Positions 1 to 64,000 of a DNA stretch of 64,000 bases are shown one piece after another. The notes below the pieces were generated by a model that was not told the DNA's origin, made no database searches, and saw nothing but the letters and a program-made list of their open reading frames with translations. Position numbers and translations under genes: made by a program. Numbering within the stretch: the first letter of the stretch is position 1; each line of letters opens with the position of its first letter. The stretch spans positions 3,789,001 through 3,853,000 of the forward strand of contig NZ_CP108568.1 of assembly GCF_036010485.1 (NCBI RefSeq), read 5' to 3'. Source of the stretch: Streptomyces sp. NBC_01198 (GTDB lineage: Bacteria; Actinomycetota; Actinomycetes; Streptomycetales; Streptomycetaceae).

Positions 1-837
1 GTCCCGGTAGGGGAAGTCGGTGCCCAGCATCAGCAGCGTGTCGGCGTCCTCCAGGGCCGAGGCCGCCGCGGGGTTGCCGATCAGGCCGGTCTGGCCGACC
101 TGGAAGGGGTTGTCGCCCTCCATGCCCTCCTTGGCCTTCAGGGTGATCACCATGGGCGCCGCCAGGCGGTCGGCCAGCGCCAGGACGTCCTCGCGCGCCT
201 CCCGGGAGCCCTTGCCGACCAGCAAGGTGACGCGGTCGGAACGGTCGAGCAGCTCGGCGGCCGCGCGGACCGCGTCCTGCTCGGGCCGGGTGGTCGGGGT
301 GGTGAGGGAGAAGCGGGCCGGGCGGTCCGCGGTCAGCTCGCGGTCGCCGATGTCGCCGGGCACCGTCAGGACGGCGACACCCTTGCGGCCCAGGGCGTTG
401 CGCACCGCCGTCTCCAGCAACAGCGGCAGCTGGTCCGGCGAGGTGATGGTCGCCCGGAAGACGGCGACGTCGCTGAACAGTGCGTCGTTGTCGACCTCCT
501 GGAAGTACTCGCTGCCCAGCTCGGTCAGCGGCACCTGGCCGGCGATGGCGAGCACCGGCGTACGGCTCTTGGCCGCGTCGTAGAGCCCGTTGAGCAGGTG
601 GACGGAGCCGGGGCCGACGGTGCCCATGCACACCCCGAGGCCGCCGGTCAGCTGGGACTGGGCGGAGGCGGCGAAAGCGGCCGCCTCCTCGTGCCGGCAG
701 CCGACCCACTCCACGTCGTCGGTGGTGCGGATGGCGTCGGTCAGCGGGTTGAGGGCGTCGCCGACGACACCGAACACCTGGCTGACGCCGAGTTCGCTCA
801 GTGCGTCCACGATGACGCGGGCTACGGTTCGGGCCAC
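1..837 (-). CDS. poxB: Pyruvate oxidase / ubiquinone-dependent pyruvate dehydrogenase, N-terminal part (runs off window)
   Basis: This is a thiamine-diphosphate enzyme of the pyruvate oxidase family, which decarboxylates pyruvate to acetate and passes electrons to quinone or oxygen at the membrane. The visible 279 residues contain the TPP-pyrimidine domain, with the motif GCRHEEAAAFAA holding the catalytic Glu, then FGVVGDALNPL near the start and the beginning of the central domain (VLTVPGDIGDRE, then TLLVGKGSREA). The C-terminal TPP-binding half lies outside the window. I chose the GTG at 837 because CCCGGAGGACCTC sits directly before it and the protein then begins in the usual family way (ARTVARVIVDAL). 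It is transcribed in the same direction as the glutamate-synthase-like gene, about 100 bp downstream of that gene's stop. Acetolactate synthase is a less likely alternative. Confidence 0.85.
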   Translation of the reverse strand, partial: MARTVARVIVDALSELGVSQVFGVVGDALNPLTDAIRTTDDVEWVGCRHEEAAAFAASAQSQLTGGLGVCMGTVGPGSVHLLNGLYDAAKSRTPVLAIAGQVPLTELGSEYFQEVDNDALFSDVAVFRATITSPDQLPLLLETAVRNALGRKGVAVLTVPGDIGDRELTADRPARFSLTTPTTRPEQDAVRAAAELLDRSDRVTLLVGKGSREAREDVLALADRLAAPMVITLKAKEGMEGDNPFQVGQTGLIGNPAAASALEDADTLLMLGTDFPYRD

Positions 838-942
838 GAGGTCCTCCGGGCAGATGGGATGCGGTCAGGATCAGAGACGGTAGCCGGACAGATCGGGGCG
901 GATCGGACCGGCCACCCGGCTGCCGCACGCGGGCGGCGGCGC

Positions 943-2523
943 TCAGACGGTGAAGGTGTCGGGGTCGGCGGCCGCCCAGTCCGCCGCCCAGTCAGCGGGC
1001 GGCTCGGCCAGCAGCTGGCCGGGCGAGAGCCAGTCGTACAGCTCGTCGTAGGAGCGCACGGTCTGCGGGTCGATACGCCGCCGCAGCATGTGCGGGCCCA
1101 ACTCGGCGGGGTCGGTGACGCCCATGGACGCCATGATCTGCAGGGCGCTGGCGACGGTCGCCTGCTGCAGGCGCGTGACCCGCTCCGTCTTGTCCCCCAC
1201 GTCGAGGGCGCGGGCCCGGCGGGGGTCCTGGGTGGTGACGCCGGTCGGGCAGGTGTTGGTGTGGCAGCGCTGGGCCTGGATGCATCCGACGGCGAACATC
1301 ATGGCGCGGGCGGCGTTGCCGTAGTCCGCGCCCTGGAGCAGCCGCTTGACCAGGTCGCTGCCGGTGGCGATCTTTCCGCTCGCACCGATCCTGACCCGGT
1401 CCCGCAGCCCGGCGCCGACCAGCGCGTTGTGCACGGTGATCAGGCCCTCGGTCAGCGGCGTCCCGATGTTGTCGGCGAACTCCAGCGGCGCCGCGCCGGT
1501 GCCGCCCTCCGCGCCGTCCACGATGATGAAGTCGGGAGCGGTGCCCTCCTCGATCATCGCCTTGCAGACCGCCAGGAACTGGCCCCGTGACCCCACGCAG
1601 AGCTTGAAGCCGGCCGGCTTGCCGCCGGACAGCTCCCGCATCCGGGCCACGAAGCGTATGAGCTCCCGGGGCGTGGAGAACACCCGGTGGTAGGGCGGCG
1701 ATTCGACGGTCCGGCCCTGCGGGACGTCACGGACGCGGGCGATCTCCGCGTTGACCTTGGCGCCGGGCAGCACGCCGCCGATACCCGGCTTGGCGCCCTG
1801 CGAGAGCTTGAGCGAGACGCATTTGACGTTCGGGTGGGCCGCCTTGTCGGCGAACTCCCGCGCGTCGAAGTCGCCGTCCCGGGTCCGGCAGCCGAAGTAG
1901 CCGGTGCCGACCTCCCAGACCAGGTCGCCGCCCGGCCGCAGATGGTATTCCGACATGCCGCCCTCACCGGTGTCGTGCGCGAAGCCGCCCGCCGCCGCGC
2001 CGCCGTTGAGCGCCAGGATCGCGTTCGAGGACAGCGACCCGAAGCTCATCGCCGAGACGTTCAGCAGCGCCATGTCGTACGGCTGCGTGCAGTCCGGGCC
2101 GCCGATACGCACCCGCGGGGGCTGCTCGGGCACCGGCCGCGGCGCCATCGACGGCACGAGGAACTCGTGGCCGGTCTGGTAGACGTCCCGCTCGGTGCCG
2201 TACGGCTCCTCCGCGTCCGTGCCCTTGGCCCGCTCGTAGACGATGCTGCGGACGTCACGGTCGAACGGGCGGCCGTCGAAGTTCCGCTCGACGAAGTACT
2301 GCTGCAGCTCGGGGCGTATCCGCTCCAGCAGGAAGCGTGCGTGGCCGATGACGGGGTAGTTGCGCAGCACCGAGTGCCGCCGCTGGACCAGGTCCCACAC
2401 CCCCAGCAGCGCGAGCAGCGCCAGCGGGACGGCCCCGATCCACCACCACGGCGACACCGCCAGCGCGGCAGCCACCCCCGCCGCCGCCACCAGCACCGCC
2501 ACGCCGACCAACCCGGTTCTCAT
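943..2523 (-). CDS. FMN-binding glutamate synthase family protein
   Basis: The 526-residue protein matches the stand-alone glutamate-synthase (GltB) central/FMN domain family. Residues 1-50 hold one or two membrane helices (VAVLVAAAGVAAALAV, then WWWIGAVPLALLALLGV). The TIM-barrel FMN domain follows, with MSFGSLS, KLSQGAKPGIGG, VDGAEGGTGAAPLEF and GASGKIATG. A cysteine cluster, CIQAQRCHTNTCPTG, resembles the 3Fe-4S ligands of glutamate synthase. There is no glutaminase domain, so the ammonia or amino donor is unknown and true glutamate synthesis is unproven. I chose the ATG at 2523 because it opens directly on the membrane segment and gives normal family length; longer upstream reading is low-complexity. 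It diverges from the acetyltransferase gene at 2685. Confidence 0.8.
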   Translation of the reverse strand: MRTGLVGVAVLVAAAGVAAALAVSPWWWIGAVPLALLALLGVWDLVQRRHSVLRNYPVIGHARFLLERIRPELQQYFVERNFDGRPFDRDVRSIVYERAKGTDAEEPYGTERDVYQTGHEFLVPSMAPRPVPEQPPRVRIGGPDCTQPYDMALLNVSAMSFGSLSSNAILALNGGAAAGGFAHDTGEGGMSEYHLRPGGDLVWEVGTGYFGCRTRDGDFDAREFADKAAHPNVKCVSLKLSQGAKPGIGGVLPGAKVNAEIARVRDVPQGRTVESPPYHRVFSTPRELIRFVARMRELSGGKPAGFKLCVGSRGQFLAVCKAMIEEGTAPDFIIVDGAEGGTGAAPLEFADNIGTPLTEGLITVHNALVGAGLRDRVRIGASGKIATGSDLVKRLLQGADYGNAARAMMFAVGCIQAQRCHTNTCPTGVTTQDPRRARALDVGDKTERVTRLQQATVASALQIMASMGVTDPAELGPHMLRRRIDPQTVRSYDELYDWLSPGQLLAEPPADWAADWAAADPDTFTV

Positions 2524-2684
2524 CACCACCGGCGTCTGTCCGCACCAGGCACTTCCATTCCGACCGCCCCTCCCCGGCCGCGGGGGCCCGGGACGGGGCG
2601 CCGGGGTCGCCGTCCTGGGGCGATTGCCGCAGGTACCCGCCCCCCGACGGCGTGCCGGTAGGGCGAGGGGGGAAGAGGGTAGGC

Positions 2685-3230
2685 ATGGCAGACTTCTACC
2701 TACGCCGGCTGACACGGTGGCAGGCCGAACAACAGCGGGGCCCGTTCGCCGACATGTTCGTCGAGGCGTACGACGAGGGCGCCGCCGGCGAGGAGTTCAG
2801 AGACCGGCAGGACTTCCTGCGGCGGTTCGAGGACGACGTCCAGCAGCCCGCGTTCGACATGGTGGTCGCCGAGAATCCCCAACCGCTTGGCTGCGCGTAC
2901 GGATTCCGCGTGCACCGCTCGGGGCGCTGGTGGAAGGGCGTCGGCGCGGGGCTGCCGGCGGATCTGGAGGAACTGACCGCCTCCGGGCAGGTCTTCGTCA
3001 TCGCCGAGCTGATGGTGCCGCCCCGCTCGCGGCGGACCGGGGTGGCCACCCGGCTGCAGGAGCACCTGCTGGCCCGCAGCGACGCGGCCCGGGCGATAGC
3101 GCTGGTCGCCGCGGGCAACACGGCGGCCGAGGCCGCCTACCGGGCGTGGGCGTGGGAGGACCTGGGCGAGGTCGGCGCCGCCGGCGGTCGGCCGCCGCTG
3201 CGGGCCTGGAGCCGGAGCCTGCCGGGCTGA
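2685..3230 (+). CDS. GNAT family N-acetyltransferase
   Basis: This is a 181-residue single-domain protein of the Gcn5-related acetyltransferase fold, which transfers acetyl from acetyl-CoA to an amine. The middle carries the typical beta4 strand VFVIAELMVPPRSRRTGVATRLQEHLL (written here only as the region near residues 103-129), where RRTGVATRL is the acetyl-CoA pyrophosphate loop. LVAAGNTAAEAAYRAWAW near residues 144-161 is the usual alpha4/beta6 end. The substrate cannot be predicted. The ATG at 2685 is preceded by a GAGGGGGGAAGAGGG ribosome site. A strong terminator follows at 3256, so it is probably monocistronic. Confidence 0.75.
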   Translation: MADFYLRRLTRWQAEQQRGPFADMFVEAYDEGAAGEEFRDRQDFLRRFEDDVQQPAFDMVVAENPQPLGCAYGFRVHRSGRWWKGVGAGLPADLEELTASGQVFVIAELMVPPRSRRTGVATRLQEHLLARSDAARAIALVAAGNTAAEAAYRAWAWEDLGEVGAAGGRPPLRAWSRSLPG

Positions 3231-3255
3231 CCGCCCGGGCCGGCCGCGTGCGGCA

Positions 3256-3297
3256 GCGGAGGGGAAGGGCGCGCCACCCTTCCCCTCCGCCGTTTTC
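3256..3297 (+). terminator. Rho-independent terminator after acetyltransferase gene
   Basis: A perfect 14-bp stem (GCGGAGGGGAAGGG paired with CCCTTCCCCTCCGC, 3256-3269 with 3277-3290) encloses a 7-nt loop and is followed by TTTT at 3293-3296. It lies 26 bp after the acetyltransferase stop. Confidence 0.85.
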
Positions 3298-3308
3298 GGC
3301 CGTGCGGC

Positions 3309-3470
3309 TCAGGCGCCGACCTTGGAGTCCTCCGAGGGCGCCGATCAGCTTGCCCAGGCAGGCGACGGTGACGATGGCCGCGAGCTCCAGATGGCTGGCG
3401 GGCAGGTGCCCGCGGCCAGCAGGACGAACAGCGCCTGCCAGTGGTGCGGTTCGGTGATGAAGGCGGTCAT
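3309..3470 (-). pseudogene. Degenerate small membrane protein (two apparent frameshifts)
   Basis: Read leftward from an ATG at 3470, the frame gives MTAFITEPHHWQALFVLL and a hydrophobic stretch. A one-base shift then continues as LELAAIVTVACLGKLIGAL, and a second shift ends as SEDSKVGA followed by TGA at 3309. The three pieces together look like one small two-helix membrane protein, but no single frame encodes it. I do not recognise the family. The alternative is chance hydrophobicity in GC-rich sequence. Confidence 0.35.
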
Positions 3471-3932
3471 GCGGGCCCTCCCGGGGCCTATCACCGGGAA
3501 CATCAGCGCGACGTAGCCAGCGAGAGGGTGCCTGCCCACCCGGGCATCGTCGCGACCTGTAAGTCGGTGTGCGGAGCAAGGGAATGGAGCGAAGGCATCG
3601 TCATCTGCGGTTCTCCTCCAGGTGACTGTGCCGGACCACCGTGGAAAGCGGTGGAACACGAGCGACTGCGGAGTTGCCGGGAAGACCGATCAATCGCGTA
3701 CGTGGTGCGGATAGCCGCCGAACCGAATCGGCTGTCCGGATAGCCTTTTCACGGGTGCGGCCCGGCCTCGCCGGATTTCGTGCGAGTGTAATGAGCAAGG
3801 GGCACGGCCGTCTACGGAATCACCCGGCGTGGTACGCGAGATCAATGGGCCGGGTTCTATATGTCGGCCGGCCAATTGGAAAGCCCGGCCGGCGGGCGGT
3901 AATTCCTCGCTGACGAGAGGTGTGAACCGGCG
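3471..3932. other. Non-coding stretch
   Basis: I see no convincing gene here on either strand. Short open frames are present but lack ribosome sites, domains and family resemblance. The local GC content falls around 3660-3860 compared with the flanking genes, as expected for intergenic promoter DNA. The PHO box starts directly after it. Confidence 0.5.
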
Positions 3933-3965
3933 GTTCACCGCGGGTCGACCTGGAGTTCACCCCGG
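3933..3965 (+). promoter_or_regulatory. PHO box: three 11-nt direct repeat units
   Basis: GTTCACC (3933), GTCGACC (3944) and GTTCACC (3955) are spaced exactly 11 nt apart, matching the 11-nt direct repeat unit that PhoP binds in Streptomyces. The first unit also forms the right arm of GTGAACC-GGC-GGTTCAC (3922-3938), an inverted repeat. The last unit ends 17 nt before the ATG of a phytase-like gene. A weak -10 (CAGGTT, 3971-3976) lies 6 nt before the ATG, so the transcript may be leaderless with the box over the -35 region. Confidence 0.75.
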
Positions 3966-3982
3966 AACGACAGGTTCAAGCC

Positions 3983-5656
3983 ATGACTTCACGACCCTTC
4001 TCCCGCAAACGCGCCCGGATCGTCATCGCGATCAGTGCCGGCGTCGCCGTGGTGGGTGCGGGCACCGCCGCGGCCCACGCCGGCGGCTGGCTGTCGGCGC
4101 CCACGCACGACTTCGGCGCGGTCGCCGACTCCTTCTCCGGCCACGGCACCGTGACCGGCAACGTCCTGCGCAACGACGCGGGCGCCAAAGCCGTGGTGCG
4201 GCACACCGCACCCTCCGACGGCACCGTGCAGGTCGGGGCGGACGGCAGCTTCACGTACACCCCGAAGTCCGGCTTCAAGGGCACGGACACCTTCACGTAC
4301 ACGACGACCGACGCCGTACAGCTCTTCCAGGACACCCAGGCGAACGGCGCCCCGCTGCCGCCGCTCGGCACGGTCGCGGGGCCGGGCGGCACCAAGACCC
4401 TGCTCTCGGGGGAGGGTTACGGCTCCTCGCTGGCCCCGGTGCCCGGCAAGTCCGGCTACTTCTACGGCCTGACCGACCGCGGGCCGAACGCCGACGCCCC
4501 CGACGGCAACAAGTCCGAGATGGTCACCTCCTTCACGCCTCAGATCCGCGAGTTCAAGCTGGTCGACGGCAAGGCCGAACTGCTCAAGCAGGTCACGCTG
4601 AAGGGCCCGAAGAGCCTCGGCGGGGTGAACTACAGCGGCCGCCCGCCGCACGACACCAGCGAGGTCATCGACGACGTCAACGCGACGAACGCCAACGGCG
4701 GCACCCCGACCCCGGTCGCCAAGGACGCCTACGGCTACGACTCGGAAGGCATCGTGGCGCTGCCGGACGGCACCTTCTGGGTCTCGGACGAGTACGGCCC
4801 GTACATCACGCACTTCGACGCCAAGGGCTACGAGCTGGGCCGGCTGACCCCGTACCGCGACAGCGCGGACAACGCGCAGCACAAGATCGTCGGGTACCTG
4901 CCCGCCGAACTCGCCTACCGCGTCAAGAACAAGGGCATGGAAGGCCTGACGGTCACCCCCGACGGCTCGACCCTGGTGGGCGTCATGCAGTCCGCGCTGC
5001 AGCAGCCGGACCTCGGCACCACCAAGGCCGCCAACGTCTCCCCCACCCGTATCGTGACGGTCGACCTGCGGACGAACAAGTCCAAGCAGTACCTGTACCT
5101 GCTGGACAACCCGGCCACCACCGGTGACGCCAACAGCGAGATCACCGCGCTGTCCAGCACGAAATTCCTCGTCGACGAGCGGGACGGCGCCTACGAGCCG
5201 TTCGCCCAGAAGTCGCTCTACGAGGTGGACATCAACGGCGCCACCGACGTCAGCGGCCTGACGGTCGGCGGCAAGTCGCCCGAGGCGCTGGTCGGTACGG
5301 CCGGCACCAACGCCGCGCTGGCCACCCTCACCGGCGCCGGCGTGCACGTCGCGCAGAAGCAGCCGTACCTCAACGTCGGCACGCTGGTCAGCCAGCTCGA
5401 CCCCAGCGGCGCGTTCTTCCCGCACGACAAGGTCGAGGGCGTCGCCACCGCTGACGCCGGCAAGACGCTGTACCTGTCCAACGACGACGACTTCGGCGTC
5501 GACACCATCGCCGTCGACCCCGACGGGAAGTGGACCGTCCACCAGAAGGTGCTGCCGCCCACCGGCAAGGCCGACAACGGCGAGATCCTGAAGGTCGACA
5601 CCACCAAGCTGCCCGCCGTGCTCAAGACCGTCACGGTGACGGTCCACGTGCGCTGA
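3983..5656 (+). CDS. Secreted esterase-like phytase family protein
   Basis: This is a 557-residue exported protein. A signal peptide with a basic start (TSRPFSRKRAR) and hydrophobic core spans residues 1 to about 32. A small Ig/cadherin-like domain (about 40-107, GTVTGNVLRNDAGAK then GSFTYTPKSGFKGTDTFTYT) precedes a beta-propeller of the phytase-esterase-like family (about 125-557), with LTDRGPNADA, DSEGIVALPDGTFWVSDEYG and NKGMEGLTVTPDGSTLVG. Such proteins are thought to release phosphate from organic esters outside the cell. The PHO box directly upstream supports a role in phosphate scavenging. There is no clear ribosome site, which fits leaderless translation. A large GC hairpin follows at 5683. 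The exact substrate is not visible. Confidence 0.8.
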   Translation: MTSRPFSRKRARIVIAISAGVAVVGAGTAAAHAGGWLSAPTHDFGAVADSFSGHGTVTGNVLRNDAGAKAVVRHTAPSDGTVQVGADGSFTYTPKSGFKGTDTFTYTTTDAVQLFQDTQANGAPLPPLGTVAGPGGTKTLLSGEGYGSSLAPVPGKSGYFYGLTDRGPNADAPDGNKSEMVTSFTPQIREFKLVDGKAELLKQVTLKGPKSLGGVNYSGRPPHDTSEVIDDVNATNANGGTPTPVAKDAYGYDSEGIVALPDGTFWVSDEYGPYITHFDAKGYELGRLTPYRDSADNAQHKIVGYLPAELAYRVKNKGMEGLTVTPDGSTLVGVMQSALQQPDLGTTKAANVSPTRIVTVDLRTNKSKQYLYLLDNPATTGDANSEITALSSTKFLVDERDGAYEPFAQKSLYEVDINGATDVSGLTVGGKSPEALVGTAGTNAALATLTGAGVHVAQKQPYLNVGTLVSQLDPSGAFFPHDKVEGVATADAGKTLYLSNDDDFGVDTIAVDPDGKWTVHQKVLPPTGKADNGEILKVDTTKLPAVLKTVTVTVHVR

Positions 5657-5682
5657 CCCGACCCGCACGGCCAGCGGGCCGG

Positions 5683-5716
5683 CGCCGGGCCGTCCACTGC
5701 GGTGGGCGGCCCGGCG
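5683..5716 (+). terminator. Strong GC hairpin after phytase-like gene
   Basis: CGCCGGGCCG (5683-5692) pairs perfectly with CGGCCCGGCG (5707-5716), and the enclosed TCCAC/GGTGG can extend the stem. There is no T-run, so it is a terminator-like hairpin of the kind common in streptomycetes. Confidence 0.6.
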
Positions 5717-5885
5717 GTGCGCGTGCGGCCCCCCGCCGGCGCCTCCCGCACACCTCTCGTGCCTCACTGCCAGCGGGCGCACCAACCCCGGTGATTCCCG
5801 CGCGTGGCGGGCGATCCTCGCCGCATACTGAGCTCCGGTCGGCCCTCCGGCAGGCCAGTGCAACGGCGTTGCTAGGGGGATCCCC

Positions 5886-6677
5886 TTGAACACGACCCTG
5901 CGGTCCCGCTTATCACCCGCACCCCATGCCCCCTGGCCGCCCGCGAGCGTGCTGGGCACGCTGGACGCCGGCACCCGGGAGAGGTTCACCGCGCTCGGCC
6001 GGCCGGTGCGCTTCAGCGGCGGGGAGCGGCTGCTGCGCGAGGGCGAACCGGGCACCGAGGTCTACCTGCTGCTCCAGGGCTGGTTCAAGGTGCTTGCCAC
6101 CATGGACGACTCCCGCGAGGCCCTGCTCGCCGTCCGGGCCGGCGGCGACATCGTCGGCGAACTCGCCTGCTTCGACACCCAGCCCCGCTCGGCGACCGTT
6201 CTCGCCGTCGGCAAGGGGGCCGCGCGGCTCATCGGCCGCCAGGAGTTCCTCGGCTTCCTGTCCGTCGACGAGGGCGCGACGCAGGCCGTCATGCGGGCGG
6301 TCGGCGGGAAGCTGCGCTGGGCGACCCGCCGCCGGCAGGACTTCGGCGGCAGCGACGTGCACACCCGCGTCGCCCGGGTGCTGGTCGAGCTGGCCCGCTC
6401 GTACGGCCGCCGTGAGGGCGACGGCGTCGCCATCGGCGTGACCCTCAGCCAGCCCGAACTGGCCACCCTGGTAGGCGCCTCGGAGCCGAGCGTGCACCGG
6501 GTGCTGCGCGCGCTGCGGCAGCACCAGGTCATCGACACCGGATACCGCAGGATCTTCATCCGCGACACGGCACAACTCGACGGTATCGCCGGCCCCGACG
6601 TGACGGCGCTCATCGCACCATCCCCGCAAGCACCAGCCACGCTCCCGCCGTCACGACGGCCGCCGCGACCCACATGA
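5886..6677 (+). CDS. Crp/Fnr family transcriptional regulator
   Basis: This is a 263-residue regulator with an N-terminal cyclic-nucleotide-binding beta-roll (about 20-140) and a C-terminal Crp-type winged helix (about 165-240, LSQPELATLVGASEPSVHRVL). The phosphate-binding cassette reads GELACFDTQPRSATV and keeps the Gly-Glu and Arg-Ser pairs that hold the cyclic phosphate in CRP. Binding of a cyclic nucleotide is therefore plausible (inference). A TTG start at 5886 fits AGGGGG 7-8 nt upstream; a GTG at 5949 is a possible later start. The 3' end overlaps the convergent PycTM-like gene by 68 bp, which places a cyclic-nucleotide sensor beside a cyclase operon. Confidence 0.85.
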   Translation: MNTTLRSRLSPAPHAPWPPASVLGTLDAGTRERFTALGRPVRFSGGERLLREGEPGTEVYLLLQGWFKVLATMDDSREALLAVRAGGDIVGELACFDTQPRSATVLAVGKGAARLIGRQEFLGFLSVDEGATQAVMRAVGGKLRWATRRRQDFGGSDVHTRVARVLVELARSYGRREGDGVAIGVTLSQPELATLVGASEPSVHRVLRALRQHQVIDTGYRRIFIRDTAQLDGIAGPDVTALIAPSPQAPATLPPSRRPPRPT

Positions 6678-7098
6678 CCGCCCGCGCGATGTAGGCGTTC
6701 TTCAGCTCCGCGATCCGGGCGATGGCGCCCGCGGTCGCCCAGGCCTCGTGCACCAGCCGCTCCGGCCGCGCGCCGACGTGGTCGGCGACGTCCAGCGAGA
6801 AGCGGTTGGGAGCGCCGGGCGCCGCCATGCGCGGCCGGATCACCTGGATCAGCAGGTAGCCGGACACCACGAAGGTGACGGTGTACACCAGGCTCGCCGC
6901 CCAGAACAGCACGGCTGCCGGACGCGACGGCGCAGGCAGCCCCGCCTGCCCCACCTGGGACGCCACGACCGCGGCGAGCCCGACGTGCACGGTCGCCATG
7001 GTCCCGGCCTTCGCGTCGGCCTGCTGCGTCACCTGCTGGAACGACGCCATGGCGGCGACCGCGCCCGCCATCTCCGCGCCCGTGTCCTGCCCGGTCAC
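6610..7098 (-). CDS. Small membrane protein with Pycsar TM-effector (PycTM, formerly DUF5706) signature
   Basis: This is a 162-residue protein with predicted helices at about 33-52, 61-85 and 138-160. QQADAKAGTMATVHVG at the first helix matches the conserved Ala-Asp-x-Lys-Ala motif that opens the Pycsar TM-effector family. Members of that family are membrane-disrupting effectors activated by cyclic nucleotides from a neighbouring cyclase. The GTG at 7098 overlaps the cyclase stop by 4 bp (GTGA), so translation is probably coupled and the two proteins are made together. It is the last gene of a five-gene leftward operon. No separate nucleotide-binding domain is visible, so how it would sense a signal is unclear. 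It could instead be a structural partner of the dynamins. Confidence 0.75.
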   Translation of the reverse strand: MTGQDTGAEMAGAVAAMASFQQVTQQADAKAGTMATVHVGLAAVVASQVGQAGLPAPSRPAAVLFWAASLVYTVTFVVSGYLLIQVIRPRMAAPGAPNRFSLDVADHVGARPERLVHEAWATAGAIARIAELKNAYIARAVMWVAAAVVTAGAWLVLAGMVR

Positions 7099-8246
7099 GA
7101 GCCGTGCCCGCCGAAGTGGAAGAAGTGGTGCCCGCCGTGCCCGCCGTCCAGCGGCCCGTGCCCGGGCTGGTCCACGTGCCCGGCGTCCACGCCGTGGTGC
7201 GCGTCGCCGTGGTGGTACGAGTCGGCGTCGTGGTGCGGGTCGCCGTAGTGGTCGTCGGCGTGGTGGCCGTCTCCGTGGTGGCTGTCCGCATGATGACCGT
7301 CCCCGTGGTGGTCGTCCCCGTGGTGGTCGTCGGCGTCGTGCGGGTCGCCGTGATGCGCGTCGTGGTGTGCGTCCCCGTGGTGGCCGTCGTGGTGCGCGTC
7401 GCCGTGGTGCCCGTCGTGGTGGCCGTCGTGCGGGTCCGGTTCGGTGTAGGCCAGGCCCGAGTCGTCGAAGTCGGTGGCCGCGGACGCCTCGGACGCCGCG
7501 CCGTGCTGGGCTCCGGGCAGCAGCCACTCGCGCATCCCCGCGCTGTGCGCCAGCGCGGTCGCCGCCAGGTGCGCGGCGCCCAGGGCGGGCACCACGAACT
7601 CCTTCGTCGCCGTCCGGGTCCTGGAGTGCCCCCAGATCACCGGCTCAGGACCGAAGTCCGCGGCAGGCGCGGACCGGGGCGCGTGCAGCCAGGCGGTGGC
7701 GGTGAACTCCTTCGACGGGGTGGCGATCTCCGCCCGGTGGAAGTCGGCGGCGGGCAGGCCGCGCGACTGCGGGACCACCGCGTCCCGGTAGAGGTCGTCG
7801 GACACCGCGAGGGCCAGATCGCTGTCGGTACTGCGCTCCAGCTCCCGGCGCAGCGCCTCCGCGTCCACCAGGCGGTTGACGAGGACGACGCAGTCGCCGA
7901 CGTAGCCGCGGTCCGCCCGGGACAGCGAGCCCTGGCCGAGCGCGGCCCGCATCCGCAGCCGGCCGAACGCCCCCGGCGCCTGGTTGGCGCGGTAGAGCCC
8001 GTCGCGCAGGCCCAGGACCAGTGCGGGCACCGCCCGCACCACGTCGGTGCGGGGCGGGAAGACCACCAGCTGGCCGTCGCCCTGGAGCTGCTGCTGCACC
8101 CGGACCCGCGGCACGCGGGCCCGGCGCAGCGCGTGCTCCACGACCAGCCGCAGCCGGTACTGCGCGTCGGCCTGCTCGTCGTAGGGGTGGCGGCTGTAGT
8201 GGCGCAGGTCCACCGCCATCAGCAGCCGCCGGGAGAAGCGGGCCAT
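7095..8246 (-). CDS. Class III nucleotide-cyclase-like protein with His/Asp/Gly-rich C-terminal tail
   Basis: The 383-residue protein has two parts. Residues about 5-160 resemble the class III (adenylate/guanylate/pyrimidine) cyclase catalytic domain. LLMAVDLRHYS holds the first metal-binding Asp (13), QGDGQLVVF the second (57), and YVGDCVVLVNRL the region of the transition-state residues, including Asn124. After a linker, residues about 270-383 form a tail of HHGD/HHAD repeats in which roughly a third of residues are His. This is a likely Zn, Ni or Co binding segment. I chose the ATG at 8246, which overlaps the upstream stop as TGATG; a GTG 3 nt earlier is equally close. Product and activity are inference, since many actinobacterial relatives are untested. 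Confidence 0.7.
   Translation of the reverse strand: MARFSRRLLMAVDLRHYSRHPYDEQADAQYRLRLVVEHALRRARVPRVRVQQQLQGDGQLVVFPPRTDVVRAVPALVLGLRDGLYRANQAPGAFGRLRMRAALGQGSLSRADRGYVGDCVVLVNRLVDAEALRRELERSTDSDLALAVSDDLYRDAVVPQSRGLPAADFHRAEIATPSKEFTATAWLHAPRSAPAADFGPEPVIWGHSRTRTATKEFVVPALGAAHLAATALAHSAGMREWLLPGAQHGAASEASAATDFDDSGLAYTEPDPHDGHHDGHHGDAHHDGHHGDAHHDAHHGDPHDADDHHGDDHHGDGHHADSHHGDGHHADDHYGDPHHDADSYHHGDAHHGVDAGHVDQPGHGPLDGGHGGHHFFHFGGHGS
7098..7439. repeat. Degenerate tandem repeat encoding the His-rich tail
   Basis: On the minus strand the DNA is a run of 12-15-bp units built from CAC/CAT-GGC-GAC codons, giving HHGD, HHAD and HHDG units. On the plus strand it reads as repeated GTGGT and CGTCG blocks. 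The units are imperfect and vary in length, as expected for a coding minisatellite that can expand or contract in frame. Confidence 0.8.
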
Positions 8247-10198
8247 CACATGACCGCCAGCTCGTCCACCACGTCGCCGATGTCGTCGGCCACCCGGTTC
8301 AGCTCCTCCTCCGCCTGCTTGAGCTCGGACCTGCGCTGCTCGACCACTTCCGCGCCCTGCTCGCGGGCGCTGCGGGCGCTCTCGACGGCGCGGGAGACCT
8401 CGGCGATCCGGGCGTCGAGACCGCCGGCCAGGGCCGCGGCGAAGGGCTCCATGGTGGCGTCGGCGAAGGCCTGCGCGGACTCGCGGGCCTGCTTGGGCGC
8501 CTCCATGGCGATCTGGGTGGACATCTCCCTGCCGATCGCCTCGCGCATCTTCTGCTCAAGCCGGTCGCTGGCGTGACCGCCGCGCACCAGGCCGTGGATG
8601 ACGGTGGCGGCGACCAGCGTCGGCAGGCCGAACGGGGTGAGCAGCCAGGCGAGCGCGATGACGATGGCCATCGGCATGGTGCGCAGCGCCTCGCGGACCC
8701 CGAAGCGGGCGCCCATCATGCCGCCGGCGACGCCGCCGAAGACGAAGCCGCCGACGCCGGCCAGGAAGCGCTGCAACGGCGCCTCCTCCTGCCGCTCGCC
8801 GAACGCGGCGGCGTCCCTGGGGTCGACCAGCTGCAGCCGCAACTGGTCGAGACGTGCCTCGAAGGAGGTCAGTTCGCCGTGCAGCTGCTCGGCGATCTGC
8901 TCCATGTCCTGGCGTACGACGGGTTCGAGCGCGGTCTTGACCCACTCGGCGACCCGCTCCTCGACCGTCTTGGAGGTGCCCTCGGCGATCTCCCTGGCCA
9001 CCATCTCCGCCCGCTCCTTGGCCTTGAGCGGGTTGAGGCCGAGCTTGGTGGTCACCGGTGCCTGGGCGGCGAAGGACGGCACGCTCTCGGCGATGGCCGT
9101 CAGGAAGCCGCCGAGCATGGTCTCCACCCGGTCCTGGAGCTGCCGGGTCTGGTTGCGGGTGTCCGCGCTGATCTGCCTGGCCTGCTCGCGCAGCGCCTTC
9201 AGCGGCTGCTGCGCCGCCTTCCAGCGGCGTTCCAGGTCCTCGGTGCGGGAGTCGAGCAGCGCGATCTCGTACGGCACGGCCCGGTCCAGCTCGCGCGCGA
9301 CACCGCGCAGCGCCCGCGCCGGCGAGAGCAGCTTCACCTTGTGCCGCTCGGTGGACAGGTAGCGCTCCAGGGCCTGGGCGAGCTCCGCCACGCCGGAGCG
9401 GGTGAACGCCTCGGCGTCGCCGGCCTCCCTGGCCCGCAGCGCGCTGCGGCCGTCGACGAAGTGCAGCCGCTCCCGGTCCCGGTCGTCGCCGCGCACGCCG
9501 ACGATGCGCTGCCGGGCGGCGCGGATCACGTCGTCGCGGTCGCCGGGCTCGATCGCGTCGAAGTAGGTGAAGACGAAGAAGGGGTCGTGGCTGTCCAGAT
9601 ACGCCTCAAGGAAGCGCGACTCGCTCAGGCTCATCGGCGCGATCGCGTGCTGCAGGAAGATCACCGCGTCGGCCTTGCTGAGGTGCGACAGGGTGATCTC
9701 GTCCCGGGTGGCGTGCTCGTTGAGCCCGGGCGAGTCGATGAGGACGACGTTGTGCCTGCACAGTTCGAGCGGCCAGAACACCTCGGCCTTCACGTACGGG
9801 TTGCGCTCGTCGCGCGCCTCGTTGTTGACGGTGATCAGGTCGGTCAGCCGGGCGGGGTCGACCGTCTCTGGGGCGGCCGCGTCCTCCCGCCACAGCCGGG
9901 CGGTGGGCGTGTCGCCGTACCGCACCTCGGTGATCACCGCGGTGGCCGGGGTGGCCTTGACCGGCAGCACCTGGGCGCCGAGCAGGGCGTTGACGAAGGT
10001 GGACTTGCCGCGTTTGAAGTCGCCGACCACCATCACGTGGAAGGCGTCGTTGTCGAGCCGCTCCAGCAGGGCGGCGGTGGAGTCCTTGGCGCCCGCGTTG
10101 CCGATCCGCGCGGCGATGTCGGCCACCTGGCGGCCGATGCCGGTCAGCCGGGAGCGCTGTCCTGCGGCGGCCTCGTAGCCGCTCTGTTCCGTCGTCAT
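8246..10198 (-). CDS. Dynamin-like GTPase (first of three; nearest the cyclase)
   Basis: This is a 650-residue bacterial dynamin-like protein. The P-loop GDFKRGKS is at 59-66, the switch Thr region at KATPATAV near 81, and DSPGLNEH at 155. The position expected for TKxD instead reads TYFD (211-214), so guanine recognition may be altered. Long helical regions follow (about 290-470), then a hydrophobic hairpin at about 480-545 (FVFGGVAGGMMG, MPMAIVIALAWLL) that should insert into membrane like the paddle of bacterial dynamins. The protein ends in a coiled coil. GGAGAACCGGGGACC precedes the ATG. A gap of 42 bp separates it from the second dynamin gene, and its stop overlaps the cyclase start. 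It likely remodels or senses membrane. Confidence 0.85.
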   Translation of the reverse strand: MTTEQSGYEAAAGQRSRLTGIGRQVADIAARIGNAGAKDSTAALLERLDNDAFHVMVVGDFKRGKSTFVNALLGAQVLPVKATPATAVITEVRYGDTPTARLWREDAAAPETVDPARLTDLITVNNEARDERNPYVKAEVFWPLELCRHNVVLIDSPGLNEHATRDEITLSHLSKADAVIFLQHAIAPMSLSESRFLEAYLDSHDPFFVFTYFDAIEPGDRDDVIRAARQRIVGVRGDDRDRERLHFVDGRSALRAREAGDAEAFTRSGVAELAQALERYLSTERHKVKLLSPARALRGVARELDRAVPYEIALLDSRTEDLERRWKAAQQPLKALREQARQISADTRNQTRQLQDRVETMLGGFLTAIAESVPSFAAQAPVTTKLGLNPLKAKERAEMVAREIAEGTSKTVEERVAEWVKTALEPVVRQDMEQIAEQLHGELTSFEARLDQLRLQLVDPRDAAAFGERQEEAPLQRFLAGVGGFVFGGVAGGMMGARFGVREALRTMPMAIVIALAWLLTPFGLPTLVAATVIHGLVRGGHASDRLEQKMREAIGREMSTQIAMEAPKQARESAQAFADATMEPFAAALAGGLDARIAEVSRAVESARSAREQGAEVVEQRRSELKQAEEELNRVADDIGDVVDELAVM

Positions 10199-10240
10199 GG
10201 TCCCCGGTTCTCCTGTTCTGTGCCGTCGGCTGTCTGTGCC

Positions 10241-12385
10241 TCAGCCCCGGAGGGCGGTACGGATACGGGTGGCGAGGCCGGTCGCGGTTCTGGCCAGGTC
10301 CGCCCAGTCGGCGCCGGGGCGCTGCGCCGCGGCCGTGTCGGGGTCGGCGGCCCGCTGCCAGGCCCGGCGGGAGCGGTCGAGGCGCTCGAAGAGCTCGCCG
10401 TGCACGTCGGCGACCACCTGCGCGGTCTGCCGCTGGAAGGCGGCGGTGCTCTCGCCGACCACCTTCACCAGCACCGCGTCGACCTCGCGGCGCTGCTCCT
10501 CGGTGGCCGACCTGATGGACGCCTCGGCGATCAGGCCGCCGACGATGCTGAAGCCGGCGCCGTAGATCATCGGCATGGCCGCGGAACGGGCGGCCGCGAC
10601 CAGGTAGCCGAGGATCGCCCCGCCCTGGGCGCCGAGGCGGTTGAACAGCCGCGTCCTGCTCAGGTCGGACACCTCGCCGGACAGCAGCGGCTCGGCGGTG
10701 AGCCGCAGGCCGCTCGGCGCGGGGCCGCGCGGCACGTCCGGCAGCAGCGCGGCGATCGCCTGGTCCAGCCAGCGGGTGTCCTCGGTGAGCGCGGGCAGCG
10801 CGACGGTGCGCTCGCAGGCGCCGGCCATCAGCGCGAGTTCGCGGCGCAGCCGGACCGGCAGGTCGCGCCCCCACCACAGCTGCGGGTCCTGGGCCCGTTC
10901 CAGCTCCCAGCGCAGCCGCTCGACCAGGTCCTCGCGCCGCTTGTGGATCTCCTCGCGCACGGCGGCGCCCAGGGCCAGCCGGCGGGACGTCAGGTCGATC
11001 CGCAGCTGCTCCCAGCGGCGGCCTGTCTCCGCCGCCGCCTGCCGCGCCGCCTCGCGCTCGGCCTCCGCGTCCTCGCCCCGCCCGGCGGCCAGCGCGCGGG
11101 CGGCGAAGGCGCTCAGGGCGGCGCACTGGTCGGCGACCTGGGCGGCGATCCGCCGGTCCCGCCACAGCGCCCGGCCGCCGGCGGCGGCGAACTCCGCCAC
11201 CGCGGCCGACACCGCGCTCCCTTGCGCGGCCGGTTCCGCCGCACACGGGGCGGGCGCGGGCAGCACCCGGATCGCGGACAGGTCCGCGAGCCGCTGCTGG
11301 ATGTCGAGCAGGGCGGGCTCCCGGTCGTCCGGGTCGAGCAGGTCGAGCATGGTGACGACGACCGCCGCGTGGACGACGTGGCGGCACAGCACCTCCTCCT
11401 CCAGCAGGCGGCGCTCGGTGGCGCCCAGCGGCGACAGCGCGGAGACCACGAAGAGCGCGGCGTCGCTGCTCGCCACCGCCTGCCTGACCTGCTCGAACTG
11501 CTCCTCGGCGACAGAGTTGACGCCGGGGGTGTCCAGCAGCTCGGCGTTCAGCGACCTCAGCCAGTCGCCGGCGACGGTGAGGGTGAGCGCGGGGGAGCCC
11601 GCGGCGGCCGGCTCCGACGCGGCGGCGCGGGCCGCGGGCGCGTCCGGGTGCAGGATCAGGCCGCGCCAGGCGTCGGGGGCGTCCGGCCGCCGCTCCTCCC
11701 GCGAGCCGTCCGGCCACTCGACGCTCAGCACGTCCTCGGCCCCTGCCCGCACCGCGACCGGCGTGCGGGTGACCGGCAGCGGCCCTGTGGGCAGCAGTTC
11801 CCGGCCGAGCAGCGTGTTGAGCAGCGTCGACTTCCCCCGGTTGAACTCGCCGACCACGACGATCCGGAAGGTCGGCCGCCCCCGCCCGGCCGCCAGCTCG
11901 TCGAGCACCGCGACCGTTTCCGGCAGCGCGGCCTGCTCGGCGAGGGCCCGCGCCTCCCGCAGCCATCCCGGCGTCTGCACGCTGACGTCCGGCACCGAAT
12001 CCCCCCGGGGCCCGCCCTCGGGCCCGCCGCCACCCCTGCCGGCCGCCCCGCCGGACAGCGCACGGCCGGGTGCCGTCCCGCCGGATTCCGCAGCGGCCGT
12101 TCCGGCGCCTCGGGCGATCCCGCCGGTCCCCGCGGGCGGCACACCGGAGTGGGCTGGATCGCCGGGCTTCCCGGCGGCGTCGCCGGTCGGCGGCTCGTCA
12201 GCCGCCACGTACCGCGCGTCCTGGCCGCCCCCGGCGGTCAACGCGCTGTCGGGCGCCGGAATCCCGGCCCCCGCGCCGTGTCCGGCGGTCAACGCGCCGT
12301 CCCGGGGCAGCGGGGGCCGCGGGGGGTCTGTCGCGGTGGGTGGAGAGGTGGGGGCGGTGGCTCGTTCGGCGTCCACGGCGGTCAC
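10241..12385 (-). CDS. Dynamin-like GTPase with long disordered N-terminus (second of three)
   Basis: The 714-residue protein starts with about 135 Ala/Gly/Pro-rich, probably disordered residues. A dynamin-type GTPase domain follows: P-loop GEFNRGKS at 179-186, TRTPVAV as the switch I region, DTPGVNS at 285 and TMLD at 345-348 where TKxD is expected. A helical stalk with charged coiled-coil segments follows, plus a weak hydrophobic segment near GGAILGYLVAAA and MPMIYGAGFSIVGGLI that may contact membrane. The GTG start at 12385 overlaps the upstream stop as GTGA and has AAGGAG just before it, so it is coupled to the third dynamin gene. Reading further upstream in this frame runs through the other gene and is not used. 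Confidence 0.82.
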   Translation of the reverse strand: MTAVDAERATAPTSPPTATDPPRPPLPRDGALTAGHGAGAGIPAPDSALTAGGGQDARYVAADEPPTGDAAGKPGDPAHSGVPPAGTGGIARGAGTAAAESGGTAPGRALSGGAAGRGGGGPEGGPRGDSVPDVSVQTPGWLREARALAEQAALPETVAVLDELAAGRGRPTFRIVVVGEFNRGKSTLLNTLLGRELLPTGPLPVTRTPVAVRAGAEDVLSVEWPDGSREERRPDAPDAWRGLILHPDAPAARAAASEPAAAGSPALTLTVAGDWLRSLNAELLDTPGVNSVAEEQFEQVRQAVASSDAALFVVSALSPLGATERRLLEEEVLCRHVVHAAVVVTMLDLLDPDDREPALLDIQQRLADLSAIRVLPAPAPCAAEPAAQGSAVSAAVAEFAAAGGRALWRDRRIAAQVADQCAALSAFAARALAAGRGEDAEAEREAARQAAAETGRRWEQLRIDLTSRRLALGAAVREEIHKRREDLVERLRWELERAQDPQLWWGRDLPVRLRRELALMAGACERTVALPALTEDTRWLDQAIAALLPDVPRGPAPSGLRLTAEPLLSGEVSDLSRTRLFNRLGAQGGAILGYLVAAARSAAMPMIYGAGFSIVGGLIAEASIRSATEEQRREVDAVLVKVVGESTAAFQRQTAQVVADVHGELFERLDRSRRAWQRAADPDTAAAQRPGADWADLARTATGLATRIRTALRG

Positions 12386-14286
12386 TCCTTCGCTGAGGCC
12401 GGGGTGCGCCTGATGTCGTGGCGCAGCGAGGCGATGTCGGTACGGCGGCGGCGCGCTTCGAGCGCGATCCGCTCGGCGGCGGCGATCTTCTGGGCCAGTG
12501 CGGCCTGCCGGCGGGCCTGCGAGGCGTTGAGCCGGGCGATCTCCTCGCTCCACTGGGTCAGGTAGCGGGCGCGCAGCGCCACGACGCTCTCCCCCAGCTC
12601 CGCGCCCACTTGCCCGACGGCGTCGGTCACCGCCTCGGCCACGGTCTCCTGGGCCTCGGCGATGATCGGTCTGGCCTGGGCGAGGAACTGCTCGCGGGCC
12701 GCGTCCGGGCCGCGCTTGCCGATGATCGCGCCCAGGATCCCGCCGACGATGGTGCCGACCACCGGCGCGACCAGGCTGCCGGCCAGCGCGCCGGCCGCGG
12801 CCCCGCCGCCGGTGCGCCAGTTGTCGCTGAGGGCGAGCTGGCTGCCGACCCGGGCCAGTGCCTCGTCGGTGGCCGACAGGTCGGGCGCGGGCACCGCCGC
12901 CGCCGACAGCGTGACCGGGGCCGCGGTCCGCCGCTCGCCGGCCAGCCCGGCGAGCGCGCTGTACTGGCGGCCGAAGTCGCGCGCCAGCTCGTCGGCCGCG
13001 CCTCTCAGCGCCTGCGCGGCCCGCCCGGCGGCGGCGTCCACGGTGTTCTGGGCGTCGCGGCGCAGGCGTTCGCGTACCAGCCGGGAGACCGCGGCCGCGG
13101 CGTCGTTCACCTGGGCGATCCGGTCGCCGGCCACCGCCTCGACGACCTCGGCGTCCAGCGAGGCGATCGCCGCGTCGAGGCGGAGCAGCAGGGTCGTCCC
13201 GTCCAGGGCGCGTTCGGCCCCGCGCAGGGCGCCGGCGGTCCAGTGGTCGAGGAAGGCCGGGAAGTCGGGCAGCGACAGCCGTCCCAGCGCCTCGCGTTCC
13301 GCGGCCAGCCGCACCCGCTGCTCGCCCGCGGTCTCCTCCACCGCCGCCAGCAGCCCGGACAGCAGGCCGAGTACGGTCGCCGCCACCGCGGACTGCCGCT
13401 GCCCCGCGGCCAGTTCGGCGATCCGCCGCTCGACGGCGAGGAACCGCGCCACGTGCGCGTCGGGCGCCCCGCCGCCGTCCGCGGTGCCGGCCGTGAGTGC
13501 CGCGAGAGCGCGGCCTGGCGCGCAGGGCAGCACGACAGGCTCGGCGACGCCGAGTTCGTGCAGCCGTCGCTCGACCAGGTCGGTGACGTCGTCGATGTCG
13601 TCGGGGTCCAGCAGGTCGGTCTTGGTGAGGACGAAGGCGCACCGGTCGAGGTGGTCGTGCAGCGGCCCGGACAGGAAGTCGACCAGCGTCATCGACATCG
13701 CCGCGGTCGCCGGGACGACGACCAGCGCCAGGTCCGCCTGCCGGACGGCCGCTTCGGCCAGTTCGCGGTGGCCGCGGTCCACCACGGAGAAGCCCGGGGT
13801 GTCGAGCAGCACGATGCCGTCCCCGAGCAGCCGGGCGTGCTGGCGTACTTCGAGCCGCAGCACCTGCTCGGCGAGCGAGGTGGTCAGCACCCGTTGCAGC
13901 GCCTGCTCCAGGGTCGCCGAACTGCCGGGCCCGGGCGGCCGGGTCCACTGGGTGAACGACCCCGAAGGCCAGCTGACGTCCCCCCGCCCCGACACGGTCG
14001 CCACCAGCGCCTCGGCGCCCCCGACCTGGCGCAGCACCGTCGTGGTCCGGGTCGTCACGTCGTTGGACGACGGCAGCAGCCGGCGCCGTACGAACCCGTT
14101 CAGCAGCGTGCTCTTGCCGCTGGACGCCTCCCCGAACACGGCGATCCGCAGCAGCGGATCGGCGGCCCGCGCCTGGACGACCCGCAGCCGCTCGCCGAGT
14201 TCCGCTCTGCGCGCGGCCGGTATCCGCTCGCCGCCGAGCACCCCGTCGATCCAGTCCAGGTGCCCGGCGATCGCCGGCCACCGCAT
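12382..14286 (-). CDS. Dynamin-like GTPase with canonical G motifs (third of three; operon promoter-proximal)
   Basis: This is a 634-residue GTPase with a complete set of motifs: P-loop GEASSGKS at 52-59, TTRTTTV switch I, DTPGFSVVD at 162 and TKTD at 221-224. A helical middle region is followed near residues 470-520 by a Gly/Ala-rich hydrophobic stretch (GGAAAGALAGSLVAPVVG, TIVGGILGAIIG) resembling a membrane-inserting loop, then a coiled coil. The ATG at 14286 has AGGGGG 8 nt upstream; a GTG at 14310 has a poorer ribosome site. It is the first gene of the five-gene run. Two or more dynamins encoded together often form heteromers, as with DynA/DynB of Streptomyces sporulation, so a developmental role is the main alternative to defence. 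Confidence 0.82.
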   Translation of the reverse strand: MRWPAIAGHLDWIDGVLGGERIPAARRAELGERLRVVQARAADPLLRIAVFGEASSGKSTLLNGFVRRRLLPSSNDVTTRTTTVLRQVGGAEALVATVSGRGDVSWPSGSFTQWTRPPGPGSSATLEQALQRVLTTSLAEQVLRLEVRQHARLLGDGIVLLDTPGFSVVDRGHRELAEAAVRQADLALVVVPATAAMSMTLVDFLSGPLHDHLDRCAFVLTKTDLLDPDDIDDVTDLVERRLHELGVAEPVVLPCAPGRALAALTAGTADGGGAPDAHVARFLAVERRIAELAAGQRQSAVAATVLGLLSGLLAAVEETAGEQRVRLAAEREALGRLSLPDFPAFLDHWTAGALRGAERALDGTTLLLRLDAAIASLDAEVVEAVAGDRIAQVNDAAAAVSRLVRERLRRDAQNTVDAAAGRAAQALRGAADELARDFGRQYSALAGLAGERRTAAPVTLSAAAVPAPDLSATDEALARVGSQLALSDNWRTGGGAAAGALAGSLVAPVVGTIVGGILGAIIGKRGPDAAREQFLAQARPIIAEAQETVAEAVTDAVGQVGAELGESVVALRARYLTQWSEEIARLNASQARRQAALAQKIAAAERIALEARRRRTDIASLRHDIRRTPASAKE

Positions 14287-14345
14287 ATCCCCCGCCCCCT
14301 GTTTGCTCACCCCGCCAGCGTAGGAAGACCCAGGGGTTCGACATC

Positions 14346-14356
14346 TCATCAGATGA
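14346..14356. promoter_or_regulatory. Short inverted repeat upstream of dynamin operon
   Basis: TCATC-A-GATGA is a perfect 5-1-5 palindrome 60 bp upstream of the first dynamin start, within AT-richer DNA. It could be an operator for the operon. No clear -35/-10 pair was identified, so this is only a candidate. Confidence 0.35.
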
Positions 14357-14513
14357 TGGGATCTGCCTGACTTTCCTGATCCGCCCGTTCATAGGGGTGA
14401 GGAGCCCGTGCACCACCGGGGCGGGAGTCTGCCCGCGCGGTTTGCGGGCAGACGCTCTGGAACGGCGGAAGGCGCACCGCGGCAGCGTCCGCGGCGGGAG
14501 AAGAGGTGGACAG

Positions 14514-14756
14514 GTGAGCGGCGTAAGGGTGACGACCACGGCAGAAGTCGCAATGGAGCTTGGCACATACGGGACAGAGCGGCAGCAGGAAGTCCACGAA
14601 GCGCTCGACCGCCTGGCGGACGCCTCCGCGATCGGCGTCGGCACCCCGGACGGCGTCGGGCTGCGGGCCGAGGTGATGCCCGGGATGTACGCGCACTGGG
14701 TGCTGTTGGAGGCCCCGCGGCTGGCCATCGTCTGGCAGGTCGTGGTCGCGGACTGA
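14514..14756 (+). CDS. Hypothetical protein, 80 residues
   Basis: I do not recognise the family. The protein starts at a GTG (14514) preceded by AGAAGAGGTGGACAG, a fair ribosome site. It has an amphipathic helix ([19 protein letters not shown]) followed by a small beta-rich end ([16 protein letters not shown]). It is soluble and acidic with no signal or membrane segment. It diverges from the dynamin operon, with about 230 bp between, and lies just before the integrase remnant, so it may be an accessory gene of the same island. Coding character is moderate. Confidence 0.5.
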
Positions 14757-14808
14757 CCGGCCGCCCCCCTTCTTGCAGCGCGCGGCCGGACCCGGTCGGC
14801 CCTGCCTC

Positions 14809-15220
14809 GCGTGCTGGAGCCCGTGACTGGGATGCCGGCACCGCCCGGCTGCTGCCCCGGCTGCTCAAGGGCCGCACCCGCGGGCCGGTGTTCGTCACCC
14901 ATCGCCGCCCAGGGCCGGGCAAGGTCGTCAGCTCCCGCGACGTGTGCCCGGACACCGGGCCGGCCAGGCTGTCGTACGGGCAGGCCCGCGCCCTGCTCGA
15001 CGAGCACACCGCCCTGCGCGGGCCGGGTACGGGCTGGGACCTGCACGGGTACGGCCATTCCGCCCTGACCCATCTCGGCGAGCAGGGTGCCTCGCTGTTG
15101 ATGCTGATGGCGAAGTCCCGGCACAAGAAGCCGGAGAACGTCCGCCGCCACTTCAAGCCCTCCCCGGAGGCGATCTCCGAGCTGACCAGCCCGCTCGCCC
15201 CCGGCGACGCCCGCCGTTGA
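14809..15220 (+). pseudogene. Tyrosine recombinase (phage-type integrase) C-terminal remnant
   Basis: The reading frame matches the C-terminal catalytic domain of actinobacterial tyrosine integrases: [19 protein letters not shown], a middle region with [13 protein letters not shown], then [19 protein letters not shown] and [17 protein letters not shown]. The N-terminal half, including the SAM-like and first catalytic Arg regions, is missing and there is no start codon in context. The usual HDLRH motif reads HGYGH, so the second catalytic Arg is lost. The final Tyr region has also drifted (VRRHF). It is a decayed integration module and suggests the neighbourhood was once a mobile island. Confidence 0.75.
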
Positions 15221-15267
15221 CCGCCTGCACAGGGCAGGGCAGGGCCGGCCCGCGCGGACGGGGGCGC

Positions 15268-16203
15268 TCAGCGCCGAATCGCCCAGCCCGGTGCCCAGGT
15301 CCCAGCGGCGTCGTGGCCGGTTGTCGTGGCGGCGAGGTGGGTGCGGAGGGTGGCCAGCGCTGGGTGGGGGTTGTCGCGGTGCCAGAGGAGTGAGTGCGGG
15401 TAGACGGGCGTCGGGTCGGTCACCGGGATGCGGCGCAGGCCGTGGTCGGTGGGCCAGATGAGGCGGGTGGGCTCGCCTATGAAGGTGGCCAGGGCAGGGG
15501 TGTCGGCGATGGTGTCGAGGAGTGCGTCGGTGCCGAAGTTGGGGCCGGTCACTTCGATGGTGAGGCCGAACTCGGCGACGAGGTCGTCGTAGTAGGCGCC
15601 CCACTCGGTACCGGGGGCGATGCCGGGCATCCAGATCCGGTGCCCGGTGAGCTGGGCGACGGTCACCGACCGCGCGCCCGCCAGTGCGTGGGCGGGGCCG
15701 GTGAGGAGTTGGAGCGGTTCGTCGAGGACCCGGACGGAGGCGATGTCCTCGGGAAGGGGCCGGCCGGGCGCGGCGACGGCGCGGAAGGACGTGTCGATCG
15801 CACCGGAGAGAATGGCGGTGACGGCCGTCTCGATGTCGAACAGCATCATCACGTCGAGGTCGATGTCGGGGTGTGCGCGGTGGAAGTCGCGCATCAGGCC
15901 CGACTGAGCGCTGCGCGAGGAGATCACGTCGACGCGCAGCGGACGGCGGCCGGGGCGCACGGACGCGCCTGCACGCTCGGCGACGCGCAGCAGCTCGCAT
16001 GCGTGGGGCAGGAACGCCTGCCCGTCGATGGTGAGCTCGGCGCCGCGTGGGGCACGGGTGAACAATCGCACGCCGAGGGTGCGCTCCAGCGTGGCGATGC
16101 GTTTGGAGACGGCCTGCTGGGTGATCGACAGGTCGGCGGCGGCTTTCTGGAACTGGCCCGCTTCCGCGACGGCGACGAAGGTACGTACTGCTTCGAGGTC
16201 CAC
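15268..16203 (-). CDS. LysR family transcriptional regulator
   Basis: This is a 311-residue regulator with an N-terminal winged helix (residues 1-60, LEAVRTFVAVAEAGQFQKAA, then ITQQAVSKRIATLE) and a C-terminal periplasmic-binding-like effector domain (about 90-290). The GTG at 16203 has AAGGTGG upstream and gives the standard LysR start two residues before the first helix. It diverges from the MFS transporter gene, with a 140-bp intergenic region containing a perfect inverted repeat. It is therefore expected to control itself and the transporter/isochorismatase pair in response to an unknown small molecule. Confidence 0.88.
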   Translation of the reverse strand: MDLEAVRTFVAVAEAGQFQKAAADLSITQQAVSKRIATLERTLGVRLFTRAPRGAELTIDGQAFLPHACELLRVAERAGASVRPGRRPLRVDVISSRSAQSGLMRDFHRAHPDIDLDVMMLFDIETAVTAILSGAIDTSFRAVAAPGRPLPEDIASVRVLDEPLQLLTGPAHALAGARSVTVAQLTGHRIWMPGIAPGTEWGAYYDDLVAEFGLTIEVTGPNFGTDALLDTIADTPALATFIGEPTRLIWPTDHGLRRIPVTDPTPVYPHSLLWHRDNPHPALATLRTHLAATTTGHDAAGTWAPGWAIRR

Positions 16204-16221
16204 GCCGACCCACCTTAGTGA

Positions 16222-16236
16222 ACAACTGATTGTTGT
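16222..16236. promoter_or_regulatory. LysR-type operator candidate
   Basis: ACAAC-TGATT-GTTGT is a perfect 5-5-5 inverted repeat 19 bp upstream of the LysR start, inside the divergent promoter region. Further GTTGT half-sites occur at about 16254 and 16269. Size and spacing fit a LysR T-N11-A type site. Confidence 0.6.
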
Positions 16237-16343
16237 GGATTGCTGGCGGGTCGGTTGTTTGACCTGCTGTTGTCCTGCCCGCTTATCTCTCATCGGTCAA
16301 CGTCAGTTTGTTCGGGTGGGACCTCAAGGGGAGTGCGCTGAGT

Positions 16344-17591
16344 ATGGTGGGCAGGAGACGGTTGGGCCGGCAGTTCGGCTGGCTGTGGACGTCATATGCG
16401 GTGAGCGCCTACGGGTCCGGGCTGGGGTTCGGGGCGTTGCCGCTGATCGCCGTGCTGGTGCTGCACGCTGGACCCGCTGAGGTGTCCGCGCTGTCCGCGG
16501 TGGGGCCTGCGGTGGGTGCGCTGATCGCGGTGCCGCTCGCGCCGTGGGTGGAGTTCCGGCGTAAGCGCCCGGTCATGATCATGATGGACCTGACCCGGTT
16601 TACGGCCATGGCGACGATCCCCGTGGCCTACGCCTTCGGGTGGCTCAGCTTCGTCCAGCTGCTCGTGGTCTCGGCGGTGGTCGCCGCAGCCAAGATCGCC
16701 TTCAACGCGGCCAGCGGCGCCTACCTCAAGGCCCTCGTGCGGCCGGACGACCTTCTCGTCGCCAACGCGCGGTTCGAGTCCACGAACTGGAGCTCCATCG
16801 CGGTGGGGCCACCGCTGGGCGGGGCGGCGGTCGGCCTGTTCGGGCCAGTCACCACCGTGGTCGCCGACGCGCTCAGCTACCTGCTCTCCGCGCTGGGAAT
16901 CACCGCGATCCGCGGCCAGGAAGAAGCGCCGCGAACGACCGACAAGAGCCCGATCCGAGCGGGCGCACTGCTCGACGGCTGGCGACACATCATGGGCCAC
17001 CCCGGTCTGCGGCCGCTCTACCTCAACAACCTGCTCGTCGGCGGTCTGATCATGGCCACCGAGCCGCTGCTGGCCGTGCTCCTGCTCCGCCAACTCGGCT
17101 TCCCACCCTGGGAGTACGGCCTCGCCTTCGCCGTCCCCTGCTTCGGCGGCCTCATCGGCTCGCGGCTGGCCCGCCGTGTCGTGGCCCGCTTCGGCCGGCA
17201 CCGGGTCTTCCGGACCGTTGGCACCCTGCGCGCCGTCTGGCTGATCGGCCTGGCCTTCACCCGTCCCGGCATCGTCGGCCTCGTCACCGTGATGGCCGTC
17301 GAGCTGGCAATCATCATCAACATGAGCCTGTACAGCCCGGTGCTCGCCACCTACCGGCTCGAGCACACCCCCAGGCATCTCGTCGCCCGCGCCCTGTCGG
17401 CCTGGTCGATCGGTCAGCAGGCGTCGATCGCCGTCCTCACCGCGCTCGCCGGGCTGCTCGCCGACGTCACCAGCCCACGCACCGCTCTCACGGTCGCGGG
17501 CCTGCTCATCCTGACCACCCCGCTCCTGCTTCCCCGACAGGACCAGACGTCGCAGCACCACGAGCCGGAACTGTCCCGCAGCCACTCATGA
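16344..17591 (+). CDS. MFS transporter
   Basis: This is a 415-residue major facilitator with about ten to twelve hydrophobic helices, of the small actinobacterial drug-efflux type. The loop after helix 2 reads APWVEFRRKRPVMIMMD, close to the conserved RRxGRR-like motif A. It shows the familiar NARFESTNWSSIAVGPPLGG region of this subfamily. The ATG at 16344 with AAGGGGAG upstream starts just before the first helix; an ATG at 16308 would add twelve residues without a ribosome site. The gene lies 92 bp before an isochorismatase-like gene and is divergent from LysR, suggesting an inducible efflux and detoxification unit. The substrate is unknown. Confidence 0.85.
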   Translation: MVGRRRLGRQFGWLWTSYAVSAYGSGLGFGALPLIAVLVLHAGPAEVSALSAVGPAVGALIAVPLAPWVEFRRKRPVMIMMDLTRFTAMATIPVAYAFGWLSFVQLLVVSAVVAAAKIAFNAASGAYLKALVRPDDLLVANARFESTNWSSIAVGPPLGGAAVGLFGPVTTVVADALSYLLSALGITAIRGQEEAPRTTDKSPIRAGALLDGWRHIMGHPGLRPLYLNNLLVGGLIMATEPLLAVLLLRQLGFPPWEYGLAFAVPCFGGLIGSRLARRVVARFGRHRVFRTVGTLRAVWLIGLAFTRPGIVGLVTVMAVELAIIINMSLYSPVLATYRLEHTPRHLVARALSAWSIGQQASIAVLTALAGLLADVTSPRTALTVAGLLILTTPLLLPRQDQTSQHHEPELSRSHS

Positions 17592-17683
17592 GGCACCACA
17601 ACTTGCCACTCGCAGGCCGCCGCCGGTCCGCCGGTGCGCGTCCGCGTCGACCTGGCACACCACCGGTTAAGGAGAACACTCGC

Positions 17684-18283
17684 GTGAGCATTGCCCCCGC
17701 GCTTGACCCCACCCACACCGCGCTTCTCGTCATGGACTACCAGCCCGCGATCCTGGCCTTTGTGCCCGAAGGCGAGGACCGCAACGCGCTGCTCGGTCGT
17801 GTGGAAGCGGCCATCGCCGACGTTCGCGCACATGGCGGCACCATCGCCTACGTACGCGTCGGCTTCACCGATGCCGACTGGGCCGCGATCCCGGCCTCCA
17901 ACAAGTCCTTCGCCCCGCTGGCCCAGCACCGCGTCATGCACCACGAGGACCCTGCCGCTGCCATCCACGAGCGCCTGGCTCCCCAGGACGGCGACATCAT
18001 CGTGCGCAAGATCCGCTACGGCGGCATGTCCACCACCGACCTTGACCAGCAGCTACGCGAGCGCGGCATCACCACTTTGGTCGTCTCCGGCATCAGCACC
18101 AGCGGAGTCGTCCTGTCCACCGTCATCGACGCGGCAGACCGCGACTACCAGCTCTACGTCCTGTCCGACGGCGTCGCCGACCCGGACACCGAAGTCCACA
18201 ACGTCCTGCTCCACCAGGTCTTTCCCTCACGAGCCCACATCATCGACACTACCGAGCTGCACACCCTGCTCCGGGCTGACTGA
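17684..18283 (+). CDS. Isochorismatase-like cysteine-hydrolase fold protein lacking the catalytic Cys
   Basis: This is a 199-residue protein of the isochorismatase/nicotinamidase fold. LLVMDYQPAIL supplies the catalytic Asp and IIVRKIRYGG the Lys. The expected nucleophile position in the VVSGISTSGVVLSTVIDAAD region (about residues 126-145) is Val or Ser, not Cys. A Cys-less subgroup is common among actinobacteria, but amidase chemistry cannot be assumed. The GTG start at 17684 follows AAGGAG with good spacing. It is downstream of the MFS gene in the same direction and probably shares its LysR control. A small-molecule hydrolase or a non-enzymatic binding protein are both possible. Confidence 0.8.
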   Translation: MSIAPALDPTHTALLVMDYQPAILAFVPEGEDRNALLGRVEAAIADVRAHGGTIAYVRVGFTDADWAAIPASNKSFAPLAQHRVMHHEDPAAAIHERLAPQDGDIIVRKIRYGGMSTTDLDQQLRERGITTLVVSGISTSGVVLSTVIDAADRDYQLYVLSDGVADPDTEVHNVLLHQVFPSRAHIIDTTELHTLLRAD

Positions 18284-18339
18284 CTCGAACCAGGAGCCGA
18301 TCCCACCCGGCCGCCGCACCCACCCGGTGTGGCGGCCGC

Positions 18340-19145
18340 CCACTGCCTCGACAGCTCCGCCAGTCGCCGCGGCGGTATCCCGGAAATTTCCGGCTCACCC
18401 ATCCCGAACGCGTCGATCTCCGCCGCCCGCTCAAGCGCCCACTTCATCTGCGGCCCGGAGATCCGCACCGGGCCGCGCCGCAGTCGGTCCAGCTCCGACA
18501 CCCGCGCGCCAGGCGGCACGGTCAGCAGGGAGTCGAGCACCGCCCGCTGACCGGTGCTCAGCAGCCCGTAGAGGCTGTCCCACATCCGCTGGTTCGCCGC
18601 CTCCCGCACCGAGGCCACCAGCCGGGCGAGCGTCGTCACGCCGGGCAGCAGCACCCGCCGCCCACGCAGCCACCCCACCGCCGCGTCGAACAACGCCTTC
18701 GGGCCCTCCCCGGTCGTCCACGCCCGCGCGTCCACCCACACCCGCAACTCGGCTTCCGCCTCGGCGAACTCCGTGTACTCCAGGACCTTCCGCAGCTCAC
18801 GGACGTGGGCCAGCCGGGTGTTCTCCCGTTCCCCGTACGCCTTCAGTGCCGACGCGTCCGCGATGCCGAGCTGCTCGGCGAGGTAGTCGACGACTTCAGC
18901 CGGCACGTCAGTCGGGTCGTCCAGGAACACACCGAGGTAGCGCGCGGTCGTGAGCTGGACAGTGAAGCCGAGCCGGTTGTGGGACCGCCGCTCGCCCTCG
19001 ATCAGCTCCCAGTCAGCAACGTCCAGGAAGAAGAACCGCTCCAACTCCGGACGGGACGGCGCCCCGTTGTACGCCGCGTACGCGGCGGCTTGTACATCCG
19101 TCAGAAACTGGGCACCGCCCGGCGGCGAGGCCGGCTCCCGCAGGA
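18340..19145 (-). pseudogene. Tn3-family transposase N-terminal fragment (DUF4158 region)
   Basis: The leftward frame matches the N-terminus of Tn3-family transposases: FLTDVQAAAYAAYNGAPSR, LERFFFLDVADWELI, SHNRLGFTVQLTTARYLG, FLDDPTDVPAEVVDYLAEQ and ending near IPPRRLAELSRQ. About 260 residues remain of a protein of roughly 1,000; the catalytic DDE part is absent. The frame stays open but has no start, and both ends abut unrelated genes. I found no 38-bp Tn3 terminal repeat. Its N-terminal end joins a universal stress protein gene that has lost its own start. Confidence 0.8.
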
Positions 19146-19154
19146 ACTTCTCCT

Positions 19155-19501
19155 GCGCCACCGTGCTCGCGGCGCTGGAGAACGCGGCGGGCGAGCGCCT
19201 GCGGCAGGCGTTCACCGACGCCTTCGGCGGCGAACCGCCCGGTGTGCGGCTGCGGCTGATCACCGCCAGGGACGAGGCCGCGGGCGCGCTCGTCGCGCTC
19301 GCCGACCGGCCTGACGACCTGCTCGTGATCGGCACCGGGCGCCGGGGCGGCCTCCGGCGGCTCTTCCACGGCGGCGTCGCCCGGCACTGCCTGGCCCACG
19401 CGGGCTGCGCGGTCCTCGCCGTCCCGCCGTCCGAGCTGATACGCGACCTGGGCCGCACCACCCGCGTGCTCGGCGAACTGCGCCTGCGCCACCCGGCGTG
19501 A
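19155..19501 (+). pseudogene. Universal stress protein C-terminal fragment
   Basis: About 115 residues match the C-terminal half of UspA-type proteins: LENAAGERLRQAFTDAFGG, VALADRPDDLLVIGTGRRGG, then FHGGVARHCLAHAGCAVLAVP, which holds the ATP-binding GxG-S/T-like loop. The 5' half is replaced by the transposase fragment on the opposite strand, and no start codon or ribosome site is present. It converges on the NACHT gene, 37 bp away. Confidence 0.75.
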
Positions 19502-19538
19502 GGCGCGCGCACAGCGGCTCACGCCGGCTCGCAGCAGC

Positions 19539-22500
19539 TCACAGCGGGATCTGCGGGTAGTCCACGGCGGCGACCCGGCGGATCCGGTGCCGGAGGGTCG
19601 GCGGGAGCGCGTCCAGGTCGGACGACGTGAGGCGTTCCGCGGCGGTGCCGCCGAAGACCGCGCCCGCGAGGCCGTGGTCGTGGACCGTCAGCCAGGCCTC
19701 CCAGCCGCGTACGTCGTCCACCGCGAAGGGCCGGGCCGCGTTCCGCGCCGCGGCCAGCAGGTCCTGGCGGGCCGGCGGCGACGGCCGGGAGGCCAGCGCC
19801 GCCACCGCCGCCGACAGCAGCGGCGCCGCGCAGTCCGGGTCACGGGACACGAGCCCGTCGAGTTGCCGCAGCAGGCCGGCCACCAGCTCCGGTGGCAGCC
19901 GGTCGGCGTCGGCGGCGAGCAGGTCGAGCACCAGCGGGCGCACTTTCGCCGCCCAGGCGCCGGGCAGCCAGGCCACGCACCGCTGGTAGGCGACGGCGAG
20001 CGGCCGCCACGACGTCGCCAGGCGGCTGGTCAGCCACAGCCGCAGCACGTCGTGGACGACGGAGGAGGCGCGTGCGTCGCCGTGGGTGTAGAAGGTCATC
20101 AGCTCCGGGCCGAGGAATTCGGCCACCGGTTCCAGGGCGTGCCTGACCACCGAGTCGTTGGTGCCGCCCGACACGTCCATCTTGTGCATCAGCTCGACCC
20201 AGTACGTCCTGCGCCAGGCCGCGCTGCGGACGCCGACGGCGTGGCCGTACAGCCAGACGGGATCGACCGGCTCCGGCGCGCCGACCGGGTCCGCCGCGGG
20301 CAGGATCTCCAGGTCCCGGCGCCCCGCCGGGCGGATGTGCCGCAGCCGCAGGGCCAGCGCGAACTCCGTCCACTCCTCCTCGATCATGGACGACCGCCAC
20401 AGCAGTGCGCGGCGGTGCCAGGTGGCGGGCGTGTCGGGGGAGTCCGGGAAGATCCGGCCGGCGCGGAACCCGCCGGTCAGCGCGAGCAGGACCAGCAGCA
20501 GATTCGCCTCGTAGAGCCCGTGCCGGGAGGACGTGGGCCGGCCGGGGTCGGGGCGGTAGCCCTCGTGCGGGTGCTGCGTACGCGTGGCGTTGACGGCGAT
20601 CACCTGGACGATCAGGTCGGACAGCCGCCGCCGGTCGGCTTCCGGTACGCGCGCGACGCGGGCCCGCACGAACCGCAGCATCTGGCGGGCCGACAGCGGC
20701 ACGTAGGAGAGCAGCACGTAGAGCAGCCCGTCGTCCACCGGCGCGGGGCCGACGATGAGGCTCGGCCGCTGGTCGATGAGCCGGTGGAAGAGGTCCACCG
20801 CGAGCCGTACGGCGAGGTATTCGCCGAAGGTCGCGTGCAGGAACTCGTAGGTGGCCAGCCGGTGTCCGTCCTGGACGGCCTGCGCCCGCTGGATGAAGAA
20901 GAAGCGGCCGAGCGCCACGTCGCCGTGCTCCAGCGGCGCGCGGAACCGGGACTCGGCGGCGGCGGGCCGCCCGAGCAGGGCGTCGAGGTCGGCGCCGAGT
21001 TCGCTCGCGGTGACCCACTGGCGGCGCCGGTTGAGCATGGCGAAGGCGACCAGCGACAGGCGTTCCAGCTCCTGCCGTACCAGGACGCCGACCTCGGCGG
21101 GTGGCGCGGCCGCGGCGGACTTGCCGACCTCGCGGGCGGCGAAGGCGGTGAGCAGGTCCTCGTAGAGGTCGGCCTCGTTCAGCGGTGTGTCGCCGCGCTG
21201 GAGGGCGTTGCCGGTGGCGTCGTAGAGCGCGAGCATCAGCAACAGCAGCGGCTGGCTGGCCAGTTCGCGGTGGTGCTCGGCGACGGTCTCCGGCAGGGGG
21301 AGGGTGCCGGCGGCGGCGAACAGCCGCTCGTTCGTACGGTTCCAGATCCCCACCCAGGCGCGCACCTGGCCGTCGCTGAACGGTTCGAGGCGCAGCGCCA
21401 CCGTGCCGTCCGGGTAACGGGCCCGGTCCGCCACCGCCGTCCTGGTGGTGACCAGCGCGATGACCGGCCGGCCCTGGTCGGACTCGCGCTGCTGGAAGGC
21501 GGCGATACGCATCAGGAAGTCGGACTGGCTGACGCCGGTGGCCTGGAGGAGTTCGTCGAAGCCGTCGAAGAGCACCAGCGGGACGGTGCCCGGGGCCGCG
21601 CGGATCAGCTCGGGCCAGGTGACGCGTTCACCGGTCGCGGACCGGACCGCGTACTCGATCTGGTCCTGGATCTCCGCCTCCGCGGGGATCTCCCGCAGCA
21701 CCACCCGTACCGGCAGGAAGCCGGCGGCGTGCAGCCGGGCCGCGAGGACCTTCGTCAGCATGGACTTGCCCGCTCCCGGCTGGCCGAGGACGACCATCGG
21801 CGCCGCCGTCGTGCCGGGCCCGGTGAAGGCGCCCGCCAGGTATTCGCAGAGGTCGTCGCGCAGTTCGGCCCCTGACCACCAGTCCTCGTCGGCCGGCGTG
21901 CCCGCGGTGCCGTCCGTGGCCCGCACCCGGAACCGCGGATCCAGGTAGCTGTCGGCCACGGTGGGCAGGCCGGCGTAGGTCGTCATGTCGCCGTCGGCGA
22001 GGATGCGGCGGCCCAGCGTCGCCCGGTAGGCGGTGGACAGCGCGGCGGCGACGTCCACCGGCGGCGACGTCGCCGCGGCCAGGCCGTTGAGCAGCATCTC
22101 CACCGTGCTCAGCGCCGTACGCACGGTCGCCCGCGTCGCCTGGTGCTCGGTGCGGCCCGACCACAGGCCGAACTCCGGTATCTCGGCGCTGAGTCGGGCG
22201 AAGAGCTCCTGGTAGCGGACCAGCGCACCGGCCGCCACCATGCTCAACCGCCGGGTGGACACCGCCCGTTCGGTCTCGCTGAGCCGCTCCCAGAGCGCCA
22301 GCCCGCGCAGGAAGCGCAGCAACCGGCCTTCCAGCAGCGAGTACCACCGGCCGAGCTCGTCCAGCACGTCCTCGTACGGCAGGTGCGGGGCGGGCATCGG
22401 TGCGGCGGTCGACGCGACGGCGTGGACGAAGTTGTGGGCGTCGGCCTCGGCGCTGCCCGCGAGAGCGAGTTGCTCGCGGCGGGTGAGCCGCGCCTCGGCC

Positions 22501-22820
22501 CAGTCGAACGGCAGCGCCACCTCGCCCAGCACCTCGAAGTACGCCGTCACCACCAGCACCGCGTGCGCGGCCTCCAGTTGCCGCGTGCGCCCCACCCGGT
22601 CGGCCGCGCCCAGCGATTCCCGCAGCCGCCCGAAGACGTCCCGCCCCAGCCGCAGGATCCGCCCCTGCGCCCCGGCGAGGTTCAGCACGGTCTCGCTCAC
22701 CCCGCCGGTGGCCACCGACAGGGCGCCCCCCAAGGCCTCGTCGAGCGCGACCAGACCCGGCGGATCCACCCCCAGCAGCGCGACGGCGTCCCGATACCCG
22801 ACCAACCGCCGCGCCCCCAT
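19539..22820 (-). CDS. NACHT-domain STAND NTPase (bacterial NLR-like), 1,093 residues
   Basis: This is a large protein with three parts: an N-terminal helical domain (about 1-300) of the type that precedes NACHT in many Streptomyces proteins, a NACHT ATPase, and a long helical C-terminal sensor region (about 640-1093) without recognisable repeats. Walker A is VVLGQPGAGKSMLTK near residue 345. Walker B is VPLVLFDGFDELLQ near 415, with the DGFDE acidic cluster typical of NACHT. The region SQPLLLLMLALYD fits the winged-helix boundary. The ATG at 22820 follows GGAAGGGAAGTGGGGG. Related bacterial NACHT proteins act as single-gene antiphage sensors, so defence is a good hypothesis. No effector nuclease is seen, and the N-terminal helices may be the effector. 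Confidence 0.85.
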   Translation of the reverse strand: MGARRLVGYRDAVALLGVDPPGLVALDEALGGALSVATGGVSETVLNLAGAQGRILRLGRDVFGRLRESLGAADRVGRTRQLEAAHAVLVVTAYFEVLGEVALPFDWAEARLTRREQLALAGSAEADAHNFVHAVASTAAPMPAPHLPYEDVLDELGRWYSLLEGRLLRFLRGLALWERLSETERAVSTRRLSMVAAGALVRYQELFARLSAEIPEFGLWSGRTEHQATRATVRTALSTVEMLLNGLAAATSPPVDVAAALSTAYRATLGRRILADGDMTTYAGLPTVADSYLDPRFRVRATDGTAGTPADEDWWSGAELRDDLCEYLAGAFTGPGTTAAPMVVLGQPGAGKSMLTKVLAARLHAAGFLPVRVVLREIPAEAEIQDQIEYAVRSATGERVTWPELIRAAPGTVPLVLFDGFDELLQATGVSQSDFLMRIAAFQQRESDQGRPVIALVTTRTAVADRARYPDGTVALRLEPFSDGQVRAWVGIWNRTNERLFAAAGTLPLPETVAEHHRELASQPLLLLMLALYDATGNALQRGDTPLNEADLYEDLLTAFAAREVGKSAAAAPPAEVGVLVRQELERLSLVAFAMLNRRRQWVTASELGADLDALLGRPAAAESRFRAPLEHGDVALGRFFFIQRAQAVQDGHRLATYEFLHATFGEYLAVRLAVDLFHRLIDQRPSLIVGPAPVDDGLLYVLLSYVPLSARQMLRFVRARVARVPEADRRRLSDLIVQVIAVNATRTQHPHEGYRPDPGRPTSSRHGLYEANLLLVLLALTGGFRAGRIFPDSPDTPATWHRRALLWRSSMIEEEWTEFALALRLRHIRPAGRRDLEILPAADPVGAPEPVDPVWLYGHAVGVRSAAWRRTYWVELMHKMDVSGGTNDSVVRHALEPVAEFLGPELMTFYTHGDARASSVVHDVLRLWLTSRLATSWRPLAVAYQRCVAWLPGAWAAKVRPLVLDLLAADADRLPPELVAGLLRQLDGLVSRDPDCAAPLLSAAVAALASRPSPPARQDLLAAARNAARPFAVDDVRGWEAWLTVHDHGLAGAVFGGTAAERLTSSDLDALPPTLRHRIRRVAAVDYPQIPL

Positions 22821-22879
22821 CCCCCACTTCCCTTCCGACTGTTCTCCCTGGCCCCGCCCCGGGCAGCCCACCTTGCCAC

Positions 22880-23435
22880 GACCCCCAGCCGGGCACGGCG
22901 ACTTCCCCGATCCGGTGGCCCTGCGCACCCTCGCCGGGCGCTTCGCCCGGGTGCGCCGCCGCGGTCGGGCGACCTACGGACCTGGCCCCGCCGCGACCTG
23001 CGGATCACGGCGACGGACGCGCGGACCGGGCAACTCGAGGTCTTCACCGCCGACTCCGGCCCGACCCTGCTCGAAGCGGTCGCCGCCAGCTGCGCGGTGC
23101 CGCTGATCTGGCCGCCCGTCACCGTCGCGGGCCGCCGCTGGATGGACGGCGGCAGCCGCTCGACCACCAACATCCCGCTGGCCGGCGGCCACCACCGCGT
23201 GGTGGCGGTCGCGCCGATCCCCAAGGCGGTCGGCCCGCACCCGGACGCCGCGCAGGAGGCCGCCGCACTGGGGGCGGACGGCACCGCCGTCGCGCTGCTG
23301 ACCCCGGACCCGGCGGCCCGCCGCGCGATGGGCCGCAACATGGTGGACGACTCCCGCCGCCCGGCCGCCGCCCGGGCCGGCCACGCCCAGGCCGTCGCCG
23401 CCGCGGAGTCGGTGGCCGAGGTCTGGTTCGCCTGA
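22880..23435 (+). pseudogene. Patatin-like phospholipase fragment, frameshifted
   Basis: The 3' part (from about 22985) reads WPRRDLRITATDARTGQLEV, then AVAASCAVPLIWPPVTVAGRR and WMDGGSRSTTNIPLA. This is the C-terminal half of a patatin lipase, including the catalytic Asp in DGG. The upstream piece, GDFPDPVALRTLAGRFARV (about 22895-22955), is in a different frame. The GxSxG nucleophile half is missing altogether. It lies just upstream of the NACHT gene on the opposite strand and marks another broken junction. Confidence 0.7.
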
Positions 23436-23576
23436 CCCGCGGGACGCGGCAGGCGCTGCGGGGATGCGCGGAGCGGCCCCCGGCGGGCCGCCGCGGTCGC
23501 ACCCGGTTGTGAACTCCTCCGGCCCTAACGAGCCCGGCTGATCGTGAGATGAATCGACCGGAACCGCTGATCGAGT

Positions 23577-23700
23577 GCTGTGGGCGGGGGCTGGAACGTG
23601 TACGACCAGCTCGTCGGGGCGGGCGATCCCACCGGTGACGGCCGCGCCGACCTGGTCGCCCGTGACACCGCCGGCACCCTGTGCGGGGCCACCCGGGGGG
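23577..23700 (+). pseudogene. FG-GAP/VCBS repeat remnant
   Basis: A short frame gives GGGWNVYDQLVGAGDPTGDG followed by RADLVARDTAGTL. This matches one FG-GAP/VCBS calcium-binding repeat as found in secreted actinobacterial proteins. The frame then runs into low-complexity sequence. It is a fragment of a lost gene, not a functional one. Confidence 0.5.
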
Positions 23701-23783
23701 CGAGGGGTGCCGGGGGCCGGAGGTGCCGGGGGCACACTGCCGGGCAGCCGGGGGCGGGGGGTGGCGGGCGACTAAGGAACGGC

Positions 23784-23801
23784 TTGGCGTCGGCTTGGCG
23801 A
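23784..23801 (+). repeat. TTGGCG direct repeats with 11-bp period (plus orientation)
   Basis: TTGGCG occurs at 23784 and 23795 within CGGCTTGGCGTCGGCTTGGCG. The spacing is exactly 11 bp, one helical turn. The same motif recurs in opposite orientation 140 bp downstream and again at 35664-35702. Confidence 0.6.
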
Positions 23802-23936
23802 ATCCCTGGCCATGGCTTCCCGCCTGGTCACCCGCCCCGGGCGGGAAAGCCGCCGTCAGCGGACCGCCGGCCGCCCCTGCCGTCCCACGGACACCGCCAC
23901 CCACTCCGGTCGTCGCGGCCGGGCCGTCGGCGGGCC

Positions 23937-23969
23937 GGCGCCAAGTCCACGCCAGTTCGGCGCCAAGTC
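23937..23969 (-). repeat. Three 11-bp direct repeats (CGCCAA/TTGGCG, minus orientation)
   Basis: Units GGCGCCAAGTC (23937), CACGCCAGTTC (23948) and GGCGCCAAGTC (23959) follow each other without gap. They lie about 180 bp upstream of the ScyD-like gene and resemble binding sites of OmpR- or SARP-type regulators, which read 11-bp direct repeats. Apart from these repeats and the remnants before them, I see no gene between 23436 and 24146. Confidence 0.6.
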
Positions 23970-24146
23970 AGGTGGGCGATGCTCCTGCGTGTCACCCGGC
24001 TGGTGTGACCCGGCGCGGGGGGCTCGGAGCGTCCTGCAGCGTGTCATGACCGGCCCTGCCGTGAGCCGGGCGCGGGGGCGTCCATCGCTGACGGCGACCG
24101 GTCGCGCGCGTCCGTGCTCACCCCATGGGGAGGAGTTGAGGCGCGG

Positions 24147-25298
24147 ATGCGACCTCTCAACACGCGTCGGATGGTCCTGGCCGCGGCGGCGGCCGCGGCG
24201 CTCGCCGGACTGAGCGCGGGACCGTCGGGACCGGTGGCCGAGGCGGCCGCCCGCCCGGCGGGACACCCGGCCGAGCTGACGGCGAGTGCGCCGGTCAGGG
24301 TCGTGGCGAGCGGGCTGAACGGGCCGCGCGGCCTGGTCTGGGGACCGCACGGCCACCTGTTGGTCGGCGAGGCGGGGACCATTCCCTCGCTGTGCGACAC
24401 CAGCAACCCGGCGGGGGTGAACTGCTTCGGCCTGACCGGTTCGATCGCGGACGTCTCCTCCGGCTCGCCGGTACGCATCCGCACGGGCCTGGCCTCGCTG
24501 CTCAACGGGGGCGAGATGGTCGGCCCGGACGACCTGGAGTACGTCGACGGCCACCTCTACGCCCTGGAGCCGGCGTCCCCGGAGTTCGTCCCTGCCGGTC
24601 TGCCCGGCCTCACGCCGGAGCTGAGCGCGACGCTGAAGAAGCAGTACGGCGCGCTGCTGGACGTCACCGGCCGCTCCCCCCGGGCGGTCGCGAACCCCGG
24701 TGACGTCGACTACCAGTGGGCGCCGGACCACGACGGCAACCCCTACGCGCTGGCGGCCAACCCGCGTGGCGGCTTCTACCTGGTCGACGGGGGCTCCAAC
24801 ACGCTGGACTCGATCGACCGGCACGGCAATGTGCAGGTGCTGGCCCTGGTCCCCAACACCCCGGGCGGCGCGAACTCCGTTCCCACCTGCCTGGACATCG
24901 GCCCGGACGGTGCGGTCTACATCGGCGAGCTCACCGGGTTCGGCGGCTCGGCCACCGACGCCGACGTCTTCCGCTACGTGCCGCGCACCGGCGCCCTGAC
25001 GGTGTGGCAGAGCGGCTTCAGCGCCATCAACGGCTGCGGCTTCGGCGCCAACGGTGACTTCTACGTCACCGAGTTCGACACCACCGGCTTCCCCTCGTCC
25101 GACGTCCCGCCCACCGGCGCGGTCGTCCAGATCGGCAGGGACGGGCGGCGCACCACCCTCGGCGCGGGCAAGCTCTTCGCGCCCGCGGGCTTCCTGGCCG
25201 GCCGCGACGGCTCGCTCTACGTGAGCAACTACTCCTCCATGTGGCCCTTCGGCGACCCCGCCTACTCGACCTCCGGCCAGGTCGTCAAGATCGGCTGA
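24147..25298 (+). CDS. Secreted ScyD/ScyE family protein
   Basis: This is a 383-residue exported protein with a signal peptide (residues 1 to about 34, basic RPLNTRR then an Ala-rich core). The rest is a six-bladed beta-propeller of the ScyD/ScyE type, with VASGLNGPRGLVWGPHGHLL at the start and SVPTCLDIGPDGAVYIGELT and APAGFLAGRDGSLYVSNYSS later. The family is named after genes of the cyanobacterial scytonemin cluster, but in streptomycetes the role is unknown. The ATG at 24147 has GGGAGGAG upstream. It ends 16 bp before a strong hairpin shared with the convergent hydrolase gene. Confidence 0.8.
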   Translation: MRPLNTRRMVLAAAAAAALAGLSAGPSGPVAEAAARPAGHPAELTASAPVRVVASGLNGPRGLVWGPHGHLLVGEAGTIPSLCDTSNPAGVNCFGLTGSIADVSSGSPVRIRTGLASLLNGGEMVGPDDLEYVDGHLYALEPASPEFVPAGLPGLTPELSATLKKQYGALLDVTGRSPRAVANPGDVDYQWAPDHDGNPYALAANPRGGFYLVDGGSNTLDSIDRHGNVQVLALVPNTPGGANSVPTCLDIGPDGAVYIGELTGFGGSATDADVFRYVPRTGALTVWQSGFSAINGCGFGANGDFYVTEFDTTGFPSSDVPPTGAVVQIGRDGRRTTLGAGKLFAPAGFLAGRDGSLYVSNYSSMWPFGDPAYSTSGQVVKIG

Positions 25299-25313
25299 CC
25301 CCGGCCCCGTTGC

Positions 25314-25340
25314 GGGCCGCGGCCACCCCGGCCGCGGCCC
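25314..25340. terminator. Bidirectional hairpin between convergent genes
   Basis: GGGCCGCGGCC and GGCCGCGGCCC form a perfect 11-bp stem with the loop ACCCC, located between the ScyD-like gene and the convergent alpha/beta hydrolase gene. Confidence 0.7.
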
Positions 25341-25369
25341 GTGAGGGGGCAGGACCGGCCCCCCGTGCC

Positions 25370-26281
25370 TCAGCCCAGCACGGTCCGCAGCCACGCAGCC
25401 GTACCGGCGAGGGAGGCGGGGGCGCCGAAGGCCGCGTCCTCGTGCCCGGCGCCGCCCAGCAGCTCGAAGCGGGTGCGCGCGCCGGCCCGGCTGAGCGCGT
25501 CGTGCAGCGCCAGGCCCTCGGCGGGGGGAACGATCCGGTCGCGGTCGCCGTGGGCGATCAGGAACGGCGGCGCCTGCGCCGACACCCGCGGCAGCAGGCT
25601 GAGCGCCCGGAGCGGGCCAGCGGCAGGCTCGGGCGTGCCGAGCAGGTCCGCCTCGAAGTGGAACGGCAGCAGGCCGGCCTCCACCGTGCTGCGGGCCGCC
25701 GAGGCGGCGAGGTCCGTCTGGCCGAACCAGTGCACCACGGCCTGCACGGCGCTGGACCGGTCCGCGTTTCCGCCGACCGTGCCCTCCAGGGCGCTGTCGC
25801 CCGCGGACAGCGCGAGCAGCGAGCCCAGATACGCCCCCGCGGAGGCGCCCCACATGCCGAGCCGTTCGGTGGCCAGCCCCAGGCGCCCCCCGTTGGCGCG
25901 CAGCCAGCGCACGGCGCCCTTGAGGTCGTGCAGTTGCTGCGGGAAGACCGCGCCTGGCGCGAGCCGGTAGTCGACCGCGACGACGGTCACGCCGTACGCG
26001 GCGAGCGGGGTCAGCCGGGTGGCGCCGTCGGCCTGCCGGTCGCCGCGGGTCCAGCCGCCGCCGTGCGCGTAGACGACGACGGGGGTGCCGGGCAGAGCGG
26101 GGCGGTGGATGTCGAGCCGCAGCTCGACGCCGTCGACCGTCGCGAACAGCACGCCGGACTCGACCGTCACCGCGGTCCGCCCGTCCCCCACGTCATGTGG
26201 GTCGTGCACGGCTCCCGCCTTTCCCGCGGCCCCCGCGACCCCTGCGCCTCCCGGGTCTCTCGCGTCTCCCGCGTCGGTCAT
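25370..26281 (-). CDS. Alpha/beta hydrolase (hormone-sensitive-lipase/BD-FAE-like)
   Basis: This is a 303-residue cytoplasmic esterase-type hydrolase. The oxyanion motif VVVYAHGGGWTRGD is followed by the nucleophile elbow MWGASAGAYLGS, and the catalytic Asp and His sit in IAHGDRDRIVPP and GAGHEDAAF. This gives a complete Ser-Asp-His triad. I chose the ATG at 26281 because GGACGGAGGCGGC precedes it; an ATG 48 bp further upstream has no ribosome site. The first about 45 residues are Gly/Ala/Asp-rich and probably disordered. The substrate is likely a short ester. It diverges from the aldo/keto reductase gene. Confidence 0.8.
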   Translation of the reverse strand: MTDAGDARDPGGAGVAGAAGKAGAVHDPHDVGDGRTAVTVESGVLFATVDGVELRLDIHRPALPGTPVVVYAHGGGWTRGDRQADGATRLTPLAAYGVTVVAVDYRLAPGAVFPQQLHDLKGAVRWLRANGGRLGLATERLGMWGASAGAYLGSLLALSAGDSALEGTVGGNADRSSAVQAVVHWFGQTDLAASAARSTVEAGLLPFHFEADLLGTPEPAAGPLRALSLLPRVSAQAPPFLIAHGDRDRIVPPAEGLALHDALSRAGARTRFELLGGAGHEDAAFGAPASLAGTAAWLRTVLG

Positions 26282-26470
26282 GCCGCCTCCGTCCCTGGCG
26301 GGCGGCCCGCCCGCGTACTGGTCACTCATGGTAAAGAGCCCGTCCGGACGGGGTCATATGCGACGCTTGTCCTGAGGGAAGAATCCGACCGGGAACGTCC
26401 GTGCCACGGAGATCCCGCGCCCGCCGCCGTCACCGGCGGTGCCCGGACGGGATCGGGAAAGGGGCATCTG

Positions 26471-27376
26471 ATGGCCGTATTCGGACTGGGTCTGGCAAGC
26501 CTCGGCCGTCCTGAGTATCTGAACGTCGGGCACGGGGCCGCCCTCGGCGACGACCGTTCCGTCGAAGGCCTGCGCAGGCGGTGCGAGAGCGTCTGCGACG
26601 CCGCGTGGGAAGGCGGGGTGCGGTGGTTCGACGCGGCGCGCTCGTACGGTCTGGCCGAGCAGTTCCTGGGCGGGTGGCTGGCCGCCCGCGGCATCGGGGC
26701 CGGGGACGTCACCGTGTCCTCGAAGTGGGGCTACACCTACACCGCCGACTGGCAGCCGCACGCGGAGGTCCAGGAGGTGAAGGACCACTCAGCCGCCGCC
26801 CTGGCCCGGCAGTGGCCGCAGACCGAGGCCCTGCTCGGGCCGTGGCTGCGCCTCTACGCGGTCCACTCCGCGACCCAGGAGTCCGGGATCCTCGACGACG
26901 CGCAGGTGCTGCGCGACCTGGCCGCGCTCCCCGTCCCCGTCGGCCTCAGCCTGAGCGGCCCCGGGCAGGCCGACACGCTGCGCAAGGCGCTGGAGATCCG
27001 CGTCGAGGGGCAGCCGGTCTTCTCCGCGGTGCAGGCCACCTGGAACGTCATGGAGCCCTCGGCCGGCCCCGCACTGGCGGAGGCCAAGGCAGCGGGGTGG
27101 ACCGTCATCGTCAAGGAGGCCCTGGCCAACGGCCGTCTCGCCGTGCCCAGTCCGGCGACCCAGCGGCTCGGGCCGCGCCCCGGCGTTGCCGCCCTGGCCG
27201 CCGTGCTGGCCCAGCCGTGGGTCGACGTGGTCCTGTCGGGCGCCGTCACCGTCGAGCAGCTGCGGGCCAACCTCACCGCCCGCACCGCCCCCGCACCCGA
27301 CCCGGACCGCTACGCGCCGCTCGCCGTCGACCCGCAGACGTACTGGCGCCGGCGCGCCGCGATGCCCTGGACGTAG
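26471..27376 (+). CDS. Aldo/keto reductase
   Basis: This is a 301-residue NADPH-dependent aldo/keto reductase barrel. The tetrad is visible: FDAARSYGLAEQFLG has the Asp and Tyr, TVSSKWGYTY the Lys, and LRLYAVHSAT the His. The C-terminal cofactor region LAAVLAQPWVDVVLSGAVT is typical. The ATG at 26471 follows AAGGGG 8 nt upstream. The substrate is unknown; several such enzymes reduce sugars or aldehydes. The downstream Lrp gene converges on it. Confidence 0.85.
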   Translation: MAVFGLGLASLGRPEYLNVGHGAALGDDRSVEGLRRRCESVCDAAWEGGVRWFDAARSYGLAEQFLGGWLAARGIGAGDVTVSSKWGYTYTADWQPHAEVQEVKDHSAAALARQWPQTEALLGPWLRLYAVHSATQESGILDDAQVLRDLAALPVPVGLSLSGPGQADTLRKALEIRVEGQPVFSAVQATWNVMEPSAGPALAEAKAAGWTVIVKEALANGRLAVPSPATQRLGPRPGVAALAAVLAQPWVDVVLSGAVTVEQLRANLTARTAPAPDPDRYAPLAVDPQTYWRRRAAMPWT

Positions 27377-27467
27377 GCCTGCTCTCGGCCTAGCCCTCCC
27401 GCGACCTGGCCCTGCCCTCGACCTGGCCTCCCGAGCCGAGCCGAGCGGGGCCGGGCGGGGCGCCCGG

Positions 27468-27914
27468 TCAGGGCCGGGCGGGGCCGCGGTAGGGGAGGGT
27501 CTGGCGGTAGACGACGCCGGTGGTCGTGCTGCCGAAGCCGGCCAGCTCGTCGACCACGCTCTCCAGGTGCTCCATGGACGTGGCGGCCACCTTGAGGGTG
27601 TAGCAGTCGTCGCCGGTGGTGCGCAGGCACTCCAGGATCTCGCGGCGGTCCTCGAGCAGCCGGCGCAGCGGCTGGTGGTGGTTGCCCGGGTACTTCAGCC
27701 GGACGATCGCCAGCAGCGGGTAGCCGACCTGCGCGAGGTCGACCGCCGCGTGGTAGCCGGTGATCACGCCCAGCGTCTCCAGCCGCCGCACGCGCTCGGC
27801 GGCGGCCGACGCGCTGAGGCTCACCCGGCGCGCCAGCTCGCTGACCGAGACGCGCGCCTCGCGCTGGAACTGCTCGATGATCGCCCAGTCGACGTCGTCA
27901 AGATTCGCGGTCAT
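27468..27914 (-). CDS. Lrp/AsnC family transcriptional regulator
   Basis: This is a 148-residue regulator with an AsnC-type helix-turn-helix (residues 5-60, SVSELARRVSLSASAAAERV) and a C-terminal RAM/ligand-binding beta-alpha-beta domain (70-140, LLAIVRLKYPGN, GDDCYTLKVAATSMEHL). Such proteins sense amino acids. The ATG at 27914 gives the usual family start. It diverges from the LLM oxidoreductase gene at 28008, and the 93-bp gap could hold its operator. Confidence 0.88.
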   Translation of the reverse strand: MTANLDDVDWAIIEQFQREARVSVSELARRVSLSASAAAERVRRLETLGVITGYHAAVDLAQVGYPLLAIVRLKYPGNHHQPLRRLLEDRREILECLRTTGDDCYTLKVAATSMEHLESVVDELAGFGSTTTGVVYRQTLPYRGPARP

Positions 27915-27993
27915 CCGGCAAGACTACCGGGAGATCAGCGGTGGCAGGCGGGGAGTCCCGGGAGATTCGGCTTCCTCGCCGGGGAAGCACCGC

Positions 27994-28007
27994 TATAGCA
28001 TCCGATC
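27994..28007 (+). promoter_or_regulatory. -10 element for a leaderless LLM oxidoreductase transcript
   Basis: TATAGC at 27994-27999 matches a -10 hexamer and ends 8 nt before the ATG at 28008. No ribosome site lies between, so transcription likely starts at or beside the start codon. Confidence 0.6.
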
Positions 28008-28820
28008 ATGGAACTAGGCGTCAACGTGCCGAATTTCGGGCCGGGAACAGACCCGGGGGTGCTGCGCGAATGGGCGCGGACCGTGGAAGGGCTCGGCTTC
28101 GGGCTGCTCATGGTCTCCGACCACGTGGCCGTCACCCCCGACGTGGCGGAGAAGTACCCCGAGCCCTTCTACGAGCCCTTCACCACGCTGTCCTGGCTGG
28201 CCGGGATCACCACCACGGTCCGGCTCGGCACCACCGTGCTCGTCATGCCCTACCGGCACCCGCTGCTGGTGGATCGGATGGCGCGCAACCTCGACGCGCT
28301 CAGCGGCGGCCGGCTGGTGCTCGGCGTGGGCGTCGGCTGGGCGCGGCAGGAGTTCGAGGCACTGGGCGTGCCGTTCAGCGCACGCGGCAGGCTGACTGAC
28401 GAGCACCTGGCCGCGCTGCGGGAGGCCTGGCGCGCGCAGGACGGCGGCCGGCCGATCCCGCTCTGGGTCGGCGGCAACAGCGACGCGGCGATCCGCCGCG
28501 CCATCGCGTACGGGGACGCCTGGCACCCGATGCGCCTCACGCTGCCCTGGCTGCGCTCGGCCCTGGCACGGCACACGCCGCCGTCCCTCGCCCCGCGCAT
28601 CTCGCTGCGGCTGACCGGCGCGCCGGTCGACGACCCGGAACGCCTCGCCGGTACCGGAACCATCGAGCAAGTCATCGACGACCTCGACCAGTTGCGCCGG
28701 CTGGGCGCCGGCTCCGTCCTGCTCGACCCCTACCGCGGCGACCCGGAGGAGACCCGCAGGCCCCAAGAGGTCTGGCAGGCGCTCACCGCCGTGGCCGAAC
28801 ACTGGAAGGCAGCATCGTGA
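28008..28820 (+). CDS. LLM class F420-dependent oxidoreductase
   Basis: This is a 270-residue luciferase-like monooxygenase-fold protein, probably F420-dependent as in most actinobacteria. The start GVNVPNFGPGTDPGVLREWA and the motifs TTTVRLGTTVLVMPYRHPLL, RLVLGVGVGWARQEFEALG and PLWVGGNSDAAIRRAI are diagnostic of the LLM barrel and its F420 subfamily. It lacks a visible ribosome site and is probably leaderless. The next gene starts within its stop codon (GTGA), so it is coupled to a deaminase and the two may act on one substrate. Confidence 0.85.
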   Translation: MELGVNVPNFGPGTDPGVLREWARTVEGLGFGLLMVSDHVAVTPDVAEKYPEPFYEPFTTLSWLAGITTTVRLGTTVLVMPYRHPLLVDRMARNLDALSGGRLVLGVGVGWARQEFEALGVPFSARGRLTDEHLAALREAWRAQDGGRPIPLWVGGNSDAAIRRAIAYGDAWHPMRLTLPWLRSALARHTPPSLAPRISLRLTGAPVDDPERLAGTGTIEQVIDDLDQLRRLGAGSVLLDPYRGDPEETRRPQEVWQALTAVAEHWKAAS

Positions 28821-29251
28821 TCACCTCCGCCGACGAGGAACTCCTGCGCCGCGCCGTCGCCTTGGCCGCCCGCGCCATCACCCTGGGCGACGCGCCCTAC
28901 GGTTCGCTGCTCGCCGGGCCGGACGGCACGGTGCTGGCCGAAGCGCACAACACCGTGCGCAGCGACAACGACATCAGCGCCCACCCGGAACTGAAGCTCG
29001 CCCGCTGGGCGGCCCGCGAACTCGCCCCCGAGGCGGCCGCGCGCACCACGATGTACACCAGCTGCCAGCCGTGCGGCATGTGCACCGGGGCCATCGCCCG
29101 ATCCGGCCTCGGCCGCGTCGTCTACGCGCTCGCCACCGACCAACTCGTCGCCCTCAACCCGGACTCCGGCGCCTGGCCCACGGTCCCGCAGGACGGCCCG
29201 GCCCTGCTGGACGAGGCCCGCGTCCCCATCGAGGCGTACTACCGGCACTAG
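28817..29251 (+). CDS. Nucleoside/cytidine-type deaminase
   Basis: This is a 144-residue zinc deaminase of the CMP/dCMP deaminase superfamily. The zinc motifs are HPELKLARWA, with His-x-Glu carrying the proton shuttle, and SCQPCGMCTGAI, the PCxxC ligand pair. HPE instead of the common HAE is a variant found in guanine- and tRNA-type deaminase relatives. The GTG at 28817 overlaps the stop of the LLM gene by 4 nt, indicating translational coupling. The substrate cannot be fixed from sequence. Alternatives are a free-base or pterin deaminase. Confidence 0.82.
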   Translation: MITSADEELLRRAVALAARAITLGDAPYGSLLAGPDGTVLAEAHNTVRSDNDISAHPELKLARWAARELAPEAAARTTMYTSCQPCGMCTGAIARSGLGRVVYALATDQLVALNPDSGAWPTVPQDGPALLDEARVPIEAYYRH

Positions 29252-29314
29252 GCCGCGTCCGGCGCCGGCGTACTGCCGGGTGTCATCGGGGCCCGAGCGG
29301 GCACGCGACTTCAC

Positions 29315-30157
29315 GTGAAGACCCAAGCAGCGAGAGAGCCCGGCCGGCGTGACTCCCGAAGCATGGCCGGCAGCAAGGCGGTTGCGGCCGGCGGCCGTGC
29401 GGGCTTCGTCGCCCGCGGGATCATCTACGTCCTGGTCGGCGTGCTGGCGATACGCATCGCCACCGCGGACAGCGGTGGCCAGCAGGCCGACCGGGGCGGC
29501 GCGCTCGCCGAGATCGCGCACAAGCCGTTCGGCGACGTCCTGTTGTGGCTGCTCGGCATAGGCGTGGCCGGTATGGCGCTGTGGCGCCTGTCCCAGGCCG
29601 TCTTCGGCCTGGGCGGCCCGGACGGCGACAAGCCGGCCAAGCGCGCGATGGCCGCAGTGCGCTGCGTCTTCTACGGTTTCGTCTGCTACTCCGTGCTGGC
29701 CTACGCGGCCGGCGACAAGGGCAGTGGCAGCGGGTCCACCGACCGGAGGACCAACGACGTGACGGCCAAGGCCCTGGAGTGGCCCGGCGGCCAGTGGATC
29801 GTCGCGATCGCCGGCGTCGTGGTCGGCTGCGTGGGCGTGGGGATCGCCGTCCGCGCCATCATGCGGAAGTTCCACAAGCACCTGAAAATGGCGGAGATGT
29901 CCCGGACGGAGCAGCGCGCGGTGGACTTCCTCGGGGTCTTCGGCGGCACGGCCCGCGGCGTCGTGCTCGCCACCGCCGGCGGCTTCGCCGTCGCGGCCGC
30001 CGTCCAGCACACCCCCGGCAAGTCCAAGGGCACCGACGACACCCTGCGCTCCTTCGTCGGCACCCCCGCCGGCCCCTGGCTGCTGGTCCTGATCGCGGCC
30101 GGCCTGATCGCCTTCGGCCTCTTCTCCTGGGCCAACGCCCGCTGGCGCAAGCTCTGA
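29315..30157 (+). CDS. DUF1206 membrane protein
   Basis: This is a 280-residue protein with six hydrophobic helices arranged as three repeats of about 70-80 residues, each starting with a Gly-x-x-ARG-type motif (RAGFVARGIIYVLVGVLA, CVFYGFVCYSVL, GTARGVVLATAGGFAVAAA). This is the DUF1206 architecture common in actinobacteria, with unknown function. A GTG at 29315 gives 280 residues; an ATG at 29363 is possible. Neither has a strong ribosome site. It is probably transcribed alone. Confidence 0.8.
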   Translation: MKTQAAREPGRRDSRSMAGSKAVAAGGRAGFVARGIIYVLVGVLAIRIATADSGGQQADRGGALAEIAHKPFGDVLLWLLGIGVAGMALWRLSQAVFGLGGPDGDKPAKRAMAAVRCVFYGFVCYSVLAYAAGDKGSGSGSTDRRTNDVTAKALEWPGGQWIVAIAGVVVGCVGVGIAVRAIMRKFHKHLKMAEMSRTEQRAVDFLGVFGGTARGVVLATAGGFAVAAAVQHTPGKSKGTDDTLRSFVGTPAGPWLLVLIAAGLIAFGLFSWANARWRKL

Positions 30158-30297
30158 CCCGACGCTGCCGGCGGCCTGCCCCGCCGTGGACCCCGAATCC
30201 CCCGCTCGACGAGCGTCCCGGACCGCCCCTCGGCGCCGGGCCGTTCGGCGTTCCGATGACTCGGGCCGCCGCGAGGCGGGAACGGCGACCGCCGCGG

Positions 30298-30317
30298 ATG
30301 AACATTCGTTTTACGAT
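30298..30317 (+). promoter_or_regulatory. TetR operator and -10 of the TetR gene
   Basis: ATGAACATTCGT matches the palindrome ACGAACATTCGT seen at 32108 except for one position. It is continued by TTTACGAT, where TACGAT (30312-30317) is a -10 hexamer 5 nt before the ATG at 30323. The operator occupies the promoter spacer, consistent with self-repression and a leaderless transcript. Confidence 0.7.
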
Positions 30318-30322
30318 GGGCC

Positions 30323-30937
30323 ATGCCCAAGGTCAGTGAAGAGCACCGCGAAGCCCGCCGCCGGCAGATCCTCGACGCCGCCTGGGTGTGCTTCGCCCGC
30401 AACGGCTTCCACAAGACGTCCATGCCCGACGTCTTCGCCGAGGCCGGGCTGTCGGCGGGTGCGGTCTACCGCTACTTCCCCGGCAAGGAGGCGCTGATCA
30501 CCGCGATCGCCGAGGTCTCGACGCGCCAGCTGATCGACATCCTGGACGCGCACCTCGGGGCGGCCGAGCTCCCGGCGCCGGATGAGCTGCTGCCGGCGAT
30601 CGTGGAGGACCTGACGGTCCTGGGGGAAGGGTCGCTGCCCGCTCCCATGGCGCCGCAGGTGTGGTCGGAGATGATGCGCGACCACCGGCTCGCGGCGGCG
30701 GTCGCGGACATGCTGGGGGACATCCAGGACCGGCTGACCCGCCTGTGCAGGCGGTATCAGGACGCGGGGACGGTCGACGCCGACCTCGATCCCGGCGACA
30801 CGGCCCGCGTGATGCTCGCGCTGATCCAGGGCTGGATCATCCAGTGGAACACCATGGGCCTGGCCGCCCACCAGCAGATCAGGGCCGGGGTACGCGCCCT
30901 CCTGGCGGGGCCGCGTGCCGCGGGGGCACGAGGCTGA
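30323..30937 (+). CDS. TetR/AcrR family transcriptional regulator
   Basis: This is a 204-residue regulator with an N-terminal TetR helix-turn-helix (residues 8-60, ARRRQILDAAWVCFARNGF, then SAGAVYRYFPGKEALI) and a helical ligand-binding domain. The transcript appears leaderless. Its 3' end overlaps the convergent membrane-transport gene by 59 bp. The same operator sequence is present at its own promoter, at the transport gene and at the DUF998 gene, so these three form a small regulon. Confidence 0.9.
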   Translation: MPKVSEEHREARRRQILDAAWVCFARNGFHKTSMPDVFAEAGLSAGAVYRYFPGKEALITAIAEVSTRQLIDILDAHLGAAELPAPDELLPAIVEDLTVLGEGSLPAPMAPQVWSEMMRDHRLAAAVADMLGDIQDRLTRLCRRYQDAGTVDADLDPGDTARVMLALIQGWIIQWNTMGLAAHQQIRAGVRALLAGPRAAGARG

Positions 30938-32033
30938 GGCCATCGGTGCCGCCTTCCGCGACCAGTACGGCCTCCGGGACGACGGGGCGCCGGCGCCCGA
31001 AGGCGACGACCGCAAGCCCGAGCACGCTCCACACGCCGAGGACGACGAGCGGGCCGGCCGAGCCGCTGCCGCCGAAGTAGGCGGTGCCGCGCACCAGGCC
31101 GGCGCCCGCCCCCGGCGGCAGCCACCGGCCGATGTCGGCCGCCGCCTTGGGCAGCAGCTCGGGCGCGGACGTGCTGCCGGAGAACGGGTTGCCGACGAAG
31201 ACCATGAGGGCGGCGCTGAGGCCGAGACCCCGGTGGCCGAGCAGTGTGACCAGGCCGGCGGTGGGTGCGGAGATGGCGAGCATGGTGAGGGCGACGGCCG
31301 CCCAGGTGGCCGCGTGGTCGTGCGGCAGCGCGCCGAGGAAGGTCTGGGCGACCAGGTAGACGGCGAAGGCGGCCGCGGCGCAGGTGGCCATCAGGGGCAC
31401 GACCCTGCTCGGGCCGGGTCGCAGCCGGGCGCCGATCGTGGTGAACAGGGCGATGATGATGCTGCAGATGGTGAGCGGGAGCAGCGAGGCGCTGAACGCC
31501 AGGCCCCGGGGGTCGTGCACGGAGGTCGGGACGACGTCCACCGTACGCACCACGGCCCCGGCGCCCCCCGCCCCGGAGGCGGACGCGGACGCGGGCGCCG
31601 ACCCGGACCCGATACCGGACGCGGCCGTGGACGTGCCGCCCGCCGAAGCTGCCGTGTGGGCGGCGAGCTGGTGTCCCGCCGCGTCGACCAGCTGGGCCAC
31701 GGTCGGGCTCGCGGCGGTGGCCTCAAGCACGGTGACGTGGCCGGGGGCGACGACGAAGGCGCCGTAGACGTCGCGGTGCTCGATGGCGGACCGCGCCGCC
31801 GCCTGGTCCGGGTAGAGGCGGATGTCGAACGCGCCAGGCCGGCCGTGCTCCAGGCCCTCGACCACGCTCTGGCTCGCGGTGCCCGTGCTGACGACCCCCA
31901 CCGGCAGATCGCGCGGCGCGATACGTGCCGCCGGCCACGCGTAGGCCATCACGGCGAGCGCGATCACGAGGGGCAGCCCCACGATCATGATCACGGCCTG
32001 ACGCCATGACGGGACGCCCAGCGGGTTCTTCAC
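30879..32033 (-). CDS. ABC-2/YhgE-like membrane protein, TetR-controlled
   Basis: This is a 384-residue membrane protein. The first helix (about 14-32, AVIMIVGLPLVIALAVMAYAW) is followed by a large extracytoplasmic domain (about 35-195) with a Ser/Ala/Gly-rich part, then five helices in the C-terminal half (LPLTICSIIIALFTTIG, AAFAVYLVAQTFLGAL, AALTMLAISAPTAGL). This matches the YhgE/Pip or DUF3533-like ABC-2 permease layout. No ATPase gene is adjacent. The GTG at 32033 follows GGAGG with 7-nt spacing. A strong promoter and the shared operator lie upstream. A role in export or cell-envelope stress is likely, but the substrate is unknown. Confidence 0.75.
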   Translation of the reverse strand: MKNPLGVPSWRQAVIMIVGLPLVIALAVMAYAWPAARIAPRDLPVGVVSTGTASQSVVEGLEHGRPGAFDIRLYPDQAAARSAIEHRDVYGAFVVAPGHVTVLEATAASPTVAQLVDAAGHQLAAHTAASAGGTSTAASGIGSGSAPASASASGAGGAGAVVRTVDVVPTSVHDPRGLAFSASLLPLTICSIIIALFTTIGARLRPGPSRVVPLMATCAAAAFAVYLVAQTFLGALPHDHAATWAAVALTMLAISAPTAGLVTLLGHRGLGLSAALMVFVGNPFSGSTSAPELLPKAAADIGRWLPPGAGAGLVRGTAYFGGSGSAGPLVVLGVWSVLGLAVVAFGRRRPVVPEAVLVAEGGTDGLSLVPPRHAAPPGGRVPRP

Positions 32034-32077
32034 GGTCGTGCCTCCGGTGGCGGAATGATCATATTGGTACAGATCGC

Positions 32078-32119
32078 AGCGTAGATTCCGCATATTTCAA
32101 AGTCAAGACGAACATTCGT
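32078..32119 (-). promoter_or_regulatory. Promoter with abutting TetR operator
   Basis: On the minus strand TTGACT (32106-32101) and TACGCT (32083-32078) are separated by exactly 17 bp, forming a near-consensus vegetative promoter. The perfect palindrome ACGAA-CA-TTCGT at 32108-32119 touches the -35, which is ideal for regulation by the TetR protein. Confidence 0.8.
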
Positions 32120-32217
32120 TTTCTTATTTCCTGGACCGGCCCCCCGCCAGGCACCCCCAGGTCGACAGCTCCCAGTCCGATCGCCTCGGTCCCGCGTGTA
32201 CACAGGGCGGAACGGGC

Positions 32218-32232
32218 CGTTCGTTTTACGGT
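32218..32232 (+). promoter_or_regulatory. Third copy of TetR-operator core before DUF998 gene
   Basis: TTCGTTTTACG (32220-32230) is identical over 11 bases to 30305-30315 at the TetR promoter. TACGGT (32227-32232) could serve as the -10, 6 nt before the ATG. The layout copies that of the TetR gene. Confidence 0.6.
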
Positions 32233-32238
32233 ACTTTT

Positions 32239-32826
32239 ATGGGATATGTCACCTGGTGGGCTGTCGTGTCGTCCGGAGCCGCCCCCGTCCTGCTGGTCGG
32301 CGGCTCGACGACCGCCGCGGTGCTCGAAGGTCCCAGCTACAACCCCGTCCGCCAGACGATCAGCGTCCTGGCGGCCGGCGGGCCCACCGTCTACTGGGTG
32401 TTCACCGCGATGGTGGTCGCGCTGGGCGTCTGCCACCTGGCGACCGCCACCGGGCTGCGGGCGGCCAGGCTCGCCGGGCGGCTCGCGCTCGGCGCCGGCG
32501 GGTTGTGCGCGATCATCCTGGCCTTCGTCCCGGCGCCGAAGAGCGGGGGCTCCTTCTCGCACGGCTCCGTGGTCACGGTCGGCTTCACGCTGCTGGCACT
32601 GTGGCCGGTGCTGGCCGCCGACCGGCGGCCGCTGGTGCCGTGGGGACTCCGGCTCAAGCCGTCGATCGCGGCGACCTCACTGATGGCGCTGTGCGCCGCC
32701 TGGTTCCTGGTCGAGGACCAGATGCGCGGCGTCGCCGGTGTCGCCGAGCGCACGGTGACGATCCTGCAGGCGCTGTGGCCGGTCGTGGTCGTCATCTCCT
32801 GCCTGCGCTATGCCCGCCGCGCCTGA
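32239..32826 (+). CDS. DUF998 family membrane protein
   Basis: This is a 195-residue protein with six hydrophobic helices. SYNPVRQTISVLAAGGPTVY after the first helix and the following helices match DUF998 proteins, which are of unknown function. No ribosome site precedes the ATG, and the operator-like promoter ends 6 nt before it, so translation is probably leaderless. It is likely induced together with the divergent transport gene. Confidence 0.8.
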   Translation: MGYVTWWAVVSSGAAPVLLVGGSTTAAVLEGPSYNPVRQTISVLAAGGPTVYWVFTAMVVALGVCHLATATGLRAARLAGRLALGAGGLCAIILAFVPAPKSGGSFSHGSVVTVGFTLLALWPVLAADRRPLVPWGLRLKPSIAATSLMALCAAWFLVEDQMRGVAGVAERTVTILQALWPVVVVISCLRYARRA

Positions 32827-32876
32827 CGGGTCACGCCCCAGGGTCCCGGAAAGCCGGCGGCCTGGCCTGATTCAAC

Positions 32877-32888
32877 GTTGTAAACAAC
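32877..32888. promoter_or_regulatory. Inverted repeat upstream of arabinofuranosidase gene
   Basis: GTTGT-AA-ACAAC is a perfect 5-2-5 palindrome 158 bp upstream of the GH54 start, overlapping CAACGTTG (32873-32880). It sits in AT-richer DNA and is a candidate operator for a LacI- or AraC-type sugar regulator. Confidence 0.4.
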
Positions 32889-33046
32889 AGATCCGGACAG
32901 CGCAGCGGGTTCAGCAAGAATAAAAGCAACAAATATTGACGCATTCGACCAGCGCGCGTACGTTCCGTCGCAGCCGTCGGCCGTGGTGCCAACCGCGCCG
33001 CCCCGCCGGCGAGTTCGAGCTCCCTCCCCCCACCAAGGAGCACACC

Positions 33047-34564
33047 ATGCGCAGAACGGGATCCGCCGCCGCGCGCGACCCGCTGAGCGCCCCGGCGGCA
33101 CCCCGTCCCCCTCACCCGGGCATCCGGCGGGCGCTCCTCTCCGCCCTCGCGACGTTCGGGATGCTGCTCGCCGCGTTCCTGAGCCTGCCCGGCTCGGCGG
33201 CGCAGGCCGCGGGCACCCTGCCCTGCGACCTCTACGGCGCCGCAGGCACGCAGTGCGTGGCCGCGCACAGCACGACCCGGGCGCTCTTCTCCTCCTACAA
33301 CGGCCCGCTCTACCAGGTCACCCGCGCCTCGAACGGCGGCACCGCAGACATCGGCCTGCTGTCCCAGGGCGGTTACGCGAACGCCGCCCAGCAGGACGCG
33401 TTCTGCGCGGACACCACCTGCCGGATCAGCAAGATCTACGACCAGACCTCCCGGCACAACGACCTCTACCCCGGCCCGGCGGGCACCGCCGGCGGGGCCG
33501 ACCGGGGCGCGGACGCCGCCGAGCTTTCGGTGACGGCCGGCGGCCACAAGGTGTACGGCATCTGGATCTCGCCCGGCGTCGGCTACCGCTCGCACGGAGC
33601 CGCGTCCGGCACCGCGGTGAACGGGCAGGCCGAGGGCGCGTACATGGTGGCCAGCGGCACCCACGTCGGCTCCGACTGCTGCTTCGACTACGGCAACGCC
33701 GAGAGCACGCCGGCCGACACCGGCAACGGCCACATGGACGCCGTCAGCATCGCCACCACCTGCTACTTCGCACCCTGCAACGGCACGGGTCCCTGGGTCG
33801 AGGCCGACATGGAGAACGGCATGTTCCAGGGCGACAACGGCTCCAACACCGCCAACGCCGGCAACAGAAGCGCGTTCGTCACCGCCGTGCTGAAGAACAA
33901 CGGGCAGACGACGTACGCCCTGAAGGGCGGCAACTCGCAGTCCGGCGCCCTGAGCACCTGGTGGAACGGCGGGCTGCCGACCCGGGGCGGCTACCGGCCG
34001 ATGCAGCAGGAGGGCGGCATCATCCTGGGCACCGGCGGCGACAACAGCAACCGCAACAGGGGCACGTTCTTCGAGGGCGTCATGGTCGCGGGCTACCCGA
34101 CCGACGCGGCGGAGAACTCGGTCCAGTCCAACATCGTCTCGGTCGGCTACTCCGGCGAGACGAACGTGCCCAACGGCCCGCAGGGCACCATCACCGGTCC
34201 CGGCGGCAAGTGCGTGGACGTCGCGGCCGACGACACCGGCGTCAACGGAGCGGCCGTGCAGCTGTGGGACTGCCAGAACTGGGCCGAGGACCAGTTCTGG
34301 GCGCACCACACCAACGGCTCGCTCAGCACGATCGGCCGCTGCCTGGACATCGTCGGCAACGGCACCGCGAACGGCGCCAAGGTCGAGCTGTGGGACTGCA
34401 ACGGCGTCGGCGGGCAGGTCTTCAACCAGCGCTCGGACGGGTCACTGTTCAACCCGCAGTCCGGCCGCTGCCTGGACTCCCCCAGCGGCGCCGCCGCCAA
34501 CGGCACCCGGCTGCAGATCTGGGACTGCAACGGGACCGCGGCGCAGAAGTTCACCCTGCACTGA
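33047..34564 (+). CDS. Secreted alpha-L-arabinofuranosidase (GH54) with ricin-type CBM13
   Basis: This is a 505-residue exported enzyme that removes arabinose side chains from arabinoxylan. A signal region (about 25-60, RRALLSALATFGMLLAAF, cleaved near AQAAG) is followed by the GH54 catalytic domain (about 60-380), with LPCDLYGAAGTQCVAAHSTT at its start and FFEGVMVAGYPTDAAENSV at its end. A C-terminal ricin-type lectin domain (about 383-505) has three blades ending in QLWDCQN, ELWDCNG and QIWDCNG. Fungal GH54 enzymes carry CBM42 instead, so the lectin module is characteristic of the bacterial form. The ATG at 33047 follows AAGGAG. Confidence 0.9.
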   Translation: MRRTGSAAARDPLSAPAAPRPPHPGIRRALLSALATFGMLLAAFLSLPGSAAQAAGTLPCDLYGAAGTQCVAAHSTTRALFSSYNGPLYQVTRASNGGTADIGLLSQGGYANAAQQDAFCADTTCRISKIYDQTSRHNDLYPGPAGTAGGADRGADAAELSVTAGGHKVYGIWISPGVGYRSHGAASGTAVNGQAEGAYMVASGTHVGSDCCFDYGNAESTPADTGNGHMDAVSIATTCYFAPCNGTGPWVEADMENGMFQGDNGSNTANAGNRSAFVTAVLKNNGQTTYALKGGNSQSGALSTWWNGGLPTRGGYRPMQQEGGIILGTGGDNSNRNRGTFFEGVMVAGYPTDAAENSVQSNIVSVGYSGETNVPNGPQGTITGPGGKCVDVAADDTGVNGAAVQLWDCQNWAEDQFWAHHTNGSLSTIGRCLDIVGNGTANGAKVELWDCNGVGGQVFNQRSDGSLFNPQSGRCLDSPSGAAANGTRLQIWDCNGTAAQKFTLH

Positions 34565-34607
34565 GGTCGCCGACCGCGCCGGTGCCCCGGTGGGGCGCCC
34601 ACGGCCG

Positions 34608-34635
34608 GGCCGGTTCCGCCGCCGCGGAACCGGCC
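34608..34635. terminator. Hairpin between convergent GH54 and prenyltransferase genes
   Basis: GGCCGGTTCCGC pairs perfectly over 12 bp with GCGGAACCGGCC around a CGCC loop. It lies between the two stop codons and can serve both genes. Confidence 0.7.
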
Positions 34636-34647
34636 GGGCCGGCGTGC

Positions 34648-35559
34648 TCAGTTGTCCTCGTACTCGCGCCAGAGCCGTACGACGTCGGGCTGGGCCCGGT
34701 AGAAGGACAGCAGCTTGAAGTACTCGCCGGCCGGCGACGAGGCGACGTAGGCGATGAACCTGCGCTCGGCGCCGGGGTCGGCCGAGGGGGCGTTCCGCGC
34801 GAGCTGCTCGATCCTGGGTTCGATCCGGCCGCCGGTCACCGCCGAGGGGTCCGCCGTCATCGCGCTGAAGCAGATCCGCTGGACGCCGGGGGAGTCCCAG
34901 TTCAAGGTGACGTAGAAGCCGCCGGCCGACCGGGCGTGGGTCAGCAGCTGGTCGCTCGGCTCCGGCATGTCGATGTCGCTGAGGATCGCCGCGACGTTCT
35001 TGGGCTCCCGCAGGTAGCCGTCCGGCGTCTTGAAGTAGACGTTGAAGGTCCTGTGCTCGTAGTCCATGCCGGTCAGCGCCACCTGGTCGGCCACCCCGTG
35101 CCGGGCGAAGAACGGGGAGTTCTCGGCCAGCGCCGGCGGCACCGCCGCGATGTCGGCCAGCGTCGAGACCGGCTGCAGGTCGTCCGGCGGGAAGAACTGG
35201 AAGGTCTTGGTGAAGCCGCCGACGACCCCGAAGTCCACGCCGTAGTTGTCGATCGGGCACGCGGCGGCGATGTCCGCGCTCAGCGAGGCGACGGGGTGGC
35301 CGGTCCGCGGGGTGAGGCCGTTCGCCAGGGCGAGCGCGTAGGGGTCGACGTCCTTGGGGATCATCGTGAAGCGGCAGCTGAAGTCGTCGCCGCGACGCGC
35401 GCTGGTCTCCACCCGGAAGGCGATCGCTGACTGCGGGATCACGTCCCGGTACGCCGTCAGGACCGGCCAGACCTTGTCACGCGAGGCGTCGACACCCACC
35501 AGCCGGGCCGATTCCCCGATGACCGAGTAAAGGTCTTCCAGCTCCGTCGTCCCGGCCAT
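34648..35559 (-). CDS. Aromatic prenyltransferase of the ABBA fold (NphB/CloQ family)
   Basis: This 303-residue protein matches soluble Orf2/NphB-type aromatic prenyltransferases, which attach dimethylallyl, geranyl or farnesyl groups to aromatic rings. NphB itself is of nearly the same length. Characteristic stretches are GTTELEDLYSVIGESARLVG, DKVWPVLTAY, PIDNYGVDFGVVGGFTKTFQ, FFARHGVADQVALTGMDY and TFNVYFKT. The ATG at 35559 follows GGAGGG and gives the normal family start. No aromatic polyketide, phenazine or indole biosynthetic genes are nearby, so the acceptor is unknown. It diverges from a GlxA-type regulator with 11-bp repeats between them. Confidence 0.88.
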   Translation of the reverse strand: MAGTTELEDLYSVIGESARLVGVDASRDKVWPVLTAYRDVIPQSAIAFRVETSARRGDDFSCRFTMIPKDVDPYALALANGLTPRTGHPVASLSADIAAACPIDNYGVDFGVVGGFTKTFQFFPPDDLQPVSTLADIAAVPPALAENSPFFARHGVADQVALTGMDYEHRTFNVYFKTPDGYLREPKNVAAILSDIDMPEPSDQLLTHARSAGGFYVTLNWDSPGVQRICFSAMTADPSAVTGGRIEPRIEQLARNAPSADPGAERRFIAYVASSPAGEYFKLLSFYRAQPDVVRLWREYEDN

Positions 35560-35663
35560 TCGCCCTCCAAGTTCGGATGAGGCAAGATCACCGACTGTCC
35601 AGTGGTCGTCACCGTACGTGTCGGCATCCTGCTGCTCTGTCACCTGAGCATTGGCCGCGGGCC

Positions 35664-35702
35664 TTGGCGTGGACTATGAATCGGCTTGGCGCCGAGTTGG
35701 CG
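35664..35702 (+). repeat. 11-bp-phased TTGGCG direct repeats between prenyltransferase and GlxA regulator
   Basis: TTGGCG occurs at 35664, 35686 and 35697, with spacings of 22 and 11 bp. The copies are therefore on the same face of the helix, with one degenerate unit between. The core CTTGGCGCCGA resembles the sites at 23937-23969. The position midway between divergent starts suggests control of both genes. Confidence 0.6.
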
Positions 35703-35758
35703 ACCCTCGGGGCGCGCGAGCACGCCCATCCGGAGGGCGGCCGTCTAGCCTGGCCAGC

Positions 35759-36718
35759 GTGTCAGCCTCCCGCCGCCTGCATCGCGTCGCCGTCCTCGTC
35801 CTTGAGGGGGCCAAGCCGCTCGACGTCGGCATTCCCGCGCAGGTGTTCACCACCCGCGCGAGCATGCCGTACGAGGTGCGGGTGTGCGGGGCGGCGCCCG
35901 GGCTCGTGACCGGTGGCGACGGGCTGTCGTACCACGTCGCCACCGGCCTGGACGCGCTCGCCTGGGCCGACGTCGTCTTCCTGCCCGGCTACCGCTTTCC
36001 TGACCGCGACGCCCCGCCGGGTCCGGTGCTCGACGCGCTGGTCGCCGCGCACGAGCGGGGCGCGCGGCTGGCGGCGATCTCGACCGGGGCCTTCGCGCTC
36101 GCCGCCACCGGGCTGCTGGACGGCAAGCGCGCCACCACCCACTGGCACTACACCCGGCGGCTCGCCGCCAGGCACCCGCTGGTCCGGGTCGACGAGAACG
36201 TGCTCTTCGTGGACGAGGGCGACGTGCTGACCTCGGCCGGCGCCGCCTCCGGCATCGACCTGTGCCTGCACATCCTGCGCGGCGACCTCGGGGTGGCCGC
36301 GTCCAACCACGCGGCCAGGCGGCTGGTCGCGGCGCCGTACCGCAGCGGCGGGCAGGCGCAGTACGTGCCGCGCAGCGTGCCGGAACCGCTCGGCGAGCGG
36401 TTCGCCGCCACCCGGGAGTGGGCGCTGCACCGGCTCGGCGAGCCGCTCACCCTCGGGGTGCTGGCCCGGCACGCGGCGGTGTCGCCGCGGACGTTCTCCC
36501 GGCGCTTCGCCGACGACACCGGCTACACCCCGATGCAGTGGGTGCTGCGGGCCCGTATCGACATGTCCCGTGAGCTGCTGGAACGCTCCGAGCGGAGCAT
36601 CGAGCAGATCGCTGCTGACGTCGGGCTCGGTACGGGCGCGAACCTGCGGCAGCACTTCCAGCACATCCTCGGCACCACCCCGAGCGAGTACCGGCGCACC
36701 TTCACGCAGGGCGAGTAG
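35759..36718 (+). CDS. GlxA family transcriptional regulator (DJ-1/PfpI plus AraC HTH)
   Basis: This is a 319-residue two-domain regulator. Residues about 6-170 form a DJ-1/PfpI-like sensing domain (HRVAVLVLEGAKPLDVGIPA, VFLPGYRFPD, AISTGAFALAATGLLDGKRA), in which the usual nucleophile Cys is Thr. Residues about 215-315 form an AraC-type double helix-turn-helix (VLARHAAVSPRTFSRRFADD, IEQIAADVGLGTGANLRQHF). The GTG at 35759 lies 7 nt after TAGCCT, a possible -10, and has no ribosome site, so it may be leaderless. It is divergent from the prenyltransferase and may control it. Confidence 0.87.
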   Translation: MSASRRLHRVAVLVLEGAKPLDVGIPAQVFTTRASMPYEVRVCGAAPGLVTGGDGLSYHVATGLDALAWADVVFLPGYRFPDRDAPPGPVLDALVAAHERGARLAAISTGAFALAATGLLDGKRATTHWHYTRRLAARHPLVRVDENVLFVDEGDVLTSAGAASGIDLCLHILRGDLGVAASNHAARRLVAAPYRSGGQAQYVPRSVPEPLGERFAATREWALHRLGEPLTLGVLARHAAVSPRTFSRRFADDTGYTPMQWVLRARIDMSRELLERSERSIEQIAADVGLGTGANLRQHFQHILGTTPSEYRRTFTQGE

Positions 36719-36861
36719 CCGGGCCAGGGCCGTTCCCGACCGTGGTGCCGGGGACCGGGGGCGGCGCCGGTGGCGGGATCCTTTCGAACCGTGGCGCTCA
36801 CGCCGCCGTCGTGCCGCGGTGCCACGCGCGAGCCTGGGTGGCGAAGGAAGGGACACTTCTC

Positions 36862-37860
36862 ATGACTCGTATCGCCATCAACGGATTCGGCCGCATCGGC
36901 CGCAACGTGCTGCGCGCGCTGATCGAGCGCGACAGCGACCTCGACGTCGTCGCGGTCAACGACCTCACCGAGCCGGCCGGCCTCGCCCGGCTGCTCGCCT
37001 TCGACACCACGGCCGGCCGGCTCGGCCGCCCGGTCAGCGTCGACGGGGACACCCTCGTCGTCGACGGCCGCCGCATCAAGGTGCTCGCCGAGCGCGAACC
37101 CGCGCAGCTGCCGTGGGCCGACCTCGGCGTCGACATCGTGCTCGAGGCCACCGGCCGCTTCACCTCGGCTGCCGCCGCCCGCGCCCACCTGACCGCGGGC
37201 GCCAGGAAGGTCCTGGTCAGCGCGCCCTCGGACGGCGCCGACGCCACGGTCGCCTACGGCGTGAACACCGAGGTGTACGACCCGGCCACCCACACCGTCG
37301 TCTCGAACGCCTCCTGCACGACCAACGCGCTCGCGCCGCTGGCCGCGGTGCTCGACCAGCTGGCCGGCATCGAGCACGGTTTCATGACGACCGTGCACGC
37401 CTACACCCAGGAGCAGAACCTCCAGGACGGCCCGCACCGCGACGCCCGCCGGGCCCGCGCCGCCGCCGTCAACATCGTGCCGACCACGACCGGCGCCGCC
37501 AAGGCCATCGGCCACGTGCTGCCGAACCTCGACGGCAAGCTGTCCGGCGACTCGATCCGCGTCCCGGTCCCGGTGGGCTCGATCGTCGAGCTGAACACCA
37601 CCGTCGCCCGCGACGTGACCCGCGACGAGGTCCTCGCCGCCTACCGCGCCGCCGCCGAGGGGCCGCTGGCCGGCATCCTCGAATACTCCGAGGACGCGCT
37701 CGTGTCGTCCGACATCACCGGCAACCCCGCCTCGGCGATCTTCGACTCGGCCCTCACGCGGGTCGACGGCCGGCACATCAAGGTGGTGGCCTGGTACGAC
37801 AACGAGTGGGGCTTCTCCAACCGCGTGGTCGACACCCTGCACCTCCTCGCCGGCTCCTGA
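36862..37860 (+). CDS. gap: Type I glyceraldehyde-3-phosphate dehydrogenase
   Basis: This 332-residue glycolytic enzyme oxidises glyceraldehyde 3-phosphate with NAD and phosphate. The NAD-binding start TRIAINGFGRIGRNVLRALI, the active site SNASCTTNALAPL with the catalytic Cys, the HAYTQEQNLQDG region with the catalytic His, and the C-terminal WYDNEWGFSNRVVD are all present. The ATG at 36862 follows GAAGGAAGGG. Its isolated position, away from pgk and tpi, suggests it is a secondary gap copy of the kind many streptomycetes carry. Confidence 0.95.
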   Translation: MTRIAINGFGRIGRNVLRALIERDSDLDVVAVNDLTEPAGLARLLAFDTTAGRLGRPVSVDGDTLVVDGRRIKVLAEREPAQLPWADLGVDIVLEATGRFTSAAAARAHLTAGARKVLVSAPSDGADATVAYGVNTEVYDPATHTVVSNASCTTNALAPLAAVLDQLAGIEHGFMTTVHAYTQEQNLQDGPHRDARRARAAAVNIVPTTTGAAKAIGHVLPNLDGKLSGDSIRVPVPVGSIVELNTTVARDVTRDEVLAAYRAAAEGPLAGILEYSEDALVSSDITGNPASAIFDSALTRVDGRHIKVVAWYDNEWGFSNRVVDTLHLLAGS

Positions 37861-37877
37861 CCGCCGGGCGGGGCGGC

Positions 37878-37907
37878 CCACCGCCGGGAGGCGCTTCCCG
37901 GCGGTGG
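37878..37907 (+). terminator. Strong hairpin after gap
   Basis: CCACCGCCGGGA and TCCCGGCGGTGG form a perfect 12-bp stem with loop GGCGCT, 18 bp after the gap stop and before the convergent AhpD-like gene. Confidence 0.75.
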
Positions 37908-37954
37908 ACAACTCCCGGGCACCGTCAGCCGCCGTCCACAGCCCGCGTGCGGTG

Positions 37955-38431
37955 TCAGGCGTGGTGGTGGCCGGGCTGGTAGTCGCCCGCGGGCTGCCTG
38001 ACTATGACGTTGACCCGGTTGTAGGCGTTGATGACGGCGATCAGGCCGACCAGGGCGATGAGTTGCTCCTCGTCGTAGTGCTTGGCCGCGTTCGCCCACA
38101 CCTCGTCGGAGACGCCGCCCGCGCCGTCCGCGATACGGGTGCCCTCCTCGGTCAGCTCCAGTGCGGCGCGCTCGGCGTCGGTGTAGACCTTGGCCTCGCG
38201 CCAGGCGGCGACCAGGTACAGGCGCTGCGAGGTCTCCCCGTCCGCCTCGGCGTCCTTGGTGTGCATGTCGGTGCAGAATCCGCAGCCGTTGATCTGGCTG
38301 GCACGCACCATCACCAGGTTCTGCGTCGCCCGGGGCAGCGTCGAGTCGGTGATCGCCTGCCCTGCCGTGTTGAAGTGCTTGATGAGCTTCTGGCCGGTCT
38401 CGCTGCCGAAGAAATTCAGGCGCGCGTTCAT
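37955..38431 (-). CDS. Carboxymuconolactone decarboxylase family (AhpD-like) protein
   Basis: This is a 158-residue helical protein of the AhpD/CMD superfamily. VRASQINGCGFCTDMHTKDA contains the CxxC-xxxH active site of AhpD-type alkylhydroperoxidases, which detoxify peroxides. FNTAGQAITDSTLP near the start and QLIALVGLIAVINAYNRVNV near the end match the family. The ATG at 38431 follows GAGGAG. The upstream DNA (38443-38490) is a CTGTT/CTGCT-rich simple repeat, unusual for this genome. Confidence 0.87.
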   Translation of the reverse strand: MNARLNFFGSETGQKLIKHFNTAGQAITDSTLPRATQNLVMVRASQINGCGFCTDMHTKDAEADGETSQRLYLVAAWREAKVYTDAERAALELTEEGTRIADGAGGVSDEVWANAAKHYDEEQLIALVGLIAVINAYNRVNVIVRQPAGDYQPGHHHA

Positions 38432-38589
38432 CGCGAACTCCTCTGTTCTGCTTGGCTGTTGTGCTCTGCTGTTCTGTTCTGCTCGGCCGTCGCCGGCGAT
38501 ACACCCCTCTGACGGGCGGGACCCGGCCGTCGTGACCGGGCCGGGTGTGACGTTCCTCTCTCCAACCCTCCCGGCCCCGGACAGCCGAG

Positions 38590-38619
38590 CGGCGCGGCGG
38601 CCGGGAGGCCGCCGCGCCG
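38590..38619 (-). terminator. Hairpin downstream of CE4 gene
   Basis: CGGCGCGGCGGCC and GGCCGCCGCGCCG form a perfect 13-bp stem around a GGGA loop, about 40 bp after the deacetylase stop and upstream of the AhpD-like gene. Confidence 0.65.
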
Positions 38620-38660
38620 AGGTGACACGCGGGGAGTGATCGCGCGGAGGTGCGGAATGG

Positions 38661-39719
38661 TCAGCCGGCGCTGCAGGAGACCGAAGGCCAGGTGGTCGAG
38701 CCGTTCTTCTGGATCGTCAATCCCCAGTTGTTCCCCGCACCGTTGGGCCTGGCGACCAGTTGCTGGGCGCTGGGGTAGCTGGCGGTGACGTTCCAGGTCG
38801 CCATGACCTTCTCGGGCGAGGGGACGTTGACCGTCACCGTCCAGTTGCTGGAGCCGGTGACCGCGACGTTGAGGTTGTAGCGGTCGCTCCACTGCTGGCC
38901 TGCGGACAGCGTCGCGGTGCAGCTGCCGCCACCGCCACCGCCGGTCCCGCCGCCGGTCGTCCCGCCGGTCGTCCCGCCGGTCGTGCCGCCGGTCGTGCCG
39001 CCGCCGCTGGTGCCGCCACCGCCGTCGGGGGCCACCGCCCTGCCGGTCTGCGGGGAGATCATGCCGTAGCACAGGCCCCGGCTGGCCAGTCCCTGGGCGA
39101 TACGCGGGATGGCGGCCAGGGTGTTGGCGGGCCACTCGTGCATGAGGATGATCTGGCCGTTGGTGAGCCGCGCGTTGGCCGCGACGATGGCGTCGACGCT
39201 GGCGCCGTTCCAGTCCTGCGAGTCGATGTCCCAGATGACCTGCGTCAGGCCGTACTTGGCCTCGACGCCCTGCAGGGTCCCGTTGGTCTCGCCGTACGGC
39301 GGCCGGAAGAGCTTCGGGGTGCCGCCGCCCGCGCTGGAGATGGCCTGCTGGGTCCTGGAGACCTCCGAGTCGATCTGGGCCTGGCTCTCCTGGATCAGGT
39401 GCGGGTGGGTGTAGCTGTGGTTGCCCACCCACATACCGGCGTTGACCTCGGCCTGCACCTGCGACGGGTAAGAGGCCGCGTACTGGCCCTCGTTGAAGAC
39501 CGTGGCCCGCAGCCCGTTCTGCTTGAGCGCGTTGAGCAGGGCGGGCGTGTGGTCGTTCGACGGCCCGTCGTCGAAGGTCAGTCCGACGTAGCCGTTGCAG
39601 GTGGCGGCGTGCGACACAGTGGCGCCGGTGGTGAAGGTGAGGGTCGCCGCGACAGCCGTCGCGGCGACGGCGAGTCCCGTGATCAGGGTGCGTGGCGACA
39701 GTATCCGTGGAGTACGCAT
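38661..39719 (-). CDS. Secreted polysaccharide deacetylase (CE4) with C-terminal CBM2
   Basis: This is a 352-residue exported enzyme, most likely an acetylxylan esterase like those of other streptomycetes; chitin deacetylase is the alternative. A signal peptide (1-38) precedes the NodB domain (about 40-225), with [19 protein letters not shown] holding the metal and base Asp pair, GNHSYTH the metal His pair, [15 protein letters not shown] and ILMHEW. A Gly/Thr-rich linker of GTTGG units leads to a CBM2-type cellulose/xylan-binding domain (about 255-352, [20 protein letters not shown], ending [12 protein letters not shown]). The ATG at 39719 has GAGGAGGACCC upstream. Xylan-type operators lie in its promoter region. 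Confidence 0.9.
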
Positions 39720-39814
39720 GGGGGGTGGGTCCTCCTCGTGAAGGTGGGGGGCGAGGCGGCGCGTCGCGGCTCTGGGCGCCGGAACTGCTACCGGGGACCA
39801 AGGGCGACGGCGAC

Positions 39815-39872
39815 AGTGTTGATCCGGCCCTGACGGGTGTCAACGCTTTCGGCAGGAATAGCGAAAGCTTCG
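39815..39872 (-). promoter_or_regulatory. CE4 promoter with CGAA-n-TTCG operator
   Basis: On the minus strand TTGACA (39843-39838) and AACACT (39820-39815) are spaced 17 bp. The palindrome CGAA-AGC-TTCG at 39862-39872 and the half-site CTTTCG at 39846-39851 lie just upstream. Apart from this and the 39991 site I see nothing coding between 39720 and 40067. Confidence 0.6.
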
Positions 39873-39990
39873 CTCTCATCTCCCGCTACTGGCGCGAGAA
39901 GTCGGCAGGTCAACGGCCATCTACCGGGCCGCCGACGGTGATTGATCGCCAGCGGGCCGGATTTCGCGATCAACACCACCGGTGAAAATC

Positions 39991-40003
39991 CCGAAACTTT
40001 CGG
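39991..40003. promoter_or_regulatory. Perfect CCGAAA-C-TTTCGG palindrome
   Basis: This 6-1-6 palindrome matches the CGAAA-n-TTTCG motif at the CE1 gene (62794-62805). It lies 272 bp upstream of the CE4 start and 65 bp downstream of the DUF4232 stop, so it most likely belongs to CE4 regulation. Confidence 0.6.
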
Positions 40004-40067
40004 CCGCCTTTCCGTCACCTGAGGAATACCCCCGAGGGGTGCGCGGACGGCCGCGCCATCGCCACGC

Positions 40068-40997
40068 CTAGCGCGACGCGGCGTCGTCCTTCTTCCACGG
40101 GGCGACGGCCAGCTTCCCGGTGGTGCCGAGGTCGAGTTCCGGCGTCACCGTGACCGGCTGCGTCCCGGGCCGCGCCGTCACCCTGACGTAGGGGACGTTC
40201 ACCGAGGTGCCGTCGGTGACGGTGTTGCGCCACATCAGACCGGAGGACGCGCTCTGACCCGGCTGCAGGGTCATCGCCCGCGCCGGGTCGTCGAAGCCGG
40301 CGACGGTGGAGACGCCGCCGCTGCCGTGCAGGACGCTGACGCCGGTGACGGGCTGCCGCTTCAGGTCGAGGAGCTGGATCTGCGGGAATCCGTCGAGGCG
40401 ATAGGGGCGGGTCGAGCAGTTCTGCAGGTGGAGTCCCACCACCCGCAGCCCCATGGCGGCGTCGCCCCTGTCCGCGCTGACCCGGACCCCGGACGGCGGG
40501 CAGGGGCCCGACGAGGAAGGCGCCTCGGCTGCCGGGACGCTCCGCACCTGGAAGATCCGCACATGCGCCCCGAAGGCGTTGCGGCTGACCGGGCCGAGGG
40601 TCACGCCGGCCTGGGCGGTCGTGCCGGGGGCGACGTGCTCGATGGTGTGGTCCGCATACGTCAGCGCCTCGCCCGAGGCCGCCACCACCTCGAACTTGAC
40701 CGTGTACGTGAGCGGTTGGGCCGCACGGTTGGCGACCCGGAAGCGGGCTTTCACCATGCCGGACCCCGTCGGCGTGCCGCAGCCGATCGCGCCGCCGCTC
40801 ACCGCGGTGATCCGCACGCCGTCCTGCGCTGCTTGCGCCGGGTCGGTGGGAAGCCCGCACGCGCGCAGGCCAGTCGGGCTCGGGGCGATGTTCGCGCCTG
40901 CGGAGCCCCGCGAGTCGGCGGTCTCCGTTCCGCACGCCGTCAGGAGCAGGGCGCCGGCCAGCAGGGCGGAGGCGGTGAAGGCGGGGGAGGTGCGCAT
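40068..40997 (-). CDS. DUF4232 lipoprotein
   Basis: This is a 309-residue exported lipoprotein. The signal ends in the lipobox LLTAC (Cys about residue 22). The C-terminal half is a DUF4232 beta-sandwich (GPCPPSGVRVSADRGDAAMG, then LRVVGLHLQNCSTRPYRLDG). The first half (about 60-160) has another beta domain, with RFRVANRAAQPLTYTVKFEV. The family is abundant in actinobacteria with unknown role, probably in the cell envelope. The ATG at 40997 is the only good start. Confidence 0.78.
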   Translation of the reverse strand: MRTSPAFTASALLAGALLLTACGTETADSRGSAGANIAPSPTGLRACGLPTDPAQAAQDGVRITAVSGGAIGCGTPTGSGMVKARFRVANRAAQPLTYTVKFEVVAASGEALTYADHTIEHVAPGTTAQAGVTLGPVSRNAFGAHVRIFQVRSVPAAEAPSSSGPCPPSGVRVSADRGDAAMGLRVVGLHLQNCSTRPYRLDGFPQIQLLDLKRQPVTGVSVLHGSGGVSTVAGFDDPARAMTLQPGQSASSGLMWRNTVTDGTSVNVPYVRVTARPGTQPVTVTPELDLGTTGKLAVAPWKKDDAASR

Positions 40998-41092
40998 CGG
41001 CCCACCCCACCAGAACCGGCGCCCTTTCCCCTGTGATGGGGCTCACATCCCCCGTCACAGGGGCGTCACACTTGTCGGGACCGGGCCGATGC

Positions 41093-42013
41093 TTACGCGG
41101 GAGCCACCGTCAGGGTGGTGATCCGCTGGGCGCCCTGGTCGGTGCCGGGGTGGGCGCTGGTGAGGTCGGGGCGGAGACGGTCGGTGTGCAGCCGGGCGAA
41201 GGCGACCACGGTGGGCGCGTCGGACGCGGTCGCCCAACTGACCTGCTGGTCGCGGGCGGTGACGAAGCGGTCGTCGCCCCAGTAGGAGACGCTGACCGTG
41301 GCGGGCAGCGTGTGGGTGGCGTCAACAGTGAAGGAGACGGCCACGGACTCGATGCTGCGGGGCGCGGCCCAGCCGACCGAGACCCAGTCGGCAGGACGGG
41401 CGCCGCTGAAGGCGGGCAGCAGGGCGGTGGCGCTCTTGCGGAAGGCGTTGGACCAGCCGGTCGCCGGGTCGCCGTCGAGCATCGCGGCCGGCAGCGTGGT
41501 CGGCGCCCCGGAGTAACTGGCTTCGCCGAAGGGGGAGTCGGGGGCTTCCGGCACCGGTCCCGGGGTGAGCCGCGCGGGTCGGGTGGTGGCGGCGTCGGAC
41601 GCGCGGGTCGTACGGATCCGCGTCGTGGCCGGCCGCAGTCCGGGGCCGGTCGCGGTGACGGTGAGCCGGCCCGCGGCGGTGCCGGAGCGGACGATGGCCA
41701 GCGCCTTGCCGTGGAAGGCGGTGCGGGTGCTGGCCTGGTAGCGCTCGGTGCCCCCCTGCCGGCCGTTGTCGACGCCGGCCAGCGAGCCGCCGTCGACCGC
41801 GAAGGTGAGCAGGTGGTCCGCCCCGGGCACCACGGTGCCGCGCGCGTCGATCACCTCGGCGGTGACGTAGACCAGCGAACGCCCGTCGGCGGGCAGCGTG
41901 TCGCGGTCGGGCAGCAGCCGTACGGTGTGCGGCGCGCCCGCGGTCCGCAGCACGTCGGTGGCCACCGTCCGGCCGCCCCGCCTGGCGACGGCCTTCAACT
42001 CGCCCGGGGCGAA
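41093..42013 (-). pseudogene. GH2 beta-galactosidase-like C-terminal fragment
   Basis: About 307 residues match the C-terminal part of large GH2 enzymes. A DUF4982-like Ig domain (FAPGELKAVARRGGR, TLPADGRSLVYVTAEVIDA) is followed by a GSLAGVDNGRQ region and a galactose-binding-like carbohydrate module (PAAMLDGDPATGWSNAF, VSVSYWGDDRFV) up to the TAA at 41093. The catalytic barrel and N-terminal domains are missing, and at 42011-42013 the sequence switches abruptly to an alcohol dehydrogenase fragment on the other strand. It is a deletion remnant. Confidence 0.75.
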
Positions 42014-42313
42014 GGCAACTCCGACGCCATCACCTCGACCATCGACGGGCTCGCCCGGCGCGGCGAACTGGTGGCCATCGGCGGCACCTTGGACCCGCTG
42101 GGCGCCAGCCCGCTGCAGCTGCTCATCCCGGGCAAGGTCGTCCGCGGCCACCCGTCGGGCACCTCGCAGGACGTCGAGGACACGATGGACTTCAGCGTCC
42201 TGAACTGCGTCCGGCCGATCGTCGAGCAGCGGCCGCTGGCGGAGATCAAGGAGGCGTACCGGCGGATGATGACCGGCGAGGCCCGCTACCGCATGGTGGT
42301 CACCCCGCACTGA
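42014..42313 (+). pseudogene. Zinc-type alcohol dehydrogenase C-terminal fragment
   Basis: About 98 residues match the C-terminus of medium-chain alcohol dehydrogenases: SDAITSTIDGLARRGELVAI, SPLQLLIPGKVVRGHPSGTS, LAEIKEAYRRMMTGEARYRM. The catalytic zinc domain and Rossmann start are absent and no start codon fits. The fragment begins exactly where the GH2 fragment ends. Confidence 0.75.
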
Positions 42314-42510
42314 GGCGGACTTCCGCCCGCCGGGGGCCCTCCCCGCAGCCCGTCGCCCGCCGCCCGGACCAGCCGGGCGGCGGGCGACGGGTGCGGCAAG
42401 TGGATGGGCCCAGCTGCGACTTCGCCGTAGAGTCGGACATGTGTACTGCCGGCCGGGGGCCCGGCACGCGGTTCCGGGACGGCACGTCCCCCGGGGGAGG
42501 GCAACTCCGC

Positions 42511-44616
42511 ATGACTCGTCGCTCCAAGAGCGGTCCGGTCGGCGTCTGGGCCGAGATGCAGCGTCAGCAGCAGCGGCAGCAGGAGGCGCACCTCCGGGCG
42601 CGGGCGCAGCAGCAGCGCGAGCAGGAGCGGCAGCAGCGCGCGTACGAGCGGGACATGGCACGGCAGAACCGCGAACGACAGGCCGCCTACCGGCAGCACC
42701 AGGAGGCCGACGCGCTGCGGCGTACCGAGGAGCTCGACGCCCGCGTCGAGGCACTCAGCCGGCTGCTGGCCGCCGGCTCGCGGACCCCGGCCTTCCGTAC
42801 CGCCGCCCTCGCGATGCCCGAGCGCCTGCAGCCGTTCGACCCCGGCCCGCTCGCCCGCCCCGTCCCGCTGCCGGACCCGCAGCGCTACCAGGCCCAGGCG
42901 CCTGGCGGTTGGGGCCGGGCGAACCGGCGGGCGCAGGAGGAGGCGCAGGCGCGGTACTCCCACGACCTGGCCGCCGCGCAGGCCGCAGAGGCGCATCGGC
43001 AGCGGCAACTGGCCGCCTACCGGCAGCAGTACGACGAGTGGGCGGCCGGCCGGCGTGCCGAGATCCGGCGGCACAACGCCGGGGTCGAGCAGCTGGCCGC
43101 CGCCGTGCGGGCCGGGGAGCCGGACGCGGTCGTGCAGTATTTCTCCGCCGCCCTCTACACCTCCACCGGCTGGCCCGAGGGCCTGCCGCGCCATGTCGAG
43201 GCCGCCTACGACCGGGGCGCGCGCCAACTGGTGCTGAACTGGGAGCTGCCCGGTTACGACGTGGTCCCCGAGACGAAGTCGGTGCGGTACATGCCGACCG
43301 CCGACCGCCACAAGGAGACCCCGCGCCCGGTGACCCAGCGCAGGGCGCTCTACCGCGACCTGCTCGCCCAGTGCGTGCTGCTTGCGCTGCGCGACGTCTT
43401 CGCGGCGGACGAACCCGGCGTCCTTGACTCGGTCGAGCTGAACGGCTTCGTCGACGACCACGACCCGGCGACCGGCCGCGAGGCGCAGATCTTCCTGGCG
43501 GCCGTGACGGCGTCCCGCGGCGCCTTCGACGCGCTGGACCTGGAGCGGCTGAGCGCGGTGGACTGCCTGGTCGACGGTTTCCACGGCCGGCTCTCCGTAC
43601 GCCCCGAGCAGCCCGCCCCCGTACGCCCCGGGCGGCTCCCCGACGACGTGGGCCGGGCGCCCGCCCCCGCCGGCGCCCGCCCCGCGCCCGCCGCCGCCGG
43701 GGACGCGGAGGAGCCCGACCTCTTCGCCATGGACCCGCTGGCCTTCGAGTCGCTGGTCGCCGAGCTCTTCCGTGCCATGGGCATGGAGGCGGTGACGACC
43801 CAGCGCTCGGGCGACGGGGGCGTCGACGTGGACGCCCTGGACCCGGCGCCGATCCGCGGCGGCACGATCGTCGTCCAGGTCAAGCGCTACCGCCACACCG
43901 TCCAGCCCACCGCGGTGCGCGACCTCTACGGCACCGTCCAGCACGCGGGCGCCAACAAGGGCGTGCTGGTGACCACCTCCCGCTTCGGCCCCGGCTCGCA
44001 CGCCTTCGCCCACGGCAAGCCGCTGGAGCTGGTCTCCGGCGAGCAGCTGGTCGAGCTGCTGCACCAGCACGGGCTGCGCGGCCGCCTCGGCCCCACCGAC
44101 CGGCCGCCGGCCCCGGCCGCCACGCCGCTGCCCGGCCACAACGTGCTGGGCGTGACCTGGTCCGGCGGGGTCGCCCTCGACGTCTGCGCGCTGGTCTGCC
44201 GCGGCAACACCGTGCTGAGCGACGACCACTTCGTCTTCTACAACAACCCCGCCACCCCCGACGGCACCGTCACCGCGATCCCCGCGGCCGCCCCCGACAA
44301 GGCGGCCCTGCGGGTGGCCTTCGACGCGCTCCCCGACCGGGCCGACCGGCTCGTCCTGGCCACCGCGATCGACCCCACCGTCAACCCGGACGCCGACCTG
44401 TCCGGCTTCACCCGCGCCGGGATCCGGCTGCTCGACGCGTCAGCGGCGGAGCTGGGCCGGCTCGACGTCTCCGACGGGCGGGCCGGCGAGACCGCCCTGG
44501 TGCTCGGCTCGTTCCGCCGCCGCGCGGGCGGCGACTGGGACTTCGTGCCGGGCGGTAAGGGCTACGAGGGCGGGCTCGAAGCCCTCATACGCGACTACGG
44601 GATCGACGTCTCGTAG
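42511..44616 (+). CDS. Mrr-type restriction endonuclease fused to a TerD domain
   Basis: This 701-residue protein has a rare architecture. Residues about 10-100 are a Gln/Arg-rich coiled coil, followed by a second coiled coil near 145-200 and an uncharacterised middle region. Residues about 405-510 are an Mrr-like PD-(D/E)xK nuclease: FESLVAELFRAMGMEAV with the helix Glu, RSGDGGVDVDA with the catalytic Asp, and TIVVQVKRYR with the QxK pair. Residues about 540-701 are a TerD domain (DHFVFYNNPATPDGTV, ETALVLGSFRRRAGGDWDF, GKGYEGGLEALIRDYGI). TerD proteins are calcium-binding and linked to tellurite and phage resistance. A ribosome site GGGGGAGGG precedes the ATG. Nuclease-based defence is the likely role. 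Confidence 0.85.
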   Translation: MTRRSKSGPVGVWAEMQRQQQRQQEAHLRARAQQQREQERQQRAYERDMARQNRERQAAYRQHQEADALRRTEELDARVEALSRLLAAGSRTPAFRTAALAMPERLQPFDPGPLARPVPLPDPQRYQAQAPGGWGRANRRAQEEAQARYSHDLAAAQAAEAHRQRQLAAYRQQYDEWAAGRRAEIRRHNAGVEQLAAAVRAGEPDAVVQYFSAALYTSTGWPEGLPRHVEAAYDRGARQLVLNWELPGYDVVPETKSVRYMPTADRHKETPRPVTQRRALYRDLLAQCVLLALRDVFAADEPGVLDSVELNGFVDDHDPATGREAQIFLAAVTASRGAFDALDLERLSAVDCLVDGFHGRLSVRPEQPAPVRPGRLPDDVGRAPAPAGARPAPAAAGDAEEPDLFAMDPLAFESLVAELFRAMGMEAVTTQRSGDGGVDVDALDPAPIRGGTIVVQVKRYRHTVQPTAVRDLYGTVQHAGANKGVLVTTSRFGPGSHAFAHGKPLELVSGEQLVELLHQHGLRGRLGPTDRPPAPAATPLPGHNVLGVTWSGGVALDVCALVCRGNTVLSDDHFVFYNNPATPDGTVTAIPAAAPDKAALRVAFDALPDRADRLVLATAIDPTVNPDADLSGFTRAGIRLLDASAAELGRLDVSDGRAGETALVLGSFRRRAGGDWDFVPGGKGYEGGLEALIRDYGIDVS

Positions 44617-44626
44617 CCTCCCGGAA

Positions 44627-44650
44627 GGCCGGCCTCAGGGCGGGCCGGCC
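44627..44650. terminator. Hairpin between Mrr-TerD and FGE-like genes
   Basis: GGCCGGCC (44627-44634) pairs with GGCCGGCC (44643-44650) between the two convergent genes. It is a modest, GC-only terminator-like structure. Confidence 0.5.
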
Positions 44651-44671
44651 CCCGGCGTTCCGAAGCGGTGC

Positions 44672-46003
44672 TCACCAGCCGCCGTGCGAACCGCCGGGCT
44701 CCAGGTCGCCGACGACGCCGATCCTGATGCCCAGCCAGGGGTAGACGTGGTCGAAGAAGACGTTGTCCTGCGGCTGGAGGCCGACCGCGGAGGGCCACAT
44801 CTGGAAGGCGGGCGCGTTGGAGATGCCGCCGTGCAGGCGGCGCCAGACGCGGGCGGAGGACTGGCCGACCGGCGGCGGGGCGATCGTGTCGGTCCACTCG
44901 ACCGCGTTGCCGCCCTGGTCGAGGGTCCCCCACGGGGAGGTGCTGCGGGCCTGGCCGACCGTGGAGAGGCTGCCCTGGTAGATCGCGGCGTAGGTGGCCG
45001 GGTCCAGGCCCAGCGGGTTGACGGTGGAGCAGTCGGCGGCGGGCACCTGGCCCGGGCACCAGGTCGGGGCGGGCAGGTTCGAGGCGTGGTAGGAGGCCAG
45101 TGGCTGCGTCGCGGCGTTGGTGACGTCGCCGGTGGCGGGATCCAGCACGGTCGGGGCGGGCGCGGTGGCGTCGCCGTCGCCGAAGGTGCCGGGGTTGGTC
45201 GGGTACTTCCAGTACGAGTACGTGCCGCCGCCGTTCGGGTCGTAGTAGGCGGCCTTGATCCACTCGTCCTGGCTGGGCACGACGAAGCCGGTGCCGTGCG
45301 TGCGGGTCGTCTCCGGGCGGGCGAGGTCGTACATCCCGCGCTCGGTCGTCGCCGACAGCTCGACGGTGTAGCCGACCTGGTCGAAACCGCCCGAGCTGGT
45401 CGCCTGCTTGGAGATCAGCCGGCCGTTGTAGAGGGAGTTGGCGAAGCGCGCCGCCCGCAGGAAGTTCGCGAAACCGTACGGCTTGTCCGCCCACTGCGGG
45501 TACGCCACCGTGTAGTGCCGGCCGCGGCCGGCATGCATGTCCCGGTCGATCTGGCCGTACTTCGGCCACGCCGTCCCGCTCTCGGTCTCGTCGTACAGGC
45601 CGTGGGAGCCGGTGCCCGCCGGGTCGGCGGTGTTCAGGAACGCCACCCACTGCCCGACGGTGACTTCGAGCTGGCCGATCTCGTACGGGCGGCTCACGCC
45701 GCCGACCATAAGGCAGCCGGAGGAGGCGGGCGCGTCGGCGCACGAGCGGTAGAGGGCGTCCGTGAAGGGGACGACGCCCACCGCGGGGTTGCCCGGGTCG
45801 CCGACCTTGACCGTGGTCACCGTGATGACGGAACCCGGCACGGACGCCGGCCGCCCGCCCGCCGGGGAGCGCGGCGCCGCCGCCACGGACCCCGCACCGG
45901 CCAGCGCCGAGGCGGCGAGCAGCGCCGCGACACCTGCCGCGGCTCTCAGCGGCCGGCGGCGGGCGCGGCCACGGATGCGGGTGGGGCCGGATACGACGTG
46001 CAT
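44672..46003 (-). CDS. Secreted formylglycine-generating-enzyme family (SUMF1/FGE-sulfatase) protein
   Basis: This is a 443-residue exported protein. A signal peptide with a strongly basic start (about 1-42, RIRGRARRRPLRAAAGVAAL) is followed by an FGE-type fold: YEIGQLEVTVGQWVAFLNTA, YTVELSATTERGMYD, VVPSQDEWIKAAYYDPNGGG, SPWGTLDQGGNAVEWTD and the C-terminal PWLGIRIGV, close to the FRVA motif. True bacterial FGEs are cytoplasmic and activate sulfatases. The exported form and the lack of a nearby sulfatase suggest a different, perhaps structural or lectin-like, use of the fold. AAGAGGAACCGCCC precedes the ATG. Confidence 0.8.
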   Translation of the reverse strand: MHVVSGPTRIRGRARRRPLRAAAGVAALLAASALAGAGSVAAAPRSPAGGRPASVPGSVITVTTVKVGDPGNPAVGVVPFTDALYRSCADAPASSGCLMVGGVSRPYEIGQLEVTVGQWVAFLNTADPAGTGSHGLYDETESGTAWPKYGQIDRDMHAGRGRHYTVAYPQWADKPYGFANFLRAARFANSLYNGRLISKQATSSGGFDQVGYTVELSATTERGMYDLARPETTRTHGTGFVVPSQDEWIKAAYYDPNGGGTYSYWKYPTNPGTFGDGDATAPAPTVLDPATGDVTNAATQPLASYHASNLPAPTWCPGQVPAADCSTVNPLGLDPATYAAIYQGSLSTVGQARSTSPWGTLDQGGNAVEWTDTIAPPPVGQSSARVWRRLHGGISNAPAFQMWPSAVGLQPQDNVFFDHVYPWLGIRIGVVGDLEPGGSHGGW

Positions 46004-46282
46004 GGGCGGTTCCTCTTCAGCCTGGACGGCCCGCCCCGCAACGGCGGATGCCTCCGGGGCGCCGCAATACCGACAATTCGGGCGCCGCCAGCCTAGCCAC
46101 GCCCGCCGGAAGGAGCGGCTTCCCGCGCCCGGAGCCGGATCCGAAGGCACCCGAAGAGCCGAACCTGAGAGCCGTGCGCGCGGCGCAGCAGGCGTAATCC
46201 GCGGTTATACAGCGATATACGACGGCCGGTGATCGAATTGCTCTCAGCGCGTTCCGGCGCCCCAGGTGCGATGATGGGGAAT

Positions 46283-46519
46283 ATGGAAAAAAATGAGGCT
46301 CGCCGAATCGCCGTCGCCCACTTCACGAATGACGGATCAGACCACGCCGGGTGGACGATCACCGGCCCGACCTCGCAGGACGTCATGACGGCCGCGGGCG
46401 CGCGCCCGGCCATGGTCTTCACCTTCCGCGCCCCCGCCGGTGACGCCTGGAACCGCAGGTCCCTGCCGCTGCGTGTCGCCGTCGAGATCGAGACGGGCGT
46501 GCCGGACATGCTGCGCTGA
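46283..46519 (+). CDS. Hypothetical protein, 78 residues
   Basis: I do not recognise this small protein. The ATG at 46283 follows GGGGA with good spacing; an upstream GTG at 46229 is possible. It begins EKNEARRIAVAHFTNDGSDH and ends with a beta-rich RVAVEIETGVPDMLR. There is no signal or membrane segment. The start has an A-run (ATGGAAAAAAATGAG) unlike the surrounding GC-rich genes. A textbook rho-independent terminator follows 18 bp after the stop, which supports a real, separately expressed gene. Confidence 0.6.
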   Translation: MEKNEARRIAVAHFTNDGSDHAGWTITGPTSQDVMTAAGARPAMVFTFRAPAGDAWNRRSLPLRVAVEIETGVPDMLR

Positions 46520-46536
46520 GCGCGGAACAGAGAACG

Positions 46537-46561
46537 CCCGGGCACACGGCCCGGGATTTTT
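46537..46561 (+). terminator. Canonical rho-independent terminator
   Basis: CCCGGGC-ACACG-GCCCGGG (46537-46555) is a perfect 7-bp stem followed by ATTTTT, which is rare in such GC-rich DNA. Confidence 0.9.
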
Positions 46562-46645
46562 CGTCGCCGGTGCAATGGCGCCGGGCACGTTTTCCCGCGA
46601 TCACCGGCATTGCGGACGTCACCGCCCGTCGACAAGACTGAGGTC

Positions 46646-47269
46646 ATGACGGGTGAACCGACACCGGCCCACGAGCCCTCCGCGAGCCCTCCGGCGCCCG
46701 ACCTGCGGGCATCGGACCGGGACCGCGACCAGGTCGTCGAGATCCTGCAGATCGCCGCGGGCGACGGCCGCATCACGGCGGCCGAGCTGGACGAGCGGCT
46801 GGACGCGGCGCTGACCTCCCGCACGCAGCGCGAGTTGGCGGTGCTCACCGCCGACCTGCCGTCGGAGGGCCTGCCCCCGCAGGCCAAGGACCTGATCCGG
46901 ATCGACCAGCGCTTCGGCGACGTCACCCGCACCGGCCGCTGGCTGGTCCCGCGCCGCATGGAGATCCGCCTCACCTTCTGCGACGCGAAACTCGACTTCA
47001 CCGAGGCGGCGATCACCCACGGCACCCTGGACATCGAGGTCGACCTGCGCATCGGCGGCAACCTGACGCTGGTGACCCGTCCCGGTATCGTCGTCGACAC
47101 CGACGACCTGGAGCGCAGCAGCGGCGAGATCACCATCCGCCCCACGCTGGATCCCGACGTCCCCAACGTCCTGCGCATCCACCTGTCCGGCGAGTCCCGC
47201 GGCGGCGACATCACGGCCCGCCCCCCGCGCCGCTTCCCCCTCTCCCCTCGCCTGCGCCGCAACCGTTGA
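46646..47269 (+). CDS. DUF1707 (SHOCT-like) domain protein
   Basis: This is a 207-residue protein. The DUF1707 domain at about residues 20-72 reads LRASDRDRDQVVEILQIAAG, then RITAAELDERLDAALTSRTQ, a helical motif found near the N-terminus of many actinobacterial envelope proteins. The remainder is a beta-helix-like repeat region (IRLTFCDAKLDFTEAAI, LDIEVDLRIGGNLTLVT). There is no membrane helix. The upstream TTGCGG and AAGACT hexamers, 18 bp apart, end 6 nt before the ATG and suggest a leaderless transcript. Function unknown. Confidence 0.75.
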   Translation: MTGEPTPAHEPSASPPAPDLRASDRDRDQVVEILQIAAGDGRITAAELDERLDAALTSRTQRELAVLTADLPSEGLPPQAKDLIRIDQRFGDVTRTGRWLVPRRMEIRLTFCDAKLDFTEAAITHGTLDIEVDLRIGGNLTLVTRPGIVVDTDDLERSSGEITIRPTLDPDVPNVLRIHLSGESRGGDITARPPRRFPLSPRLRRNR

Positions 47270-47337
47270 CGCTCTGCCGCCCCAGCAGCCCCGCACATCC
47301 CTCCCGTATCGGCCGAAAAAGCCTGTTGCCTACATCT

Positions 47338-47359
47338 GTTCACCCGGAGGTTCACTCCT
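47338..47359 (+). promoter_or_regulatory. PHO-box-like direct repeat, 12-nt spacing
   Basis: GTTCACC at 47338 and GTTCACT at 47350 form a direct repeat 12 nt apart, where 11 is canonical for PhoP. It lies about 40 bp before a secreted phosphoesterase-type gene, which makes phosphate control plausible despite the spacing. Confidence 0.45.
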
Positions 47360-47390
47360 GATTCGGCCGGAAGCCCTAGCGTCGTCCGGC

Positions 47391-50300
47391 ATGGACATGG
47401 AGCACAACGGCACTGCCGAGATCACACGTCGCGGCCTCATCGTGGGGGCTGTCGCCGCCGCGGGGGTCGCCGCGACCGGCGGGACCGCGGTCGCCGCCGG
47501 CGACGAGCGGGGCGGGCACGGCGGCGGCGACGCCGGGGGCCCGGGCAAGGGGCAGGGCGGATTCAAGCCGCCCGCCTACGAGTTGACCGTCGCCGGGGAG
47601 TCGGTGGTGAGCAGCCGGGTGGACCACCCGGTGGCGCCGGGGATCGCGCTGACCTCCTTCGACGTCTTCGGGCGCACGGGATGGCTGCGGGCGCACGTGC
47701 TCAACGCCGACCTCGGGGACAGCTCGGTCGGCGTGGACCTGGTCGCCGGCGAGGTGAGCGACGCGCGGCCGCTCAGGGCCGCCACCGACGCCCAGCACGC
47801 GGTCGCCGCGGTGAACGGCGACTACTTCGACATCACCGAGACCTTCGCCGCCGAAGGACCGGAGATCCAGGGCGGCCGGCTGCGCAAGGGGACCAGCCAG
47901 GCGTCGACGGTGATGGCGTTCGGGGCCGACCGGGTGGCGCGGCTCGCCGACCTGATGATCACCGGGACCGTCACGGTGGCCGGGGCCGGGCAGCCGCTGG
48001 CCGCCCTCAACTCGCCCGCCACGCCCGCCGACGGGGTCGCGGTCTTCACCCCGCTGTGGGGGAACGGCGACCGCACGCTGCTCCAGGACCCGGGGCCGTA
48101 CACCGAACTGGTCGTCGCCGGGGGCCGGGTGACCGCCGTCAACGCCCAACTCACCGCGACCGCCGTGCCGGCCGGCGGGCTGATCGTGCTGGGCCGCGGC
48201 AAGTCCGCGGGCCTGCTGGCCGGGACGCGCGTCGGCGACGCCGTCAGCGTGGACTTCGCGCCGAAGAGCGACACACCCGGCGCGCTGCGGATGGCGCTGG
48301 GCAGCGGCTCGGTGCTGGTCAAGGCCGGTACGGCGGTGGACTTCCCGCCGAGCACCGGCAACGACGCGCCCAAGCCGCGTACCGCGGTGGGCTGGCCGGC
48401 CGGCGGGCACCGGCTGCTGCTGGTGGCGGTCGACGGGTCGGCCAACTTCTCGGCGGGGCTCGGTTTCGACGACATGGCCGCGCTGATGGTGCGGCTCGGC
48501 GCATACGAGGCCTTCATGCTGGACGGCGGCGGCTCCACCGAGATCGTCGCCCGCAGGCCCGGCGACGCGGCGGTCGGTGTGGTCAACACGCCCTCGGACG
48601 GGGCAGAACGCCCGGTGCCGAACGGCATCGGCCTCTTCGGCCGCCGCGGCTCCGGGCAGTTGCGCGGCCTCGACGTGCGCCCGCAGGCCGACCGGGTGGT
48701 CCCCGGGCTCACCGTGGACGTGGCGGTCGCCGGTTACGACGAGGCGTGGGCTCCGGCGGCGACCTGCGGGCACCACGTCGGCTGGACGGCGGAGCCCGGC
48801 TCGCTCGGCAAGGTCACCGACGGCGTCTTCCGCGCCAAGCGGTCCGGCGCCGGGGTGCTGCGGGCGCAGGCCGGCGCGGCCGGCGGCGAGCACGGGTTGC
48901 GCGTGCTCGGCGACCTGCACCGGCTGGCCTTCACCGAGCGCACCGTCACCATCGACCCGGGCGCCACGGTGGACGTCGGCCTCACCGGCTACGACGCGGA
49001 CGGCTTCGACGCCCCCGTGGCGCCGCGCGACGTGCGGCTCGACTACGACAAGGCCGTCCTCACCGTGACGGCGGGCAAGGACGGTTTCACGGTCACCGGC
49101 GGCGCGGACGCGGGCGGCACGTCGGCGACGCTCACCGCGACCGTGCAGGGCGTCACGGCGAAGCTCCCGGTGACGGTGGGCCTGATCGACGTGTCGCTGG
49201 CCGAGTTCGAGCCCGGCGAGACGTGGACGGCGCTGGCCGCCCGCGGTACGGCCTCGATCGCGGTGGTCGCCGCCGCCGACCGCCCCGGCGCGGCCGCGGA
49301 CAACCACGCGCTGCGGCTGACCTACGACTTCACCGGGCAGACCAGCACCTCGGCCGCCTACGCGGTGGCCGCCCCGGGGCCGATCACGCTGCCGGTGGGC
49401 ACCAAGAAGCTCGCGCTGTGGGTCAACGGCGACGGGCAGAACCACTGGCTGCGCGCGATGCTCTCCTCGCAGGGCACCACCAACGTGCCGTTCACCTTCG
49501 CCACCACCGTCGACTGGACCGGCTGGCGCCGGGTCGTCGGCGACATCCCGGCCGGCTTCTCCGACCCGGTCACCCTGTTGCGGCTCTACATCGCGGAGAC
49601 CGCGCAGACCAACAAGAACGCGGGGCAACTCGACTTCGACGGGCTCGCCGCCCAGGTCGGGCAGCAGCCGGACCTCGCGGAGCCGCCGCAGCCCGACCCG
49701 TACGTGGTGGAGCAGGGCGGACTGCCCGACCGGCGCTGGACCTTCGCCGTGCTGTCCGACCTGCACATCAGCGCGGCCGCCGGGCTGGACTCCTTCTCCG
49801 GGCGGCAGGCGGTGGCCGCGCTGGGCCAGGTGGTGGCGAGCAGGCCCGACTTCATCCTGATCAACGGCGACTTCGTCGACAACAACAACCCCGCGGACTT
49901 CGACCTCGCCGACGGCCTGCTGCGCGACCACGTACCGGCCGGCCTGCCGGTCTACTGGACGCCCGGCAACCACGAGGCGGGCCTGTCGGCGACCGGCGGA
50001 CTGGACACCTTCCTGGCGGTGACGGGCCGGCCCAACAAGCAGGTGCTCGACCACAAGGGCACCCGCTTCATCCTGCTCGACTCGCACACCGGCGACATGC
50101 GCACCTCCGACTGGGACCAGGTGCCGCTGCTCCAGGCCGAGTTGGCGAAGGCGGCCAAGGACAGGTCGGTGACCGGGGTCGTGGTCTCCTTCCACCACCC
50201 GCTCCAGGACCCGTCGGGCGCGGCGGCCTCCCAGTTGTCCGACCAGTTGGAGGCGGGGCTGCTGAAGCGGTGGCTGGCCGACTTCCGCGAGCAGTCGGGC

Positions 50301-50846
50301 AAACCGGTCGCGCTCTTCACCGGCCACGCGCACACCGCGTCGGTCAGCCGCTCCGACGGAGTGCTCGACGTCACCACGCCCGCGGTGGGCAAGACGCCGT
50401 ACAGCTCCCCCGACCAGGGCGGCTTCTTCGGCTGGATGCACATCGGCGTCGACCCGCGCCCGGCCAGGATCAAGGCAGGGCAGCCGAGTCCGGAGACCCG
50501 GGAGTGGCTGCAGGCCGAGAGCCGGCCGCTGATCGACGGGATCGACCTGTCGGCGCCGGCCCGGCTCGCGGTGGGCGCCTCGGCAGCGGTGGCGGCGACC
50601 GGTGTGACCAGCGAGTTCGGCCTGCGCTTCCCGCTGCGGTTCCCCGCGAGCGTCACCTGGTCGGGCGGCCGCGGGCTGGTCGTGGCGGCGACGGCGTCCG
50701 CCGCACGGACGGCCCGCGGGCACTCGGGCACGCTGGCGGTGCTCGACCTGACCGCCGGCACGCTGACCGCGGTGCGCCGCGGCCGGGTCACCGTCACGGT
50801 GGCGGCGGGCGGTCTGACCGCGTCGGCCGAGGTCGCGCTCGGTTAG
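47391..50846 (+). CDS. Secreted phosphodiester glycosidase / metallophosphoesterase two-domain protein
   Basis: This is a 1,151-residue Tat-type exported protein (ITRRGLIVGAVAAAGVAA at about 11-28). Residues about 70-410 form a phosphodiester glycosidase (NAGPA-like) domain: HAVAAVNGDYFDITETF, GLGFDDMAALMVRLGAYEAF, MLDGGGSTEIVARRPGD. Two or three Ig-like beta domains follow (about 430-770). A calcineurin-type metallophosphoesterase occupies about 780-1000, with AVLSDLHIS, LINGDFVDNNN, WTPGNHEAG, SFHHPL and FTGHAHTAS giving the full two-metal site. The C-terminus is another beta domain. It probably removes sugar phosphodiesters and phosphate from wall or extracellular polymers. The PHO-like repeat upstream supports this. 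Confidence 0.88.
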   Translation: MDMEHNGTAEITRRGLIVGAVAAAGVAATGGTAVAAGDERGGHGGGDAGGPGKGQGGFKPPAYELTVAGESVVSSRVDHPVAPGIALTSFDVFGRTGWLRAHVLNADLGDSSVGVDLVAGEVSDARPLRAATDAQHAVAAVNGDYFDITETFAAEGPEIQGGRLRKGTSQASTVMAFGADRVARLADLMITGTVTVAGAGQPLAALNSPATPADGVAVFTPLWGNGDRTLLQDPGPYTELVVAGGRVTAVNAQLTATAVPAGGLIVLGRGKSAGLLAGTRVGDAVSVDFAPKSDTPGALRMALGSGSVLVKAGTAVDFPPSTGNDAPKPRTAVGWPAGGHRLLLVAVDGSANFSAGLGFDDMAALMVRLGAYEAFMLDGGGSTEIVARRPGDAAVGVVNTPSDGAERPVPNGIGLFGRRGSGQLRGLDVRPQADRVVPGLTVDVAVAGYDEAWAPAATCGHHVGWTAEPGSLGKVTDGVFRAKRSGAGVLRAQAGAAGGEHGLRVLGDLHRLAFTERTVTIDPGATVDVGLTGYDADGFDAPVAPRDVRLDYDKAVLTVTAGKDGFTVTGGADAGGTSATLTATVQGVTAKLPVTVGLIDVSLAEFEPGETWTALAARGTASIAVVAAADRPGAAADNHALRLTYDFTGQTSTSAAYAVAAPGPITLPVGTKKLALWVNGDGQNHWLRAMLSSQGTTNVPFTFATTVDWTGWRRVVGDIPAGFSDPVTLLRLYIAETAQTNKNAGQLDFDGLAAQVGQQPDLAEPPQPDPYVVEQGGLPDRRWTFAVLSDLHISAAAGLDSFSGRQAVAALGQVVASRPDFILINGDFVDNNNPADFDLADGLLRDHVPAGLPVYWTPGNHEAGLSATGGLDTFLAVTGRPNKQVLDHKGTRFILLDSHTGDMRTSDWDQVPLLQAELAKAAKDRSVTGVVVSFHHPLQDPSGAAASQLSDQLEAGLLKRWLADFREQSGKPVALFTGHAHTASVSRSDGVLDVTTPAVGKTPYSSPDQGGFFGWMHIGVDPRPARIKAGQPSPETREWLQAESRPLIDGIDLSAPARLAVGASAAVAATGVTSEFGLRFPLRFPASVTWSGGRGLVVAATASAARTARGHSGTLAVLDLTAGTLTAVRRGRVTVTVAAGGLTASAEVALG

Positions 50847-51517
50847 GGCGGGTCCGCCAGCCGGCCAGGCACCGAACAGGCACTGAACAGCGACAAGGCA
50901 GGAACTGGGCAAGCGCGCACCGTCCCGGCCGGGATTTCCCGGCCGGGACGGCCGCCCGCGGCGGGACGCCCACGGAAAGCGCTCTCACAAACCGGCCCGC
51001 CCTACCCGCGGTTACGCTCGCCGAGCCGTGAATTCGCACCTGCCGCGTGCCGGTGGAATCCACGGCCAAACAGCGGATGTCTGTTTCTTTGTCAGGACAT
51101 GGAAAGTCCGGTGCCCCACGAGCCCGGTTGATCATTGCCCGCGATTTCCGGTCACCGCCCCCCTTTACGTCAGGTGACGGCCGGGAACGGCCCGTGACCG
51201 GTGCCGACCGGCCCCCGCTCAGCGGAAATTCACAGGTGGCACGGCCGTCCTGCGGCGGAGGTTGCACAACCGTGATGTAGCGGTATTTCAAGGACTCCCG
51301 CGCTGAAGAAAAGCCCGCGGACGCCGATGGCGTGGTGTAGCGTCTGCCCCCAAGCGGAGCGCCCACAGCAATCACCGGGTGCGGCAATCCGCTGTCGGGG
51401 GCGTTTGTGCCATTCTCGCGGGAATGGCCATTCGGGCCTGGCGGAGGCCGAATGAGGTCGAATACGGCTGTTCCGCCGCGCCCTTCCACGGACGCGTCTC
51501 AGCAGGGAGCAGGCAGG
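50847..51517. other. Long intergenic region
   Basis: There are 671 bp without a credible gene. Noted are an imperfect palindrome GAAAGCGCTCTC near 50978-50989, resembling LacI-type sugar operators, and AT-richer DNA from about 51050 to 51300 that may hold the promoter of the redox operon. I did not recognise a riboswitch or RNA gene. Confidence 0.4.
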
Positions 51518-52264
51518 ATGGCAGACGTGGCGGTGCGGACGGGCCGGCAACGGGCCGTCCTGGGGTGGGCAACGCTCGGCGTGCTGCTGCTGACCGCCGT
51601 CCTGTGCTCGTTCCTGCTGGCCCCTGACGCCTTCGCCACGGCGCCGCCGATACCCGGCTCACCGCTCGACGCATACGACAAGCGGGTGCCGTACGACGTC
51701 GGGGCGCACAAGATCGCCCGGCTGGCCGCGCTCATCGCGTACGTGCTGATGGTCGCCACCGTCGTCCTCGGGGTGATCCTGCGGCTGCGGTTCCTGCAAC
51801 GGGCGGTCAACCGGGCGACGTTCTACGGGGCCCACATGACGCTGGCGCTCTCCGCGATGATCTTCGGCGGCATCCACGGGCTGACCTTCCTCTACCAGCC
51901 GGTCTGGCGGATCGGCTGGACCCGGCTCGCGCTGCCCTTCACCGGCGGGGTGCAGCGGATCCCGGTCGGCCTCGGCATCCTCGGCACCGAACTGGCCGTC
52001 GCCGTCGCGTGTTCGGTGTGGCTGCAGCGCCGGCTCGGCTACCACCGCTGGCTGCGGGTGCACCAGTTGGCCTACGTGTCCTTCGCGCTGATCTGGCTGC
52101 ACATCTTCCTGGTCCACCCCGAGCCGCGGCACCTCAACCTGGTGTCGGTGGGCGTGGCCACCGGCGCCGGCACGATCCTGCTGGCCTTCCTGATCCGCGC
52201 CCTCCCCTCCCGCTCCCGGCTCCGCAGACGCGCCTTTCCCGGCGGGACGGGGGTGGTCGAATGA
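51518..52264 (+). CDS. Ferric-reductase-like transmembrane protein
   Basis: This is a 248-residue protein with about six helices of the ferric reductase/YedZ-like cytochrome b fold. His residues on successive helices (FYGAHMTLALSAMIFGGIHG and RVHQLAYVSFALIWLHIFLV) are positioned to bind two hemes across the membrane. The ATG at 51518 follows GCAGGGAGCAGGCAGG. The stop overlaps the ATG of the ferredoxin-oxidoreductase gene (ATGA), so the two form a translationally coupled electron-transfer unit. Confidence 0.8.
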   Translation: MADVAVRTGRQRAVLGWATLGVLLLTAVLCSFLLAPDAFATAPPIPGSPLDAYDKRVPYDVGAHKIARLAALIAYVLMVATVVLGVILRLRFLQRAVNRATFYGAHMTLALSAMIFGGIHGLTFLYQPVWRIGWTRLALPFTGGVQRIPVGLGILGTELAVAVACSVWLQRRLGYHRWLRVHQLAYVSFALIWLHIFLVHPEPRHLNLVSVGVATGAGTILLAFLIRALPSRSRLRRRAFPGGTGVVE

Positions 52265-54030
52265 CGTACCCGCCACGGAACGCGCCGCCCGCCCCGCACC
52301 CGCAGCCGCGGACCTACATACCGGTGCCGATGCCGCCGCAACCGCAGCCGTACGCACCCGTACAGCAGCCCCCGCAGCCGTACGGACCGGTGCAGCCGCA
52401 GATCCACCCACCCGCCCACCAGCAGCTCCCGGCGCACCCGCACCCCCACCTGCCCGCGCCGGTCGTCCCCGCGGAGTCCTTCGACCTGCCGCGGCCCGCG
52501 CTGGTGCCCGAGGACGAGCCGGTGCGGATCAGCGTCGACAACAACCGCTGCCACATCTACGGCATCTGCCAGCAGGAGGCGCCGGAGGTCTTCCGGATCT
52601 CGGAGGGCGGCTCCCTGCACTACACCCGCACGGTGCCGGCCGAATTCGCCGCCAAGGCCCGGCAGGCGGTGCGCTGCTGCCCCATGCAGGCCGTCACCAT
52701 CCGCGGCGGCGCGCAGGCAGGCGCGGCGGTGGCGGGTACCGGTGACCGGCGGCCCGCGCGGCCGCTGCGCAGCGGGACCGCGGCACGGGCGAGCCGCCGC
52801 CGGATCGTGGTGGCCGGCGCGGGACTTGCCGGGCTGAGCGCGGCGACCCGGCTGCGGGAGCGCGGCTTCGACGGGGAGCTGGTGCTGGTCGGTGAGGAGA
52901 CGCAGCGCCCCTACAGCCGGCCGCCGCTGTCCAAGCAGTTCCTGTCGGGCGCGCTCAGCGAGGAGCAGCTGACCTTCAAGGCCGACACCGGGCTCGACGC
53001 CCACTGGCTGCTCGACACCCGCATCACCGGCCTGGACCTGCACGGTTCGGCGCTCGAACTGCGCGGCGGTGAGCGGCTGCCCTTCGACGGCCTGGTCGTG
53101 GCGACCGGTGTGGACGCCAAACGGCTGCCCGAGGCACCGCTGTTCAGCGACCGGGTGCGGACCGTGCGCACCCTGCGGGACGCCGCCGCGTTGCAGCGGG
53201 CCATGCACGCGGCCCGCGCCCACCACGTGGTGATACTCGGCGGCGGCTTCATCGGCTGTGAACTGGCCTGCACCGCGCGGGAGCACGGCATGGACGTCTC
53301 CCTCGTGGTGCACAGCGCCCCGCTGCTGCGCCGGGTCCTCGGCCAGAAGATCGGGTCGGTGGTCGGCGGCATCCAGCGCAGGGCCGGGGTCGACGTCCGG
53401 CTCGGCACCCAGATCACCGACTGGCAGGACCACGGCGACCTGCTGCGGCTGCGGCTGGACGACGGCGGCCTGCTGGACTGCGACTTCGTCGTCCTCGGCC
53501 TGGGCGGTTCGCCGCGCACCGAGTGGCTGCGCGGCAGCGGACTCGACGTCTCCGACGGGGTGTTGTGCACCCCGACCTGCCACGTGGTGGACGAGTGGGG
53601 CCGCACCGCACCGCACATCGTGGCCGCGGGGGATGTCGCCCGCTGGCCCAACCCGCGCTTCGACGCGCAGCCCCGGCGAGTCGAACACCTCATCCACGCG
53701 GTGGAGATGGGGCAGCACGCGGCGGACTCGCTGCTGCGCGGACCCGCCCGCGCCGCCCGCTTCGCACCGGTGCCGCGCTTCTGGTCCGAGCAGCACGGCA
53801 CCCGCATCCAGGCGGCGGGCATCCCGGCGCTGGGCACCGACGTCGAGATCGTCGAGGGGACGCTGCGCTCCGAGCGCTTCGTCGCGCGCTACTCGCGGCA
53901 GACCCCCTACGGCCCGCAGATCGTGGCGGCCGTCGCCTTCGACATGCCGCTGGAACTGCTCGACTACCGCGACCAGATCGGCCGTTCGCAACCGCGTACA
54001 CGCACCGCGGGCAGGAGGAGGCGCCGGTGA
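52261..54030 (+). CDS. Ferredoxin fused to FAD/NAD(P)-dependent oxidoreductase
   Basis: This 589-residue protein has a Pro/Gln-rich N-terminal tail (1-75). A ferredoxin domain (about 88-150) with NRCHIYGICQQEAPEVF and AVRCCPMQAV fits a single 3Fe-4S-type cluster like those serving P450s. A reductase of the pyridine-nucleotide-disulfide superfamily (about 178-575) follows, with FAD motif VVAGAGLAGLSAATRL, NAD motif VVILGGGFIGCELAC and AAGDVARWPNPR. The normally separate ferredoxin and its reductase are thus one chain. The ATG overlaps the preceding stop, and the next gene overlaps its own. Electrons from NAD(P)H could pass through the cluster to the membrane heme partner. Confidence 0.87.
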   Translation: MTYPPRNAPPAPHPQPRTYIPVPMPPQPQPYAPVQQPPQPYGPVQPQIHPPAHQQLPAHPHPHLPAPVVPAESFDLPRPALVPEDEPVRISVDNNRCHIYGICQQEAPEVFRISEGGSLHYTRTVPAEFAAKARQAVRCCPMQAVTIRGGAQAGAAVAGTGDRRPARPLRSGTAARASRRRIVVAGAGLAGLSAATRLRERGFDGELVLVGEETQRPYSRPPLSKQFLSGALSEEQLTFKADTGLDAHWLLDTRITGLDLHGSALELRGGERLPFDGLVVATGVDAKRLPEAPLFSDRVRTVRTLRDAAALQRAMHAARAHHVVILGGGFIGCELACTAREHGMDVSLVVHSAPLLRRVLGQKIGSVVGGIQRRAGVDVRLGTQITDWQDHGDLLRLRLDDGGLLDCDFVVLGLGGSPRTEWLRGSGLDVSDGVLCTPTCHVVDEWGRTAPHIVAAGDVARWPNPRFDAQPRRVEHLIHAVEMGQHAADSLLRGPARAARFAPVPRFWSEQHGTRIQAAGIPALGTDVEIVEGTLRSERFVARYSRQTPYGPQIVAAVAFDMPLELLDYRDQIGRSQPRTRTAGRRRRR

Positions 54031-54341
54031 GCCGGGGTGTGGGACCGCGCAGCCGCCGGGCGGTCAGGCGTCCGCCCTCGGGCGGCCTGCTGTCCTGGGC
54101 GCTCAGCCTGCCGGCCCGGATGCACGTGCGCTGGCTGGTGATCCTGGTCGTCACCGCGGCGGCGATGGGCGCGTACGGGCACGTCCTGCTCACGGCCTCA
54201 CCCATGCCGCCGGGCAGGGCGCCTTCGGCCGGGACCGCGCACAACTACCCGCCCGCCGCGACCAGTCCGCCGCCGACGCCGACGGCCGAGCACCGGCCGA
54301 AGCCCACCGCCGAGACGTCCCGTTCGCCCGTGGTCGGATAG
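54027..54341 (+). CDS. Small Pro-rich single-pass membrane protein
   Basis: This is a 104-residue protein starting at a GTG that overlaps the upstream stop (GTGA), with AGGAGGAG before it. It has a basic N-terminus, a single membrane helix (about 37-55, WLVILVVTAAAMGAYGHVLL) and an external Pro/Thr/Ala-rich tail. No family is recognised. Coupling to the two redox genes suggests an accessory or anchoring subunit. Confidence 0.65.
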   Translation: MSRGVGPRSRRAVRRPPSGGLLSWALSLPARMHVRWLVILVVTAAAMGAYGHVLLTASPMPPGRAPSAGTAHNYPPAATSPPPTPTAEHRPKPTAETSRSPVVG

Positions 54342-54354
54342 CGGCCGCCCGTGC

Positions 54355-55008
54355 CTACGACCGCAGGTGCGCCGTCCGCATGGACGCCGCCGCGTCGGCG
54401 ACGGTGCCGCGGTACTGGCCCAGCTTCGGCCTGAGTACCGGTGAGCCTTTGCCGAGCGGGATGTTGAGCATCCTGGCGTCGGACATGTGGTCGCCGTCGG
54501 GCAGCAGGTTCAGCTCGTCGACTCCGCGGGTGACGAGGCTCGACCCGTGGCTGGGGTCGAGGTCGATCACCGCGTACGCGATCCGTCCGGCGCCGAGGGG
54601 GTAGGCCGGCGGGGCGCCCTTGCGGCACGGGAGCGGCGGCCAGTCGGGGGACGTGCCGGGCGAGGCGGCGTCCAGGCCGCAGGGGACCAGCGGCCTGACG
54701 ATCCGCGACATGTCCTCGGAGGCCGTCTCGTCCAGGGTGACCCGCGGGTGGAGGCTCAGACCGCAGGCGTTCGTGCCGGTGTTGCGCACCGCGATCACCC
54801 GCTGCGCCGGCTCCCCCGCCCTGCGGGTCACCCGCACCGACAACTGCCCTTCGGAGCACGGGTGCCGGTAGGCGTAGCCGTCAGTGCCGCTGACGCGGGC
54901 CGCCTCGGAGGTGGCGGACGCGGTGGAGGAGGCCGGCCCGCACGCGGTCAGCGCGAGGGCGCCGAGGAGGAGCGCGACAGCGGGCGGCACAGCGGGGTTC
55001 ACGGACAC
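54355..55008 (-). CDS. DUF4232 lipoprotein
   Basis: This is a 217-residue exported lipoprotein with the lipobox LALTAC near residue 21, preceded by a hydrophobic core (PPAVALLLGALA). The mature part is a DUF4232-type beta-sandwich, with GQLSVRVTRRAGEPAQRVIA, RNTGTNACGLSLHP and GRIAYAVIDLDP. I chose the GTG at 55008 because AAAGG lies 9 nt upstream and the signal peptide then begins normally; an ATG at 55047 would add 13 residues. Role unknown. It diverges from the HTH membrane protein gene. Confidence 0.75.
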   Translation of the reverse strand: MSVNPAVPPAVALLLGALALTACGPASSTASATSEAARVSGTDGYAYRHPCSEGQLSVRVTRRAGEPAQRVIAVRNTGTNACGLSLHPRVTLDETASEDMSRIVRPLVPCGLDAASPGTSPDWPPLPCRKGAPPAYPLGAGRIAYAVIDLDPSHGSSLVTRGVDELNLLPDGDHMSDARMLNIPLGKGSPVLRPKLGQYRGTVADAAASMRTAHLRS

Positions 55009-55168
55009 GGTGGCTGCCTTTGCTGGAGTACGTGCTGCCAGCGTCATCCGCGCCGGCTCCCGGACGCCACAGTTCCGCGACAAAGGGGGACGCCGGAACG
55101 ATTCCGCAGCTCTGACCGGCGATGATGGTCACTGCCTGGAACGCCGGGCCGGGACAGGGGAGGGTGGA

Positions 55169-56359
55169 ATGGGCACCGAGGCGGGGGAGTTCGCAGCACA
55201 GCTGCACCGGTTGAAGGAGCGCTCGGGCCGCAGCTACGGCGTGCTCGCCTCCCGGCTGCACATCAGCACCTCCACGCTGCACCGCTACTGCAACGGTGCC
55301 GCCGTGCCCCGCGACTACGCCCCCGTCGAGCGGTTCGCCCGGCTGTGCGGCGCGTCGCCCGAGGAGTTGCTGACGCTGCACCGGAGCTGGCTGCTGGCGG
55401 ACGCGGCCAGGAGCGAGCCGGACCGCGCTGCCGCCGCGCGGGCCGCGGCGCCGGAACCCGAGCTCGCCCCCGGCCCGGACCCGACGCCCCCGGCGGGCCC
55501 GCCGCCCGCGCCGGAGGCGGCGGAACCTGTGCCGGCTCCGGCGCCCGTGCCCCTCCCGGCGAGCGCGCCTCGCGGATGGTGGACGCGGCGGCGGACGGCG
55601 GGTGTTCTGGCGGCCGTGACCGTGCTCGCCGCCATCGCCGCCTTCTCGCTGCGATCCGGGTTCACCGGCGACACGAGCGACGCCGTCCTCCCGGCCCCGG
55701 TGGCGTCGAGCGTCGAGCTCGCACCGTCGGGCTCCGTGCCACCCCTCCACGTGTCAGTCACACCGGACAACTGGAGCAGCCCGTGCGACCAGTGGTTCCT
55801 GCTCTCGCAGCAGCCGGACCGCGTCCCGCCGCCCCCGGTCTCGCCGCAGGAGCGGACGGGCTGGGCCACCGCGCTCGGCGGGATCCCGGCCCACGGCCTG
55901 CAACTGGCGCTGAGCACGGCGGGTTCGCCCGGAGAGCCCGTCATCCTGCACGCGCTGTACGTGACGGTGCTGAGCGACCGGCCCGCCCCCAAGGGCATCG
56001 GCTACACCACCGGGGCCGGCTGCGCCGGCCGGCTCGTCCCCCTGTCCTTCCACGTCGACCTCGACAGCGCGCCCGCCCGCGCGACACCCGTGTCCGTCCC
56101 CGGATACGACCGGACACGGGTCGTGTCCGGCTTCCCCTTCCAGATCTCCGCCACCGACTCGCAGATCCTCGACGTGGCCGCCTTCACCGCCGACCGGGAC
56201 GTCAGCTGGTATCTGGAGCTCGCCTGGAGCCGCGGCCACCAGCAGGGCGTCCTCCGCGTCGACGACCACGGCAGGCCGTTCCGCACGGTCGGCCTCGACG
56301 GCGACCCCGCCTACTCCTTCAACGGCCACACCTGGAAGCCCACGCCGGCGCCGAAGTGA
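55169..56359 (+). CDS. Membrane-anchored HTH (XRE-type) protein
   Basis: This 396-residue protein has a cytoplasmic XRE-type helix-turn-helix at about 8-65 (SYGVLASRLHISTSTLHRYC), a Pro/Ala-rich linker (93-135), one membrane helix (143-161, AGVLAAVTVLAAIAAFS) and an extracytoplasmic domain of about 230 residues. This topology resembles one-component membrane regulators that sense outside and bind DNA inside. The outer domain (NWSSPCDQWFLLSQQPDRVP) is a Streptomyces family of unknown ligand. The ATG at 55169 follows GGGGAGGG. Target genes are not evident. Confidence 0.78.
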   Translation: MGTEAGEFAAQLHRLKERSGRSYGVLASRLHISTSTLHRYCNGAAVPRDYAPVERFARLCGASPEELLTLHRSWLLADAARSEPDRAAAARAAAPEPELAPGPDPTPPAGPPPAPEAAEPVPAPAPVPLPASAPRGWWTRRRTAGVLAAVTVLAAIAAFSLRSGFTGDTSDAVLPAPVASSVELAPSGSVPPLHVSVTPDNWSSPCDQWFLLSQQPDRVPPPPVSPQERTGWATALGGIPAHGLQLALSTAGSPGEPVILHALYVTVLSDRPAPKGIGYTTGAGCAGRLVPLSFHVDLDSAPARATPVSVPGYDRTRVVSGFPFQISATDSQILDVAAFTADRDVSWYLELAWSRGHQQGVLRVDDHGRPFRTVGLDGDPAYSFNGHTWKPTPAPK

Positions 56360-56377
56360 CCGCGCCCCGCACGTCTT

Positions 56378-57376
56378 TCAGCGGGGCACGGTCAGGACGA
56401 TCTTGCCGATCTGCTCGTTCGACTCCAGATAGCGGTGCGCGTCGGCGACCGCGTCCAGCTCGAAGGTGCGCGAGACGACCGGGCGGAAGGCGCCGGAGCG
56501 CAGGCCCGAGCTGACGAAGGCGGCGGCGCGGCGCAGCCGGTCGGGGTGGGTGGTCGTCTCGAAGATCAGGTAGGTGCGGATGTTGACCGCGGGCATGCCC
56601 AGTTCGAGGGCCGGGTAGGGCGTCGGCTGCCCGCTGAGCGCGCCGTAGATCAGCAGCCAGCCGTCGGGGACGATGACACTGGCCAACTCCCGCACGCCCG
56701 GGCCCGCGACCGCGTCGAAGACGAGGTCGGCGCCGCGACCGCCGGTCGCCGCCAGAATGCCCTCGGCGACGCCTTCGCTCTCGGTGACGACCACCGCGGC
56801 TGCGCCCTCCTTGAGCAGCGCGTCCTTCTTGGCCGCGGTACGGGTCAGCGCGATCGGGGTGGCGCCCATGCGGTCGGCGAGGTGGATGGCGGCCAGACCC
56901 ACGCTGCTGGAGGCCGCGTTGATGACGACGGTGTCGCCGGGGCGCATGCCGCCGGTCTCGACCAGGGCGCCGTACGCCGTCAGGTGCGGCATCCACACCG
57001 CCGCGCCCTCGACCGGCCCGGTGCCCTCCGGGCGGTGCAGGACCGCCGCCGCCGGGACGACCGCCTGCTCGGCGTAGACCGCGTAGTCGTTCTGCGAGAA
57101 CGCGGGCACCACGCTGACCGGCTGGCCGGCGGTGAGGCCTTCGACGCCTGGCCCGACCGCCTCGATCACCCCGGCGGCCTCCTGGCCGAGCCGGCCGGGG
57201 AAGCTGCGGACGGCCTCGATGTAGTTCCCGCTGCGGAAGAGCGCCTCGGCCCGGTTGACGCCGATCGCCTCGACCGCGATCCGCACCTCGCCGGGGCCGG
57301 GTTCGGCGGGCGCGACGTCTTCGAGGCGCAGCACCTCGGGGCCGCCGAGTTCGTGGAAGAGCACGGTCCTTGACAT
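56378..57376 (-). CDS. Zinc-independent alcohol dehydrogenase / quinone oxidoreductase (MDR superfamily)
   Basis: This is a 332-residue medium-chain reductase, of the quinone-oxidoreductase type because zinc ligands are absent. SRTVLFHELGGPEVLRLEDV starts the GroES-like domain, and GDTVVINAASSSVGLAAIHL is the NADPH-binding Rossmann motif (AASSSVG in place of GxGxxG). The C-terminal RYLESNEQIGKIVLTV is typical. The ATG at 57376 follows AAGGGACCC. It diverges from an ArsR regulator through a perfect nested palindrome, so it is probably induced by a quinone, aldehyde or similar stress. Confidence 0.85.
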   Translation of the reverse strand: MSRTVLFHELGGPEVLRLEDVAPAEPGPGEVRIAVEAIGVNRAEALFRSGNYIEAVRSFPGRLGQEAAGVIEAVGPGVEGLTAGQPVSVVPAFSQNDYAVYAEQAVVPAAAVLHRPEGTGPVEGAAVWMPHLTAYGALVETGGMRPGDTVVINAASSSVGLAAIHLADRMGATPIALTRTAAKKDALLKEGAAAVVVTESEGVAEGILAATGGRGADLVFDAVAGPGVRELASVIVPDGWLLIYGALSGQPTPYPALELGMPAVNIRTYLIFETTTHPDRLRRAAAFVSSGLRSGAFRPVVSRTFELDAVADAHRYLESNEQIGKIVLTVPR

Positions 57377-57419
57377 GCGTGGGTCCCTTCGTCGAGCCGG
57401 GTGATCCACCCAAGCCCAA

Positions 57420-57458
57420 AGTACGACGTTGGTCAAGCTTTGACCCTCGTCGTACTAT
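57420..57458. promoter_or_regulatory. Nested palindromic operator between oxidoreductase and ArsR genes
   Basis: The outer arms AGTACGACG (57420-57428) and CGTCGTACT (57448-57456) are perfect inverted repeats. The inner arms GGTCAA (57431-57436) and TTGACC (57440-57445) form a second one on nearly the same centre. The right outer arm overlaps TACTAT (57453-57458), a -10 hexamer 6 nt before the ArsR ATG, with TTGGTC 18 bp upstream as -35. This fits autorepression and a leaderless transcript. Confidence 0.8.
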
Positions 57459-57464
57459 GGACGC

Positions 57465-57782
57465 ATGTCCGACCGCATCCCGCCGCACCCCGAGGTCACG
57501 GCGATCACGCTGCAGCAGGTGCTCGACGCGCTCGTCGACCCGGTACGGCGCAGCATCGTCACCCAACTGGCCGACGCCACCGCCGACATCAGGTGCGGCG
57601 ACTTCGACCTGCCGGTGAGCAAGTCCACCGCCACGCACCACTTCCACGTCCTGCGCGAGGCCGGCCTGATCAGGCAGCACTACGCCGGCACGTCCCGGCT
57701 GAACACACTGCGGCGGTCCGAGGTCGACGCGGTCTTCCCCGGCCTGCTCGACGCCCTTGTCAGCGCCGACCGCGTGCGCTGA
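57465..57782 (+). CDS. ArsR family transcriptional regulator
   Basis: This is a 105-residue winged-helix repressor: LQQVLDALVDPVRRSIVTQL, KSTATHHFHVLREAGLIRQ as recognition region, then LNTLRRSEVDAVFPGLLDAL. No metal-binding Cys cluster of the ArsR/SmtB type is present apart from one Cys (IRCGDFDL), so it probably senses organic or redox signals. The transcript appears leaderless. It controls itself and the divergent oxidoreductase through the palindrome at 57420. Confidence 0.88.
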   Translation: MSDRIPPHPEVTAITLQQVLDALVDPVRRSIVTQLADATADIRCGDFDLPVSKSTATHHFHVLREAGLIRQHYAGTSRLNTLRRSEVDAVFPGLLDALVSADRVR

Positions 57783-57788
57783 GCGGCG

Positions 57789-58916
57789 TCACCCGGTGGC
57801 AGCCGCCGGCGTCTCGGCGAGGAAGGGTGCCGCGGTGGCGGCCGCGACCGCGGCCAGACCGCCGTCGAGCCCGGTCAGGGCCGGGGCGGGCGCGTCGACC
57901 TGGGTGGCGGACTCGGTGATCGCGACCCGCGCGCCCAGCCGCGGTTCCGCCAGCGGCCCCGCCTCGCCGCGCAGCAGCAGCCGTACCGCCGCCCAGGGCA
58001 GGTTCACCCCGGTGAAAGCGGTCTGGAAGATGCCGGCGGAGGCCCGCGGGTTGGCTTCCAGCAGCACCGGTCGGCCTGCTCGGTGCCGCAGTTGGACGTT
58101 GGACAGATACGCCAGCCCGAAGTGCGCCACCAGCCGCCGGGCGATCCCGGTGGCCTCCGGGTCGTCCAGCAGCAGCCGGTAGCGGCCCTCCTTGGACCGC
58201 GCCACGGCCGCCAGCGTCCGCCCGCCGGGCGCCGACAGGCAGTCGACGCTGATCTCGGGCCCCTCCAGATACGGCATCACCAGGAACTCCGGCACCGTCT
58301 CGCCGTCGTCCTCCGCCCGTGCCAGCGCGTCGGCGACCGCGCCCACCGACGCCAGCGGCACCGGCGGCGCCAGCAGGTCCCGTATCCGCAGCGGCCGGTC
58401 GTCCAGGACGCGGAAGCCGAACGCCGAGTATTCGCCCGCGGGCTTGAGGCACACCCGCTCGCCGCCCGCGGCCAACTCCGCGGCCGCGGCCCGGAATCCG
58501 GCGGCGTCGCGGACCGACCGCCACGGCGGCACCGGCACCCCGGCGGCCTGTGCGGCCTCGTATGTACGGGTCTTGCTCGTCAGCACCTCTATCGCGGCCG
58601 GCGGCGAGCACATCAACCGCGTCCCCGCCGCGGCGAACTCGTCGCCGAGCCCGGCAAGGGCGGCCAGCCGCCGGGGCGGCACCAGCACGTCCACGCGGTG
58701 CCGCCGGCAGAAGTCCAGGGCGAAGGCGGCGTATTCGTCGTCCCCGACATGCCGCGGCTCGACCTCGGCCACGTCGCACGCGGCCAGCGCGGGCGCGTCC
58801 CGGTCGACGTTCGTCCCGTAGATGTGGACGCCGACGGCATCCGGGTTGTCGCGCAGCATCCGCATCACCTGCGTCGAGGCGACTCCCGCGCTGCTGAGCC
58901 ATATCCGAAGCGCTAT
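57789..58916 (-). CDS. ATP-grasp domain protein with apparent ATA start
   Basis: This is a 375-residue ATP-grasp enzyme of the carbamoyl-phosphate-synthase-like or amino-acid ligase type, which joins a carboxylate to an amine using ATP. RIWLSSAGVASTQVMRMLRD is the N-terminal Rossmann part, ERVCLKPAGEYSAFGFRV the ATP-binding lysine strand, and RPVLLEANPRASAGIFQTAF the Mg-binding ExN motif. The conserved start lies directly after an ATA codon at 58916, which has AAGGAG exactly 7 nt upstream. In-frame ATG (58970) and GTG (58946) further up lack ribosome sites. No partner ligase or peptide gene is adjacent, so the substrate is unknown. Confidence 0.75.
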   Translation of the reverse strand: MALRIWLSSAGVASTQVMRMLRDNPDAVGVHIYGTNVDRDAPALAACDVAEVEPRHVGDDEYAAFALDFCRRHRVDVLVPPRRLAALAGLGDEFAAAGTRLMCSPPAAIEVLTSKTRTYEAAQAAGVPVPPWRSVRDAAGFRAAAAELAAGGERVCLKPAGEYSAFGFRVLDDRPLRIRDLLAPPVPLASVGAVADALARAEDDGETVPEFLVMPYLEGPEISVDCLSAPGGRTLAAVARSKEGRYRLLLDDPEATGIARRLVAHFGLAYLSNVQLRHRAGRPVLLEANPRASAGIFQTAFTGVNLPWAAVRLLLRGEAGPLAEPRLGARVAITESATQVDAPAPALTGLDGGLAAVAAATAAPFLAETPAAATG

Positions 58917-59068
58917 GGCGAAGCTCCTTGCTGCCTGGCACAGCACGCGGCCGGTGCCTGCGCCGATCATGGGTGAGCGGAGCGTAGCGCCGGACGATGA
59001 CGGTGGCGTTTCGCGGACATGCCTCCCCGGGGTCGGCCTGCCAGGACCGCACCGGCCTCGCGCCCGGC

Positions 59069-60643
59069 CTAGACGGCCACCGGCGCCGGGTCCGCGTCGA
59101 GGGCGAGCAGGGCCCGCAGCGGAGCGGTGTCCGGGACCTCCGCGACCGCCGCCGCGACGGCCGGCGCGAGCCGCGACTCGTACTCCGCCGGCAGCCCCAG
59201 CCGCGGCTGCACCGCCCAGGACATGGCGGGCCGGGTGTAGCCGTCGGCGATCAGCCGCAGCTCGACCAGCGAGGTCAGGCCGTCGCTGATGGCCGGGCGG
59301 ATGAAGTTGCGGGCGGACTCGCCGGTCAGCCGGGAGGCCGCGGCCGGCTTGGGCATGCGGTCGGCGACGGCCATCCAGAGCAGGCCCGCGTCGATGGCGT
59401 CGAGCACCGCCTCCAGACCGGGCAGCTCCTGCTCGCCCGCCGCAGCGCCCCCGGCCGCACTGCGTGCCGCCCGGCTCACCGCCTTCTGGAACTGCTCGGC
59501 AGCAGTGTCCGCCTCGGCCCTCGCGGTGGCCATCAGCAGGTCGGGCCAGTCGAGCCGCGGCCGGGCGTTGACCTCCGCCGCCAGCGTCGCCGCCTCGACC
59601 GCCGCGTGCACCTCGCCGGTGTCCCGCACCAGGGTCAGAGCCGCCGGCGCCGCCGGGTCGTCGGTCCTGCCGTCGTCGGGCAGGGCCTCGACCAGGGCGA
59701 CCCGCTCGGCGGTCGGCGGGTGCGAGTCGTACACCGTCGGCTTCCGCGTCGGCCGCCGCCCCTCGCTCAGCGCGGCCACTCCCTCGGGCCCGCGGGCGGC
59801 GAGCAGCAGCGGGAAGCCGCCGTAGACCTGCCCGGCCGGCGGCAGCGCCCCGGCCCCGGCGCCGAGCAGCGCGTACTGCTCGACGTAGTAGCCGTAGGCG
59901 ATGTCCAGCAGCTCGACCCGCCCCAGCGCGGCGGCCGTCGTGTCGCGGCCCGCGGTACGCGCCGCGGCGGCGTCCGCCGCCAGTTCCTGGCGGCGGCCCA
60001 CCGACTCCGAGGTGCGCAGGAAGAAGTTGGCGTAACGGACGTAGAGGTTGCCGATGGCCGCGTGCGCCCCGGTGCGGCCGTCCCGGAAGCCCTCGATGGT
60101 GTGCGCCACCGCCGCCCGGCCGCGCATCGTCATCCCGGCCAGCCGGGTGTCCCGGTTGCTGAAGTGCCCGAACTCGTGGGCCAGCACCGCCCGCAGCTGC
60201 GGCACGGTGAGCCCGGCGAGCAGCGGCAGGCCCAGATACATGGTGCGCCGCCCGCGCAGCATGCCCAGCAGCCGGGTGCGTTCCGACACCGCCGCGTTCA
60301 CCTCGCCGGCCAGGACCAGCTGGTCGGGCGCCGCCGTCCCGGCGGCCCGCGCCGCCTCCTCGACCTCGGCCCACAACTCCGGCTGCGCGTCAGCCGTGAC
60401 GGCCAGACCCGGACCGTCCCCTGTGTGCAGTCCCGCGGTCAGGAAGAGGAACATCCCGCGCAGGATCGGGGAGATGAGCACGGCGGAGAAGACGATCAGG
60501 CCGAGCGGGTAGTAGCCGCTCGCCCCGGCCCCGGCAATCACCAGCCAGTCGATGCCCAGGACCGCGGCCAGCAGGCCGATCCCCATCAGATAGAAGCCGG
60601 CCAGCAGAAAAAGGGCGCGCAGGGCGCGCAAGGACGCGGTCAC
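59069..60643 (-). CDS. M48 family metalloprotease (HtpX/Ste24-like)
   Basis: This is a 524-residue membrane zinc protease. Two or three N-terminal helices (about 7-70, FLLAGFYLMGIGLLAAVL, GLIVFSAVLISPILRGMFL) precede the catalytic domain with VLAHEFGHFSNRDTR (HExxH) and a downstream RRQELAADAAAAR supplying the third Glu ligand. The C-terminal half is an Ala-rich helical region. The family degrades misfolded membrane proteins. The GTG at 60643 follows GGGGGGAAATCC and opens just before the first helix. A longer reading from an ATG at 60721 is unlikely. Confidence 0.87.
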   Translation of the reverse strand: MTASLRALRALFLLAGFYLMGIGLLAAVLGIDWLVIAGAGASGYYPLGLIVFSAVLISPILRGMFLFLTAGLHTGDGPGLAVTADAQPELWAEVEEAARAAGTAAPDQLVLAGEVNAAVSERTRLLGMLRGRRTMYLGLPLLAGLTVPQLRAVLAHEFGHFSNRDTRLAGMTMRGRAAVAHTIEGFRDGRTGAHAAIGNLYVRYANFFLRTSESVGRRQELAADAAAARTAGRDTTAAALGRVELLDIAYGYYVEQYALLGAGAGALPPAGQVYGGFPLLLAARGPEGVAALSEGRRPTRKPTVYDSHPPTAERVALVEALPDDGRTDDPAAPAALTLVRDTGEVHAAVEAATLAAEVNARPRLDWPDLLMATARAEADTAAEQFQKAVSRAARSAAGGAAAGEQELPGLEAVLDAIDAGLLWMAVADRMPKPAAASRLTGESARNFIRPAISDGLTSLVELRLIADGYTRPAMSWAVQPRLGLPAEYESRLAPAVAAAVAEVPDTAPLRALLALDADPAPVAV

Positions 60644-60779
60644 GGATTTCCCCCCACAGGAATCGCGGACCTTCCGGTCGGCGACCGGCTTCCGCGATGC
60701 CGGATCATATGCTCCCCGCACCCCTGCCGACCAGCCGATTCCGCCGGCCCCCCGGCCCCGGGCCGGTCCGGATCCATGA

Positions 60780-60815
60780 GGCGGCGCGGCAGTCAGGGAG
60801 GGCTGCCGCGCCGCC
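60780..60815 (-). terminator. Strong hairpin after xylanase gene
   Basis: GGCGGCGCGGCAG (60780-60792) pairs perfectly over 13 bp with CTGCCGCGCCGCC (60803-60815), 30 bp beyond the xylanase stop. Confidence 0.75.
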
Positions 60816-60844
60816 GGTCGTGCGATGGTGCTGTCAGTGCGGGG

Positions 60845-62809
<1,965 letters not shown>

Positions 62810-62896
62810 TCACAGCGGGCGTCCGCCGCCCGTACGCCACCGTGGCCGGAGAGGGAGCCTCCACCAGGGCGGCAACACCCCGGAAGGAACACCGCC

Positions 62897-64000
62897 ATGC
62901 CCCCCACACGAGCGCCGAGCGGCGCCGGCGTCAGCGCCGGCATCCGTGCCGGCAGCGGCAGGAGGCGTCTGGGGACGCTGCTGACCGCGCTGCTCGCCGC
63001 GGTCGCCTCGATCCTGGCCGCGATCACCCTGTCCACCCAGAGCGCCGCCGCGGCCTCGCTCACCGAGGTCACCAACTTCGGCAGCAACCCCGGCAACCTG
63101 CGGATGTACGAGTACGTGCCGAACTCGGTCAAGCCCAACCCGGCCATCCTGGTCGCCGTCCACTACTGCACCGGCACCGCTCCCGCGTTCTACTCGGGCA
63201 CCGAGTTCCACACTCTGGCCGACCAGTACGGCTTCATCGTCGTCTACCCGGACGCCAACGTCAGCGGCCAGTGCTTCGACGTCTCCTCCTCCGGAGCACT
63301 CACCCACAACGGCAACAGCGACCCGGCGAGCATCGCCTCGATGGTCTCCTACGTCGAGCAGCACAACAGCGCCGACGCCGGCCGCGTCTACGTCACCGGC
63401 GCCTCCTCCGGCGCGATGATGACCGACGTCCTCCTCGGCGACTACCCCGACATCTTCAAGGCCGGCGCCGCCTTCATGGGCGTGCCCTTCGCCTGCTTCG
63501 CCACCTCCGACCCGTCGGGCTGGAACAACGCCTGCGCCAACGGCCAGATCACCAAGACCCCGGCGCAATGGGGCGACCTGGTCCGCGCCGCCTACCCCGG
63601 CTACACCGGCCCCCGCCCCCGCGTCCAGCTGTGGCACGGCACCGCCGACACCACCCTGAACTACAACAACTTCGCCGAAGAGATCAAACAGTGGACCAAC
63701 GTACTCGGCGTCAGCCAGACACCGGTCCTCACCGACAGCCCACAATCCGGCTGGACCCACACCCGCTACGGCACCAACACCGCCCAAGCCCCCGTCGAAG
63801 CATTCAGCATCTCCGGCGTAGGCCACTCCCTCCCCACCAACGGCATGGCCGCCAAGGCCATCACCTTCTTCGGCCTCGACAACACAACCGGCGGCACCTC
63901 CGCCGGCACATCGTCCGGGACGTCGTCGGGCACCAGCAGCGGTACGTCGACCGGTACGAGCACGGGTACCTCGTCGGGCACGTCGACGGGGACGAGTACC
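62897..64000 (+). CDS. Secreted PHB-depolymerase/CE1-type esterase (acetylxylan or feruloyl esterase), partial
   Basis: The 368 visible residues continue past the window. A signal peptide (about 1-52, RLGTLLTALLAAVASILAAI, cleaved near AAAAS) is followed by a CE1-type alpha/beta hydrolase (about 53-325): NPAILVAVHYCTGTAPAFYS, the nucleophile elbow YVTGASSGAMMTDVLL, the acid in LWHGTADTTLNYNN and the base in [21 protein letters not shown] linker starts at about 335 and runs off the end, probably to a CBM2 as in the neighbouring xylanase. The ATG follows GGAAGGAACACC. It would remove acetyl or feruloyl groups from xylan. Confidence 0.88.
   Translation, partial: MPPTRAPSGAGVSAGIRAGSGRRRLGTLLTALLAAVASILAAITLSTQSAAAASLTEVTNFGSNPGNLRMYEYVPNSVKPNPAILVAVHYCTGTAPAFYSGTEFHTLADQYGFIVVYPDANVSGQCFDVSSSGALTHNGNSDPASIASMVSYVEQHNSADAGRVYVTGASSGAMMTDVLLGDYPDIFKAGAAFMGVPFACFATSDPSGWNNACANGQITKTPAQWGDLVRAAYPGYTGPRPRVQLWHGTADTTLNYNNFAEEIKQWTNVLGVSQTPVLTDSPQSGWTHTRYGTNTAQAPVEAFSISGVGHSLPTNGMAAKAITFFGLDNTTGGTSAGTSSGTSSGTSSGTSTGTSTGTSSGTSTGTST

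Follow-up and report, generated by a model that had tools for sequence, protein, structure and literature searches.

ScoA3Mrr (Sco4213), an Mrr enzyme of Streptomyces, restricts m6A-bearing DNA in vivo, and an Mrr-type catalytic domain alone does not imply methylation dependence, LlaGI being an example (PMC3874153). EcoKMrr shares the Mrr catalytic domain with its D...QxK motif, has an N-terminal, DNA-binding Mrr_N domain and is without TerD, while the modification-dependent enzymes MspJI and AspBHI read modified bases via an SRA-like domain (PMC3874153). The family catalogued by PADLOC as mREase_IV (PDLC03663) consists of TerD-less proteins of about 500–560 amino acids, named 'restriction endonuclease', from Actinomycetes and Alphaproteobacteria. 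TerD itself has been proposed to sense ligands or nucleotides in conflict systems (PMC7159879; PMC7824862). Ter-type modules, long helices and nucleases are linked in TerY-P triad and CoCoNuT systems (PMC11090510), and the triad has been tied to restriction systems (PMC11090510) and to defence (PMC7699616). In the literature searched, which excepted the main 2012 Ter-system review, we found no description or activity assay of a protein in which Mrr and TerD are fused. The fusion considered here is new as a variant only; the nuclease family to which it belongs is already known.

Domain organization of the fused nuclease

The window analysed is a stretch of 64,000 nucleotides of Streptomyces DNA, in which the gene at 42511–44616 (+ strand) has a stop-free translation of 701 residues. 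Its ATG lies at a start position kept across orthologues (M[ST]RRS, then a WAE motif), with a purine-rich GGGGGAGG about 9 bases upstream, and the gene is apparently transcribed alone, as a monocistronic unit. A preliminary description of this DNA had placed a helical N-terminus, a middle domain, an Mrr nuclease and a TerD domain in one chain, and the ORF translation, Pfam and AlphaFold2 agree on that layout, an NCBIfam search of the protein returning no relevant model. The full-chain AlphaFold2 model has a mean pLDDT of 81 and a pTM of 0.50, with lower confidence for the nuclease domain (10-residue blocks of about 45–80) and a confidently predicted TerD domain.

Two long helices are predicted in the N-terminal part, at residues 9–89 (42535–42777; Gln/Arg-rich) and residues 136–200 (42916–43110). 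The helix segments have a high content of Gln, Arg and Ala, and residues 12–70 are net positive in all orthologues, with a charge of 3 to 9. They had been described as a coiled coil, a reading that was not borne out, as in a simple test of the window sequence the heptad hydrophobic periodicity of both helices was no better than that of shuffled sequences. The middle alpha/beta domain (residues about 201–366; 43111–43608) has 23 invariant positions across 97 orthologues and gave a pLDDT of 89.7 when modelled by itself. A fold search with this domain found no structure at a Foldseek E-value <0.001, and no structural identity was assigned from the best VIA-align match, whose Z of 7.5 is in the range of common arrangements. 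Common to the PADLOC type IV (methyl-directed) family, the helices and middle domain are probably the parts through which the protein assembles and recognises its target DNA.

The Mrr_cat domain (Pfam PF04471; residues 406–517; 43726–44061) was matched with an E-value of 7.7e-32 and 110 bits against a cut-off of 21. Its catalytic segment, D435-G-G-V-D439 ... Q456-V-K458 (43813–43884), contains the D ... (D/E/Q)xK active site as D435, Q456 and K458; together with D439 these residues never vary among 97 distinct orthologues of full length, and the possibility that the PD-(D/E)xK site is degenerate in most of them can be set aside. The nuclease part matched AspBHI (Z 11.1) and MspJI (Z 10.3) in VIA-align, as well as 1y88 and LlaBIII (Z 10–11). 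Although it shares this fold with MspJI and AspBHI, no SRA-like domain was detected in the fusion; nor did a Pfam scan of the protein find Mrr_N, by which it differs from the EcoKMrr type. The PADLOC mREase_IV profile spans residues 19–521 (profile positions 22–527 of 544; E-value 1.8e-61). The evidence that the Mrr part is a nuclease is strong, and the fusion protein would be expected to cut DNA. Dependence on modified DNA may be proposed from the family and by analogy with ScoA3Mrr of S. coelicolor, an Mrr-type restriction enzyme of the same bacterial family that is likened here by its published description and not by sequence.

A variable, low-complexity linker (residues 522–542; 44074–44136) joins the nuclease to TerD. 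It has the lowest conservation of the chain (0.575 across 97 orthologues), and its residues 530–540 have a pLDDT <50. The TerD domain occupies residues 543–701 (44137–44613), of which 553–696 match profile positions 38–187 of 187 (Pfam E-value 2.4e-23; 83 bits against a cut-off of 25.3). A sequence search of solved structures also recovered TerD (3ibz, 2kxt); the predicted fold matched 3ibz with a Foldseek E-value of 2.9e-12 (TM 0.72 by target), and the VIA-align structure match had a Z of 18.9 over 161 aligned residues at an rmsd of 4.5, the fold matches being 3ibz, 2kxt, 2qng and 2qz7. The assignment to TerD, which a failure to match the family profile would have undone, therefore stands.

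By comparison with canonical members of the family (3ibz, 2kxt), the fused TerD is attached to a nuclease and is short of the N-terminal stretch and of most of the acidic (GDDE) loop. To set this in numbers, 17 acidic positions common to six canonical TerD sequences were compared across 97 fused copies. Nine, D557, D571, D584, D596 and E660 included, remain acidic in all or most copies, one is retained in just 17 of the 97, and seven are non-acidic or deleted in every copy; in 2kxt numbering these are D40 (with which DLD begins), D78, D88, E89, D113, D148 and E159. The losses include the D-E of the acidic loop. With seven of the 17 absent from every fused copy, a canonical calcium role for the fused domain is, judged from its sequence, unlikely, and the earlier suggestion of a calcium sensor is not supported by this comparison, in which the positions are conserved acids and not ligands read from a structure. 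Nothing bearing on membranes, the other sensing role suggested, came to light. In the host genome 13 TerD domains are spread over several genes, with tandem arrangements in some cases and long proline-rich tails in others (for example C1:6267734-6268825 and C1:5782364-5786531); atypical TerD proteins of this genome (L005, L006 and L010) are likewise without the acidic loop.

Distribution and descent of the fusion

A scan of species genomes returned 237 relatives of the fusion protein. Other Mrr–TerD fusions were sought among them and found: the best 80 of the 237 all span the fusion, aligned from residue 1–4 to about 700, and carry the names Actinacidiphila or Streptomyces with a single exception. 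The fusion occurs in many soil Streptomyces relatives. About 25 of 34 genomes of the same genus have an apparently intact copy and several have broken ones. Of 148 genomes sampled from the order, about 46, not counting that of the window, hold a protein with a middle domain of at least 58% identity, which marks the fusion branch, and other genomes hold relatives at 28–43% middle-domain identity. In a class sample of 148 genomes, relatives from outside the family matched only to residue ~520–550 and TerD was found in none. When the phylum was searched with the PADLOC profile, few candidates were scored in each genome, so that the counts are a lower bound. A divergent Kitasatospora plasmid protein, 45% identical, holds both domains (TerD E-value 6e-23).

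The mREase_IV relatives likewise start with a helical N-terminus, followed by the middle domain and then Mrr_cat, keep the catalytic motif and are 30–46% identical to the fusion over residues 201–521; they differ after the catalytic motif, where they have 62–101 residues and the fusions about 250–320, containing TerD. Since residues 19–521 match the PADLOC family and the relatives seen outside Streptomycetaceae are without TerD, the fusion is, on sequence comparison, a TerD-tailed branch of this known nuclease family. A tree of residues 201–521 separates fusions from TerD-less relatives by one change; however, long branches leave the deciding branch with weak support (52/15), and L147, which is TerD-less and belongs to a different family within the order, falls near it. 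A single origin of the fusion is accordingly tentative.

Selection was compared by region, with the medians for Mrr, middle domain and TerD taken over about 1635 close pairs. Median dN/dS was 0.22 for helix 1, 0.39 for residues 96–200, 0.25 for the middle domain, 0.14 for Mrr and about 0.27 for TerD. The value of 0.27 indicates purifying selection, and TerD is therefore being kept and is not decaying.

Copies are found at several genomic positions, some on plasmids and some broken, which amounts to an accessory distribution; plasmid-borne and broken copies with such a distribution are typical of other restriction nucleases. Broken copies were seen in G138, G010, G001, G028, G021 and G061, with split or truncated pieces among them; that of G138 has an in-frame stop near residue 180, and G061 holds a TerD-only remnant of the fusion. 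A search of viral contigs found no relative of the fusion protein, and this absence argues against a phage origin.

Genomic surroundings

The closest species have the same locus, and in Actinacidiphila relatives the fusion is flanked by FGE-like, NAGPA-phosphoesterase and DUF4232 genes. Beyond the closest species the flanking genes of 80 fusion loci vary by clade; clustering of these neighbours yielded none that was conserved, and an operon partner was rejected. The plasmid copies are on linear plasmids, one of which is mobilizable and has its copy adjoining AbiV, AIPR and PIN genes. At an E-value of 1e-10 PADLOC matched a handful of 87 flanking genes from 23 fusion loci, a count set against no matched control set and giving no clear enrichment of the kind expected of defence islands. 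One neighbour at these 23 loci is a DpdF match (E-value 2.6e-294) and one a PsyrT match.

In the window, the ORF at 41093–42754 includes a Glyco_hydro2_C5 match (41621–41920, – strand; E-value 2.9e-30), a C-terminal piece of glycoside hydrolase family 2; Pfam matched no glycoside hydrolase catalytic domain in this ORF, and the piece therefore resembles what is left of a gene. Immediately before the fusion, a stretch at about 42020–42310 (+ strand), in an ORF for which Pfam gave no match, reads by eye as the C-terminal end of a zinc-type alcohol dehydrogenase and is an apparent remnant.

A TerD gene next to TerD-less relatives, which could have served as a Rosetta stone, was sought in the sampled loci and not found. 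Beside the fusion there is a sole case among the sampled loci, a standalone TerD gene (L070:7211-7792, – strand) that adjoins it directly. In several Streptomyces the TerD-less relatives have phoU or phosphoglycerate mutase genes in their vicinity, a region where, by its gene number, Sco4213 is presumably also located. At two loci (L149 and L154) phoU is near the TerD-less copy and at a third (L158) near both TerD-less and fusion copies, a pattern that suggests a variable spot near phoU.

A TerD-less relative in two near-identical genomes is followed, according to PADLOC, by TerY, PP2C and STK_OB genes (L161:4722-10267 and L162:5295-10784), possibly as a four-gene system in one lineage. The TerY-P triad was missing at seven further loci of this family and at the other sampled loci. 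With the L161 triad as query, tblastn found no TerY-P genes (vWA, PP2C, kinase) in the flanks of the 80 fusion loci, and E. coli YegI, PphC and YegL had no phmmer match among the flanking genes compared. The TerY-P link, seen with one TerD-less relative only, was regarded as anecdotal.

Possible roles of the TerD domain

An intact Mrr nuclease fused to a real, conserved and selected TerD is the part of the preliminary description that held, and the calcium sensor is the part that did not. As the fusion is conserved and under selection, a functional link between nuclease and TerD is likely, and the conservation of the fusion suggests that TerD may control, or gate, the nuclease. The explanation that we prefer, and consider evenly balanced between right and wrong, is a stand-alone accessory restriction-type nuclease of Streptomycetaceae in which the Mrr domain would cut DNA and the C-terminal TerD, on its flexible linker, would bind a ligand or partner and thereby switch or position the nuclease, probably not via the canonical calcium site. 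The more specific proposal that TerD senses a small molecule made in infection or stress, and releases a nuclease otherwise held in check, is tentative and on balance rather improbable.

TerD could alternatively be a docking or assembly module that binds other TerD proteins and so recruits the nuclease to a Ter complex, with no sensing of a ligand. The 13 TerD matches of the host genome are candidate partners, and both the loss of most of the canonical acidic loop and the variable linker are consistent with docking; however, no ter gene is conserved beside the fusion and a standalone TerD adjoins it only at L070, and we regard this possibility as somewhat doubtful. TerD is associated with stress responses, which would also fit the processing or repair of host DNA in times of stress, as would neighbourhoods made up mostly of ordinary genes rather than defence islands and a locus that is syntenic in the closest relatives within the genus. 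Such a role, in place of restriction of incoming DNA, is nevertheless unlikely given the match of residues 19–521 to the type IV family and a patchy distribution with often broken copies, unusual for a repair gene. Least probable, and in our view very unlikely, is that a rearranged site in TerD binds a divalent metal, calcium or another, and that TerD gates the nuclease in this way: nine of the 17 canonical acidic positions do remain in most or all copies, but the seven lost from all 97 include the equivalents of 2kxt D40, D78, D88 and E89.

The preferred reading, of a restriction-type nuclease switched or positioned by TerD, concerns a protein that RefSeq names just 'restriction endonuclease', and its TerD half is readily overlooked. 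The fusion bears on the poor entry of foreign methylated DNA into Streptomyces. It also joins TerD to an enzyme with an easily measured output, the cutting of DNA, which would make TerD function directly assayable. If the nuclease is indeed released by TerD, a single polypeptide would here unite type IV restriction with the Ter stress system.
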